Assembly (NCBI GenBank): GCA_001599915.1
Contig: BCIG01000017.1
Span: 496,001-560,000, forward strand
Direction of reading: 5' to 3'
From: Symbiotaphrina buchneri
Taxonomy: Eukaryota > Ascomycota > Symbiotaphrinales > Symbiotaphrinaceae
DNA length: 64,000 bases
In this document: positions 1 through 64,000 of the stretch, piece after piece
Position numbering within the stretch: the stretch's first letter is position 1
Layout: every line of letters begins with the position of its first letter
Made by a program: the position numbers and the translations under genes
Notes under the pieces: generated by a model
Databases searched by the model: none
Told to the model about the DNA's origin: nothing
The model's input: only the letters and a program-made list of their open reading frames with translations

Positions 1-1
1 T

Positions 2-544
2 GCCAGCTCTTGCGTCTATGCTCACGACTTGTAAGTGTCAATATTGCTCTCGACAGACGCGTTAAGCTAATGACCTCACCATAGGAGCGCTGTTGCCGGC
101 CCTTATGGACCTTCTGCCTCCGGCTACGAGGGTTATGGCCAGAACATCGCCGCTGGTTATCCTGCGAGTGGAATCGCTGGGACCATTTCTGATCTCTTCT
201 ACAATGGAGAAGTCAGCTTGTTCCTTCCCAGCTACTACGGACAAGCCAACCCTCCCAACTTCGAGGACTGGGGTCATTTCTCTCAGCTCGTTTGGGACGC
301 TACCACGAATGTCGGCTGCGCTACTGTCGACTGCACTGCCAACGGTGGTTTGACCAACTTCGGCGACATCGACCCATTCTTCACCGTCTGCAACTACTGG
401 CCTGAAGGTAAGTTTTCCTCTAGCACACGTGTGCCACTGTTGTTCGTGATGCTGACACGTCCACAAGGCAACATGGGTGGTGAATATGGTACCAACATTC
501 TTCCGTCCCTGGACGAACCCACTGTCACCGGTGCCACTTCTTAG
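2..544 (+). CDS. CAP/PR-1-like secreted protein, 3' part
   Basis: Only the C-terminal 142 residues are in the window; the 5' end lies to the left. Exons read as 2-30, 85-407 and 468-544, with introns gtaagt..atag and gtaagt..acaag that keep frame. The protein shows CAP (SCP/PR-1) domain signatures in order: CVYAHDL then GPYG and EGYGQNIAAG near the start, HFSQLVWDATTNVGCA in the middle, and CNYWPEGNMGGEYGTNI at the end. These supply the conserved His, Glu and Cys residues of the family. Fungal members (yeast Pry-type) are usually secreted and bind sterols or lipids; the signal peptide would be in the missing part, so secretion is inferred from the family. It ends soon after the CAP core, so there is no C-terminal GPI or mucin-like tail. 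Confidence 0.88.
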
Positions 545-1763
545 GGTGTCACTTCTCGGTTTGCTGTCTTCCGCTGATGTCCGGTACATTGGTATGTGAT
601 GGCGAATGGATGGGGTATCGTCACTGGTGGTGGAATTCGAATCTTGTTCCTCAGCGAGTTGTTCATGTCCAGCATGTACCTGCACTTCTGAACATGTGTT
701 CGCCCTTCAGAATGATCGACATGCACTGATGATCTGTCATGTTCTCTTCTCTGTGCATAGTTGCTAGCATGCAAGCGTCGCAGCTTTGCTTTCGCCCATG
801 AGGCTTTGAAATCCATGAGCTTTTGCCATGAAACAGTAGAAGTTCCCATGTTTCCTCATGTGTGTGACCGTGAATAGTACAGGACCTGCCTTTTGTCATT
901 AGCAATTGACAAGATGATGATAAACCCCGCATCATGGTCCGATGTTACCCAAGCCGCCAACACGCGTGCAGGCTCCTTCAAACAGAAGAGAATGAGGGCC
1001 GCAATCACTGTAATTTCACACAAGTTCCGGTCCCAACCCCACGCCTTGAAGTCTTAATATCTTGCTGCATGCTGCAATACACATGGTCAATTTCAGTCCC
1101 GATTCTGAAATTTAGTGAGACCTGAACTTCCGCAAAGTGCAGAGTCTACCTGCTGTCCCATATTCCTGGCAAATAAAAGTAATCATTTACCACTATCCAG
1201 CCCTGAAGGTACGTAGCTCCTCTCAGATCATTATGGTGTACAACTGCACTTCTCAGACATTTGATTCCCTGGAGATGATGGCCTATCGGAACAATTCCCC
1301 GTCTCGCTGCAGAGACCGTGCACGACTACAACCACAACCCTTAGCGCGAAACTCCTGTTTGCACTTGGGCGTCCAACTATTGATATCAAAAGGCTCCAAA
1401 CTACGACCGATGGCTTGGAAGGAATTCGGCGGTTGAGATAGAAGACTAGTCGATTCATGGGGAAGATTTAATGGGATATTGGAAGGACAAGTCTAATATA
1501 TGAGATACCTATAATTATGAGTACTGCACTGGAAAGGAAGAAATTTAAGGTAGCAGANGGTATACACCTTTTATGAGTCAGGATGTCACCAAAGGAATCG
1601 GGGCCAAGTAGCAATTCAGTTTGGAACGATTAGACTGCTCCCAACGACTGGTGATATCTAGAACTGTATATCATAATCGTGGAAATGGGGCCAATGTAGC
1701 CATCTATCGAGGAAAATGGTCTGATATACAAAGTAAGGCAGATATGGATCCAAAATGACCAAC
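545..1763. other. Intergenic, no gene seen
   Basis: Convergent gap between the CAP protein and the SPATA20-like gene, so it should hold two 3' UTRs. One unresolved base (n) lies at 1558. The reading frames here are short, overlapping on both strands and lack recognisable domains. I see no repeat or RNA gene. Confidence 0.6.
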
Positions 1764-4416
1764 CTACATTCCATCCAGCACCTTCTCCATCTCCGTCAAA
1801 TCAAAGACCTCTTTGCAGGTGCCTACCTCGCAGATCTGCACTCGCTCTTTATTCGGATCCATAGCCGCCAGCAGGGGATTCCGGCTGCGTATCCACTCCG
1901 ACTGCATATTGCCTCCCACCCTCGACACAGTCGTGTTGGTATATAATCTCTTCCTCAGACTCCTCAACGCCGCCTCAACCTCCTCGTCACTGCCCGTCAC
2001 GACGATGCCGCGTACGCCCAGACACTGCGCGACCACTGCGCTCAGCATGCTGGTGAAGAGGAAGGGATGCTGCAGGATCTCGGCGCCGAAGGCTTCGCAT
2101 GTTTTCTTGGCCAGGCTGGCGTACTCCTCGTCTTCGAGGATGGAGCCTAGCCGGTACAGGTTGTTGGCGCTGACGCCGTTCGTGGAAGGTTCCGCGTTGT
2201 CCATGCCGTCCTTTAGACGTAGGATCAGATCTGTCTGGCTTTCTTCTGTTGAGAAGAATCCGTAACCTTTAGGATCCCAAAATCGGGAGATCTGCGCTTC
2301 TGGATGCTGGTCAGCTCGGGAAGAAAGTAAAACCGGAATCAAGGACGCTTACTCTGTAACCGATCCGCCAGCTCAAGGTATCTCTCGTTGAATGTTGCTT
2401 CGTACAGGTCGATCAAGCCGGATATGAGGAAAGCGTAGTCATCTGCAAAGCCCGGAGCGTCTCCTCTTCCCTCCCGGTACACTCTCCACAGCTTCGACTC
2501 TGCCTCATCCCACAGCTCCTTATATATGAATTCAACCGCTTTCTCCGCCGACTCTCGATATATCTTCGACTTCTCGGCATCAACCTCCGCGAGCATGGCG
2601 CTGGTCCTGGCCAATGCTCCTATAGCAAGACCGTTCCAGCCTACCACGATCTTGTCATCTAGTGCTGGCCGTGGCCGTTCTTTCTCACGATGTGCCCTCA
2701 ACTTTGCTCTGCCTTCCCGTAAGATCTTCACGACTTCCTCCTCCGCCAATCCAAACTCCTTGGCGAGCTGTGGAGGCGTCGTTACGACGCATAGAACGTT
2801 TTGATTCACCAACTCATCATGAGCGTCGTGCTCAGGACTGACATTGCCATGCGCCTTCACATTCCAGAACCTAGCACAGATATCTGCATCCCTCTCACCC
2901 AGTATCGAAGTGAATTCCCTGCGTGTCCAGACATAAAATGCACCTTCACGCTTTTCGGTATCGGTAGGTCGGTAGAGCGAATCAGCATCTTCGGCGGAAT
3001 AGAAGCCCCCATCAGGTGCCGCGATGGGCGTTGTCGTAAGATAGGTCGCCACATCGTACACAGCACCTAGCATTTCTGGGTCTTTGGAAACAAGGAAAGC
3101 ATCGAGGTACACATGCAGCAACTGTGCATTATCGTAAAGCCTGTACATCACTGTTAACCCTGATCTGACGGTTCTTGTTCCTTTGCTGTACCTACATCTT
3201 TTCGAAATGCGGTAAGCTCCAGTCCTTTGTCACGGAATACCTTGCGAATCCATTGCCTATATGATCATGTATGCCCCCCCTTGTCATGTGTCTCAGAGTG
3301 TTTATAGCCATGGCCTTTGCATGCTCGCACTCCTCGTCCCCTATGACGTCTTTGACAGCGGAGGGGAATTGTCCAAGCCTTAAAAGAAATGCCAGATTGA
3401 CCGGTGTGGGGAACTTCGGTGCTTTTGAGAAACCTCCATGGACTTTGTCGTACTTCGATGTGAAATGTCCATAGGCCTCTTCTAATAAGTCCAACTCTAG
3501 CCCATCCACATCTTCATCCTCGTTTGATCTCGTCTGGGCACCTTCGGCTGCAAATTCTTTTAGTTGCTGAGTGATCAGCTTTGCGCTGCTCAGACATCTC
3601 TCCTGCTGAGTCTCCCACACATCCCGCAGCTTCTCCAAGATCTCGCGGAAACCCACCTGTCCGCCCATTGCTGTCGCTGAATTCGGTCCAGGCCAATATG
3701 TACCCCCAAATACTGGCTCGAGGTCAGGAGTAAGGAACACGTTCAACGGCCAGCCGCCTGAGCCCGTCGTTGCTTGCACATAGTTCATGTAGATACGGTC
3801 GATATCCGGTCTCTCTTCACGATCAATTTTGATCGGGATGAAAGACTTGTTTAGAATATCCGCTATTTCCTGCGACTCGAAAGATTCCCGCTCCATAACG
3901 TGGCACCCTAATATGTGTTAGTCCTCGAGTTTGCCTCGTGCGCATTTCGAGCCCTTACAATGACAAGCAGCATATCCTATACTGACGAACAGCAACTTGT
4001 TCTGCTTCTTGGCCAGATCAAGCGCCTCCTTGTCCCACATCTTCCATGCGACGGGGTTATTCATATGACCCCTGACCTAGAATCATCACTTCATCAGCTA
4101 TCATTCATGTGCAATCTGGCAGGCATCGTACGTAAGGGCTTCTGCTCTGATGCAACCTATTGACCATCTTTGCCCCTCCAGGCGCATTCGAAGATTGACC
4201 ATCGCCGTCCGTATTTCTGCCGGCTCCCGGTATAGCCTGTGCGTTGGATGCCATCATTCTTGTCTGCACTTTGTGCCCTCCCACCCAGTTCCTCTGCGGT
4301 TCCTTCTTGCCAATAAATCTGGGTGCTTGGATGACTCGATCTGAGGCTGATAATACTCTACTGATAGCGAAATGACGTCGTGGGGCGAGTTTCGCGCAGC
4401 GGTTGATATGCCGCAT
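1764..4416 (-). CDS. SPATA20/YyaL-like thioredoxin-domain protein
   Basis: Five exons on the minus strand: 4132-4416, 3959-4076, 3196-3907, 2353-3140 and 1764-2299, giving 812 residues. The N-terminal DUF255 thioredoxin-like domain is plain: LHQSRSPYVRGHMNNPVAW, then SIGYAACHWCHVMERESF with the CxxC motif and a split TGG codon across intron 2, then REERPDIDRIYMNYVQ. The C-terminal half resembles the six-hairpin glycosidase-like part of the family (FEKMLYDNAQLLHVYLDAF, ALDDKIVVGWNGLAI). The family includes bacterial YyaL and human SPATA20; the biochemical role is not well known, with redox or thiol chemistry usually proposed. The first 40 residues are rich in Arg, Ser and Ala and nearly free of acidic residues, which suggests a mitochondrial presequence. 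Divergent from the CENP-W gene. Confidence 0.92.
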
Positions 4417-5171
4417 GCACTGCAGTAACCTGAGTATAGCGGTGATAGATTCGAATAATACGCAACCGTAGATTCTTGTATAGAATCGAAGAGAATATCA
4501 GTTACGGAAGATATGTGGATGCTGCGAGTCTCTCTGCGACATACGCAGAGGGCGCTTTGGGTCTGAGCCTAGAGCAGCCGGAACCAACCTTCTTTCGGAG
4601 ATCGCTACGTTGAAATGACGGATTGAGAGGACGCTTAGTGGGGCCTCGGGCATTTGCGCGCCCACGAGATTAACGTGAGGGTATGGAGGTACGAGTTCGA
4701 AATGAGCTATATGGAATTATTATCGGCGTTCCTTGAGCTCGTTTCTAGCACGACTGATTCAAACAGTGCTTGATACAGAACTGGGAGGGGCATAAGATGC
4801 TAAGTGAAACATTTGTATGAGCGAAGCTTCCGTCTTGCAGCCAATACGGAAGCAGATGCATTACCGATATGCCTTGAGCCTGTTTGCAATGTAGGAGCTT
4901 AAAACTGAGAACTGTATCCTCTTCCGCCTCACCAAGGCACCAATATTCTGCTCCGCTTTGAATATTGCGTAATATCATAAAATATTGATCTAGGAGTTTT
5001 CTGTGGTTGGATGCGGGCCGTCAACGTCCGCGTACGGTACAGGGTCCCTTACACTTTTAGCGGTCCGGGGAAGCAGCTCGGCTTCGGTTTACCGAGTCGC
5101 GTCCGAGCCAAAACAAACGCCTCCAGAAGGTGATTGCCGTCTTTTCTACACTTCAGCAGCTTGTCCTTGCA
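4417..5171. promoter_or_regulatory. Divergent intergenic promoter region
   Basis: It separates two genes transcribed away from each other (the SPATA20-like gene and CENP-W), so both promoters must lie here. I see no obvious TATA box, repeat or further gene. Short open frames on both strands show no domain. Confidence 0.5.
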
Positions 5172-5621
5172 ATGGCAGTCTCAACCAAGCTCTATCCTCG
5201 TTCCACCATAAAACGCACGTTGAAAGCACACTCAAAACTCAACGTCAGCAAAAATGTGGATATCCTGGTCAGTACTCCCGGTTCTTACCATGTCACATGC
5301 TCTTGTTCCTCCCACAACGTCAGCTAACTCATTGCTCTCCCCAGGTCTTCCTAGACTACACTCTTTTTCTCAGAGAGTTCGTCCCACCCCTACTTTCTAT
5401 CGAAATCTCGTGACGGGATAGATAATCTTCACATCAACAAAGCATGGGCTGACGGGTTGAGACAGGCTGCTGCGGGAGGCATCCATACATGGGAAACAAA
5501 ACGGCGAGAAGGTGCTGAGCGCCAAGAGTGTGCGAAAAGCCACAGAAGTGCGTTGGACCAGCGTTCTGACTGCAGAAGAGCTGACGAAGGACAGGACACA
5601 TTGAGGAAATTCAAGGGTTAG
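5172..5621 (+). CDS. Inner kinetochore histone-fold protein CENP-W
   Basis: A 78-residue protein from four small exons: 5172-5267, 5345-5376, 5466-5547 and 5595-5621. The start ATG has G at -3 and +4. The spliced product carries YPRSTIKRTLKAHSKLNVSK, then VDILVFLDYTLFLRELLREA, then KSVRKATEDTLRKFKG and stop. This is the histone-fold pattern of fungal CENP-W, which pairs with CENP-T (yeast Cnn1-Wip1) at the centromere within the CCAN complex; similarity is from memory of the family, not a search. Intron 2 uses the uncommon donor GTTCGT and intron 3 is 47 nt, yet every join restores the conserved helix register. Unspliced reading frames here end after 50-60 residues, so the gene is easily missed. 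The length equals that expected for this very short family. Confidence 0.85.
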
Positions 5622-6288
5622 GAGGTGGTGATACGAGGCGTTTCCGGATGGGAGTGTGTGCTTTCATTGCCTTTCATCTGGTATTCATAAAGGACGGACC
5701 TGAGGTGTTGGACTTTGATGACTTTGCAGTGCAGCATTACGAAGTAGATACCCGGTTTGACATAACAAGGCTCTGACGCAATTGTTGTTTTATCGCTTGC
5801 TCTGCTGCTCTACCTATTGCTCTGCTACGTGCTGGAATCCGCACCGGTCTTCTCCCACAGTTCAGACGAATTGTCCGTAATTTTGAGCCATTGACGAGAG
5901 ACAACGACTGGCAAAGCCATCTGATGAATGACATGAATCTGTAGATGTTAAAAGTCGACCTGGAATAGGGCAGCCACAATCGTAGCTGTGTCAATTTCTT
6001 TGAGAGACGGGTGCGTGTTCGACCAGTAGCTAAAGCTTGGACGGCTCAGGGACCCGACGAGCCTCGCCAACCACCAACCTAAAGTGACACTTTCCAGACC
6101 AAACCAAATCTACAACTTCCCAGATCCAACTCTGCACATCACAGCAACACTTACATCTAATTGTCTCCGTCCCACACCTATTACCGTCTCTCAATCTCTT
6201 GAGCGTCTCTGGATATTCATCTACCTAATCTATTAGCTTTAAGTTACGTCTACTTTACAGCCTCATTGCACGCAACTGCACGATCAAC
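5622..6288. promoter_or_regulatory. Intergenic, promoter side of the YAG7-like gene
   Basis: Tandem gap between CENP-W and the YAG7-like gene. The last 200 bases before 6289 are rich in C and T with few G residues, typical of fungal core promoters and 5' leaders. No further gene is seen. Confidence 0.5.
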
Positions 6289-7909
6289 ATGTCCGCCGCT
6301 CCAGTCACCAACCCCACCGTTCCAACAGAATCGAAGAGCGCAAAGAAGAAGAAAGCGAAAGCTGAAGCGGCTCCATCAACCAATGGAGACACTCCTGCGA
6401 GCCCATCCGTCAAGGAAGGCACAACAAATGGCACCGACGCTACGTTCGAGAGTCCCTACATGAAGGAGCTTTACAAGTGAGTCAAGGCCCTCTCTTAACT
6501 CACGCCCTTTGATCCAGGACTCCATTTGCTGACAATGGATACATTAGATCTATTCGGAATGTCAACAAGAAGATTGTAAGCTTTTCCGCCTGCCCTTACA
6601 TGAGTCATATCCATGTCGTGCAGTTGCTGATATACCTGTAGAACGCCAGTCAGAAGGTTGACGCCATCGTTGCCGAAAATCCTGGGAAAACTCTCGACGA
6701 GCTGGTAGCGGCCCGTAAGATCAATAATGACCAAAAAGCCCAGGTCCTCAAGAAACCGGCACTTCTGGCACAGCTCTCCTCTCTGGAAGAGCAAGTCAGC
6801 CAGTACAAGAAGTTTGACCAAGAGTATCAGAATCGGTTGAACGCCGAGAAGGAGGTACTGCAATCACAGCATAAGGAAGAGCTGGAGAAGCTCAGAGAGA
6901 CCGTGAAAGCCGAGGCCAAAGCGGAAGCTCTGAAGCAGTCCAAGGAACGACTGCTGCTCTTCTCAAAGTTCTTGAGAGCCGCCGCAGCCAACAGAGAGAA
7001 CAGCGAACAGGGCTCGGATGAGAGCAAAGCCTTCGAAGGTGCTCTTCTACAAGTCTACGGTGGTGATGCAACTGCTGTAGCTGCGGCCGAAAAGTTGATT
7101 GACGGTGTGGAGGAGGGAGTCATTGCTATTGAAGGCACAGTTCTCGAATACACCTGTAAGCACCTATTCGGGCTCATCCTTGAGCGTTCCATCACAGGTG
7201 TCAATATAGTTTACTAATTGCTGCAGATGCTCAACTCAAGGAGGCTTCTCTCCGCTACGCTCCATCCGCTCCAGAAGACGCCTGGGTAGAGGAACCACCA
7301 GCTGAACCGGTCAAGGAAGCCACCACCCACCCTGTAGTCACCGACCCAACAGAAGCCAATGCCGGTCTTACAGAGATTGACAACCCTGTTGAACCTACCA
7401 ATGGCGTCCCGGACGCAGACAGCAGTCCAATTGCTCCAGAGCAGACAAGCATTGATGCCGGTGCCGGTAACGCGGCAGCTGAGAGCCAGTGGGACACTAA
7501 GATGTCTGCATCGGTCGATTCTGGTGCAGAAGGATGGATCGAGGTCCCTCGCGATCCTGCCGAGACCGAGACCGGTACCGCTGGCGTACCTGCTGCCCAG
7601 AACAGCATTGAGAGCTGGGCGGATGATCATCCGACGGATCCTCCTGTGGAGGCCGCTGTTACCCCCGTAACCAATGGCAATGACGGCTTTCATGAGGTCC
7701 ATCACGGACGTGGCGGCAGAGGACGTGGTCACTTCCAAGGCGAGCGTCGCGGTAGTCAACGTGGTCGAGGTGGATTCCGTGGTGGTGGCGAGGGAGGCTA
7801 CAGGGGAGGTCGTGGTGGCTTCCGTGGGGACAAAGGCGGCGAAGGTGGGCATCGCGGTCGTGGGCGCGGTGGATATCGTGGATCCCGTGGCCGTGACACA
7901 GCACAGTAG
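6289..7909 (+). CDS. Yag7-like RGG-repeat protein
   Basis: Four exons, 6289-6476, 6548-6575 (28 nt), 6642-7155 and 7227-7909, giving 470 residues. An N-terminal Lys/Ala-rich tail leads into the conserved block SPYMKELYKSIRNVNKKINA, matching the N-terminal region of yeast Yag7, followed by a long charged coiled coil (about residues 75-180; EEQVSQYKKFDQEYQNRLNA). The middle is acidic, Pro/Thr-rich and probably disordered. The last 60 residues are a dense RGG/GRG domain (RGGFRGG, GYRGGRGGFRGD) of the type that binds RNA and is arginine-methylated. The layout of coiled coil plus RGG tail resembles metazoan caprin, so a role in mRNP or translation control is plausible but inferred. ATG context AACATGT. 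Confidence 0.85.
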
Positions 7910-9248
7910 ATGATGTCTCCCCCTGGTTCATTGGATGAGCGTTGCTACATACTTTGAGCGTCCCCCGTGTTTTCCTCACATCATTGGCGAAATCTCTGAG
8001 CGGTTGCGACACATGTCGTGGTTTCAAAGGAAAAAGATTGGTTTCTGCTGGGCTCAAGCGTTGTCATTTGCATGGTCCGGTTTCAATGCTGTTTGTTCCA
8101 CGGTCAACCAAAAGCTGTTTCCTAGTTCTCCTGGCATGTACGCATTTCAATGGAGCGTTTGCTTTTGAGGGCCTCGGTGTGTTTGTACAATGCATCAGCG
8201 GAACGTACTCCTTGTCTTGGTCTTGGTCTTTTCTATTCGGGAGTTGCGTCTTCCACGTCATGCAGTGAGATGGTTCATGCAACGGTCCAGTCCGAAGTCG
8301 GTAATCGAAGCCGACGCCAGATGCAGGTACGGGTACGCCTTGAAGCTTATCGACTGGTGCAAGTCCCTGATCCGCCGCAATTAGCCTGTCGACACATCGA
8401 CTGCTACACACAATCCGTCTAGCATTTCCTCTGATCTCCATCTCCCGATAGCCGGAGGAGAGATCCCCAACGAAATTGTCCCATTTCTTCCCATGGTCAA
8501 TACCTGAGGGATTCAGGGATGCTCTTCGAACGATCCTAATCACCTGATAACTGGAGACATGCAACCTCTGTAAGTAAGACGAGTGTGGGCATCCCAAAAG
8601 AAATACATAGGTAATCGATATACTTCATACTATCTATAGTCGCTGTAGTGTATATCCCTTTGCAGCCTCATATCAATGCAGAAGATGATAAGATCTACGC
8701 GATAAGTAAAAGGGGCCCACTGTCAGACCAGGCGGAACGGAAGGCAGCATGGAAAACTGGGGAATAGCGCAAATGGTAAGGCAGGGACCACTTTAAGCGA
8801 AATGTCACGCAACCTCCCGGATTTACAGTTCGAGGCGGCCGAGCTAAACAGCTCCTCCTGAGTCGGAGCACTCACTGCTAGGAAGATAGCTTGCACTGCA
8901 GGATAGACAGGTGTGGTCATTGCAAAACCTTCATTGTGCAGCTCTCCTACAACCAACATCATTCACTGTAAACCTTCACTCTCACCGTATCAGACGCACG
9001 GACGCTGCTCTCCTTTGGCCCTACGATTGATTCACCTTCTGCTTGACCCAATCAGTGCTCGGCTTGGCTCGCTTAAGCAAGATCGGAGCCTGCACCTCAC
9101 TTTCTTGCCATCAGGACTGCGGTGGCTCTCCCCTTCGCCGATCGTTCCATCGCCGGTCAACAGCACAGCAGAGCCATATCCAGCTTTCTGTTATCATCTG
9201 AGAGACATATGAGCCTTGAATAAATTGTCGCTGCAAGGGTCTGGAGCC
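7910..9248. promoter_or_regulatory. Intergenic, upstream of the histone demethylase
   Basis: Tandem gap of 1.3 kb. The left part should be the 3' UTR of the YAG7-like gene. A minus-strand open frame of 177 codons (8064-8597) has no recognisable domain and I do not call it. The right part is the promoter and leader of the JmjC gene and holds a CCAAT box. Confidence 0.5.
9048..9055 (+). promoter_or_regulatory. CCAAT box
   Basis: The sequence CCAATCAG, the preferred extended site of the fungal HAP/CBC (NF-Y-like) complex, sits about 195 bases before the demethylase start. Position and sequence are seen; function is inferred. Confidence 0.4.
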
Positions 9249-13335
<4,087 letters not shown>

Positions 13336-14777
13336 TCGATGGCTGAATATCGATTGCTACGATGTATGATAAGGAGTCTATGAGGAGTTTGTGAGGTCAG
13401 GTGTTTCCATCGGCGGTCACGGCTTCGTTTAACATGGCAGTGGGGGTGTTTTACTGGGTGTTACAGAGATCTGCACATCTCCGGTGTTCTAGGCGTTTAA
13501 ACCCTTTGTTACGGCGGGTTGCTGCAGTGGCTCTATCCGCAGCATAATCTCGGTGGCCTTGCAACAGTACACTATTCAAACATACAACTCTTCGAAGATA
13601 CGAGATAGATATCTTATGCTGCAAAATACACTGGAAACTGCAAAAGCGCTACAGGAAGTCGTTGCATCGTAAAGTACGAAGTGAAGGGGCCCAGTAAAGG
13701 GACCCTAACTCCCAGCTAAACGTGACTTTCCCAAGTTAAACATTTCCGTTGTTGCCGTCCCGAGGCCTCGAGCGCCAAGCCTACTAGTAGGACATCAACG
13801 TGCGCGACATCATCTGACGTCCATCCGTCCGGGGTGCCGAGAACATATGACCGAACCGCAAGTTGCACGGGATACCATGGAGACTCACGAGGGCAATTTG
13901 TGGCAAAAGCCCAGTGGGAATAGAGGCATTTATTATGGTCGATATCTTTTCAGGAGACCGTCTCGAGGGTGTATCGCGATAGATACACCTACAGATCGCT
14001 GATATAATTCGTTACCGGTACACAAGGTTCGACTCAATCTGGGGTTCGTGATCTAGCGGGACCGGCCAAGACTCTGGGGTCCCTCCTCTTGTCCGACTCC
14101 GAGAAATCCCCAAAAGAATGGGCAAATTGTCGATCTAGAAAGTTGTCGATCTAAGGTCATATTGCTTCTTCGCTAATACCATGTAACCATGTCAAGATTA
14201 TTATAAGATAATAGCTGCTACGATTTTCTGCTTTCTATTTCGTGTAAGATGACAACTGATCCTTAAGGGTGCTTGATCTCCGTATATACTCCGCATTATT
14301 CTTTTCCATATAATCGGCTCACCGGATTGATCGAGACCCACCCACACCACCACGTCTTCCGGCTCTTGGATGACCGACTGTCTGGGCGTCCGACCAACTA
14401 CGCTTTATAATTCGTGCTTGCTCTTACCCACCAACGAAGTATAATCCGAAACTCTCTAACTCGGCACACCGGCGGCCGTTTAGCTCGGGACAAGGCTGGC
14501 GTCCGCTCGTCCGTTCTGGCCCTCACACGCTTTGCGCGGCTTGAGATTTATATGCGGAGTACCCCGCATACACACGTATGTCTTTTCTCTATTCTCTTTG
14601 ATCCTGAAGCACGGCACCCTCAACCCCAAAAAGTGAACACCACCTCTTTCTATATGTCTCTGTAAATCTATTCGATGCCTCTTTACTGTTCTCAAGACTG
14701 CCACTACTTCTTCAGGAGCGCCTTGAAGCTGCTCAACATCCCCACCTTCGTCTCTCCGCTCTACGCATAAACTGACC
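13336..14777. other. Intergenic, no gene seen
   Basis: Tandem gap of 1.4 kb between the demethylase and the carnitine acyltransferase. The region around 14150-14300 is AT-rich. It holds one clear hairpin (13968-13989). I found no tRNA B box with a matching A box and no coding frame with a domain. Confidence 0.55.
13968..13989. repeat. Perfect hairpin, 8-bp stem
   Basis: The arms GGTGTATC and GATACACC are exact reverse complements around a six-base loop (gcgata). It lies about 630 bases past the demethylase stop, too far to be an evident 3' end signal. The function is unknown. Confidence 0.5.
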
Positions 14778-17496
14778 ATGTCGCCCGCCACGGTAGCCCC
14801 GCGGCACTTCACCATGCCCAGATCGATGAACGAGTCGCTCAACTCGAGCGAGTCGCCAGCCGAAGAAGGAGCCCGCTCCACATCCGCAGCGACCAATTCC
14901 ACCCAGTCGTTCCCGGAGAGATCCAAGGATCCGCTGGGCACGCAGAAGGGGTCACATGAGGCGGGCATCACCTTCGCTGCGCAGGATAAGCTGCCAAAGC
15001 TGCCCATACCGGACCTGGAATCGACATGCAAGAAATATGTGGATTCCCTCAGACCGCTGCAGTCTCCCAGAGAACAGCAGGAAACCGAAGCCGCCGTGCA
15101 TGAGTTTTTGAAGCATGAAGGTCCGGTCCTGCAGGAACGGCTGAAGAGATATGCTACAGGGAAGACCAGTTATATAGAGCAATTCTGTGAGTCCTGGCTG
15201 GACGGCACTTAGCTCGTCTCTAGCTCCACGTGCATCCATACTGATATATTGCAGGGTACGACTCGTACCTCAACTATGACAACCGTACGTAATCTTCGTG
15301 CTCCGGATTTGCATTGGCTAACATAATAACAGCCGTTGTGCTCAACCTCAATCCATTGTAAGCTCGGCGCATCGGAGCCTAATTATCTAGTACTGATTGG
15401 AATATAGCTTCCTGCTGGAAGATGATCCCACACCCGCCAGAACAGATCAGGTCACACGTGCAGCTTCGATAGCGATATCAGCGTTATGCTTCGTACGAGC
15501 TGTCCGGAAGGAGGAGCTGCCACTAGATACTTTACGAGGCCAACCACTTTGCATGTTTCAGTACGCCAGGCTATTTGGGACGGCAAGAGTGCCCACCGAG
15601 AACGGCTGCATCATTGGTCAGGACCCGGTCGCCAAACATATTGTGGTGATGTGTCGGGGCCAATTCTACTGGTTCGACGTGCTGGATGACAATTCGGATC
15701 TTATTATGACGGAAAAGGATGTGGCTTTGAACCTTCAAGCGATCATTGACGACGCCCAGGGTATCCCAATCCAGGAAGCCGCAAAACACGCGATGGGTGT
15801 ATTGACGACGGAGAACAGGAAAGTTTGGGCTGGGTTGAGGGATATTTTGACCAGAGATGACAAGTCGAACAATGCGGACTGTTTAAGTATTGTCGATTCT
15901 GCATTATTCATACTGTGTCTTGACTACACAGAGCCACCAACACCTTCTGACTTAGCCAAGAATATGCTCTGTGGCACGAGCTTGGTGGAGCATGGTGTTC
16001 AGATCGGCACATGTACCAATCGTTGGTACGACAAGCTTCAGATTATTGTCTGCAAGAACGGCAGTGCTGGGATCAACTTCGAACATACAGGCGTCGACGG
16101 CCATACCGTCCTGCGTATGGTCAGCGACGTCTACACCGATACCATTCTCCGCTTCGCAAAGACCATCAATGGCAAAGCCCCGACCATGTGGGCCACCACA
16201 AGCCCAGACCCGTCCAAGCGGGATCCCGACAGCTTTGGGGACGTCAGTCCTACGCCTCACAAGTTGGAATGGGATATGAGCCCTGAACTAGGCACAGCGG
16301 TGCGGTTTGCAGAAGCGCGGCTATCTGACCTTATCCAGCAAAATGAATTCCGAACCGTCGACTTCAACGGCTATGGAAAGAACTTCATAACCTCGATGGG
16401 CTTCTCGCCCGACGCGTACGTGCAGATGGCGTTCCAGGCAGCGTACTACGGCTTGTACGGCAAGGTGGAATGCGTATACGAACCGGCAATGACCAAGTTC
16501 TTCCTGCACGGCCGTACAGAAGCCATTCGGGCCGTGACGCCCGAATCGGTTGAGTTTGTGAAGACCTTCTGGGCTGACAATCCTCCTGCTCAGAAAATCG
16601 ACGCCTTGAAGAAGGCTTGCCAGAAGCACACGGCTATCACCAAGGAATGCGCGAAAGCGCTAGGTCACGATCGTCATCTTTATGCACTCTTTTGCGTCTG
16701 GCAGCGTGCCCTTGACGAAGAAGGCGCAGAAGCAGCAAGCAGCACGGACGGCTACTCTAGCCCAGTCGAGGACAACTCTGAGAAAGACGCTTCCTCGCAG
16801 GTCGCCTCACCGAGTCGCAGCTCCGTCAACGGCTCCACCGAAGGCTCGACTTCGCGGGACCGCAAGAGCGCGCAGACCGCCATGCCGGCCATCTTCGCAG
16901 ACTCCGGCTGGGACAAGATCAATAACACGATCCTGTCCACGTCCAACTGCGGAAACCCAGCACTGAGACAGTTCGGCTTCGGGCCTACATCCCCCGAGGG
17001 CTTCGGCATAGGCTACATCATCAAGGACGACTCCATCTCCATCTGCGCGGCCAGCAGACACCGGCAGACGAGGCGCTTCGTGGACACTATTGAGAGCTAT
17101 CTCCTGGAGATGAGGAAGCTACTGCGCGCTACCAAGCGCAGCGGCAGCTCTCCTAAGACAAGTCGGGCGCGCGAGGCGGAAGAGAGACCGAGGCTGAATG
17201 GGCGCATGAAGAGCCGTGGGAGGCTGGTGCGAACGCCCAAGGGGAATCAGACCCCTGTGACGGACGAGGATGCTAAGTTTGAGAGTGATGATGAGGGTCT
17301 GGGAGGATGTAAGTGATCGTCGACGATTTTCATATCAGGAGGCATGAGCTAATATTTGTCAGATGGCTTCTTCGATGCTGGCATGCTACTGCAAGCTCTC
17401 AGGGGGACCAAGGAGGCCCAAGACAAGCCCGGTGAAAAGGCAATCGAGAATGTGCGGAGGAATATAGGGAAGAAGCTGCGATTGAGCGAGTATTAA
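14778..17496 (+). CDS. Carnitine O-acetyltransferase
   Basis: Five exons: 14778-15186, 15255-15284, 15333-15357, 15408-17308 and 17363-17496, 832 residues. It transfers acetyl groups between CoA and carnitine. Family marks in order: LPKLPIPDLESTCKKYVDSL at the N-terminus of the fold, then W-Y-D-S-Y-L-N-Y in exon 2; RGQPLCMFQYARLFGTARVP; the catalytic His in GINFEHTGVDGHTVLRMVSD; and the CoA-side signature KFFLHGRTEAIRAVTPES. The C-terminal SSPVED-to-RSAQ stretch is an inserted low-complexity loop. There is no evident mitochondrial presequence and no peroxisomal SKL, so it fits the cytosolic type (yeast Yat2, Aspergillus FacC) better than Cat2, but I am less sure of the subtype. Exons 2 and 3 are only 30 and 25 nt. 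Confidence 0.92.
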
Positions 17497-17642
17497 GTCC
17501 CGCAGCAAGGGAGGGAGGCAGGATTTGGATATTGGGATCTGCTGCATGGATAACGGCGAACGATGTGGATGCAAGCTGGGGCGTAACAATCTTTTTGTGG
17601 ACTCATACCCTATGCCATATGTCTGTCAATATATCATTACAT

Positions 17643-19307
17643 CTAATCATCATCGTCCATGAGCTCGGCCAATTCTCGCTCCTCCTCTTCTGTCAGTAAT
17701 GACTCCGCGGCTTTGGCCTCAGCCTTTGCCTCCCCGGCTCCTGCCTTTTCCGCTTCGGCCGCCTCTTTCGCGGTCTTGAGATCCTGCGGTCGCAGCGACC
17801 AGCGCCGGATCGTGGCGTCGATGGAGACGCTGACGAGCGTGCGATCCGGAAGCAGTACCAGACCCGTGACCTCCTCGAAGTGCCCGGTGAAGGTATGATA
17901 GAGGTTCCCACTCTGCTTGAATATCAGTATTTGAGACTCTCGCGTACTACCCCCCACCATGAGGAAGATCTGGGCACAACCAGCCAGCCGGACAGGGCGA
18001 GGGAGAAGGAAAAAGGAGGTATCAACGCACCGCAACATCCCACACCCTGATCTCCTCATCCCTACACGCCGTAACGACCCATCCACCCTGCTCATCCACG
18101 AGCACATCCCTCACAAAATCCGGATGGACCAGCTCGTCCGCGACCTCCCACCCGCCCTGGTTGGCCGCGCCCTGCGGCTGCGGCCGCCGCACCAAGTGCC
18201 GGGCCGTCTTGTCGCTCGACGCCGTCCACAGCTCGCCGTCGCCGTCGAAGAACAGCTTATTCACGCTCGTCTCATGCGCCACGATCGGCTCGCCGCCGGC
18301 CGCTTCCTGCGCCGTGACTTCGCCCTCGGCCGTAGCTCCCACGACCCACCGCCTGATCTCCCGCTCGGAACCGGCGCTGAAGATCGTGACACTGTTGCTG
18401 CTGCTGTTGCCGCCCTCCGCATCTGTCTCTCCCTCTCCCCCCTCGCCCGCTGCTCCAAGCGGATCAACCGCCAGGTCCAAAATGCCCCTCGCATGGCCCT
18501 TAAGCGTGCACAACCTTGCCCCACTGCCCGCATCCCAGAGACACACCACGCCATCCGCGCCGCCGCTGACGAGCAGCTCCTTATCACGGGTTCCCGTGGC
18601 GGGGAGCACAAGCACGGCTTTGACGAAGTCCGTGTGGCCGAGGTATTTGCGCCGCGGGGCGCGCGAGGTCAGGCTCCAGCTCCAAATGGTCTTGTCCCAG
18701 CACCCGGCGAAGACGGTGTCGCTGTCGCGCGAGACGGCGACGCTGGCGAGGGGCGCGAGCGGGCCGCGGTAGATGTGTGTTGTTTCGGGGGTCTAGGGGG
18801 GAAGGGGGAGAGGTTAGCTTTTTTTTGTGAAGCGCTTTGAGGGGGAGAGGAGGTATGCAATTGAACTCGTAGCCAGGGGAAGGGCAAGGTGAAAAAAGCC
18901 CAATTGCTCGAACCCCATAGCATAATATCCAACTTCGCAGAAGAGCAAGAGAAAACATCAAGCAACAAGCAGCAACAAAGCACACGTCTCACCCACTTCA
19001 AGCAGCACCCTGACCCTCCTCACCGTGCCCGCCGCCTCCGCCACAAACACCGCTCCAGCATCCGCAGGGTCCCTGGTCACCGCGAGGATCTTGCTCGGCA
19101 GCGCGATCGGGTCGCCCGCCTTGTTCGTCGACTTGGCCGCCTTGCGCTCGCTCTGCTCGAGCGCGGAGCTAGAACACCCAACGAGAGGGATTGTTAGTAT
19201 GATGATACACGATGGAGGTGAGAAAGGGGCTAGGTTGGTTAGGATGGGAAGGAAAGATGGACGTACGCCGACTGGAAGAAGTGCCCCGGATCCGTGGAGC
19301 GGGACAT
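17643..19307 (-). CDS. WD40-repeat protein of unknown function
   Basis: Four exons on the minus strand: 19267-19307, 18997-19168, 18031-18792 and 17643-17912, 414 residues. Several WD40 blades are readable: VAVSRDSDTVFAGCWDKTIW, KELLVSGGADGVVCLWDAGS, GELWTASSDKTARHLVRR, GGWVVTACRDEEIRVWDVA and DRTLVSVSIDATIRRWSL. After the propeller comes a charged Ala/Glu/Lys-rich helix and an acidic end (ELAELMDDDD). A single seven-bladed propeller with a short N-terminal lead is likely. I do not recognise the orthologue group. It is convergent with the carnitine acyltransferase, with only about 145 bases between the stops. GC content is high, with CG-rich third positions in exon 3. Confidence 0.85.
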
Positions 19308-19927
19308 TGGTGTTGTGGTTTGAGCCCGGAGGTTGAAGGTAGAGGGGTGGTGTTGAGGGGGGTGGTCTAAATTGCCCTTTGCGGAGTTTACTGTCAACCG
19401 GCAGATTTTGGACACATTGAAGAAAGATTCACTGAATCAATTGATGCTTCTTTCGCGAGAATAGTATTATCTCTTATACAGACGGTCTTTCTTCACGATC
19501 TTATTTGCTGGGTCATGGATGGCTTGACTATAGGCCGTAAGATTAACTGCCACGATCCATAGTCGGAGAACGTCATGCACGGCACACTTGACTCTATTGA
19601 CGGGTTCATCTAGGAGTCGACGCTACTAAGGTCCTAAAGCACAACTACTTGCAAGAAGAAGAATGCATGCGTAGCTCCGAACAGAACAAGGCGAAGATAG
19701 AGAATGACCCTTAGGTGACCCCCTCGAATCCAGGGTAACCATTGCATAACTTCCATTAGGCTATTGAACACATCGGATCATCCAAATAACAGAAAGGGAT
19801 CTCCTTAACCGGCAATAAAGCAATCAACAGGCAGCGTGCTTAGAGATTTGTCGTAAGCTTCGATGGTTTCCAGTCGCCATCCAGCACTCCATGCATCAGT
19901 CCAAATCTGTATTCCAATATCCACCCT
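19308..19927. other. Intergenic, no gene seen
   Basis: Contains the promoter of the WD40 gene (right side of its start) and the 3' UTR of ypt1, both on the minus strand. No other coding frame, repeat or RNA gene is seen. Confidence 0.55.
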
Positions 19928-20927
19928 TTAACAGCAACCACCAGCCGAGCCCGACTGAACGCCTTGCCCTTGGCCAACCTGCACAGTAGGTTTGTTGTTG
20001 ACGGTAGTCGTGCCCATGCGCTCTTTGATCTGCCTCGCCATAGTCAAGAAAGCTTGCTCAACATTCGATGCGTTCTTCGCCGATGTCTCAAGGAAGGGGA
20101 TACCAAGGCTATCGGCGAACTCCTATGAAGAATATCAGTACCATCCAGTGCAGACCCTGTCTCGTCAGGCATGATCTCAAAGGCCTTGGACTCACCTTCG
20201 CGACTGTATATTCGACCACCTTCTTATCCGACATATCGCTCTTGTTACCAACCAGGAGCTTGTTCACGCCTTCCGTTGCGTATCTGTCAATTTCTTGCAG
20301 CCATTGCTTCACGTTGTTGAAAGAATCCATGTCCGTCACATCGTAGACAACGCAGATACCATGAGCACCACGGTAGTATGATGAGGTGATTGTTCGGAAC
20401 CGCTCCTGTCCAGCCGTATCCCACTACCCAGGGTCAGCAAGCTTCTTCATCTTCGGACTGCTCCTATCCCCAAGATAACTGCTTACAATCTGCAACTTCA
20501 CGGTCTTGCCATCAAGTTCGATCGTACGGATTTTCTATCGACCGTCAGTCCTGGCACGGCAGACAGCCAGCCGACCTGTGTGCCATTGCTTTAACTTACG
20601 AAGTCGACACCGATGGTTGAGATGTAGCTCTCCGTGTATGTGTCATCAGCGAATCGCAGCAGCAAGCAAGACTTTCCAACACCGGAATCTCCGATGAGAA
20701 GCAGCTTGAACAGGTAGTCGTATCTGCGGCTGTTGTCAGCCCCCTGACGCCTTTCTATTGAGCCAGCAGCCACGGCCGATGTGTAGATTGGGCACAGAAA
20801 CAAACGGGTACTCTAGAGCCAGAAATAGGTTAGTAAACCATATCTAGTTGTTGGGTCGTCCTGCGGGACATGTCCTTTGACCAAGATGGCCAATGCTTGG
20901 GAGGCCTACGTACCACTCGGGATTCAT
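19928..20927 (-). CDS. ypt1: Rab1-family small GTPase Ypt1
   Basis: Five exons on the minus strand: 20917-20927 (11 nt), 20600-20723, 20487-20534, 20196-20423 and 19928-20122, giving 201 residues, the usual length. The spliced start reads [20 protein letters not shown], followed by the P-loop GDSGVGKS, effector loop [20 protein letters not shown], guanine-specifying NKSD and ETSAK, and a C-terminal Cys-Cys pair for double geranylgeranylation (AGGCC). By family it controls ER-to-Golgi traffic and early autophagy. Exon 1 must end in GA, with an intron starting GTGGTACG, because the next possible donor three bases on would create a TGA codon (see findings). Intron 1 is 193 nt, longer than its neighbours. 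Confidence 0.96.
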
Positions 20928-21475
20928 GATTGCTTCTCGGAGAGGTTCGCGGTCCGTCTATCACTGAGAGATGGCCAGAAGTACAGCCCTTAAAGGCAGT
21001 TAGGCAGGGTTGACGTTTGTAGAGAAAGAGTTGGGATTGTTTTGAAGGGATGAGTGCAAGGATACAGGCAAGATAGGTAGGGTAAGGTAGGTTGGAAGGT
21101 GAGCCTGAGACGCTCCACGCCCCATGCCCCGTATCATCACGCTTATGTAAGCGAGCTGGTTGCCTCGCGCCTGAGCGTGCCTTGCCGGCAAGCCAAGCTG
21201 GTCTCACTTCAAAGAACGTCTCTGGTCTGTCTGCCACATGACGCTATCAAAAGAATAATGAATGCTTGAGGCCGACTACACCTGCGTGATGCGCCATACG
21301 TCCATGACTAAGGTACAGGGCAAGGATATGACATGTGATTTTATAGCTATTTCTGGTTCATTCCGCTATCTGCATGATGCATGTTCATGACTTTTTTTTT
21401 GGGCCATGCCGCGGGGTAGATGCACACGCCGACTGCCAACTCACCTTCACATGCAGGCCTTCAAATGTTCCAATA
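20928..21475. promoter_or_regulatory. Intergenic: ypt1 promoter and aminopeptidase 3' end
   Basis: Tandem minus-strand gap. It holds the ypt1 promoter and leader and the 3' UTR of the aminopeptidase. TAGGTAGGGTAAGGTAGG near 21074-21092 belongs to the TAAGGTA-type motif seen in several gaps of this window. Confidence 0.45.
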
Positions 21476-24400
21476 TCACGCGTAGCCATGAGCCGTTAGC
21501 CATTCAAGAACCAGCTCCTCATCGCGCTGCTTGTAATTTGCATTAGCCTTGACGGTATCCGAAATCACTCCCAAACTTCGGTCATAGCCTCTGTTATCCT
21601 TGCCCTCAAAGAATTTCGCAATGTCTTGCTCGATCTCATGGCTGGCAAATTTAGTCAGACTCATCTTCAGGAATCTGTCCAAGACGACCGAGTTGCCGGA
21701 CAGCTGATCTTTGATGGTTGTCCAGTTCTCCTTCACATACTCCCAAAGATAGATGCGTGCCTTGGAGTTGGTGGCCAGCGAAATTGCTCCACTGTGTTTG
21801 TCTTGCATCGCCACCTTATCCGAGAAGATGAAGTTGAGGAAGTCGTATGCCAGTTCCCTTTCGTGGACACGACCCATACTGTGCAAGCAAATTTCTTTGC
21901 CGTCAACCGAAGTTGTTGTGAGGTATTCCTTTTTCACAGCCTCATACTCCGCGGCACCACCTTCGCCGATAACGGTACGGAAGACTGCTAGTCGAAGGTT
22001 AGGATGTATGGCGTCTTTGTCCTTTCCAGAAGTATAGAGCTCGAACAGGCGCTTGGCTTCCGCAATCACCCTTAAAAATTGTCAGCGAATAGGTTATACG
22101 TTTCAAGCGGACAAGCTTACTTCTCGTGTCCTGCACCGCCCGCTGTGCTAATGAGCAGGGCGCGAAGCTGGCCCGTCAGGTAGTCTTCCTTTGGATCGAA
22201 CTTCCACCCAATCTTCTCTGTTGTTGGCGTCACCAGCTTCAGGGTGAATTTCTTGAGACCATCAGAGACCTTTTCGTTTTCGGCAAAAATGGACCGGAGG
22301 TTGCCCAACGATTTGACGATCTGGGACCAGACACTTCGCCCAGTCAGCAAGCTTGATAGAGAGATACAGACCAAATCCCCTTACAGGTAATTCTGCTCAT
22401 TCGTGAAGCCCTCTACAAATCCAAGCAGGCCTGCTGTTGTGCCATCACCGGCAACAGCGAGAGCCGAAGCGTCACCTATCAGCCCAGCCTTATCCTGAAC
22501 TGTAAGTTGTTCCAGCGAGGTACCAAGCTTGGCCAGTCTCTGAGGAGGGTAGTTTGTGCGGTAGAATCCGGTCTGGTCAGCATTGATTTTATAGAAAGAG
22601 TCGTCGATGTCGCGAATGGTATCTTCCTTTGCCGTTAATGCAGTGGCAGACTTCTTGGTTGCTTTCTGTCCTGTCTTCAAGCCAAGAGGTATCCACCAGG
22701 TTGTCTCATCATCCTCTGGTTTGACATCACCTGTCGAAAGGAAGCGACTTTGACGGACAGAGATCTGACCCGGCTCTTCAGCTACAGTGAGGACCGGGAA
22801 ACCAATCTTCCGAATCCAGTGATCCTGTTTTACTTAGCTCCGTCCATGTCCATAGGATGTCAAGCTGTAATTTACCATCATGGCGGGTACATCCTGCCCA
22901 GAAGCTTTGCTTAGAGCGTCCCACAGGTCGTTCGTCGTTGCGTTGCCTACGAAGTCAGATTATGTTTCGCTACCGGCTTTGGGTCTCCTTACCATACTCG
23001 TGCGCTTTGAGATAGTCTGAGACACCCTTCAAGAAGGTCTCCACACCCAAATGAGCGCTCAACATCCTTATCACTGAGCTACCCTTGAGATAACTGATGT
23101 GGTCGAAGATCTGATCAATGTCTAGAGCATCCTTCACAGGTACTTCAATTGGATGAGAACCGCGCAGGCCGTCAAGGTCCATAGCACCCTGAACAGCTTC
23201 GGTCTGGAAGAGTAAGCGGTGGTACTGCTGCCACATTGGTGCAACTAGGGTTCTCTTACCACGAACTGCCCCCAAACATCCCAGTCTGAGGAAATGGTTA
23301 GCCATATTCCAAGATCTGTTTCCTAAAAAACATACCTGGGTACAGATGATCTATAGCAAGCCATCCCACCCATGTAGCAAAGCCTTCATTAAGCCATAAC
23401 TCGCTCCACCAGTCCATGGTGACCAGGTTTCCAAACCATTGATGAGCCAGTTCTGTGGAATATCAGCACAATAGTATTACAACCCAGTGCGTACGGTCTT
23501 CTTACCATGGGCAACAACATAGGCGACGCGATTTCTATACTTGGCATCCGATTTGGCCTCATCGAACAACACAGCCGTCGTGCGGTATGTGACCAGGCCC
23601 CAGTTTTCCATAGCGCCGTGTGACTAGAAAGCACTGGTTAGCGATCATACAACCCAACTTGTATACAGTCATTCGGAGACTTATAATGGCCTAAGCGGTC
23701 AACAGCTATCAGAAATACAGCACGTTGACTGGTAGGGCAGAATTCGCGGCGATTGAAATATAAATGTCTAATACTCACAAACTCATGTACGGCAAGAAGA
23801 TCTGCCTTTGGAAGAGGATAGTCGATGCGGAATATCTCCGAGAAGTAATCGATGATCTGGTGGGCATTTTCCAACGCAAACATAGCCGACTCCTTGAGGC
23901 CCCTCGTCGTGTATACGCGGACAGGCAGGTTCTTCCCATTGTATTTGCGCTTTGTGAAGTCTTCGACATATTCAAAGTCACCAAAGGCCCAGGCAAGTAG
24001 CTTCGGACAGCAGTCAGCGATCCCTCGCAACATTCATCAAGCGGATAGGCTCACATATGTGCTCATGATGGGCGTCCGCTCAAACGACACAACTTTGAGC
24101 CCGTCCTTCTTAGCCTGCTTAACCTCCTTCTCTGGCATGTTGCTCAAAGCCACCAAATCTTTGGGTATCTCGATCTCGAAATCGAAGGATGCTTTCAGAT
24201 TTGGTTCGTCAAAGCACTGGAAAGCGCGCCTCGCATCGCAGGACTCGAATTGAGTACTGAACATATAGTGGTACTCGTCGTCCCTGGGTACGGATGCATG
24301 AGCAGGAACGGCTGGCTTGTATTTCGACCGATAAAAGCCCGCCATGACGTTGTTCATTGTACATGTAAAGTCAATGACGATAAGGGCCTTCGGCGAGGCA

Positions 24401-25135
24401 GGAACCTCCCCAGGAAAGCTGAGAGTAACCCGCTGTTGCTTTTCATTGTAGGAAATATTCGATGCTTTGATCGATTGTTCGGCTATGATGTGAAGAGGAA
24501 CCGTCAGACCATAGCTCCATCATGCTCAGAATATGATACGCACTCTTTGTATGTTCGGAATACACCTCAGCGCTCTTTATCGTCAATTGGTTCCCGTTCA
24601 AGACGATCTCCTTGGTATTCTTTTGTATTTCAGCAGCGATCTTAACAGTTCCTTTGTAGCTGTATGAGCCGCCCAATTCGAGGTCGTATAGGGAAATATC
24701 ATAGTTTGAAGGCTTGACCCTGATGGCACAATGTCAGATATGCATCTTGGGAGCTGTATAGAGCGGTCGAGCAGCCGCAACTCGAAAGACATACGTATCT
24801 GGGAGCACGTCCCGATCCACCGCAAGAATGGCAGCCATATCTGCACACGACCTGGTGGAAGAGTTTGAAAATGGTCGTTTTGAGGAATTGATGGCGCTGA
24901 GGACCGATGCAATGCGTCGGCAGCCGGCACGGGGGACAACTCCTTCCTTTTGAAGCTGGCTCGGAGCTGTTAAGGTTGCCGCGGGGCTAGAGCTCGAATA
25001 TAGTCGCCCTAGGTTTGGCGGGAGAATGGGCCTGCAATTCAATGGAGAAGCTGCAGTCGGGTATGAAGCAGGGTATGATCTAGAGCAGAGGATTGGTGCT
25101 CGAAGACGAAGGCAGCCTGATAACGAGGTGGACAT
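21476..25135 (-). CDS. M1 zinc aminopeptidase (ApsA/Ape2 type)
   Basis: Twelve exons on the minus strand: 24795-25135, 24544-24719, 24055-24482, 23779-24000, 23506-23623, 23336-23452, 23260-23285 (26 nt), 23203-22993, 22946-22876, 22824-22385, 22333-22121 and 22070-21476; 985 residues. It removes N-terminal residues from peptides. The substrate motif GAMENWG is at the start of exon 5. The zinc site HELAH-X18-E is read as H428, E429, H432 and E451 ([15 protein letters not shown], then WLNEGFATW). The C-terminal ERAP1-like helical domain is complete ([15 protein letters not shown] to [10 protein letters not shown]). About 100 residues precede the usual fungal start: they are rich in Ser, Pro and Arg with almost no acids, and then M100 begins [15 protein letters not shown], close to the ordinary cytosolic start (see findings). 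Confidence 0.94.
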
Positions 25136-25544
25136 GGAGCTGTCCGAAGCAAGGTCACACGGTTTGACGAATAAACATACAGTACGGCGCAGCGGGCAAG
25201 GAGGAGGGGTCCGGCTCGGCAGGTGCCGGTATGCCGACGGAGCACCTCCTTATCACAAAGACAGCTACAGAGCATAGCTCGGGGTAGGATACAAGACAGA
25301 CAAGAAAAGTTCGAGCATGGCCGTCACTGCACTACTATGTTGTATATTGAAATGGTGCCCAGTGGTAGGATATGTCATTTTCCCGGATAAGCCCTGTCCT
25401 GCCTAGTAGCTGCCAACCCAACTGAAGAAGTCATCAAAACCGCTTTTTTGAGCAAAACAATCCCCTAAAAATGCCGAGAAGGAATACCCAAACCCCAAAA
25501 TCCCAAAATCGCTTTTCATTCCATTCATAAGGTAAGTATGTCTT
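25136..25544. promoter_or_regulatory. Intergenic: aminopeptidase promoter, RNase H1 3' end
   Basis: Tandem minus-strand gap of about 400 bases. No further gene is seen. The stretch near 25430-25510 is A-rich. Confidence 0.45.
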
Positions 25545-26860
25545 TCAATTGCGTGCCGCGTTCCTAGCCCCATCCACTGCTAACCTATCCGCTTCGACGT
25601 TGCCCGGTAGGTTGGCGTGTCCCTTCAACCATTGGAAATTTGTCTTGACCTTAAGAGCATTCCGTTCTTCTATCTTGGAGAGGATATTCTCGATGAGGTC
25701 TTTATTTTCCACCGGTTTCTTGTTTGCGTTCTGCCAACCATTCGCACGCCAATTGATGTACCAGACGGTCACACAATCGATAGCATACCTGCTATCCGTC
25801 AGGATGAGAATGTCTCTATGTTTCGGTGCGATGTCCAGGGCGCGAAGAATTGCAGTAAGCTCCGCTCGCTGATTCGTCTGCCGAGGTCCAGAGAGAGCTT
25901 CAGAGACGTTCCTTATCGCGGTATCAGCTGGACTGTCCACCTAAAAAGGAAAATACAGAACTTACCTATCGTCCATTGGCCCAAAAAAGACTCCAACTCC
26001 GGCAACGGCTCCTCCTTGGCCGTTTCCAAGCGCACTGCCATCAGTGTAGATTCTAAGAACGCTGTTGGGTTTCGGCCGGACAGGTTGTAATTTTGTGGCC
26101 GTCAACTGCTCCTCAGATTTGTACTCTATATCGCCAGTGTCTGGGTTTAGGATGATGTTCGGATCGAAACCGTCTACCGCCCCATCGGGCAACGGACCAG
26201 TCCCAGGCTCTGACGTCAGATTCATATCTTCTTCTTGTAAGATATTCGAGGTACGTTTCTGCTTCTTTGAAGGAGGGGCCGCCGGCGTTTTAAGGCGATT
26301 CTCCGACCTCGCGGGTGATTCCTCTATGCCGTCTTGTTGCGACAACTCTGAGGTTGATCTACCAGCGTCCGAGTCACCGCTTCCCGCCTTTACAAATGCT
26401 TCCGCTTCAGCTTTGCTTGTGAAGACTTTGTGCTTTGGCTTGGTCCAGCCTGTGATCTGTTTTTGAGCGGAGGGCCAGTCAGTATACACGCCGGGCACGC
26501 GACCGTTCTGTACTGCGTAGAATTTGTGTGATTGGAATGACTGAGATGAAGGATCAGATGAAGGATCCCCGCCAGCTAGGAAGGACTCTGCGTCTCTGAG
26601 CGAGGTGAATGACTTGACTAGATCGTGGCCTTGTTAATGACAGCCATATCGTAGCGCTTTACATGAGACTTACACATAGCCTTCTTGTACCCTTTCACCT
26701 GGGCTAGACAGTCTGCCCAAGTGTGGTATATGCCTGGCTCAAATCCCACCCGCACAGCATAGAATTTCGGCTCATTGGTCCTTTTTCGTTTACTACCAGC
26801 TGTAGTGGGGGAGGACGACTTGACGGACAAGTTGTCAGGAGTAGCCGTCTGCCTCTCCAT
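25545..26860 (-). CDS. Ribonuclease H1 with two hybrid-binding domains
   Basis: Three exons on the minus strand: 26674-26860, 25966-26617 and 25545-25911, 401 residues. Two N-terminal RNA:DNA hybrid-binding domains (viroplasmin/RNase H1-N fold) are seen: residues about 32-77 (KFYAVRVGFEPGIYHTWADC) and 93-139 (HKFYAVQNGRVPGVYTDW). An acidic, Ser-rich linker follows, then the catalytic domain from about 248, with D255 (IYTDGSALGNG), E297 (NQRAELTAI), D319 (LILTDSRYAID) and D388 (NVEADRLAVDG), so all four metal-binding acids are present. It degrades the RNA strand of R-loops and primers. The two-domain N-terminus matches yeast Rnh1. This is a host gene; there is no sign of a retroelement around it. 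No clear mitochondrial presequence at the chosen ATG. Confidence 0.95.
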
Positions 26861-28440
26861 CCTCCTAAGTTTGAAGCGGAAGTACCCTTCACGCGCAAGT
26901 CTAGATGTCGAAGTTCCTATGCCGATGCGATACTTGGCTAAGTCTCGAGGTCTCAGCGCTCGCCTCCAGTAGGATGCGAACTGCTGGGTAGCCCAGCTTC
27001 CAAAGCTGAGAAGACCACGAAACCGCGGCAGATTGTTTGTGTGTAGGGCGGCTTTGATGAGGCAATACTGAGAAGACGGTGAAGGCTCACGATTCGTGCC
27101 TTCCTGAAGGCGACGTTATCTACACTCGGACGCAGTCCTACTCCACTTGGAGGTCAGTGGTTGAAGAGAGGTCGATTGCGGGACAAGGTCCGCCTCACCA
27201 CTGACGATTCCGTGTCAAATGATTTGTGTTATCTTGCGCAGGTTACTCTGAATTGGCAAGTTCCAAAAAATGCAACCGAAAAGCCGTCAATGAGGGTTTC
27301 GAGAACCTGGGGGGAAAAGGTCGTGAGAGCGGGACACAAGGCGGGACACGGCAGCCTCATGCGGCGTCAACGAGCAGCAGGATTTCACCACTCGACTTGG
27401 TACTGTATGGGCAGGTCCAGCAATGAGCGCAACCCCGCTTGAAATTTCGAAGGACAAGGGTTCAGGAGTACGAGGTGATGGTCTGTACATACATGGAGCC
27501 AATTGAGCGCAGAGGTGACGACTTGTGCCCAGCTGGACAAGGGGTATCTGGATGCAGTGTGCCTGCCGTGCGCTTTGTACCCTCCGTACTCGGCTGTACT
27601 TTTTGACTCCTGCCGACGGTATTGCGGCCCTTTCTCTCCGGCGCTTCTTCTAAACCACATTGATTGTAATTAAGCAACACAAAGCCCCAGAGTTACTCGT
27701 ACATTTATACAGAGAGGACATTTTATTGCGAATCATCCCTAAGCATCTACAGCTACAGAGGAGAATAGTGGTCTATGGCGATCCGGCCTAAGCTTCCTTC
27801 CATTAAAATCGGAGCATTAATTGGAACAGACGGCACTCGCGTGTGACACTCTACTTCCAGTACGCTACAGGGAAGGCCCTGTACCTACCTTAAAGCTAAG
27901 GTAGGATTTGTCGACCTCATAGCGGCGGGAGTCGGCGCTCGATGCTCAAGCTTAAGGTAAATTCGCAGCTGACCCTGGCCCATGCTCCTTTGGGGAAGCG
28001 GGATGGCACATCCGTTTAGTTGGCAGGCGGGATGTGCTGCTTGATACGCACGACTACCTTACCTTATACTCCGTACATTGAACAGGAGAAGAAGGCACCT
28101 CATGAAACCAACAGTCGATACTGAAAGATGTGAGATGAAGCAATATTTGTATTTCATTCTGCCAGAGCGGCCTTTTATGCCCTCTGGAAAATGAATTCCA
28201 TGGGACCGCTCGGGATTGGCACTAAACGGCTTCAAATCCGACCGATGTGGTTGGACCAGGCCGGCTCAGAGCGCGCTTCGGAGAAACTTCCCCGAAACAG
28301 CGAGCACTACCCCCGCGGGATGATGTTCGTGGGGTGACTGGGGTCGATCCATTTCCTCCATAGATTTCCATATTCCTGGTGAGAAGAACTTCAACTTCTT
28401 CTCCAGTGCCCTACTTTTGTCGACCTGGAATGAATCCATA
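26861..28440. promoter_or_regulatory. Divergent intergenic region with TACCTTA motifs
   Basis: It separates RNase H1 (-) from the lactate dehydrogenase (+) over 1.6 kb. No domain-bearing frame is seen. Several TACCTTA/TAAGGTA copies lie on its right side: 27885-27904 (inverted repeat), 27952-27960 and 28054-28067. Confidence 0.5.
27885..27904. repeat. Inverted repeat CTACCTTA...TAAGGTAG
   Basis: Two exact 8-base arms, CTACCTTA and TAAGGTAG, flank a 4-base spacer (aagc). It is one copy of a motif found in several gaps of this window. Confidence 0.5.
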
Positions 28441-30205
28441 ATGGCGAAATTAATAGACGCGAAAGAAGGTCAGCACTGCTTTCTCGATATCGCAGTAATA
28501 ACCTGACTGACTGGACAATTGCAGTTGCAAAGCATAATACTCCCGACAGCTGTTGGGTCATTCTCTATGATCACGTCTACGATGTATGCATGGACTGGCA
28601 GCCCAAGCAGAGTAACCGGTACTGACTCCCACAGGTGACAGAGTTCCTTCCAAATCACCCTGGTGGCTCGAAAATTATCCTTCAATTAGCTGGCCGAGAT
28701 GCGACAGAAGAATACGATCCCATACACCCGCCAGGGACCCTGGAGGACTTCCTCCCTCCAGAGAAAAGACTTGGAAAAGTTGATCCGCAAACATTGTCGA
28801 AGCCCGAGAACCCACCAGCCCAAGATAGTACCTCAGATGCGCCCTCGGGACCACCACCATTAGATACCCTACTCAACCTGGATGACATCGAACAGGCGGC
28901 CACCCAGCGAATGAACAAGAAGGGATGGGCATATTATTATTCGGCGGCCGACGATCTCGTCACGAAGCATGCGAATAATGAGGCCTATCGCCAGATTGTG
29001 ATGCGGCCGCGTATCTTCGTCGATGTGGAGAAATGCGATACTTCCACGAAACTGCTCGGCCACAACGTCAATGTTCCCTTCTACGTCTCCCCTGCAGCCA
29101 TGGCGCGGCTGGCACATCCCACAGGCGAGGCAGGAATAGCGGCCGCTTGCGCCAAATACGGCGCTCTTCAAGTGATCTCCAACAATGCCTCGATGACACC
29201 CGAGCAGATCGTCAAGGACGCCGTACCGGGGAAAGTCTTCGGCTGGCAGCTGTACGCGCAGGTCGAACGCAAGAAGAGCGAAGACATGCTGGTGCGCATC
29301 AACAAGCTATCCGACAAGATCAAATTCATCGTTCTCACCCTCGACGCGCCCGTGCCGGGCAAGCGCGAGCACGATGAGCGCGCAAAGAACATCGGCGCGA
29401 ACCTGCCCATCACGGCCGCGGTGCAGGAAGGCTCCGCCAGCACGACCAACACGGCCAGCTCGACGTCGCAGCAGAGCCGGCAGAGCAGCGGCGGCATTGG
29501 CGCGGCGCTGTTCGCGGGCACGTCGCCGAAGCTGACGTGGAAGGAGACGCTGCCGTGGCTGGCGAAACACACCAAGATGCCCATCGTGTTGAAAGGCGTG
29601 CAGACGCATGAAGACGCTTATATCGCGTCACTATACGCCCCGCAAGTCAAGGGCGTCATCCTCTCGAACCACGGCGGACGCGCCTTGGACACGGCGCCGC
29701 CCGCCGTGCACACCCTGCTCGAGATCAGGAAGTACTGCCCGGAGGTACTGACCAAGATCGAGGTCTGGGTCGACGGCGGCATCAGGCGCGGCACCGACGT
29801 CGTCAAGGCTCTGTGTCTGGGTGCTAAAGGCGTGGGCTTGGGCCGGGCGCCGCTGTGGGGTCTGGGCGCTGGCGGCCCGGAGGGTGTGGAGCGTGTGCTG
29901 GAGAGTATGATCCCGCTTTGGCGCGCGTTGCACGCAGTATGTACTTGATACTTTGGCTGACACCTGTCTAGTCTTGAAAGCGGAGACGGAGACTTGCATG
30001 CGCCTGCTAGGCGCGCATTCTGTGGAAGAACTCGGCATGCACCATGTGAGTCCCCGCCTCGCCTTCCTATAGTCCGCATCTACAATATCGTGCTGCGATA
30101 AACTGACCTATCCGATAGATCAATACGAGAGCTGTGGAGAAGCTCATCTATGACGGACCGCCCGATATGAACAAGTGGGTGCTGTGGGTCAAGTCCAAGC
30201 TGTAG
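28441..30205 (+). CDS. Cytochrome-b2-like FMN L-lactate dehydrogenase
   Basis: Five exons: 28441-28468, 28525-28583, 28635-29940, 29972-30045 and 30119-30205, 517 residues. An N-terminal cytochrome b5 domain has the heme ligands H37 ([13 protein letters not shown]) and H60 ([10 protein letters not shown]). The FMN-binding alpha-hydroxyacid oxidase barrel follows ([44 protein letters not shown]), with the active-site His in [16 protein letters not shown] and the phosphate-binding end [16 protein letters not shown] Ser/Thr/Gln-rich loop (about 29430-29500) interrupts the barrel where Cyb2 has its flexible loop. The protein starts directly at the b5 domain with no presequence, unlike yeast mitochondrial Cyb2, so a cytosolic place is inferred; the substrate could be another 2-hydroxyacid. 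The join after residue ~435 (donor gtactt, 31-nt intron at 29941-29971) is the least certain. Confidence 0.88.
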
Positions 30206-30475
30206 TTGCTTGCTGTTTAATCCTCTGGTATAGTTGGTATTGTATTGCACTTTTTGGCGTTCTGTTCTAGCATGCATGTTGGAAGCCGCGTGCTTGATCT
30301 AGACATCTGTATACTGCTATCGGAGAAGATATAGATGATTCATACATATGCACGAAAATATATAAGTTGCTCAATTTCAGGATGCATGCATGCAATGAAC
30401 ATTTGTGGGCCGTCATAAAATATATTTACTGACATTAGATGGGTTGCAAAGCCGTTAAACTAACTCCCATTTCCC

Positions 30476-31650
30476 TCAACAAACGTCCTCCACTCCTCCC
30501 ACGCCAGCCCTCGGACCTAAGTCACTCGAAAAGGTGCGACCAAAAAGCTCCAGCAGCATCTGGAAACAAATCCCCGCAATAGCCGGGTCATAGCGACCTT
30601 TAGAAAGCTCGTCTCGAATGAACGCATCTATCCAAGGTTCACGTCAGTCATCCACCGCGACTGAGAACCTGGCTCAGGGGTAAGCGGGGTAAAGGGCAAA
30701 TACTGACGCTGCGCCCAGGCCACTTCGTAGAAGCTGAACGTCACGCCCTTCTCATGCAGCGTCTTGCGGATCAAGTCGCGCCCTTCAGGCGGGACGTGGT
30801 TATCCCTCTTGCCGAAAATCTATTGCGCATCTATCAGTCCTGTCCGTACCCACCACATCATCATCAGAAAGTATGGAACCAACCATGATCAGCTCGCCCT
30901 TGATATCGCCAGCCCGTTGCAGACTATCGTCGTTTTTGCCAGCACCAAGGGAGTGCGAATGGATGTCGGTCGCGAAGTAGCATACCGCGGCCGAGATGCG
31001 CTTGTCCAGCGCGCACCGGTAGGCTAGGTGCCCGCCGAGGCACATTCCCGTGGCCCCGATGCGACCATTGCACGTCTCGAGGGAGAAGAGCGTGTCGATG
31101 CTCAGTTTGGCGTCTTCGTCGTAGGCGGCGAGTTTCTGCAGTGGGTTTGATTAATGCCATTTGCTCCCTAGCGTGGGGAAGGGTGCCCGCATGGAGGAAC
31201 GCACTTTGGTGACTTTCAGCTCGTTTCCTTGATCCGTGCCCGGGCCGTCGTAAGCCAATGGCTCCGGGCCCATGAATTCATGGTATGAAGATGGCGCGGC
31301 GACGATGTAGCCATGCCCTGCGATCTGGCGCGCGAATCGGGCAACCGGTCCGGTCACTATAGATCGAGCTGGCTGTTAGGCTTGATGTCTCCAAGGGGCG
31401 CCTTCGCTGCGGGAAAGGGCATGTTTGAGAAGCGGCAACTAGGACCAGCACCTTGGTATATTTCACTGAAGACAACCACGCCGGGGAAGCGGGCCTTCGG
31501 ATAGCCCGGGATGCTGGGGTGGAAGAGGAAGACGCCTTTGCTCTCGAGTTAGCATGCAATGGTTGAGGGGTAAGAGAAGAGCTTACGCATCTTGCCCGGT
31601 TCCCCGGACGCGGATGTCGCCACATCAATGTGAGACTCGTCAATGAGCAT
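30476..31650 (-). CDS. Dienelactone hydrolase family protein
   Basis: Six exons on the minus strand: 31587-31650, 31452-31535, 31205-31356, 30884-31135, 30708-30819 and 30476-30627, 271 residues. It shows an alpha/beta hydrolase fold: FPGVVVFSEIYQVTGPVARF, then GHGYIVAAPSSYHEF, then the nucleophile elbow GATGMCLGGHLAYR, where Cys replaces the Ser of lipases as in the dienelactone hydrolase family. The later GRDLIRKTLH and EVAWAQHAFIRDE provide the expected His; the Asp is probably in the KRDNHVPPEGRD loop. By family it hydrolyses dienelactones or related small esters; the substrate here is unknown. It is convergent with the lactate dehydrogenase gene (270 bases between stops) and divergent from the DUF202 gene. 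Confidence 0.88.
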
Positions 31651-31924
31651 CTTGAATATCTTGCGCTTGAGGTATCCTAGATCCTTCTAAGGGCGTAGGC
31701 GGGGTTTGTCGAGAAGTCGGACAGCGGGAACCCGAGACAGCTTGTTGTGTGCCAAGTGCCGGGCGAGCTTTAAAGTTTCCCCGGATTTCCTGACTGGGAC
31801 TGCGAATGATTGCGCAGTTGTGCTTCCTTCTCTTATCATCTCTTCTGCTCACCAACGGGAGTGAGCACTCAGCCTCTTATGCCCACCTCATCCGCAATGC
31901 TCGAGCCTTGACAACCGCACCACC

Positions 31925-32396
31925 ATGTTCGAGGTATGCAATTTCCCCAACTCTCAGTCTCCACCCAGGCTCAACCTCTAACCTCACCCCTCAGCGACGA
32001 GCCGCCGACCGGTACACGCTGCGCTTGCACCGCGCCCGCTCCGTCGTCCTGACACCCGCAGAACTCGTCGAAGTACGCGCAGCGCAGCGAACCTTCGAAG
32101 GGGCATACGTGCGCACCGCGCTGGGGCAGTTCTCCTTCGCACTCGTCGTGCTCAAGGTCTTCACCTCCGAGTTCTACAGCATCGGCGCTCTGTTCGCCGT
32201 CTACGGTGTGGGCGTGCTCTTTACGAGCTGGTTCCGCCGCATGCAGGGCAACAGGCAGTTCTTCAGCGAGGTCGGCGAGGACGGGTTGAATAGGAAGAAG
32301 TTCAGGACTAGTGGCAATGTGGTGGTTGTGTTGACTACACTTAGTGTCGGAGCTTATGCGACACTTTTGGCGTTGACGCTGAAATTGAAGGATTAA
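31925..32396 (+). CDS. DUF202 small membrane protein
   Basis: Two exons, 31925-31933 (nine bases, Met-Phe-Glu) and 31995-32396, 136 residues. Core: LTPAELVEVRAAQRTFEGAY followed by VRTALGQFSFALVVLKVF, the DUF202 pattern in which an ERTF/RT motif precedes the first membrane segment. Three hydrophobic segments follow (about residues 45-60, 65-80 and 110-130), with a charged loop (RRMQGNRQFFSEVGEDGLNR) before the last. The role of the family is unknown; some fungal members are vacuolar. A longer in-frame reading from 31806 without splicing begins with a hydrophobic stretch, but I prefer the spliced form because the intron has good ends (gtatgc..ctcag). Confidence 0.75.
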
Positions 32397-32694
32397 CAGT
32401 ATCTACTTTTCCGATTATGGCTCGAATATTCGACGTATATGTAAAGCGAAACCCTCCAACAAAGCCTTATGTACACGAAGTGAAAACTTGGAAGCAATGA
32501 CAACCCGAAGAAACGCCCACGACCGATGAGGCCCTGACATACTAAAATGTGGTAAATCTTCCACTCATATCCCGAGTAAGCGCCAATTGAATATCAGCTT
32601 CAGATCAAGTTTGCACCTACCGTCCCAAATTGGTTCGTTGCAAGAGCAAGTAACCTCTCCACTATGCTGCTTGCTGGTTCCGCATAGATGTGAT

Positions 32695-34624
32695 TTAAAA
32701 GACATACTGCGTCTCGTTAGACCAAAACGGGAACTGCGCGCGTCTGGTACTCACCGGAATAAATAGCCAGGGCACTTGTCGCTTGTACTCTTGCCATGCC
32801 TTACCGTATTTTTTCTCACAACGCTGAATGTCCCGTAAGGCGCGATGTGAGATCATAACAGCAAAGAATACGGGGTAGAACCAGGGGAACGGGCTCTTGA
32901 ACCCAGTGATCAATCCCCACATGAAAGCGAAGTACATATCGCATGTGTAGTGGATCTTGCGGGCATAACCATCTATCAAGACTTGTCAGACACCACTGCA
33001 GAAATAGTGAAACGGGCTATCAGGGTGCCCAAAAAATGCAGGGAATGATGAACTTACACCATCCATCAACCAGGATTGAATCGCCAGTATCGGTCTTGAT
33101 AGTCTTGGGATTCTCGACCGTCTGCCATGGCAACTGCGGGAAGGTTTTCCGAGGCACTGGTCCACCACGCTCTTGCTGCCTAAAGCGATTCTTCTGGCTG
33201 TTGGTGGTATCCCAGACCCAGTACACAAACAAATAAGAAATGTAGAACAGCGCCAATACCGGGCGGCTCCAGTGATATACAGAAGGGTGATGATTTGCGA
33301 GATAGATCGTGCAGTGGCAATAGCTGAGGGGGACACCGGCCATATTCCAAAATATCAACATAAAGCCCCATTTCTCATAATACATATCCCTAGAAGCGTC
33401 AGTTTTGAGTTACACCCCAGAAAATTGAATGACATACCACGTTGTCACAATGAGTTCCTCCCCTTTTGAACAGGCGTTCGCATAGAGAAAATGAGCCATC
33501 ACAAGGAAGCCAACTTCGCCAGACACGTATCCAAGCTGCTCGTACTGTCTTGCTGCTGTTCCCAATGATAGAAGGAAAAGCGTGTACCATGGCAGGCGCA
33601 CTTCCATGAACATCTTCATGTCTAAAAGGCCGAACATCCGAGGGTTCAATTCAGCTCCCATAAAGAAATCATAGATCGGGTAACCAGTCATTCGATGTGT
33701 AGCTCCGCGCAGTTGAGCAGAGACGTACGCGACGATGGACACGAGAAATCCGGAGATGATTGCCACTGACAACAGCGGGCCAAACTCATCAATAATGGTG
33801 TAGAGCTTGAAATATCCGGAAAAGTGGAGGACAACAACAACCGCGATGGTAGTGTAGAAACCGGCATAAGCAGAACAGTAGTATGTCAGTTGCTTTCCCC
33901 CTTCATGTGGTAGCGGCTTTCCAGTCGAGTAGACACCAGGCAAGAAGAGATAACAAGCCGCTTCAAAGATCAAGAAAGCCCAGTAGATAGTCCAAGCTTT
34001 CAAGGAAGGATAAGCTCCATAACAGACAAGCGTGATCATCTCCTTGACGAAATCAGTGACGGTCTGGGACTTCCGCGGCAACGGCAGGTGGCCGTCATAG
34101 TAAGTCGCGCCCACCCACATGTAATACATGAGGATGGGAAAACCGATCATCATCATTGTCACCCCGACACTGCCCCCAAATTCAAAGTGGCCACTGTAGT
34201 CGACCTTCGGGTCCATGCCCTCCTCCCAGCCATCTATGACTTTCTTCGCCTCTTTCCGCGCCTTTTTCGCTTTGCCATTGGCATGCCCATTGGTTTCCTC
34301 CTTGACATGGATGGATTCAGATTCTTTCCTTGGTCTACCCCGGCTACGGCGTTTCACAGTGTCGGTTTCGTACCGCGCGATGGGCGATGGCTCGGACGCG
34401 TCGGACGAAGGCTCCTTTGCGTCGAAGATATTACTGCGCCGTGACCTGGTCGAGCGTGGGGCAGGAGTCTCTACAAAGCCTGGATGCTCAGGCTTTCTGA
34501 TAGAGATGTTAGCCTGGCACCAGGAAAGGCATTCCCAAAGAGACCTCTCCGAACAGGAGTACCGGATTTCTGTGATAGCTTACTTGGGAGTTTTCCCCGT
34601 CTTTGATCTGGTGGTTATGGCCAT
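32695..34624 (-). CDS. erg4: Sterol C-24(28) reductase Erg4
   Basis: Four exons on the minus strand: 34584-34624, 33438-34496, 33058-33389 and 32695-32972, 569 residues. It catalyses the last step of ergosterol synthesis, NADPH reduction of the C-24(28) double bond, in the ER membrane. The ERG4/ERG24 family is clear: [77 protein letters not shown] and [19 protein letters not shown], ending in [20 protein letters not shown]. Many membrane segments are visible. The N-terminal ~100 residues are basic and acidic low complexity ([21 protein letters not shown]-like), longer than in yeast. A CCAATCAG box lies about 200 bases upstream (34822). Confidence 0.95.
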
Positions 34625-35290
34625 AGTGGCGGACAGCTGAGTCTCACAAGTCTGCCCTGCAAGAGCATGGGCGTTATGTTTCCAATTGCCCTTATGGGAG
34701 GCCCAGCACGAGTCTTTCGGGATGTTGGAAATTTCGTGACGAGAGTGGACTCGCAAGGTCGCTGATTAGCGTTTTGTACGAACGGTGGGAAAGTTGTTGT
34801 TTTCATCATCAAACTAGCCAGCCAATCAGGGGTTGCCAAGCTGGGTCCTCATGGTGCGCGAGACGTACGCGCCTGTCTAAGAGTGTACTAGGACGAACCC
34901 CTACAACGTTGAACGACACATTCCACGTACGGTATGATGAAGAAATGGTAAACAAGGACCCTGATCGGCTCCAGGTCGCCCAGTAATGCAGTCGGATCTT
35001 TTCTTCTAGACGGGGCCGAGCAGAGTCTTCATGCAGACTTAATTCCCGAGCCAAAGCAGCTAGCAAAGGCTGCATCATGAACGCTCGAGACCACTAGATA
35101 GGTACAGAAGCCGAATGCAGCATCTCATAGCTCGTGAAAGTAGTATGTATATCTCAAACTCGCTCCCACTGCTAAAGGAAGGAGTCGAATGATGTAGACA
35201 TCCAAATAACAAATCCACAAGCGCTGGTATCTAAAACCACGCGAAGACTCCTGAATGCATGAGCGCCCTTACCCCAATGTGAATCCCCAA
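34625..35290. promoter_or_regulatory. Intergenic: erg4 promoter, RING gene 3' end
   Basis: Tandem minus-strand gap. The left part holds the erg4 promoter with a CCAAT box; the right part is the 3' UTR of the RING protein gene. No gene is seen. Confidence 0.45.
34822..34829 (+). promoter_or_regulatory. CCAAT box upstream of erg4
   Basis: CCAATCAG lies about 200 bases before the erg4 start, in inverted orientation to that gene. HAP/CBC complexes accept both orientations. Function is inferred. Confidence 0.35.
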
Positions 35291-37716
35291 TCATGCGCCT
35301 CTCCGAGCGGTTGTGCTCATGAGTGTGATCTTCTTAGCTTTCTTCTTCTTCGCTGAGCCGCCTGCAGCCTTCAAGCTGCTTCCCTCCCCAAGTGAAGCAG
35401 CTTCAACCTGTGCAACAAGTGCTTCATCGTCGTTCAGGAGATCTTTCTCCCATCCCTCCAACCAACCATCATTGTGTTCAGACAATTCATTATCTGACGG
35501 TAAAACTGCATGTGTCTGAGGGGAAGCAGGTGCTATCTTTGCTGTCCCCCACACTGTCCGTCCCGCTACTGGGCTGGTCGAGGGGGAAGCCAGAGAGGCG
35601 AATGCCGACCCCATCTGAGCCCGCGAGGATGGCCATGGAGGCGAGGCAGAGGCGCCGGTGAAGTCCATGGATGATGAAGCATCACCTGTCTGAGAACCGG
35701 GTAAGGGATGGAAATCATCCCCGGAGAAACTGGGTCGAGATCCTTCAGGTCGTCTTCGACGTGCGAATGCCCACCGCTTGTCCTCCTCTTCCTTCTCCGC
35801 TCTCAAACGCTCCTTCTCCTCCCTGGATTGTTTCTCCCTGTTCCTCTTCCGCCTCCGCTCGATATCCTCTTTAAACCGGTCTAAAACCTCTGGAGCCACG
35901 ACATCCGTCCAATCGCACTCCAGAAAGCCTACTTCACAACCATACGGTAAGTGAGCTAAGTATTTGACACGCTTTCGAAGATCATCATCAATGATGTGGC
36001 CAGTGGAGACATGCTCAACGCGAGGAAGAATCGTAGCGGGGAAGGACGAATAATCGCCGAAAGCTGCCTTGAGAATGCGGATGTCAAGTGAAGAAAGGTA
36101 GTAGTGGAGAAGAGCTTGGTAAAAATAGTAGGGAGAGTCCGAAGGTTGATGACCGGAAGTAATAGATCTGATATGTGCTTGCTTCAGAGCCGAAATGCCG
36201 CTGGGCTGGTTTCCTTGCGAGACTTTATCCGAGCTCATTGTAGCTGTCTTTTTCTCTGCAGGCGAGTCAGAAGCAGCCTCGGAGGGCGACGTGCTTGTCA
36301 TCTCCGAGCTGCCCGCCGATGCAGTGCCCTCTTCCAGCTGCAGGGAACTTGTTGAAGGCGTGCTCTGCCCAGACTTCACAGCGTGTTGGATAAGATACAT
36401 CTCTGGAACATCAACCGACGATGCAGGGCGCAAGGGCTCCCGTCGCGGTCTCTTTTCCACGGGGTGCAATGCGCTGCTCGGTGGGTTACCGATGCCTTTG
36501 ACTTTCTCTTCCGCTTCCTTGATCGCATTGATGGCTTTCGTCGTCCACTCAGTCCCTTCCTCGTACATTAGTTCGTCTTCCTTCTCCTGTATCCGGAGCT
36601 GTTCAATTTCCTGGTCGTACTGAGTCAGCATGTAGTCGGACGATCCTTTCATGATCCGAGCGTAATCCATGACTTCTGCAGCAAAATACCAAGGAATATC
36701 GTCATCCTTGCCCAAAGAAGCTGCACCGTCCCTAGGCAGAGCTAGGGTGCTGCCAGGCTCTCGGACCACTAGCCTGAGAACGACATCCATACCCTCCGCT
36801 GGTGCGTCACCTTCTTGTCCCACGAACCATCGCACAGGTCTGGTCTCGGCAATGTATATATGATCCCAACAGATTGGGCAACTTTTCCAACGAGGCCTTT
36901 TCTCTTGCACAGGTTTAGTATCGTCAGTTGAGTGCATGTATCGCATGAGACACGGCAAACAAAAGATATGTCCACATTTCGCCATCCGAGGCGCCACAGG
37001 AGTCGACAAGCATATCGGGCAAGATGCTGTTTGCGTCGTAGCAGAGGCCAAGATTTGAAGAACCATATCCCAGTCAAGATGTACATCAGCATCTACAGCC
37101 TGGGCGCGATAGTCGCCATTTGGGTTCACAATGAAGCGGTAGTTTGCATGGACGTATCTACCAGCGGTCAACGTAGGCTCCTATCCTGCGACAAGATCGT
37201 ATGGGCCTACCTTGCTTTATCCACAGCATGATAGCCAGAACCGAGTCCCCAAGTGGGATTGCGACGGCCATGGCGGACATATGTGCTGTGATGATTATTC
37301 TGGGGTCGTGGCGGCAGAGAAAAGTTCATAAGATGCGTAATGGACGTCTGTCCTTTCCGACTTGTTGTAGACCTCATGCTGACCTGTCAAATCGCGTTAG
37401 ATGACAGCTTCGAAGCCTGTTAAGAGAAAAAGGGGAGGGCGGAAGGACGTACGGATTCCGCAATAGCATCCTCATCCGCCAGCCTAGGTCGTCTCTGATT
37501 CTTGTGCTGTTTTCGACCGATCTGATTGTTCCGACCTGAAGACTGGTTTCGCGTCGCTGCACCCGCACCGAAACTACCTGAGCCGCCAGAACGTCTTTGC
37601 GTATGGCTTTCAAGGCCAGAGGACGGCCCAATCTGAATTTGGGAGGAAGATGGGGATTGAGAAGGGATGTTTATCGATTTTGACGCGTTGTTGGATTGCT
37701 GGGAGCTCGATGCCAT
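35291..37716 (-). CDS. RING-finger protein, Mag2/RNF10 family
   Basis: Three exons on the minus strand: 37453-37716, 37211-37383 and 35291-37157, 767 residues. The N-terminus is Ser/Gln-rich and disordered. The family block HLMNFSLPPRPQN and RYVHANYRFIVNPNGDY spans introns 2 and 3, followed by the C3HC4 RING: CPICLSTPVAPRMAKCGHIF, CLPCLMRYMH and CPICWDHIY. The rest includes a Glu/Arg-rich helix (RRRKRNREKQSREEKERLRA) and ends in a Lys-rich KKKKAKK stretch. Yeast Mag2 and human RNF10 are E3 ligases acting on 40S ribosomal proteins during translation quality control; the same role is inferred. An in-frame ATG 18 codons further upstream (37770) is possible; I chose the one giving MASSSQQ. Confidence 0.9.
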
Positions 37717-38768
37717 GACGAAAGTGCCACCCCAGGAGTTGAGTGGGGCAAGGACCCACGGGCGAGGCAAATCGAATTCCCCTCGAGCGGGCAGCTATCC
37801 AGGAGGATCTTGATGAGTACTGAGTGCAGATACGGTGATTATCTCATAAAAGCAGCTTGAAGTTGGCCAGGATCCCCCGCTGGGGCATGGTCGGAAGGTA
37901 CGAAGAGGGGCGCCGGTGGCTCAGTCAGGCTCCTTTGTGTCATCCAATCTTCATGCCTTTAGTCATCAGAGCTCTATGGAGCTAGGCGCACTAAAAGCGG
38001 TGGCATACAAAATAAACAGCTTTAGACCAAATTTTACTGCCATATATCGTGTCAATAAACGTCTCCGGCCCTCAGATTGCTTGTATAGCTCGATCGAAAC
38101 GCCTTCAATAATGCCAGACCAACAGCAGATTTCGGTCGCGGTCGAGTATTTAAGCGCAGTGAGACGGCAGAATCTGGTGCATGTCCATGCTGTGCGCTGT
38201 TTCGCTCAATTGACGAGGTTATTTGATGGGAAAATGTTTTATATCTGTGTGCATCGGCTGCCAGCATGCCTACTTTGCCTATGGACAATACTTATCTCTG
38301 TACTATATAAACTACCTTTTATCTACCAAAAGATTTCCGGTTCTCAAAGAAATACAGGCATCTATATTGCACTTACCGAACATGTTGTTCATATCACTGA
38401 GGTGATTCATGTGCACCTTATGAAGCAAGCAGTCCGTGCTTTGTCACTTCCAGCCCTGGGCGGCTTGTTCCGGACAAGACATCTTGGACTAGAGAGCAAC
38501 TCCGATAACCTCATCAGGGACATTATTGTTACTGTCATCACGCAAGCACCATCCGCCATCACCATCGAGTGAGAAAGGGCCACTACCTTGGACCTTTTTG
38601 TTTTGTGTCTACGGCCAGCAACACAAGGGCACATCAGTTGCTTCTAGGGATCCACAGTCTCCTAGTAGTAACCACCGCTTACCAACTTTTTGACGTCGAC
38701 CGGGTTCGACAACATCGCGGAGAAAGAAACGGCAAGCTTGGCGGCAGCAGCAATCACGGCGGGAGGGC
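37717..38768. promoter_or_regulatory. Divergent promoter region between RING gene and ubp3
   Basis: The two neighbours are transcribed away from each other. A plus-strand open frame of about 200 codons (37916-38572) lies here, but it shows no domain and its composition is not like that of the adjoining genes; I do not call it. Confidence 0.45.
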
Positions 38769-41582
38769 ATGATGAATCCTCATCTGCCGGCGGTACCTCA
38801 TATGGTACCTGCCGGCCGAATGCATCCTGGCAGGAGACCGAGTGATCTCCCTTATGCTTCGCCATACCACGTTCCGCAACCCGTCTATGGATCTTACTCC
38901 CATCAGGCCCCATTTCACGCTCACCCACATTCGCCGCAGCATCAGCAACAATGGTTTCCTCCATACCATTATATGCCACCTCCTCCTCGAGGGCAAGGTG
39001 TGCGCGCACCCATGCCTCCTAGCACCTACCAGCAATCGCAGCCTCCGATTCCATTGTCACATCAGTCACCACCGCCGCCCTCTTCATCTTCGACACATTC
39101 TCACCCTCTATATTCCCCGTCTACGTCCACCACCTCTCTAAGTGTTGCAACTCCTCCGCCATCATCGTCGTCGGCATCCTTGCAAGCGCCAACTCCCGCG
39201 CCTGCAGCTCCTGTGCGAGTAGAGCCATTTCGGCCACCTGTATGTTGAGTCTTCTGGGTAATAGCGGCGTGCTAATCAAGTCTTGTGCAGCTACCTTGGT
39301 ACTCCGTGCCTGAGCAACCTTTCCCTCCAAGGGCCCCGCGCCGGCGTCGGAGACGACGGACGCCTCAGTCTTCAACCGAGCCTCTTGAGCTTCCGTCCCG
39401 TCAGACCCAGGCGCCTGAGAGTGGGGATGAATTTACTCAATTGCCGCAGGAGCAAACGACTCCTCAGCCAGCGCCGCCTGCAGAATTGGGACGACCAGTG
39501 CCGACTTCGGCGGAGGTAGAACATCGGAAGGAGACAAGTTCAACACCACCTGCTGTCACTACATCGTCATCCGCTGTCGTGCAGAAGCCATTCGTCAAGC
39601 CTGCCATACCTGCACTTCCTTTGACACCTGCAGTCCCTCGTGTTCCCGTAACTCCGGCCAATGCAGCACAACTGTCTGAGGCAAAGAAAGTGGAAAAAGA
39701 TAGTGAGACTGAGAGCACGAAGTCGCCTGTGGATGGTACACCATCGACGGCTACTGAAGGGCAAACTCCATCAGTTGCAACGTCGGATGCCTCATCACCT
39801 CCGCCTCGTACGACCCCTAAGTCATGGGCCGACCTCGTCAGATCCAAGAATGCCGTCGCCGCTACCACTGCCGCCTCGGCCTCATTGGACGGGGCTTTGC
39901 AGAGGAATCTACTCAACGGTACCAACAACGCTTCACTTGCGGATACCCTGTCTACATTCAACGTTGAGGGTAGTGACAACGAGACTTCAAAAATTTATTT
40001 TTTGGAACCCCGCGGTCTTGTCAATACTGGTAACATGTGTTATATGAATTCTGTAAGTCTCCGGGCGGCATCAAATCCCGAGGAAATATACTGATGAACA
40101 ACGACAGATTTTGCAAATACTCGTTTATTGCATACCCTTCTACCAGTTTCTGGATTTGGTTGGCAAACGTGCAGTGCACAAATTCAAAAGTGACACGCCT
40201 TTGCTGGATGCTATGTAGGTGCGATCCAAACGGTCGCTCCATGCAGCTAATTTCTCCTAGGATCATGTTCATGAGGGAGTTTTCTGTTATTGATTCGGCT
40301 GTGTCTGTGGAGCAGCTGAGAATGCGTTTGAAGGAGAGAGAATTGGAACAATATGGGGAACCGTTCATCCCTGAGTTCGTGTATGACGTGATTCGTCGTC
40401 TGCCCCGATTTTCTTCGATGAGGGTAAGTCCCGCACCTTGTCTCTGTATACTTCCTCTCTGACTGGTAGTAGCATGGGCATCAGCAAGATGCTGAAGAAT
40501 TCTTGGGGTTCCTTTTGGAAGGCTTGCATGAAGAATGCTCGTTTGTCATGCGGACATCTCTATCGACGGACACATCCGGCGTCTCTACCCCTACGACGGG
40601 CGTTGCTTCTGTTGGGAGTCAGCTCCCTGACCCTGCGAGTCCCAATGCAGATGGATGGCTTGAAATCGGCCGTAAGCAAAAGGCTGCCATTACAAGATCA
40701 TCCGGCATCACCGGCTCTGATTCTCCTGTCACCAAAATCTTTGGTGGCCAAATTAGATCGGAACTCCGGGTACCTGGCCTGAAGAATTCTGTTACACTCG
40801 AGCCATACCAGCCACTGCAACTTGACATTGGGTCACCGAACATCAACAACATTACCGACGCTCTCAAAGGGCTCACACGACCAGAAACTCTCCAGGGTGA
40901 CTTTAATTCACCCCGCGGACCCGGAGTCACCGCCACCAAACAAGTCTTCATTGAGACTTTGCCGCCTGTACTTATCTTACACCTGAAGCGCTTCCAATAT
41001 GACAATACTGGAGGTACGCAAAAGATTTGGAAAAAGATTGGTTATCCCCTCGACCTTGAAATTCCGAAAGAGGTGTTCCCTCAGCATAAGCGGGGTTCAT
41101 TTGCTGCCCGTGGCGGACTGCCTAAATATCGCCTCATTGGCGTCGTGTACCACCACGGCAAAAACGCTAGTGGCGGTCATTATACGGTCGATGTCCGTCG
41201 ACAAGACGGCCGGGAGTGGATCAGGTTGGATGATACAATCATTCAGCGTGTCCGCAGCGAGGATGTTGCCGAAGGAGGTAGTGAGGAAGATCCAAAGGTC
41301 CTAGCTGCTGCATTGGACCAGCATAAGCGGGATAACAAGTCGGCACAAAGCAATATCTACGAGCAGGCGGGCCTTGGTGAAGACGATGACGAAGATAGCG
41401 CCAGGGAAGGCGAGCAAGGGTGGAGCCAGGTTAACGGTTCGACAAGCGGAACCAATGGTCATTCCAAGAAGTGGTCGGGTGTCGTGAATGGAGCTGCGAG
41501 TCAAAAGGCCAAAGAAGATCGCTTCTCAGTTAAGGATAAGAAGGTCGCCTACCTGCTGTTCTACGAAAGGGTCAAGCAGTAG
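38769..41582 (+). CDS. ubp3: Ubiquitin-specific protease Ubp3/USP10 type
   Basis: Five exons: 38769-39239, 39291-40052, 40108-40214, 40261-40423 and 40473-41582, 870 residues. The N-terminal 380 residues are Pro/Ser/His/Gln-rich and disordered, with one short conserved motif (TTPKSWADLVRSKNA) of the kind found before the catalytic domain in this family. The Cys box reads PRGLVNTGNMCYMNSILQIL, split by intron 2; QQDAEEFLGFLLEGLHEECS follows; then PPVLILHLKRFQYD; and the His box GKNASGGHYTVDVRRQDGRE with WIRLDDT. The catalytic Cys and His are present. Yeast Ubp3 works with Bre5 in vesicle traffic and ribophagy; USP10 with G3BP. Assignment to Ubp3 rests on layout and remembered sequence. Two adjacent ATGs start the frame. 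Confidence 0.92.
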
Positions 41583-42029
41583 AGCGGCAATTGGTGAGCC
41601 ACCGAGGGGCACAGTTGAAGATTTCTTCATTTGACATGGTGCATCTGCATAAAAGTACGGCGTAGGCGGCTGATGATGCTGTGAGCGGCCGGCTCTTATT
41701 CTTGCCCTTTGGATGAAATATGGAAGAAATGGCCAGGTGAAAAGTGACAGGGGCTTGTATCTTTATAGCCGCATAAAATACCTTTAATGAATGGTTAATT
41801 ACAGAGATGGACTTCGATGATAGATTTTCCACTTGCTATGCGTAGCATACGGGATTTTTGCAGCCTGAGGTTCGTATTTCCATTAGAGACCAACTGAAGC
41901 TCTAATATAGATAGGATATGCCCAGCGTGGACGTCCAGCGAAGAAATCCAAGCACCACTCTTTCAACCCGTTTGACATGGGTGATATCCCTCTTTTTTTA
42001 AAGAGAGTAGGGAGACATGACAGTGCTTT
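41583..42029. other. Convergent intergenic gap, no gene seen
   Basis: It holds the 3' UTRs of ubp3 and the CtIP-like gene. A T-run at 41993-42000 is the only simple sequence. Confidence 0.5.
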
Positions 42030-44654
42030 TCACTCATCTCGAAACATCCAACGACCACCGTCTCTCATCGCCTCTCTCCGCATCTCTTCTACCTTGTCTC
42101 TCTCCCTTCTCGCCGCCTCTGCCCGATCTTCCTCCGCCTCCTGCGTAGTTGGCATGTCCGTTCGCCAGAAGCCCGGGGGAGTCTTTGGGCGCTCGAATGC
42201 GTTCTTATGCTTGCCATGCTTGTCGGCGAACAGCTTCGTCTTTGCCCTGATAATCAGCTCTTGCCGCTCCTCAGCACTTATGCGGTGCTTGCGCGCCTGA
42301 TAGGTGGATGCACCCAGGTAGTCCGAGAGTAGTACATCATCTTCGTCCTCCTCCGAGGATTGCGATGAGTGCCACAGGTTGATGCGCCTAGTTGAGGCAC
42401 TGCCGGGGACGGCCCCAAGCTCTGCAAGCCGCCGGAAGGTGTTCCCGCAGCAGTCGGGCTTCGTGCAGCCGGGCAGGCAGCGGCGCTGCTCGCGGTTGCG
42501 GACAGTCTCTTGGTAGGCGTAGTCAAGGCCCTGATTGAAGTTTGGATTGACCTTGAAGTGAGAGAGACTGAGCTTCTCTAAGGGCAAAGCGCGATATGGC
42601 TCGTTTTCAGGAAAGTCCGCTGGGGAAGATGGCTTGTCAGGCTGCGGATGCTGGTGGTTGGAGATGAACGTTCGTGGGTTCTTATGTTGTACAGGAGGAA
42701 GTCTCTGGTCGGCTACCCGACGCATAGATTTGTTTGCAGTTTCAGAGGAGGTTGTCAGATCCTGAACGAGAGGCATGGCGGCCTTCTGCACTCTCTGTTG
42801 AAGCCTCTCATTGTTCAGAACGGGGCTCCCAGGAGAAGGTTGCTCCAGCAGACTATTTAGACGGCGGGTTTTCTCCAATCTTGCTCTCGTTACTTCTGGA
42901 GTAGCTATCTTTTCATCGTCATGCACAGGACTTGTCTTTAAATGCTTACGACGCATAAAAGCTGTCCTGGTATCTTCCCCATCTTCTGAGAAGAGGCTTA
43001 TGGCTGCAATTCTGCTTTCATCGTCCCTTACCGGAGCCTTCCCTCTAGATTGGCCTAGTTCAGGTATGTCTGTACGTGGAAGAAGACGTCTGTTGGAACT
43101 AGTAGGCTGTAATGCATGCTGACGAACCCAATTTGGTTGTGGCTCTGGAGTATTGAGAACTTGAGACGATGGCATGTTCGGCGGTTCACTTTGAACCCTA
43201 GAAGATTGAGTATTGTCGGTGATACTTGGGCCTGAAGGGGGAGCAACAGCTCTTTCAACGGAATTGCCATGAAATGCATCCCGAGACAGCGTGTTTGTAC
43301 CATGAAACAGGGGCCTTCTGCCATAGTGTGATTCGACCGCCGGAAATTCAAAAGACTTGGACAGATTCTCTGCTCGCTGACGTTTTCTCGGAGTGTCAAC
43401 ATGTCCACCAACCTCGTCGAGGTCTAGACAACCTTCATCCTGATGTCCATCCGGTGCCACTGCATCTAAAGGACTGCTGCTGGAGTCCTGCTCACTCTTC
43501 ACGCGGACAGGAGTGTCTCTGCTTCCATAACGGATTCCAGTACCAGGTAAATGTGTGGCAGGCTCCCTTTGAATTGAAGTCACACGTTTGCGTTTTACCG
43601 GACGGACTGATACGAAGATTGGTTCATCTGACTTTGATGAATTGGTCCTCTGCGCATGTTGTCCATTATTGGGGCGCGGGGTCGGTAAATCTTCCTCAGC
43701 TTGATTTCCTGTCTCTCCCTCTGTGGTCTGGCTAGAAGATATCACTGATCTCATTGTAGTCTCCGGCCTGTTTAAAGTGCTCTGCTTAACCAGTATAGGT
43801 GGTCCTGTCTCATGTGCGACTCCAACCACATTGGGCGGCGAGCTCGGTAGGTTGCCCGGAGAATCACTTGTCACGTCTCCCAGTTCCTCCGGATTTGTAT
43901 CTGCTGCAGACTCAGTTGGTGTTACAGAGTTATTTGGGGCATTCGAGCGCTCTGGGCCCTCAATAGCACTCAGGATGGCTCTAGCCTGAGGGTCTTGGGG
44001 TGGAGGTGGTATTGAAGAGGCATCGGAACGACGTCTTGCTCTTGCTACCGGCGTGCCTCCCGGAGTTCGGGTCGGCCTGCTTGCGTGGTACTTCGCGTAC
44101 TGTTTCCACTGTGCTATGCGCTCCTTATGCCGGGGCCAGGACGATAAGACCTTTTGGTGTGCATCTGAAAGTACCGCATATTGTTTCACTAGGCGGTTAT
44201 ATTTATCAACAATATGGTGATGTGCCTCTGCGGACACTGTTCCTGGCGTAGAGAAGAGCGCATCACCCGCATTTGCTGGCGTATGTCCATCAAGTACATC
44301 TGCTGTTGGGAGCTCGAAGTCATCACGATCGTCACTGCGAGTTTCGAGAGGCGCGTTGGAAGCATTAATGTGCGCCTGGAGGCGGGAACGCAGTTCAAGA
44401 TTCTCCCGTTCCAGTTCGCCGACCCTCGAAGCATGACTGCGGAGTTCCAGTACCTCCTCACGGAGCTTCCGGAGCTCACCTGCTACTTCAGCATCCCCTG
44501 CTATACCGTCAGTCCCTCGTTTCCATCTGGGCACGGCTGGTTATCCTAAGCTCTTACGGTTGGAGATTGAAGAGCCCAATTGATCTCCGTATGCGTCCAA
44601 TCTTTGCTCCAGAAGCTGAACAAGTGAGTGCTTGAAGCCATTAAAGGCATCCAT
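42030..44654 (-). CDS. DNA end-resection factor, Sae2/CtIP family
   Basis: Two exons on the minus strand: 44558-44654 and 42030-44497, 854 residues. The N-terminus MDAFNGFKHSLVQLLEQRLD leads across the intron into a heptad coiled coil (ELRKLREEVLELRSHASRVG, then ELERENLELRSRLQ), the oligomerisation part of CtIP-like proteins. The middle is Ser/Pro-rich and disordered with many SP/TP sites, expected targets for cell-cycle kinases. The C-terminal Sae2/CtIP domain is clear: YAYQETVRNREQRRCLPGCT, KPDCCGNTFRRLAELG, then HRISAEERQELIIRAKTKLF, FADKHGKHKNAFER and TPPGFWRTDMPTTQE. It activates Mre11-Rad50 in double-strand break processing by family. The 60-nt intron has a length divisible by three and an in-frame stop inside; the donor is GTAAGA, with a CTGAC branch site. 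Confidence 0.92.
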
Positions 44655-44979
44655 CGATCTGCTATAGCCTGGCCTTCCCCATCACCACTTCACAACCAAA
44701 TCTACCGTTATGACCACGCGTGGATCGCCTGCAACGCGGTTAGGAACCAAGAAACATTTTGGCCAATGAGCACGCGTATTCGAAGAACCAATCATAGCCC
44801 GTACTGAAGAATAATTAGTCATCCGATAACGATAACCTGTTGCCATCGATAACGCCTCTCCGTCAAGTGCTCCCCTCTAAGTGTGCTTCCGAGTGCTCAC
44901 ACATGGGCTTCGGTCCATGTTTAAGGATCGGGATCGTTTGTTTTCTATACTCTAGGCTATACAAAATATCGAGGACGAG
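44655..44979. promoter_or_regulatory. Divergent promoter with two CCAAT boxes
   Basis: A 325-base gap between the CtIP-like gene (-) and the F-box gene (+). CCAAT occurs at 44763-44767 and 44788-44792, 25 bases apart and in the same direction, near the middle. Shared control of the two genes is possible but inferred. Confidence 0.45.
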
Positions 44980-46659
44980 ATGGCGAAGCGACACCTGGAG
45001 GATTCCGGGCACGACAACCGTCATGCCAAACGTTCGAGGCATGGCTCGACAGACCGCCTATCGCGCCTGAGTGACGAGCTCCTACTGAGAATATTCTCCC
45101 AACTTCCTATCCACACCTTGTTGATATGTCAGAGGTATGAAGATCGTTATTGTTATTTTCTATGATCTGCTGCTGATGTGTATAGGGTCTCACACCGTTT
45201 GCGAACGATATGCGGAGACTCCCAACTCTGGAAGTCTGCCTACTACAACCGCTTTGTTCGTCCTCGAGCATCGAGGATTCCGGGAATCAGAAATCAATCG
45301 ACATCTGCTGGGCATCTCTTGTACTCATCCCGGTCCTCAAAATGGCTTGATGATGAGGGTTTGCTCTTGAGCGGTAGAGGCACGGACTGGAAGCGGCAGT
45401 ACAAGTTGCGCCACAACTGGTCGAGAGGTAGCTGCGATGTTACAGAAATACAAGTTTCCGAGCACCCACCAATACCACCATTATTAGTACGCTTGCATGA
45501 AGGAGTAATAATCACAGTGGATTCCGCGGCTGGTCTCAGGGCATGGGCAATGAAAGGGGAACAGAAGTTACTGGCAAGCACGAGACTGGATCCAGCCTGC
45601 GGCGCACCTACTTCGCTCGGTTTGGACACGAATGAAGGAAACACCGAGACGGATATTAGCGCTGTGGTAGGGTTTGAGGATGGTGCATTCGCAGTATACA
45701 AGCTTCGCAGGGATTCTCCAGAGTTTACTCTTCAGTATACTCATCCATCGTCCAACAACGGGATGATCACGGCAGTCGCTCTTTCCTCGATTTATCTGGT
45801 CACCATGACTGAGTCTCAGCTACTGTCTGTGTATTCCTTCAAGGAGAGCGCAGGCTCCGGATCTGACGACGTTTTGGATCCTCCACGGTTATTGTCGTCG
45901 TTGAAGTCGCATACAGTTTGGCCACCTCTGTGCCTTTCGGTACGGCCTTCGATACAGAACATTGTCGTTTCAATAGCTTATGCTTTACCTACTTATCTTT
46001 CGGGCTGGTCTGTCGGGATACAGGAGTTAAGACTAAATTTGGATGGAGAGATCTCTGAGTCACGGCTCGCTTCCGCTATCGACCAGGGTTTCCATCCCCT
46101 CTCTCCCTCGGCATCAAGTCGCTCTTCACCATCACCCACCAAGCACGAACATAATTCGACGCTTTCTCTCGCAAAACCAACTTCTCTGTCATACTCTCAC
46201 CCATACCTTCTCGCTTCTCATCCGGACAATACGCTTGCGCTGTATCTCGTCACATCTACCGCCTCGTCACTGTCCATCGGGGCTGGGACCCGATTGTGGG
46301 GCCACACTTCAGCTGTCTCAGGTGCGCATGTTGGAGGCAAAGGGAAGGCCGTCTCGGTCAGTACTCCCGGCGATGAACTGCGGGTGTGGGAGCTCGAAGG
46401 AGGCATATCTTCTGCGTCATCTCGGCGTAGGCTAGCAGCTGGCCAAATGAGCATTCGTGTGCAGCCGGAGAAGAAGCTCCTGCCTGGGAACATCGGCGTG
46501 GAGTCTGAGGTGTCCTCTGGATTAGAGGCTCTTCGCCGAGGAGGGTCAGGAGATCTCATTATTACTAAAGGCTGGGTTGACTTCGATGACGAGAAAGTGG
46601 TGGTGCTTCGGGAAAAGGGGCATGGGAGTCAGGCATTGGTCGTCTACGATTTTACTTGA
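44980..46659 (+). CDS. F-box protein with beta-propeller-like C-terminus
   Basis: Two exons, 44980-45134 and 45186-46659, 542 residues. A basic N-terminus (MAKRHLEDSGHDNRHAKRSR) resembles a nuclear signal. The F-box follows at residues about 30-75: SRLSDELLLRIFSQLPIHTL, then CQRVSHRLRTICGDSQLWKS. The rest has degenerate WD40-like strands (VIITVDSAAGLRAWAMKGE, and near the end RLWGHTSAVSGAHVGGKGKA with DELRVWELEG). Such proteins are substrate receptors of SCF ubiquitin ligases; the target is unknown and I do not recognise the orthologue. The gene is divergent from the CtIP-like gene. A long Ser/Pro/His loop (about residues 345-385) interrupts the propeller. Confidence 0.82.
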
Positions 46660-47565
46660 TGACAAGAAATATATCTCATTCGGTACGGATATGAAGAGAC
46701 CATTTACGCTGCTGCTACCGCTCAATAGAATGTACAAGCCGTGTCAGCCGGACGCGTCTGCTTCGAGATCACCAGCCCAAAAGGAACAACTTCATGCTTG
46801 CCTACCGACGATTGTTGTGACATGAGGACAGCCTCATGGAATTCTTCTGTCCAGCGCAAAGGCTGGGGGTTTGATTTGGCCAGGAATAGATTGCCACGGC
46901 GCGTGCACTTGTGGCTTGGGATACGGATGCAGGTCGCACGCTGATTGGTGTGCCTGAAGCTCCAGGGTGTTGGCCAGGTTGTGGCGGCAGAGCAGCATTG
47001 ACAGGTTCGACAGGGCCGACCCTCAGCGCTAGCGCAGGAGGCGAAATTTTCCGTGTCAGATCATCCGGAGCCGATCAAGAGGGACTTGGAAGAAGAATGA
47101 ATGTTGGACGCAGATAGAGGATAGGACCATCTGAACAGGAAGGTATTTTCTACTTAGGTATCGCTCATCCAAAACTTCAATCTACACCATCATCCATTTG
47201 TAACATCGACAATAACACCAAGACGTCCTCCGCTATGAAAACAGGGAGATATCAGCTACCAATGTACGGATTAAGGTAGGAAGTACTTCATGATACCCTT
47301 CGTTGAAGTGTGGTAAGGAGGTACCTTACTGTCGTGAGCTTGTTACAGGTAGGTACCTAGGTACCTATAACCACTAGTGTGCCTTAACACACCCTCTTTC
47401 CCTTCCCCAGCCGAGCTCTAGCTTCGTCTCCACCTCGCGAGGAAGTTTTCATCCTTCATCCTTCACACTTTTGATCTTCCTCATTGCCTTGACTCAACTC
47501 GACGCACCTCGATCTTAAATCGACCGAGCAAACGCTAGCACAAATCTCGCAATTGGACTGTCGCG
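46660..47565. promoter_or_regulatory. Intergenic with TAAGGTA/GGTACC palindromes
   Basis: Tandem gap upstream of the zinc-knuckle gene. No gene is seen. It contains TTAAGGTAGG (47271-47280), GTAAGG...CCTTAC (47313-47329) and a 16-base perfect palindrome (47351-47366), all about 200-300 bases before the next start codon. The last 180 bases are C/T-rich, typical of a fungal leader. Confidence 0.5.
47313..47366. repeat. Cluster of TACCT/AGGTA palindromes
   Basis: Two symmetric elements: GTAAGG-aggta-CCTTAC at 47313-47329, and the self-complementary AGGTACCTAGGTACCT at 47351-47366. Position in a promoter suggests a protein-binding site; function is unknown. Confidence 0.5.
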
Positions 47566-48701
47566 ATGGAATTCGGAGGATCTGCAGGCGGTGCACGCGG
47601 ATGCTACAATTGTAAGTCGGTGGCTGTGGGCTTGTTCTGCGCTTTTCACTTTTATGGCCTGGCGCCGCTCTTGAGTTGACACCCTGTTGGCCTCGCGGCA
47701 TGCTTTCATCCCACCACTATTGTCCGTGCCTGGAACTGTCAGATGGGCCTTGCGCCCAGTGAGATCGTCTGCTTGGTCATTTGGGCCCATACGGGCGGAT
47801 CTGTAGAGCTGCTTACTCCTCGCATCATGCTACATGCAGGATGGTTCGTGTTCTCCGAGTGCATTGGTCATACCTTTATACTTGATCGGCGAGGGATACT
47901 TTTTCTCGCTCCTGGAAGACTGCTTTGCCATCTGATTAGCATATCTCAGTTATCGATACTTTTCCTTGACCACTACTGCTTTCCTTAATATAGATGAACA
48001 TGGACTAAATATCTATTAAACAGGTGGTGACACTTCTCATCAGGTTAGATTGGTTAGCTGGGATTATGGACATTGACTGATATACTTCGAAGGCCAGAGA
48101 CTGCCCGAAGCGGGGCACTCCCACGTGCTACAACTGTGGTCGTATGTGGAAGGGTCCTCCCTGGCCCACCCATTGCCAAGAACTGACAGATGTTATCTAG
48201 AGGAGGGACATGTGAGCCGTGAATGCACGCTCCCTGCAAAAGAAAAGACTTGCTACCGCTGCGGCGGTACCGGCCATATCTCCCGTGATTGTCAGAATGC
48301 GGCCGCCGGTGGTGCCAGTGGTGGCTACGGCGCTGGTGGCAGTGGAACTGAGTGTTACAAATGCGGCAAGATCGGTCACGTAGCCCGTGATTGCCCTAAT
48401 GGTGGCGCCGGCGGCTATGGCGGCGGCAGCGGCTTCGGTGGAGGTTACGGTGGCCGTAGTGGCGGTCAGACCTGCTACACTTGCGGAGGCTTTGGCCATA
48501 TGTCAAGAGATTGCACGCAGGGTCAGAAGTGCTACAACTGTATGTTGCTGAATGTTGCAAATATTAAAATATCTGCTGACATATCGAACAGGCGGCGAGG
48601 TCGGTCATATGAGCCGCGATTGTCCCAGTGAGAGATCATCGGAGCGGGTCTGCTACAAGTGCAAGCAGCCCGGTCACCTGCAGTCGCAATGCCCGAACTG
48701 A
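47566..48701 (+). CDS. CCHC zinc-knuckle protein, Gis2/CNBP family
   Basis: Five exons: 47566-47611, 48024-48043 (20 nt), 48093-48138, 48201-48539 and 48592-48701, 186 residues. It has seven CX2CX4HX4C knuckles: CYNCGDTSHQARDC (assembled from exons 1, 2 and 3), [70 protein letters not shown] and [14 protein letters not shown]. Gly-rich linkers ([15 protein letters not shown]) separate knuckles 3-5. By family it binds single-stranded nucleic acid and mRNA and affects translation. Introns 1, 3 and 4 all split within the cysteine motifs at the second Cys or just after it. Intron 1 is 412 nt, the longest in the window; I looked for C/D-box snoRNA signals in it and saw none. Confidence 0.93.
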
Positions 48702-49353
48702 TCGAGTTTCCAATTCGATCATCACACCGATGCCTATCCTGAGATGGGGAGGTAGCAACGGCCATGCATTTCTATCATTGTCTACGGCCTTATAACTGGA
48801 TTTTCTTTCTCGCGACACGGAAAAAGTGGCTTTGATATGTATTTCACTCTTGACCCTATCACGATAAAGCACGGAATGGAAAGCACCGGAAGGGAAAGGG
48901 CAAAACGAAGGGCGATCTTCTGCATATCTCGAGTGGACACGGCGCATTTTCTGTGTACCTTCACGAACTTCTACATTCATGCTACGCTCATATAGCATAG
49001 CTCTGACGGAATGACATGAGCATACCACAAGTATCTGATAATCGTAACCGTTGAGTAGATGGTTCCAGGCTATCAGGCGCAATTGCGCTGATAAACTGCT
49101 CGCCCTCCGTATAGACGTTAGTCCGCTCAGGTCTATGGCCAAGCTTTCCTCTCAAGCTCTCCAAGCTTTACCAAGCAACAGACTAAACGACCTAAATCGT
49201 CCCTGTGTTCCAGGAACATTTATTTCCCTTGCCATGAAGGACCTTTTTATTATCCATTCCATTAATCTTGTAGAAATATTAATATCGCTGCAAATTGTGA
49301 GGGAAGGGGGTTAGGTATTTATAGATTTACCCTCATCAGATGGCCGTCTTGGG

Positions 49354-49373
49354 NNNNNNNNNNGGGGGGGGGG
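49354..49373. other. Assembly gap and G homopolymer
   Basis: Ten Ns followed by ten G residues, with three G before. This looks like a collapsed or unsequenced poly-G tract. Confidence 0.9.
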
Positions 49374-51303
49374 TTTGTGGAGGAAAGAAGTTATAGTGAG
49401 ATGGCTTATAGAGAAAGTAGAATGCCAATTCCTATTTGTTGATTCATGACACTGGGTATTATACCTTACCTTAGGGAGTTGCCAGCTGTTACTTAAATTC
49501 ATGTGTCCTTCGCATGCTCAATAAATCCTTGTGGGCGAACTGAGGGCATGTTGCCCAAGCACGTCTATTAAATACCTGCCTTAGGATTTGTGTTCGCACG
49601 AATCATTCCAGGTAAATGCTACAATCAAATACAACCTGTTTACCTGATCAACTACGCCTCCACCAGGGTCTGCATTATTTCGCAGTCCATTGTTTGCCAA
49701 TTGATCACAAAGCCCGCAGTGACTGCACAAATGAGCAGTGATGAAAGGACCCTCCCACCTGCTGCAAGCCTGTTTGAGGCTACCCGACCATTCTTAATTT
49801 TCCCCATGACCTTGCTGTGGAATACTTATCTTTTGAGTCTACTGACCGCTTGGCCAATACATTGCACCTGGCGCAGCAGATTGCAGGATGGTGGCAGAGA
49901 CACTGGTATTGTTGCTATGGCAGAAGACCACGGGTGAGTTCTTATCACAATCACATGCGCGCGATACGAGATGTTATCGCCGTTTATCAGGGCAGCAAGC
50001 CCCCTGCATGCGGGGGTGACGGGGCAAACAGCAAAAGGAACAAAAATGGGGCTGATGCTGCAATGCAAGATCAAATCCCAACGTCCGTCGGACCCGATCA
50101 GGCTTCGCTTCCCTCCCTTGCTTCGAGGGGCGCCCTCCAGGTCGCTGCCACATTTCTTGGTACACAGGTACGAGCACTTCGGACGTGGGTGGTAACGTGG
50201 GCCGCGGCATCTGCATTTACCGAGGGTGTCCCCTTGCTTCAGATGACCCCTTTTGCCACACCGAATCATGGGATCATGGAATTGCCATCTGGACACGTAG
50301 ATCGGACATCAACGTTGATACAATCCGAGTCCGGAGCCTCGGTTGAGTCCAATTGTCAGCTTTCATGCTTCGTCGTATTTCGTACATGACGAGGATCCTC
50401 TGCGTGACTGAGAAGAAGTGTATTCGGTACTTCCTCAGTATGACGCATCGCACTGTCCGCCACAGGTGTGGCTGAGTCAACTGCTCAGCTCTCACGTGCC
50501 ACGTCGTCACTTGGCGAAGGCACCAGCGGCCGCGCAATCCCGCCTGACCCCTAATTGGCCAATTGCTGAATGGCCGATGGCTCCGTTTGCAACATCATCT
50601 GCCACCATTCCTATTCGTCCTCACCCTCCAATTCACCGCTCCAAGGTTTCGCGATTGCGCGACCCCGGTCCGAAACCAGACAGACGCCCCCCTACTTGGT
50701 GCAAATCATGCTTTGCTCAGTACACAAGGCTGCCTTGTGCCCTGGAGTCATGGCTGTGCCCAGAGTGAATGTCGCAATGCAGGGTAGCGGTGCCAGCGCT
50801 TACTATTTATCGCATCATTTGGAGGAGAGGGTCGTCCCTTACAGCCAGCCAACGCAGGTGCTCCGTGTTCGCTCCTCTCTTTGTTGGGGTACTTGTTAGA
50901 CCCATTCGTTGTCCACTTGATGCGAAGTACCCTGTTTTCGTTGGCAGCCCTGCCTCACCTCACATGGCCGGTAGCAGGTGCAAAGTGAATCAATTGATTG
51001 ACGCGCTCCTCTTTATGATTCCCCCCACCGTTTTCGCAATTGACCAATCGTTTATTCTCATATGGTTGCCTGGGAGTGCACTGGGCCATTGACGTCTCGC
51101 ACTTGTTCTTGCAGCCTGCTTTCGTGCGTAGGTGAGTGAGCTGACGCTCTCATCCGGGCCCAAGCAGGCAAGCATAAAGCCAGCTCATACCCGCACCCGC
51201 CATTTCACCTCCTTTTGCGATCAGCTCTGCCTCACCGACTCACCTTCTGCAAGAGTCAGAAATTTCGATTCATGAGTAGGCAGCTGATCAGAGTCATCAC
51301 CGA

Positions 51304-51326
51304 ACCAATTGGCACTTCCAATTGGT
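51304..51326. promoter_or_regulatory. Inverted-repeat CCAAT element
   Basis: Exact 9-base arms ACCAATTGG and CCAATTGGT around a 5-base spacer (cactt). Each arm carries CCAAT on both strands. It lies about 730 bases before the SWIRM gene start. Confidence 0.4.
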
Positions 51327-52058
51327 CATACTAAATTTTTCTGTTCATATATTTGATTATTCGACTCCTCCGAAGAGGTGATTATTTATATATATCCACA
51401 GGCATATGGGACGCGCGACCGTCTGGTTGCTCACACTCATCCGAAGTACCTAACAACTACAGCGAGTCAGGGTACTTTGTACCTTGGGAGTCACAGAGGG
51501 GCTAGTCCGATTTGGCGCAGCGACACAGAATCCGGCGACCGGGGCGAGCAATTTCTGCACGAAACGGAACATCCAGGAAACTGGAGAGTCTGCGACAGGC
51601 TAAGCCACTTAGCGGGTTACGGCGGCCGGACTGGACCTGGTAAGGCAGCAGCCAAGAGGACGTTAAGAGCCAAGAAGAGCAAAGGCCAAGCACGAGCACA
51701 GATTCGCGTCGTGGTAGCCACCCACCCCCCGACGTCAATTATATAATTCTGGAAAGAAGAGAGGGGAGCGCAGCAGCGACAAAACATAATAAATCGCCAC
51801 ACCCGTCAACGCATCATCCATTGTGGTGGCGCACTCGTTCTTACAAATCCTTTTTTCCTTCCGGCAACGGACCATCTTCCAGTCACTTCCAATCTGCACG
51901 CTAAACTCCTAAGGCCGATCTTAGTCATACACCCGTCCTTCCGATCTGTCGCTGGCCCCAGACTCTTCCGTACAAGAGACGAAAGGCTCAATCGTCAACT
52001 GCAGCATTCACTCCAAACTTCTTTCAGCCTCCCTCTTGCCATTCACTGGCAGCAACAA

Positions 52059-53264
52059 TTGATGTCCCAACCTCTCAATTATCCACAACAGTCTATTATG
52101 GACGTACGGCTTCCGCCAGTGTCCAGTCTGATGTCTCCTCCAGAGCCAAAACCCTACGACTCTTTCTCTCCCACCATGCGATCCTCCTACCCTCCACGAA
52201 CATCCTCCTCCGACTACTCCTTCCTTCAAGACAACATCCTCCCTCCACTTTCGAGCCTACATTCGCACCCATTCCACGACATGGCGAGACTATTGTCGCC
52301 ACCAGTGTCTCCGTACAACCATTCGAAGAAGAAGGCGGATGAGGATGAGGCAATGCCGGATGTGGCGGACAATCTTGAGGAGGGCTCAAATACAATCCAA
52401 GTGAAGGATCCGCAGCTTTTCCCTCGCACTGAGGAAACCACGGTGCTTCCTGCAGATGAACCGCTGTTCCCACCAACAAGCGAAGAGAAAAAGGCGGCCA
52501 TAAAACAGCATGTGCGCCATTCGGACATTGGGTCAGCAAAGCCTACGACTGCGGAGTACTTGTTGGCACTCGACTGTGTGTCCATAGTGTCCAAAAACTT
52601 CAACCGGAATCCTGCGGCCTACTGGAAGCGTGAGCAGCAGTTGATTGACGAGCGGTACGGCAATGCCATTCGAGTCTGCAAGTCTTCTGCACCCCGTCTC
52701 CTTCCTACGATAGGGCCGGCTCCGGTTACGACACCTCAGAAAAAAAATGGGTCAGGTCAGCGACTTGCTCGCGCGCCTAGGCAGCAACGCACCCCTAAGG
52801 CTACGCCACCGTCTAGAGTCTTTGACTCATTCGGTGATATCGCCACTTACACTGTTCCGAAGGCCGGTCGGGTCATTGGTCAAAGCCGTGAAGACACTGA
52901 CTACAACTCGCTCGTCGATTACTGCCCGCCTACCTCGAATCTCGATGATCCGGCCACGAAGCCTCTAAAGGCAGACTGGCGTGGTCAAGCGCTCGATCTC
53001 CGCAACGATCCAGATCGCCATCTCCTCCATCCGCAAGAAGTCAATGTCGCTGCCACCCTCCGTCTCTCCTGCGCCACCTATCTCTGCAGCAAGCGCCGTA
53101 TCTTCATGGCGAAGGTCGACAAAGTGAGGCTTGGTAAGGAGTTCCGGAAGACGGATGCGCAGCAAGCTTGCAGGATCGATGTCAACAAGGCCAGCAAATT
53201 GTGGACCGCTTTCGAGAAGGTGGGCTGGTTTGATCCCAGACTTTTCACTCAGTACCTCCGTTAG
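52059..53264 (+). CDS. SWIRM-domain protein (Fun19-like)
   Basis: A single exon of 401 residues. The N-terminal 230 residues are Ser/Pro-rich and disordered (FSPTMRSSYPPRTSSSDYS), with an acidic patch (KKKADEDEAMPDVADNLEEG). A conserved block follows (TTAEYLLALDCVSIVSKNFN with NPAAYWKREQQLIDERYG). The C-terminal SWIRM fold covers about residues 310-400: KADWRGQALDLRNDPDRHLL, HPQEVNVAATLRLSCATYLC, KRRIFMAKVDKVRLGKEFRK, ACRIDVNKASKLWTAFEKVG and WFDPRLFTQYLR. SWIRM modules bind DNA or nucleosomes in chromatin complexes; ascomycete proteins of this layout resemble yeast Fun19. The ATG giving MSQPLNYPQQ is first in the frame; a second at codon 13 is possible. Confidence 0.88.
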   Translation: MMSQPLNYPQQSIMDVRLPPVSSLMSPPEPKPYDSFSPTMRSSYPPRTSSSDYSFLQDNILPPLSSLHSHPFHDMARLLSPPVSPYNHSKKKADEDEAMPDVADNLEEGSNTIQVKDPQLFPRTEETTVLPADEPLFPPTSEEKKAAIKQHVRHSDIGSAKPTTAEYLLALDCVSIVSKNFNRNPAAYWKREQQLIDERYGNAIRVCKSSAPRLLPTIGPAPVTTPQKKNGSGQRLARAPRQQRTPKATPPSRVFDSFGDIATYTVPKAGRVIGQSREDTDYNSLVDYCPPTSNLDDPATKPLKADWRGQALDLRNDPDRHLLHPQEVNVAATLRLSCATYLCSKRRIFMAKVDKVRLGKEFRKTDAQQACRIDVNKASKLWTAFEKVGWFDPRLFTQYLR

Positions 53265-54385
53265 GAGCTGCCGAAGCGAACGAGTGACCGCTGTCGAGGA
53301 GCACCCATCACTCATGATTTCCGCGATTTTTACGACATCTGACACCGGACATGATCTCTACTCTTGACGTTCATTACACATTCATGATGACTACCCCCTG
53401 GTACGCATTCGGTTGGAGTTTGGCTGGATGACTGGCTGTTTGCTTTTTGATGTTTCAATTTGTTACTTTCGGAGTTTGTTGGTATGGACTTGACCGGACC
53501 ATCTCCTCTCGGGATTGCCTCATTGGCTTGTCACGGTCTGGCACCAGGCGTTGCTCAGTTGCATTGCAGGAGCTCACACGATATGATTGCATCTACATGA
53601 GTGGCATAAGGGCATAGGATATGATCGGCGTTTCCGGCATGGATGCCTATGACCGCAGATAGTGTACCTTCGTACTGGCGATTGTACTTGAAGCACGCTT
53701 CCTGCTGATACTAATTTGTTGCGCATATCGCAGGCAAGCCGTGTAATTAACAAATTGATACCAAATTGTCGTAACTGAGTAGCATACATCATACAGACGT
53801 GCCTGTTACGTACACTGTAGACAATTGGTGGGGCGTGATGAGGGTGCCTGACAAGTAGATCACGATGATTCGATTGTGTTCCTAGGCCTCCGCATTTTGC
53901 GTGATTAGATGAAACTTTGTTTGAGGCGGCCGTTTTGCCCGCACGGATGCTTTCGCTTTCTATTCTTGACCATAGTACCTTCGTAATCGCCCCGGGACTC
54001 CGACAGAGTGGCATTTGACGGAGGAGCGTGAGGCCGATCCTCCGCGATGATCCGGGCGTTCGTTTCAGCCTCACCTTAAACGCTTACTCGTCTGTACGGT
54101 ACGCCGTACAGTAAAGTACCCTTAGTCGACTTTGTAATCTGCCTAAGGTAAGCAAGCACGCATCGACCCTTACCAACCATCAATCACCCGTTCCAACCGC
54201 ACCGCCATCCGAATTCATTCCTGGTCATCAGGGTCGTCATTAACGCGCAGACACTTTTCGGAAAGGTCTGACTGCACTCCGCCTGGAGCCGGACACGCTT
54301 CGCTTCCGCACCGCAGACATCCCGGAAGGGGGGACGTGTCAGCCGTCGCCAGTCAGGAGAAGGGAGGAGGCACATCTTATTCACC
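53265..54385. promoter_or_regulatory. Intergenic, upstream of the Cdc50 gene
   Basis: Tandem gap of 1.1 kb. The left side is the SWIRM gene 3' UTR. CCTAAGGTAAGC at 54142-54153 is another copy of the TAAGGTA motif, about 240 bases before the next ATG. No gene is seen. Confidence 0.45.
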
Positions 54386-55875
54386 ATGTCGACAACACAG
54401 GCCGGGACGACGTCGATAGAGTCGCAGGATCCCAATGCGGAGGTCAAGCAGAAGGTCAAGAATCGCAGACCGGCCAATACTGCGTTTCGGCAGCAGCGCT
54501 TGAAGGCATGGCAGTATGTGACCCTAACCAGTGGAATGCGGGGAGACTGTGTGCGACGGTGAAGGGATATTGAGCTGATTTCTGTTTGTGTGTTAGACCG
54601 ATCTTGACTCCGAAGACGGTGGTGCCGCTTTTCTTCGCGGTGGGGATCATATTTGCTCCCATTGGAGGACTGCTGTTTTGGGCCAGCTCGCAGGTGAGAT
54701 GACTGCTGCTCCTGATACTCAGCTTGCACGGGGATGCTGATGGGAGACTGTGTAGGTCCAAGAGATTGTGATCGATTACTCGCGATGCAACACAGATGCG
54801 CCGGTTGGCAATACAGCTACGGACTTTGCGCTCATGCCCTCAAACTACACCACAACCTATTTCAAAACGACCTCCAACGGGACTGCATCTCCCATGTGGC
54901 GCCGGAACACCACTATGGTGGATTACTACCCTGGAATCTCGCTGAACTCGACCGTCTGTAGCATTCAGTTTACCCTCCCCGAGAATCTCAATTCCCCTGT
55001 CTTCCTCTACTACCGTCTCACCAACTTCTACCAAAATCACCGCCGCTATGTCAAATCCCTCGACACGGATCAGCTGGAGGGGAAAGCTCTGTCCAACAAG
55101 ACCGTCCACGACTCTGCATGCGATCCCTTGAAAACGGATCCGGATACAGGCAAAGCTTACTACCCTTGCGGCCTGATCGCCAACTCGCTCTTCAATGACA
55201 CCTATAGCTCACCCGTACTGCTCAATGTACGCGACGGGTCCGCTGACAACGTCACCTACCCCATGACCAGCAAGGGGGTTGCCTGGTCCACCGACCGTGA
55301 ACTTTATGGCATCACAGACTACACCGTGTACGACGTGATGCCGCCGCCAAACTGGCGGACTCGCTGGCCCGACGGCTACACCGAGGAACACCCGTTCCCA
55401 GTCCTAAAGGACGACGAGGCCTTCCAGGTCTGGATGCGGACCGCAGGACTTCCCACCTTCGCAAAGCTGGCACTCAGGAACGATAACCAGACTATGGAAG
55501 CCGGGACCTACCAGATCGACATTGTGGACAGTTCGTTCTCCCACAACTACCCCTTTCCTTTCATAACCACTAACTCTTTCCTCCACAGACTTCCCCGTGA
55601 CCATCTACGGCGGCTCCAAAGCGATCCTGATCAGCACACACACGGTCATGGGCGGCCGCAACCCGTTCCTGGGCATCGCCTACATCGTCATCGGCGGCGT
55701 GTGCGTCCTGCTCGGCGCGCTGTTCATCATCACGCACCTGATCCGCCCTCGCAAGCTGGGCGACCATAGCTACCTCAGCTGGAACAACGAGACGTCCGCT
55801 GGTGGCCGCGGGCAGGCGGCTGGTCTGGGCAGCCGTGGAGGCGATTCGGCGATTGCGACGGGCAGGGATGCGTGA
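54386..55875 (+). CDS. Cdc50/Lem3-family flippase subunit
   Basis: Four exons: 54386-54513, 54597-54693, 54756-55530 and 55589-55875, 428 residues. It is the beta subunit of P4-ATPase lipid flippases, needed for their ER exit and activity. Features: cytosolic [20 protein letters not shown]; first membrane segment [20 protein letters not shown]; a large lumenal domain with several N-glycosylation sequons and the family motif [45 protein letters not shown]; a second membrane segment [20 protein letters not shown]; and a short cytosolic tail. Intron 3 uses the rare donor GTTCGT. In the frame at 54756-55769, reading on without splicing at 55531 would lose the second membrane segment. Confidence 0.94.
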
Positions 55876-56548
55876 GGAAGTACAGGGGAAGGGGAAGTGG
55901 GCGGTAGGATTAGGTGCGGAAAAGAGTTTCGTAGTTTTGTCTACCATGACTTGTTATTCTTTTTCTTTTTCTCTTTTCTGGGTCCGCGACCTTCGATTAT
56001 CTGGCGAGATTAGGCGTTTGATCAGGGGCATGATTGCGTTCGTTTGGTGCATTCTAAATCGGGTCTCGACGGGTCTCGATCATATCCGTCAGGCAGTCGA
56101 TAAAATCGATCATATAAACCATCACTGGAAAATCAGTGGACATTTTTGGACATCATTGGATGAAATGAGATTTAACGCCAATCCTATAAACCCACTAGCA
56201 ATCTAGGAGTCTTATCTTTTGTAGTAACTTGTGCATCCGGTACGTCATGTGCTCGATGCAGGAAGATAATCATCTATGACACAACCCATACTCCTCTCCA
56301 GAGTCAGATGGCGGTTTGGGCTACGGCAATATAGGTTCTCACTTTAAAATCAATAAGTAACAAAGTAATAAAATGTATGTATTGCTCTAGAAGCAAGCAC
56401 AGGCCGGCCGAGCCCGTACGATCAAGAGCACGAAGGTGCCCACACGGCATGGCGTAATTCGATAAGGAGGCAATAACTGTGAAAAAGAGCAGTTGTCCTA
56501 ATCCAATCTCTCGAAATTGCTTTTCTATCTCGTCCCACTCTGCGCCAT
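55876..56548. other. Convergent intergenic gap, no gene seen
   Basis: It holds the 3' UTRs of the Cdc50 gene and spt16. A short tandem GGGTCTCGAC/GGGTCTCGAT pair is at about 56059-56080. T-rich stretches lie near 55955-55980. Confidence 0.5.
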
Positions 56549-59500
56549 TCACCGCTTCCTCTTGCGGCCCTTGTCCTCATCCTCCAGATTCGTCTCCCGA
56601 TCCGCCTTCTTAGCCTTCTTCTCCAGCTCGTCCCAATCGTCCGCGGACTCGTCATCGCTGGCTTCGTCCTCGCTCGCGTCCGCAGAGGCGTCATCGTCAA
56701 ACTCGCTCTCTTCCTCACTGCTCTCCTCGCTGCCGAGCTCCGACTCGTCCATCTCAAAAGCACTCTCTTCCGATTCTTCCTCCTCGCCTTCCGAGTCGGA
56801 TTCCGCTGCCAAGAAGGACCAGCCGCCGTCGACGAAGAATTGGTGTGGATCTGCCGTAACGGTCTTCATGATGGTAGCCCAGTTGAGGTTGAGTGGACCT
56901 TCCGAGTAGGGAATGTTGCAGCTATCCAGCCATTCTTTGACTGCGTCGAGGCTTTCTACCGGAATGGTGTTGATGTGAACAGGCGGCCGCTGGAAGTCCT
57001 TGAATACAAAGACCATGTCGAAATTTTTGAGTCCAAACTATGGTGTGTTAGTAAAATCAAGTCAGCCAATATTAGCAGTAGAAACATACCTGCACACGCT
57101 CCAGATGCGCAATCTCAACTTCGTCAAGGGATAGCACCAAGAAGGGAGGGTCAGTGAGTTGAACCAGACAGTCTGTCGTAGGCTGACAGAGGACATTGGC
57201 CCGGAATGGAACACCGTTAAAGGCAAGTTCACGGAAGGGCACATCGACATCAAGATCCTCGGCCTTACCAGCCTCCGCAATCTTCTCGGCAAAAGCCTTG
57301 AATTGGCGGTCCAGCTCAGCGCGCCGTCTGCGTTCCTCCTGCTCCTGTTCGAATTCTTCCTCGTCGCCATATCGGTGCTTGCGCTTCCGGTTACCAGTCT
57401 CATCAAAAGCCATATCGGTAGCTTCGCGGTAGAATTGCACATCTTTGGTCTTCTTCTTCCCAATCATGATTGGGTTCTTCAGATGGACGTGGATAATGAC
57501 AATCAGTTCATGCTGGCAAGGCTGGAAGAAGAGATGCTTGATGTTGCTGAAGAGGATATCGACACGATGATCTGTCCGAAGAGGCGACTGATAGCGTAGA
57601 CCGTTCTGATGAATCTCCACCTCGCCTGGCACTCTTTTACCATCCATAGCAGGACGGACGTAGATGTCGGAAAGTTTCTGCGGCCGACGGTTCCTGATTT
57701 CGATGAGTTTGTCTTGCTCCACAACATCCTCCATCTGCTTCTTTTCTTGTTCTTTCCTCACAGCAGCCTTCTTCATTTCTGTAATTTTCTGGGCGATCTC
57801 GTCCATTCGATCGGCGTCTTTTGATCGGAATGTGAGACTTCTGACAAAATGTGCCGAGGCATCTTCAAAAGGCTGGTCGTCCTTTCTGCCAACACCTTGA
57901 CCAGGGGACAGGAAGTTGATTCTCAGATAAGCAAACTCTCCTTCGTCATTTTTGCTGGCGTTCTTAATCGTGTTGATATGGAAAGGTACTGGACGTCCCA
58001 TGATGGGCAGTACGATAGTACTGTTCTTTTCGTCCACCACAATAGCCAGATCCTTGACCCTCGACGGAAACTGGTTATCTCGTTTGTAAGACTCGAATCG
58101 CTTGAACTTCTTCTCCACTGCACCATTCTGGCCGCTGGAAGCCTCAGCAAACCGTTCCAACCCTTCTTGCTGCTTCTTCAAGTGAAGCTCTTTCTGATGT
58201 TCCCTGCGCTTAGCTTCAGCACCCTCGTCTACCTGCGTGGTACGCTCAGCGCGCAGTCGAGACTTCGTTATATTCTGCGTTGCCACAGCCCCGACACGAG
58301 AATCCTTCTTTTCCTTTGGCTTTGGCGTCGGCCCTTCATCATCTTCCTTGAAGAAGAAGGATGTTGACTCAAGATCGGATGGTGCATCCTTGGTGAACAC
58401 AACAGCATCAGAGCGTGTCACGCGAACCGTGTCTGTCAAGATCAATGAGTAGACATTGCTCTTCTTGTCCTGCGGTTGAGGATTCTTGATGTCATTGAAA
58501 CCTGTCGTAATGCAAAGCGTCATGCCATCCTTGAGTGTCCGAGAGTTTTTCGCATTCAGCACAAGAGTGTTGTCCCTCGTTTCTATGCCAATACCCGAAC
58601 CCACACTCTTCAGGAAATGGTCTTTCAATTCAGGCCGTTTGGATGATATGAGTGATGAAGCCTTGTTGTAGATATCTTTAGCTACCGCTCCGTCGCGGAT
58701 TTCTCGTATGACGGTTTCGTGGACTTGTAGGAGCAACTTATAATTACTCTCTTGTGACTTGTTCGGATCTACCAGATATGTCCGAGCCAATATAGAACAA
58801 TATGTTTTATATCGAAGCCCCAGCTCGGCAATGATGATGCCGGCATGCAAATTATTGTCATCGGACTCAGCTGACAGTTTCAGGTCGTAGCGGCCGCCGC
58901 TCTGTATAATCGGTGAGAAAGCCCAGTCTAGTTGTTGGGCGTCGAAGTCTGAAGGTAGCTTTGGTAATTTCTGGAAGAACTTTGGATCATCGATCTTCGC
59001 ATCTATTTTTTCGGACAAAGCTCGATGGCTTATTTTCTTTTCCTCGTCAAGAATAGCGGACATCTCTTCCACGAAATAGTTGGTCATCAGACCCGTCGCG
59101 GCCTTGGACGCATTTCGCATTGCTCGCTGAGAAGGTTGGTCAGTTCAAGACACAGAATTTCAAAAAGGAAAAAGCATACCAGTTCGTTCTCATCTTTGAC
59201 CGACAACGCTGCTGAGATGGCAGGGGCGATATCGACCTCTTCAATGTCTTTCGATATAGTCTCATAGGCATTCTTCCACTCATCGACAAATGGCCCAGAG
59301 GGATCTTCTTTCGTAAGTACGCCGACCTTCTTCTGCGCTCGACATCAGTATCCGGTCGAATCCATCATCCTCAAATGCAAGCTTACACCAGCGTTTTTGA
59401 TGACAGCCACACACTTCTCAAATTGCTTGGCGTTCTGCTCCGCATCCTTCCCACGGATGAGGATTTCCAGCGGAATCTTGCCACCTTTCAACGGTTCCAA

Positions 59501-59913
59501 ATGTTTGGCTGGAGTCATATCAGCACCCATCTTCTACCTTATGGCGCACCCAGAGATACCTTTCTTCGCTGTAGTAACGACGTAGAGGCATTCCTGTGTG
59601 AATACGAACAACGTGGCAGGGAATTCGTAGCCAAGCAGCCAGAACTGTAGAAGACAACCGTCAGCACATCACCATCGCATACCTCTTATCTAGGGCATAT
59701 CGTCCATGTCCAGACTCCAGGTGGGCAGCTTACATGGATGGCATTGTTCTTCTGGAAGGAGTTGGCCTCCTCAGTCTTCCCCATCAAAACGATGATGGAT
59801 CCAACTCCTCCGAACAGCGCGTCGCCAGAGCGTTTGTCGGCCTTCCATGCTGTGATCAAATGAGACAGGCGATCTTGGAAGAGGTCCTTATCAATCTTGA
59901 TTTCATCCGCCAT
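56549..59913 (-). CDS. spt16: FACT complex subunit Spt16
   Basis: Six exons on the minus strand: 59734-59913, 59560-59644, 59387-59508, 59180-59332, 57090-59126 and 56549-57037, giving 1021 residues, the normal length. Spt16 with Pob3 is the FACT histone chaperone in transcription and replication. Domains: aminopeptidase-P-like N-terminal domain ([35 protein letters not shown]; to about 450), dimerisation and middle PH-like domains ([40 protein letters not shown]), [20 protein letters not shown], and an acidic C-terminal tail ([20 protein letters not shown]) ending in basic GRKRKR. Intron 2 (51 nt) is divisible by three but has an in-frame stop; the splice giving [16 protein letters not shown] matches the family. 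It is divergent from ggc1. Confidence 0.96.
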
Positions 59914-60495
59914 GTTGCCTCGCGCTCAGCCTTGGCCTGATGGTGATGATAGGAGCTGTTGAGGGAGGAAAAGAACAAGAGCGAGGTGAGCGGCGAAGGA
60001 GGACGCGCCCAAGCAGCCGAGCTTCACGGTTCACGTCAACGGCTCGCTTCATACTTGACCCAGATACGGACTAGCGTATACACTTGAGGCTCATGTCTTG
60101 GCACCAATTTCGTGTGCGGATCTTCATAGCAGGTCGGTGCAGATAAACCACAAGACGATATGACTAGATCATTTTGTTTCTAGAGGCATGAAGGCTGACA
60201 TATGCATCGTGTCACCATGAACTACCAAGGTCACCTCTGTGAAGATCAGAAATTGCTTTTGTTGCTTTATCATCTGAACAAGACACTGATCCTTGATCAG
60301 ATTAGATAGTACATCGTACCGCTGACTCAGCCAGATGGGGTAATTTTCGACCGGTCTTCGAGTTTCGGCGGTCTGTGCGACAAAAAGGACATTTTTGAAC
60401 ATCCAAAGCCTCTTTTCCGAACTGCAGCTTCCGCACCCGCTTCAGTCTTTCTGCTCTTCAATTCCTTTCTACAAGTCCCGCTCTTTCTTCTCATT
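59914..60495. promoter_or_regulatory. Divergent promoter, spt16 / ggc1
   Basis: A 580-base gap between two genes transcribed away from each other. The right 120 bases are strongly C/T-rich, as in many fungal leaders. No other gene is seen. Confidence 0.5.
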
Positions 60496-61748
60496 ATGGC
60501 GCCCTCCGTCGTTCCAGCCTCGGTCTCCCATTCGGCCTCGAAAGATTACAAGAAAGAATCGACAGCAGCCCGTCTACTAGGTTCTGGTAAGTCTGCTGGT
60601 GTAGGAGATTGAGATTACACAGTCTCATTGGATGTTTGCAGGGTCCGCTGGTATTGCTGAACTAGCTATTTTCCATCCTGTAAGTCGTTCCTCATAGAAA
60701 GCATGACCATTTGATCTGACAATGCCAAAGGTCGACACAATTGCCAAACGGTTGATGAGCAACCAAGGAAAAGTGCGCATTGTCTGACAATCTTATACAG
60801 CTTGCCGGTATCTTACTGATTTCGGTAGATAACCTCAGCCGCTCAGTTAAACAAGGTCATCTTCCGGGACACAGCAGATGCAGCTGCTGGCCGTAAATTC
60901 TTTTCTCTCTTTCCCGGTCTGGGATATGCCGCAGGATACAAGGTGCTACAGAGAATATACAAGTATGGCGGACAACCATTTGTGCGGGATTACTTGGCCA
61001 AGCATCACGGAGACCAATTCGACAGTGCTTTCGGGAAGGGGACTGGCAAAGCCATAATGCATGCTACAGCTGGAAGGTAGGCTTGAGTTCGTGTTCAACA
61101 AGGGTCGTACACTGACTCACCCTTATAGTATCATTGGAATTGGTGAAATCGTCTTGTTGCCTTTGGACGTCCTCAAAATCAAGCGACAGACGAACCCTGA
61201 TGCATTCAGGGGGAGAGGCCTTTTCAAGATCGTGGCAGATGAAGGTTTCGGGTTATACCGTGGTGCAGGCTGGACTGCTGCCCGTAATGCGCCAGGATCA
61301 TTCGCGGTAAGCACCACCTGACTGCTACACCTTCTCGGAGCATGGCTGACATCCTTCAAGCTGTTCGGTGGTAGCGCCTTTGCCAAGGAGTACATATTCA
61401 AGCTGACTGACTACAACTCTGCCACTTGGGGACAAAACTTCGTTGCGTCTGTGTCTGGTGCTATGGCTTCGCTCGTCGTCTCGGCTCCGCTTGACGTTAT
61501 CAAGACTCGGATACAGAACCGAAACTTCGACAACCCGGAGAGTGGCTTCGGGATTGTCAGCAATATGATGAAGAATGAAGGATTCACCAGCTTCTTCAAG
61601 GGGCTGACACCCAAGGTACATCTTTCTCCGCCTCCATGAAAGGGGCAACTGCTAACATGTGTCCTAGTTGTTAATGACTGGTCCTAAACTCGTCTTCTCG
61701 TTCTGGCTTGCCCAGACTTTGATCCCTGCTTTCAACAAGGTTCTATGA
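60496..61748 (+). CDS. ggc1: Mitochondrial GTP/GDP carrier Ggc1
   Basis: Seven exons: 60496-60586, 60642-60679, 60731-60772, 60829-61076, 61129-61306, 61361-61615 and 61668-61748, 310 residues. A mitochondrial carrier with three repeats whose PxD/ExxK/R signatures are HPVDTIAKRL, LPLDVLKIKRQTNP and APLDVIKTRIQNRNFDNP. Stretches such as FPGLGYAAGYKVLQRIYKYG and WTAARNAPGSFALFGG are nearly identical to what I recall of yeast Ggc1/Yhm1, which imports GTP in exchange for GDP and affects mitochondrial iron. Introns lie inside the signature motifs (after HP in repeat 1). No N-terminal presequence beyond a short polar tail, normal for carriers. Confidence 0.95.
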
Positions 61749-62312
61749 GCGGAACTGGCGACCTTCTAATACAAGAATTGTTAGGCGCAAGGGAGACTCG
61801 GCGTTTGTAGAGATAGAGGGAGCTCAGGAGCTAGAGCGATAGCTTCCTCGTGGGTCAACGGCTGTTCCACACCACTCATGTGAACAAAAAGCCCATTGGT
61901 CGGAATTGGGGCTTCCCATACACGGCAGTGCTTTACTTGACGTTTTAATGTCTTTTCTTGTTCGTCCAGGTACTCTTTGCCAGCGGCCAGCATCTTTATA
62001 CAGCGCTTCATCTTGTACATGATATACTGGGATAAGGCAGATAGAAAAGTTATTCCACTCCATCAATAAGGATTAAACCTCTGTGCACACCAGTCCTCGA
62101 AAGTAACACTCAATTATCACATTTTTCGACTTGGGATTGCGCCTTGTTTTCCCATTTTAAGCTCAGAACATCTCCTGACTCCACACCGGCAAGCTCCGGT
62201 CTCCGAATTTCATATCCTTCAAGCTCTATCCTCGAATCCCCACTGGCAACTCCCGCGCCATCACCGCATTACAGCATCCGCTCCTACACTCACCGTTCTC
62301 GGAGAAAGCACA
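61749..62312. promoter_or_regulatory. Gap between ggc1 and the Nce101 gene
   Basis: Holds the ggc1 3' UTR, the doubtful small minus-strand frame (61781-62020) and the promoter of the Nce101-domain gene. The stretch 62140-62312 is C-rich with few purines, fitting a leader. Confidence 0.45.
61781..62020 (-). CDS. Possible small protein, uncertain
   Basis: An open frame of 79 codons begins MYKMKRCIKMLAAGKEYLDE and continues as a charged helix-like stretch (QEKTLKRQVKHCRVWE), then PIPTNGLFVHMSGVEQPLTH. It may be the last exon of a longer gene: a plausible acceptor (TATCCCAG, about 62027-62034) lies just before it in transcription order. I do not recognise it, and the region between ggc1 and the Nce101 gene is only 560 bases. 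It could equally be chance. Confidence 0.25.
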   Translation of the reverse strand: MYKMKRCIKMLAAGKEYLDEQEKTLKRQVKHCRVWEAPIPTNGLFVHMSGVEQPLTHEEAIALAPELPLSLQTPSLPCA

Positions 62313-62791
62313 ATGGCCTCCCGCGCACCTCAATACCTAATCTCCAAGTCCGCCGCCCCTCCTCTCCGGCAATATTCCTGCACCAAGCCCCCCTCTCCCC
62401 TCTCAAGCTTCCCTTCCTCCGCAACCTAAACCAACCGCCAAAGCCAGAAACCAGTCTACTAACCACCGTCCTGGCTAACAGATGGGGCGACCCACTCTTC
62501 GCCCTCACCGTCGGCCTCTCCGCTGCATACGTGCGCATCCGCCGCGAAGAGCGCGAGCAGGGGCACTCCACAAGCGACACCATCGCGGCGCTGCTCCGGT
62601 AGGCAAAACAGCCCACCCACCCGGGCCCAGCACACCTCGGCATGTGTTGTGGGGTCTATGTATTTAGAGAGGGCGATTGCTGATGCTGGCTGCCGGAGTA
62701 TAGGCGGTTAGATGTCCCGCGGGAGTGGCGCGGACGCTTCGATAGTGAGGATGCGGTGGTCCCTGAGGGAGCGGCGGGAAGGGGGAAGTGA
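62313..62791 (+). CDS. Nce101-domain small membrane protein
   Basis: Three exons, 62313-62347, 62482-62598 and 62704-62791, 79 residues. The spliced start reads MASRAPQYLISKWGDPLFAL, followed by TVGLSAAYVRIRREEREQGH, then STSDTIAALLRRRLDVPREW and a polar end. A single hydrophobic helix after a conserved DP(L/V)FA and before R-I-R-R-E-E-R is the Nce101 pattern; yeast Nce101 is a 53-residue protein linked to non-classical export, with unclear biochemistry. The ATG frame alone stops after 38 codons, and the longer overlapping frame (62144-62602) lacks an ATG start, so only splicing at 62348 gives a family-like N-terminus. The donor GTCCGC is weak, which is the main doubt. Confidence 0.75.
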
Positions 62792-63487
62792 GGCGCGAGT
62801 GTAGTGGTGGGATGGGATATTTTGGCTATTGAAAGGACGCGGCGGAGTGGTGGGCACTATCGTGGCCGTATAGCTGGGAGGGTACGACCGGGATGTCTCC
62901 GTTGCGGTGGAGATGCTTGAAGGTTGGAGAACTATCATGCATGAATGGGAATACCGGGTCTGCGATTGGGCCTGCAAGTGCCGAGGCGTTGGAAACGGTG
63001 CACATCATCAGTGGATGGAGAAACGCGTGCTACCAACGGTTATGCACTCACTCTCTACAGCATGATGACGCATTATGGCAAGGGCTTAATGCCAGTTGGG
63101 GACAGGACCATAGAGTCTCTCAGGAAGGCCGCATAAGGGTAGACGGAAACTCGATTAAGCTGCAATAAGCTGGAAGGCTTCGAAAGGAAACAGTCCAGCC
63201 TATACTATCCCTGTGCATCCCCATGCATGCCTCAGCAAAGCTCTCCGAGGCAGCTCTGACGTGGAAGCGATATTGATGTTCCATTCAGCTTGGTCTTGTG
63301 GATGACCACGTCGAACAAGCCTCCGTCTTACCCCCTTTCCAAATTCCATCCCCACTCGTATGTGCTTCATCCCAGCAAACTTCATAAAGAACAAGGAGCC
63401 AAGTAACCCAAAGATGGACCATTGAGAACGCCAGGAAGTGTCGTTAGTCGGTAATCAGTATAGCATCACAGACGGGCATTGCGGCAT
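62792..63487. other. Convergent intergenic gap, no gene seen
   Basis: Holds the 3' UTRs of the Nce101 gene and atg8. Open frames on both strands (for example 62893-63168) show no domain. Confidence 0.5.

Positions 63488-64000
<513 letters not shown>

Follow-up and report, generated by a model that had tools for sequence, protein, structure and literature searches.

A four-exon gene of Symbiotaphrina buchneri that very probably encodes the kinetochore protein CENP-W

In this study, we analysed a window of 64,000 nucleotides, G000:C17:496001-560000, the whole stretch of DNA to which all positions below refer unless stated otherwise. The locus at 5172 to 5621 is very probably a CENP-W gene in which three short introns separate four exons. 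The product has 78 residues (MAVSTKLYPRSTIKRTLKAHSKLNVSKNVDILVFLDYTLFLRELLREASIHGKQNGEKVLSAKSVRKATEDTLRKFKG) and, judged from the sequence, is predicted to be little more than one histone fold. The parts of the gene model were as follows.

5172 to 5267, plus strand: exon 1, 32 codons, starting with the ATG at 5172; aligns with the start of known CENP-W
5268 to 5344, plus strand: intron 1, 77 nt, GTCAGT..CCCCAG, with a branch-like CTAAC
5345 to 5376, plus strand: exon 2, 32 nt, based on the joined frame and the alignment to solved CENP-W
5377 to 5465, plus strand: intron 2, 89 nt, with a weak donor (GTTCGT) and a branch-like CTGAC; an in-frame alternative donor lies at 5410
5466 to 5547, plus strand: exon 3, 82 nt, based on the joined frame, the CENP-W alignment and a self-match in the genome
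5548 to 5594, plus strand: intron 3, 47 nt, GTGCGT..GGACAG, with a branch-like CTGAC
5595 to 5621, plus strand: exon 4, 8 codons and TAG; less certain than exons 1 to 3

The original prediction joined the exons at 5267/5345, 5376/5466 and 5547/5595. These joins gave 237 bases that read open for 78 codons up to a TAG at 5619-5621, and the frame continuity claimed across the four exons was borne out by the joined sequence. Both of the CENP-W histone-fold motifs that had been quoted were present in the spliced product, and the start context described as strong was seen around the ATG at 5172 (G at -3 and G at +4). The point that the protein cannot be read from any one frame was correct and, if anything, understated: the unspliced frame from this ATG has 32 residues and then enters intron 1. 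All three introns had GT..AG ends, and the exon lengths placed them in phases 0, 2 and 0. A branch-like A was found 17 nt (CTAAC), 13 nt (CTGAC) and 10 nt (CTGAC) from the 3' ends of introns 1, 2 and 3, respectively, and intron 3 carried a second CTRAC-type motif 25 nt before its 3' end. Of the 17,583 spans in the window that begin with GT, end with AG and measure 40-120 nt, 853 (4.9%) had CTRAC near the 3' end, a rough yardstick in which the spans overlap and non-introns are included. Exon 4 ended at the same residue as the matched solved CENP-W chains. We infer that the gene is transcribed and spliced in this way. The first two exons and the beginning of the third are firmly placed, with junctions predicted from the sequence; the last exon and the second donor are the least certain parts of the predicted model. 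A stop-free frame of 139 codons (4994-5413, plus strand) overlaps exon 1 out of frame and includes exon 2 in its own frame. This is probably a chance occurrence, and the part of it that was tested (5003-5410) had no Pfam match. RNA folding of the locus gave no signal (z = 1.0).

The identity of the product was examined by profile and structure searches. The profile search that had been proposed as a check was positive for CENP-W in both Pfam and PDB. The Pfam family CENP-W (PF15510) was matched with 26.6 bits and an E value of 7.4e-6, which passes the curated cut-off of 25 by a margin of 1.6 bits, and residues 8-78 were aligned with positions 17-88 of the 88 in the profile. Taken on their own, exon 1, 27 residues from exon 3 and each of two unspliced frames of the locus gave no CENP-W match in Pfam; exons 2 and 4 were too short for a separate Pfam test. 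In the PDB search, nine distinct sequences matched the 78-residue product at an E value of at most 1. The best were three CENP-W sequences (4.6e-7 to 1.6e-6), and a fourth CENP-W followed at 0.01, ranking below HmvA (0.0055). The remaining matches were HapE (0.34 and 0.48), TAFII28 (0.53) and one Walker-type ATPase (0.67). Of the histone-fold families matched, CENP-W was the closest to the product (4.6e-7 against 0.0055 for HmvA and 0.34 for HapE). By sequence, the product was a small protein of 78 residues in which the CENP-W alignment spans residues 7-78. A Pfam match to LonB_AAA-LID (E 0.00068, below the cut-off) was rejected, as it covered only residues 41-71.

We also investigated other joints of the gene model. 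Gene models were scored with a profile built solely from two vertebrate CENP-W sequences. The set starting at the same ATG comprised 6,099 models that code for at least 30 residues and contain no more than three introns, each with a branch motif and a length of 40-130 nt. The model of the original prediction was second of these 6,099 with 28.5 bits, and the top model, which differs in the last exon only, reached 29.1 bits. The best 12 of the 6,099 had the first two exons and the acceptor at 5466 in common. It is unlikely that the locus is a CENP-W gene whose exon structure is partly wrong, with either another last exon, such as 5625-5690, or the donor at 5410, which gives a form of 89 residues. 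The last exon was not settled by score, as the 5625-5690 form was equal or slightly higher in three tests: 29.1 against 28.5 bits on the two-sequence profile, 26.9 against 26.6 bits in Pfam, and an equal 4.7e-7 against 4.6e-7 with solved CENP-W. Because the two last exons score alike in the search against solved structures, we raised our estimate for a wrong joint slightly. However, only with exon 4 at 5595-5621 does the alignment extend as far as the final residue of the CENP-W chains (LRKFKG against LKKSRG), whereas the Pfam match of the 5625-5690 form ends at profile position 84 (against 88 of 88) and is followed by 17 unmatched residues. Models that keep intron 3 or have another third junction had 24.1 and 24.8 bits in Pfam, just below the cut-off.

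The donor of intron 2 was examined as well. A donor GTAAGT, GTAAGC or GTATGT was on offer at 9 of the 15 acceptors in the window that are supported by open reading frames, a rough list that excludes the model's own acceptors and includes one rival acceptor at the locus. The weak GTTCGT departs from these donors, and the donor at 5410 (GTGACG) keeps the frame. However, this donor adds 11 residues, FVPPLLSIEIS with two prolines, at a place where the CENP-W alignment has no gap, and the Pfam score of the resulting form falls to 15.8 bits. These results indicate that homology favours the donor at 5377 despite its weakness. It is conceivable, and in our view highly improbable, that some transcripts are spliced from the donor at 5410, in which case the 89-residue form would have an interrupted histone fold and would not pair with CENP-T. 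If true, this alternative splicing would act as a switch on kinetochore assembly.

The histone fold is common to several families. The product could in principle belong to another of them, being NF-Y-like or an archaeal-type histone, or the locus could be the relic of a CENP-W pseudogene; we regard either as very unlikely. The generic histone-fold profile CBFD_NFYB_HMF (PF00808) gave a weak match of 17.2 bits and an E value of 0.0065, which does not reach its cut-off of 21.4, and HmvA (0.0055) was a similarly weak match in PDB. CENP-W was ahead of the former by about 900-fold in Pfam and of the latter by about four orders of magnitude in PDB, which argues for CENP-W. A relic is opposed by the frame, which is open over four exons, by the finding of no other copy in the genome and by the CENP-T candidate that the genome has kept.

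We also compared the score of the CENP-W model with chance controls. The off-locus set was sampled at 666 other ATGs, on either strand, and contained 3,396 models with lengths of 60-110 residues; at most 60 models were built and 8 kept per ATG. A score was received by 2,649 of them, with a maximum of 5.8 bits, and 5,000 shuffles of the protein gave a maximum of 15.5 bits. The probability that unrelated short frames have been joined by chance, with no gene at the locus, is practically negligible: short exons and the 6,099 models of at least 30 residues possible from one ATG speak for it, but 28.5 bits stands against these two maxima, and the branch motif is present in all three introns against the rough background of 4.9%.

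The gene had been described as hidden in an apparent gap. This was plausible, as the nearest likely coding regions, judged from open reading frames, start at about 4,064-4,416 on the minus strand and at 6,289 on the plus strand. The adjoining gene on the minus strand (1764-4064) has a Thioredox_DsbH (DUF255) domain, with an E value of 1.8e-40 for 3195-3896; it resembles the SPATA20/YyaL kind. In its next frame (2342-3151), all Pfam matches were below the cut-off. The adjoining gene on the plus strand begins at about 6289, and one of its later frames is RGG-rich. Further on, a plus-strand JmjC-domain gene (9749-13335) has PHD-type zinc fingers and DUF7072, as tested over 10770-11831 only, and is presumably KDM4-like. 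A carnitine acyltransferase gene (E 1.9e-156) lies at 15397-17316, on the plus strand.

CENP-W pairs with CENP-T. We examined the genome, which has 23.4 Mb in 82 contigs, for partners. The CENP-T_C profile matched at G000:C11:382538-382900 (L001, L011) with 145 bits and an E value of 1.4e-41, and this CENP-T candidate is present in the same genome as the CENP-W gene. In an overlapping frame of 342 residues, 81 residues matched solved CENP-T (2.9e-10 and 1.1e-9); histone H4 (0.0005) came after two further CENP-T entries in PDB. Candidates were also found for CENP-S (3.6e-24, C2), CENP-X (6.9e-24, C1) and CENP-I (1.0e-9, C18). Seven matches came from the CENP-T search and six from the CENP-S search, of which four and two, respectively, exceeded the cut-off. 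Several places in the genome were common to both searches, and the CENP-T and CENP-S profiles also matched three and two archaeal controls, respectively. The control matches indicate that histone-fold matches cross families; together with the shared places, they suggest that the weaker CENP-T and CENP-S matches are probably other histone folds.

We next examined the copy number of CENP-W. A six-frame search of the genome with the 78-residue protein found its own exons 1 and 3 only and no second CENP-W, although such a search could miss another copy that is equally fragmented and diverged. The gene is probably the only CENP-W of the genome. A six-frame search of the genome with PF15510 gave no match at an E value of 0.001; this is expected, as the gene is so split, and with matches in 0 of 14 control genomes the search is uninformative on absence.

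CENP-W has been described, in excerpts of two reports, as a three-helix histone-fold protein and partner of CENP-T; together the two proteins bind DNA as well as the CENP-HIK head, largely via CENP-T, and in vertebrates they join CENP-S-X (PMC7641736, PMC9252888). According to part of another report, CENP-T and CENP-W are usually retained or lost jointly (PMC12678787), and the CENP-T candidate found here fits this pattern. If it behaves like the CENP-W of vertebrates and budding yeast, the product would adopt the histone fold and pair with that of its own CENP-T. The two proteins, joined by CENP-S and CENP-X where these are used, may bind centromeric DNA and could help to hold the inner kinetochore together. 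As to the remark that CENP-W is often missed in fungal annotation, an excerpt of a further report goes only as far as stating that the copy numbers given for the kinetochore may be inaccurate owing to unpredicted genes (PMC5579357). Small kinetochore genes split by introns can seem lost when they are merely unannotated, and the six-frame family search that misses CENP-W here is a concrete case of how such a false absence arises. With this probable CENP-W added to the CENP-T, CENP-S, CENP-X and CENP-I candidates of the genome, the result is useful for annotation and alters no knowledge of kinetochores.

Finally, we compared the product with known CENP-W proteins. The three best CENP-W sequences in PDB (3b0c, 3vh5 and 3b0d) we take to be from chicken, and the fourth (28op, 7qoo and others) is presumably human. 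The alignment to these chains had a single gap of one residue and ended at the last residue of each chain. Chicken CENP-W is of similar size, was aligned over residues 7-78 to the C-terminal end with 23 of 72 residues identical; the product is one residue shorter in the first half. Human CENP-W was the weaker match (E 0.01), aligned over residues 8-78 with 21 of 71 residues identical. Searches for relatives in prokaryote genome contigs and in viral contigs gave 106 and 27 stretches, respectively; those from prokaryotes fitted a pattern, and none in either set was a relative. Among titles and the openings of abstracts, no literature on CENP-W gene structure in filamentous fungi was found, and Wip1 was not named among the nine PDB sequence matches. 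Wip1, the CENP-W of budding yeast, is described in part of one report as a three-helix histone-fold partner of Cnn1/CENP-T with a disordered loop of 20 residues between helices 1 and 2 (PMC7641736). In contrast, the product has no insert of the Wip1 type relative to the other CENP-Ws. The original prediction was right in substance, and the protein is an ordinary new member of a known family.
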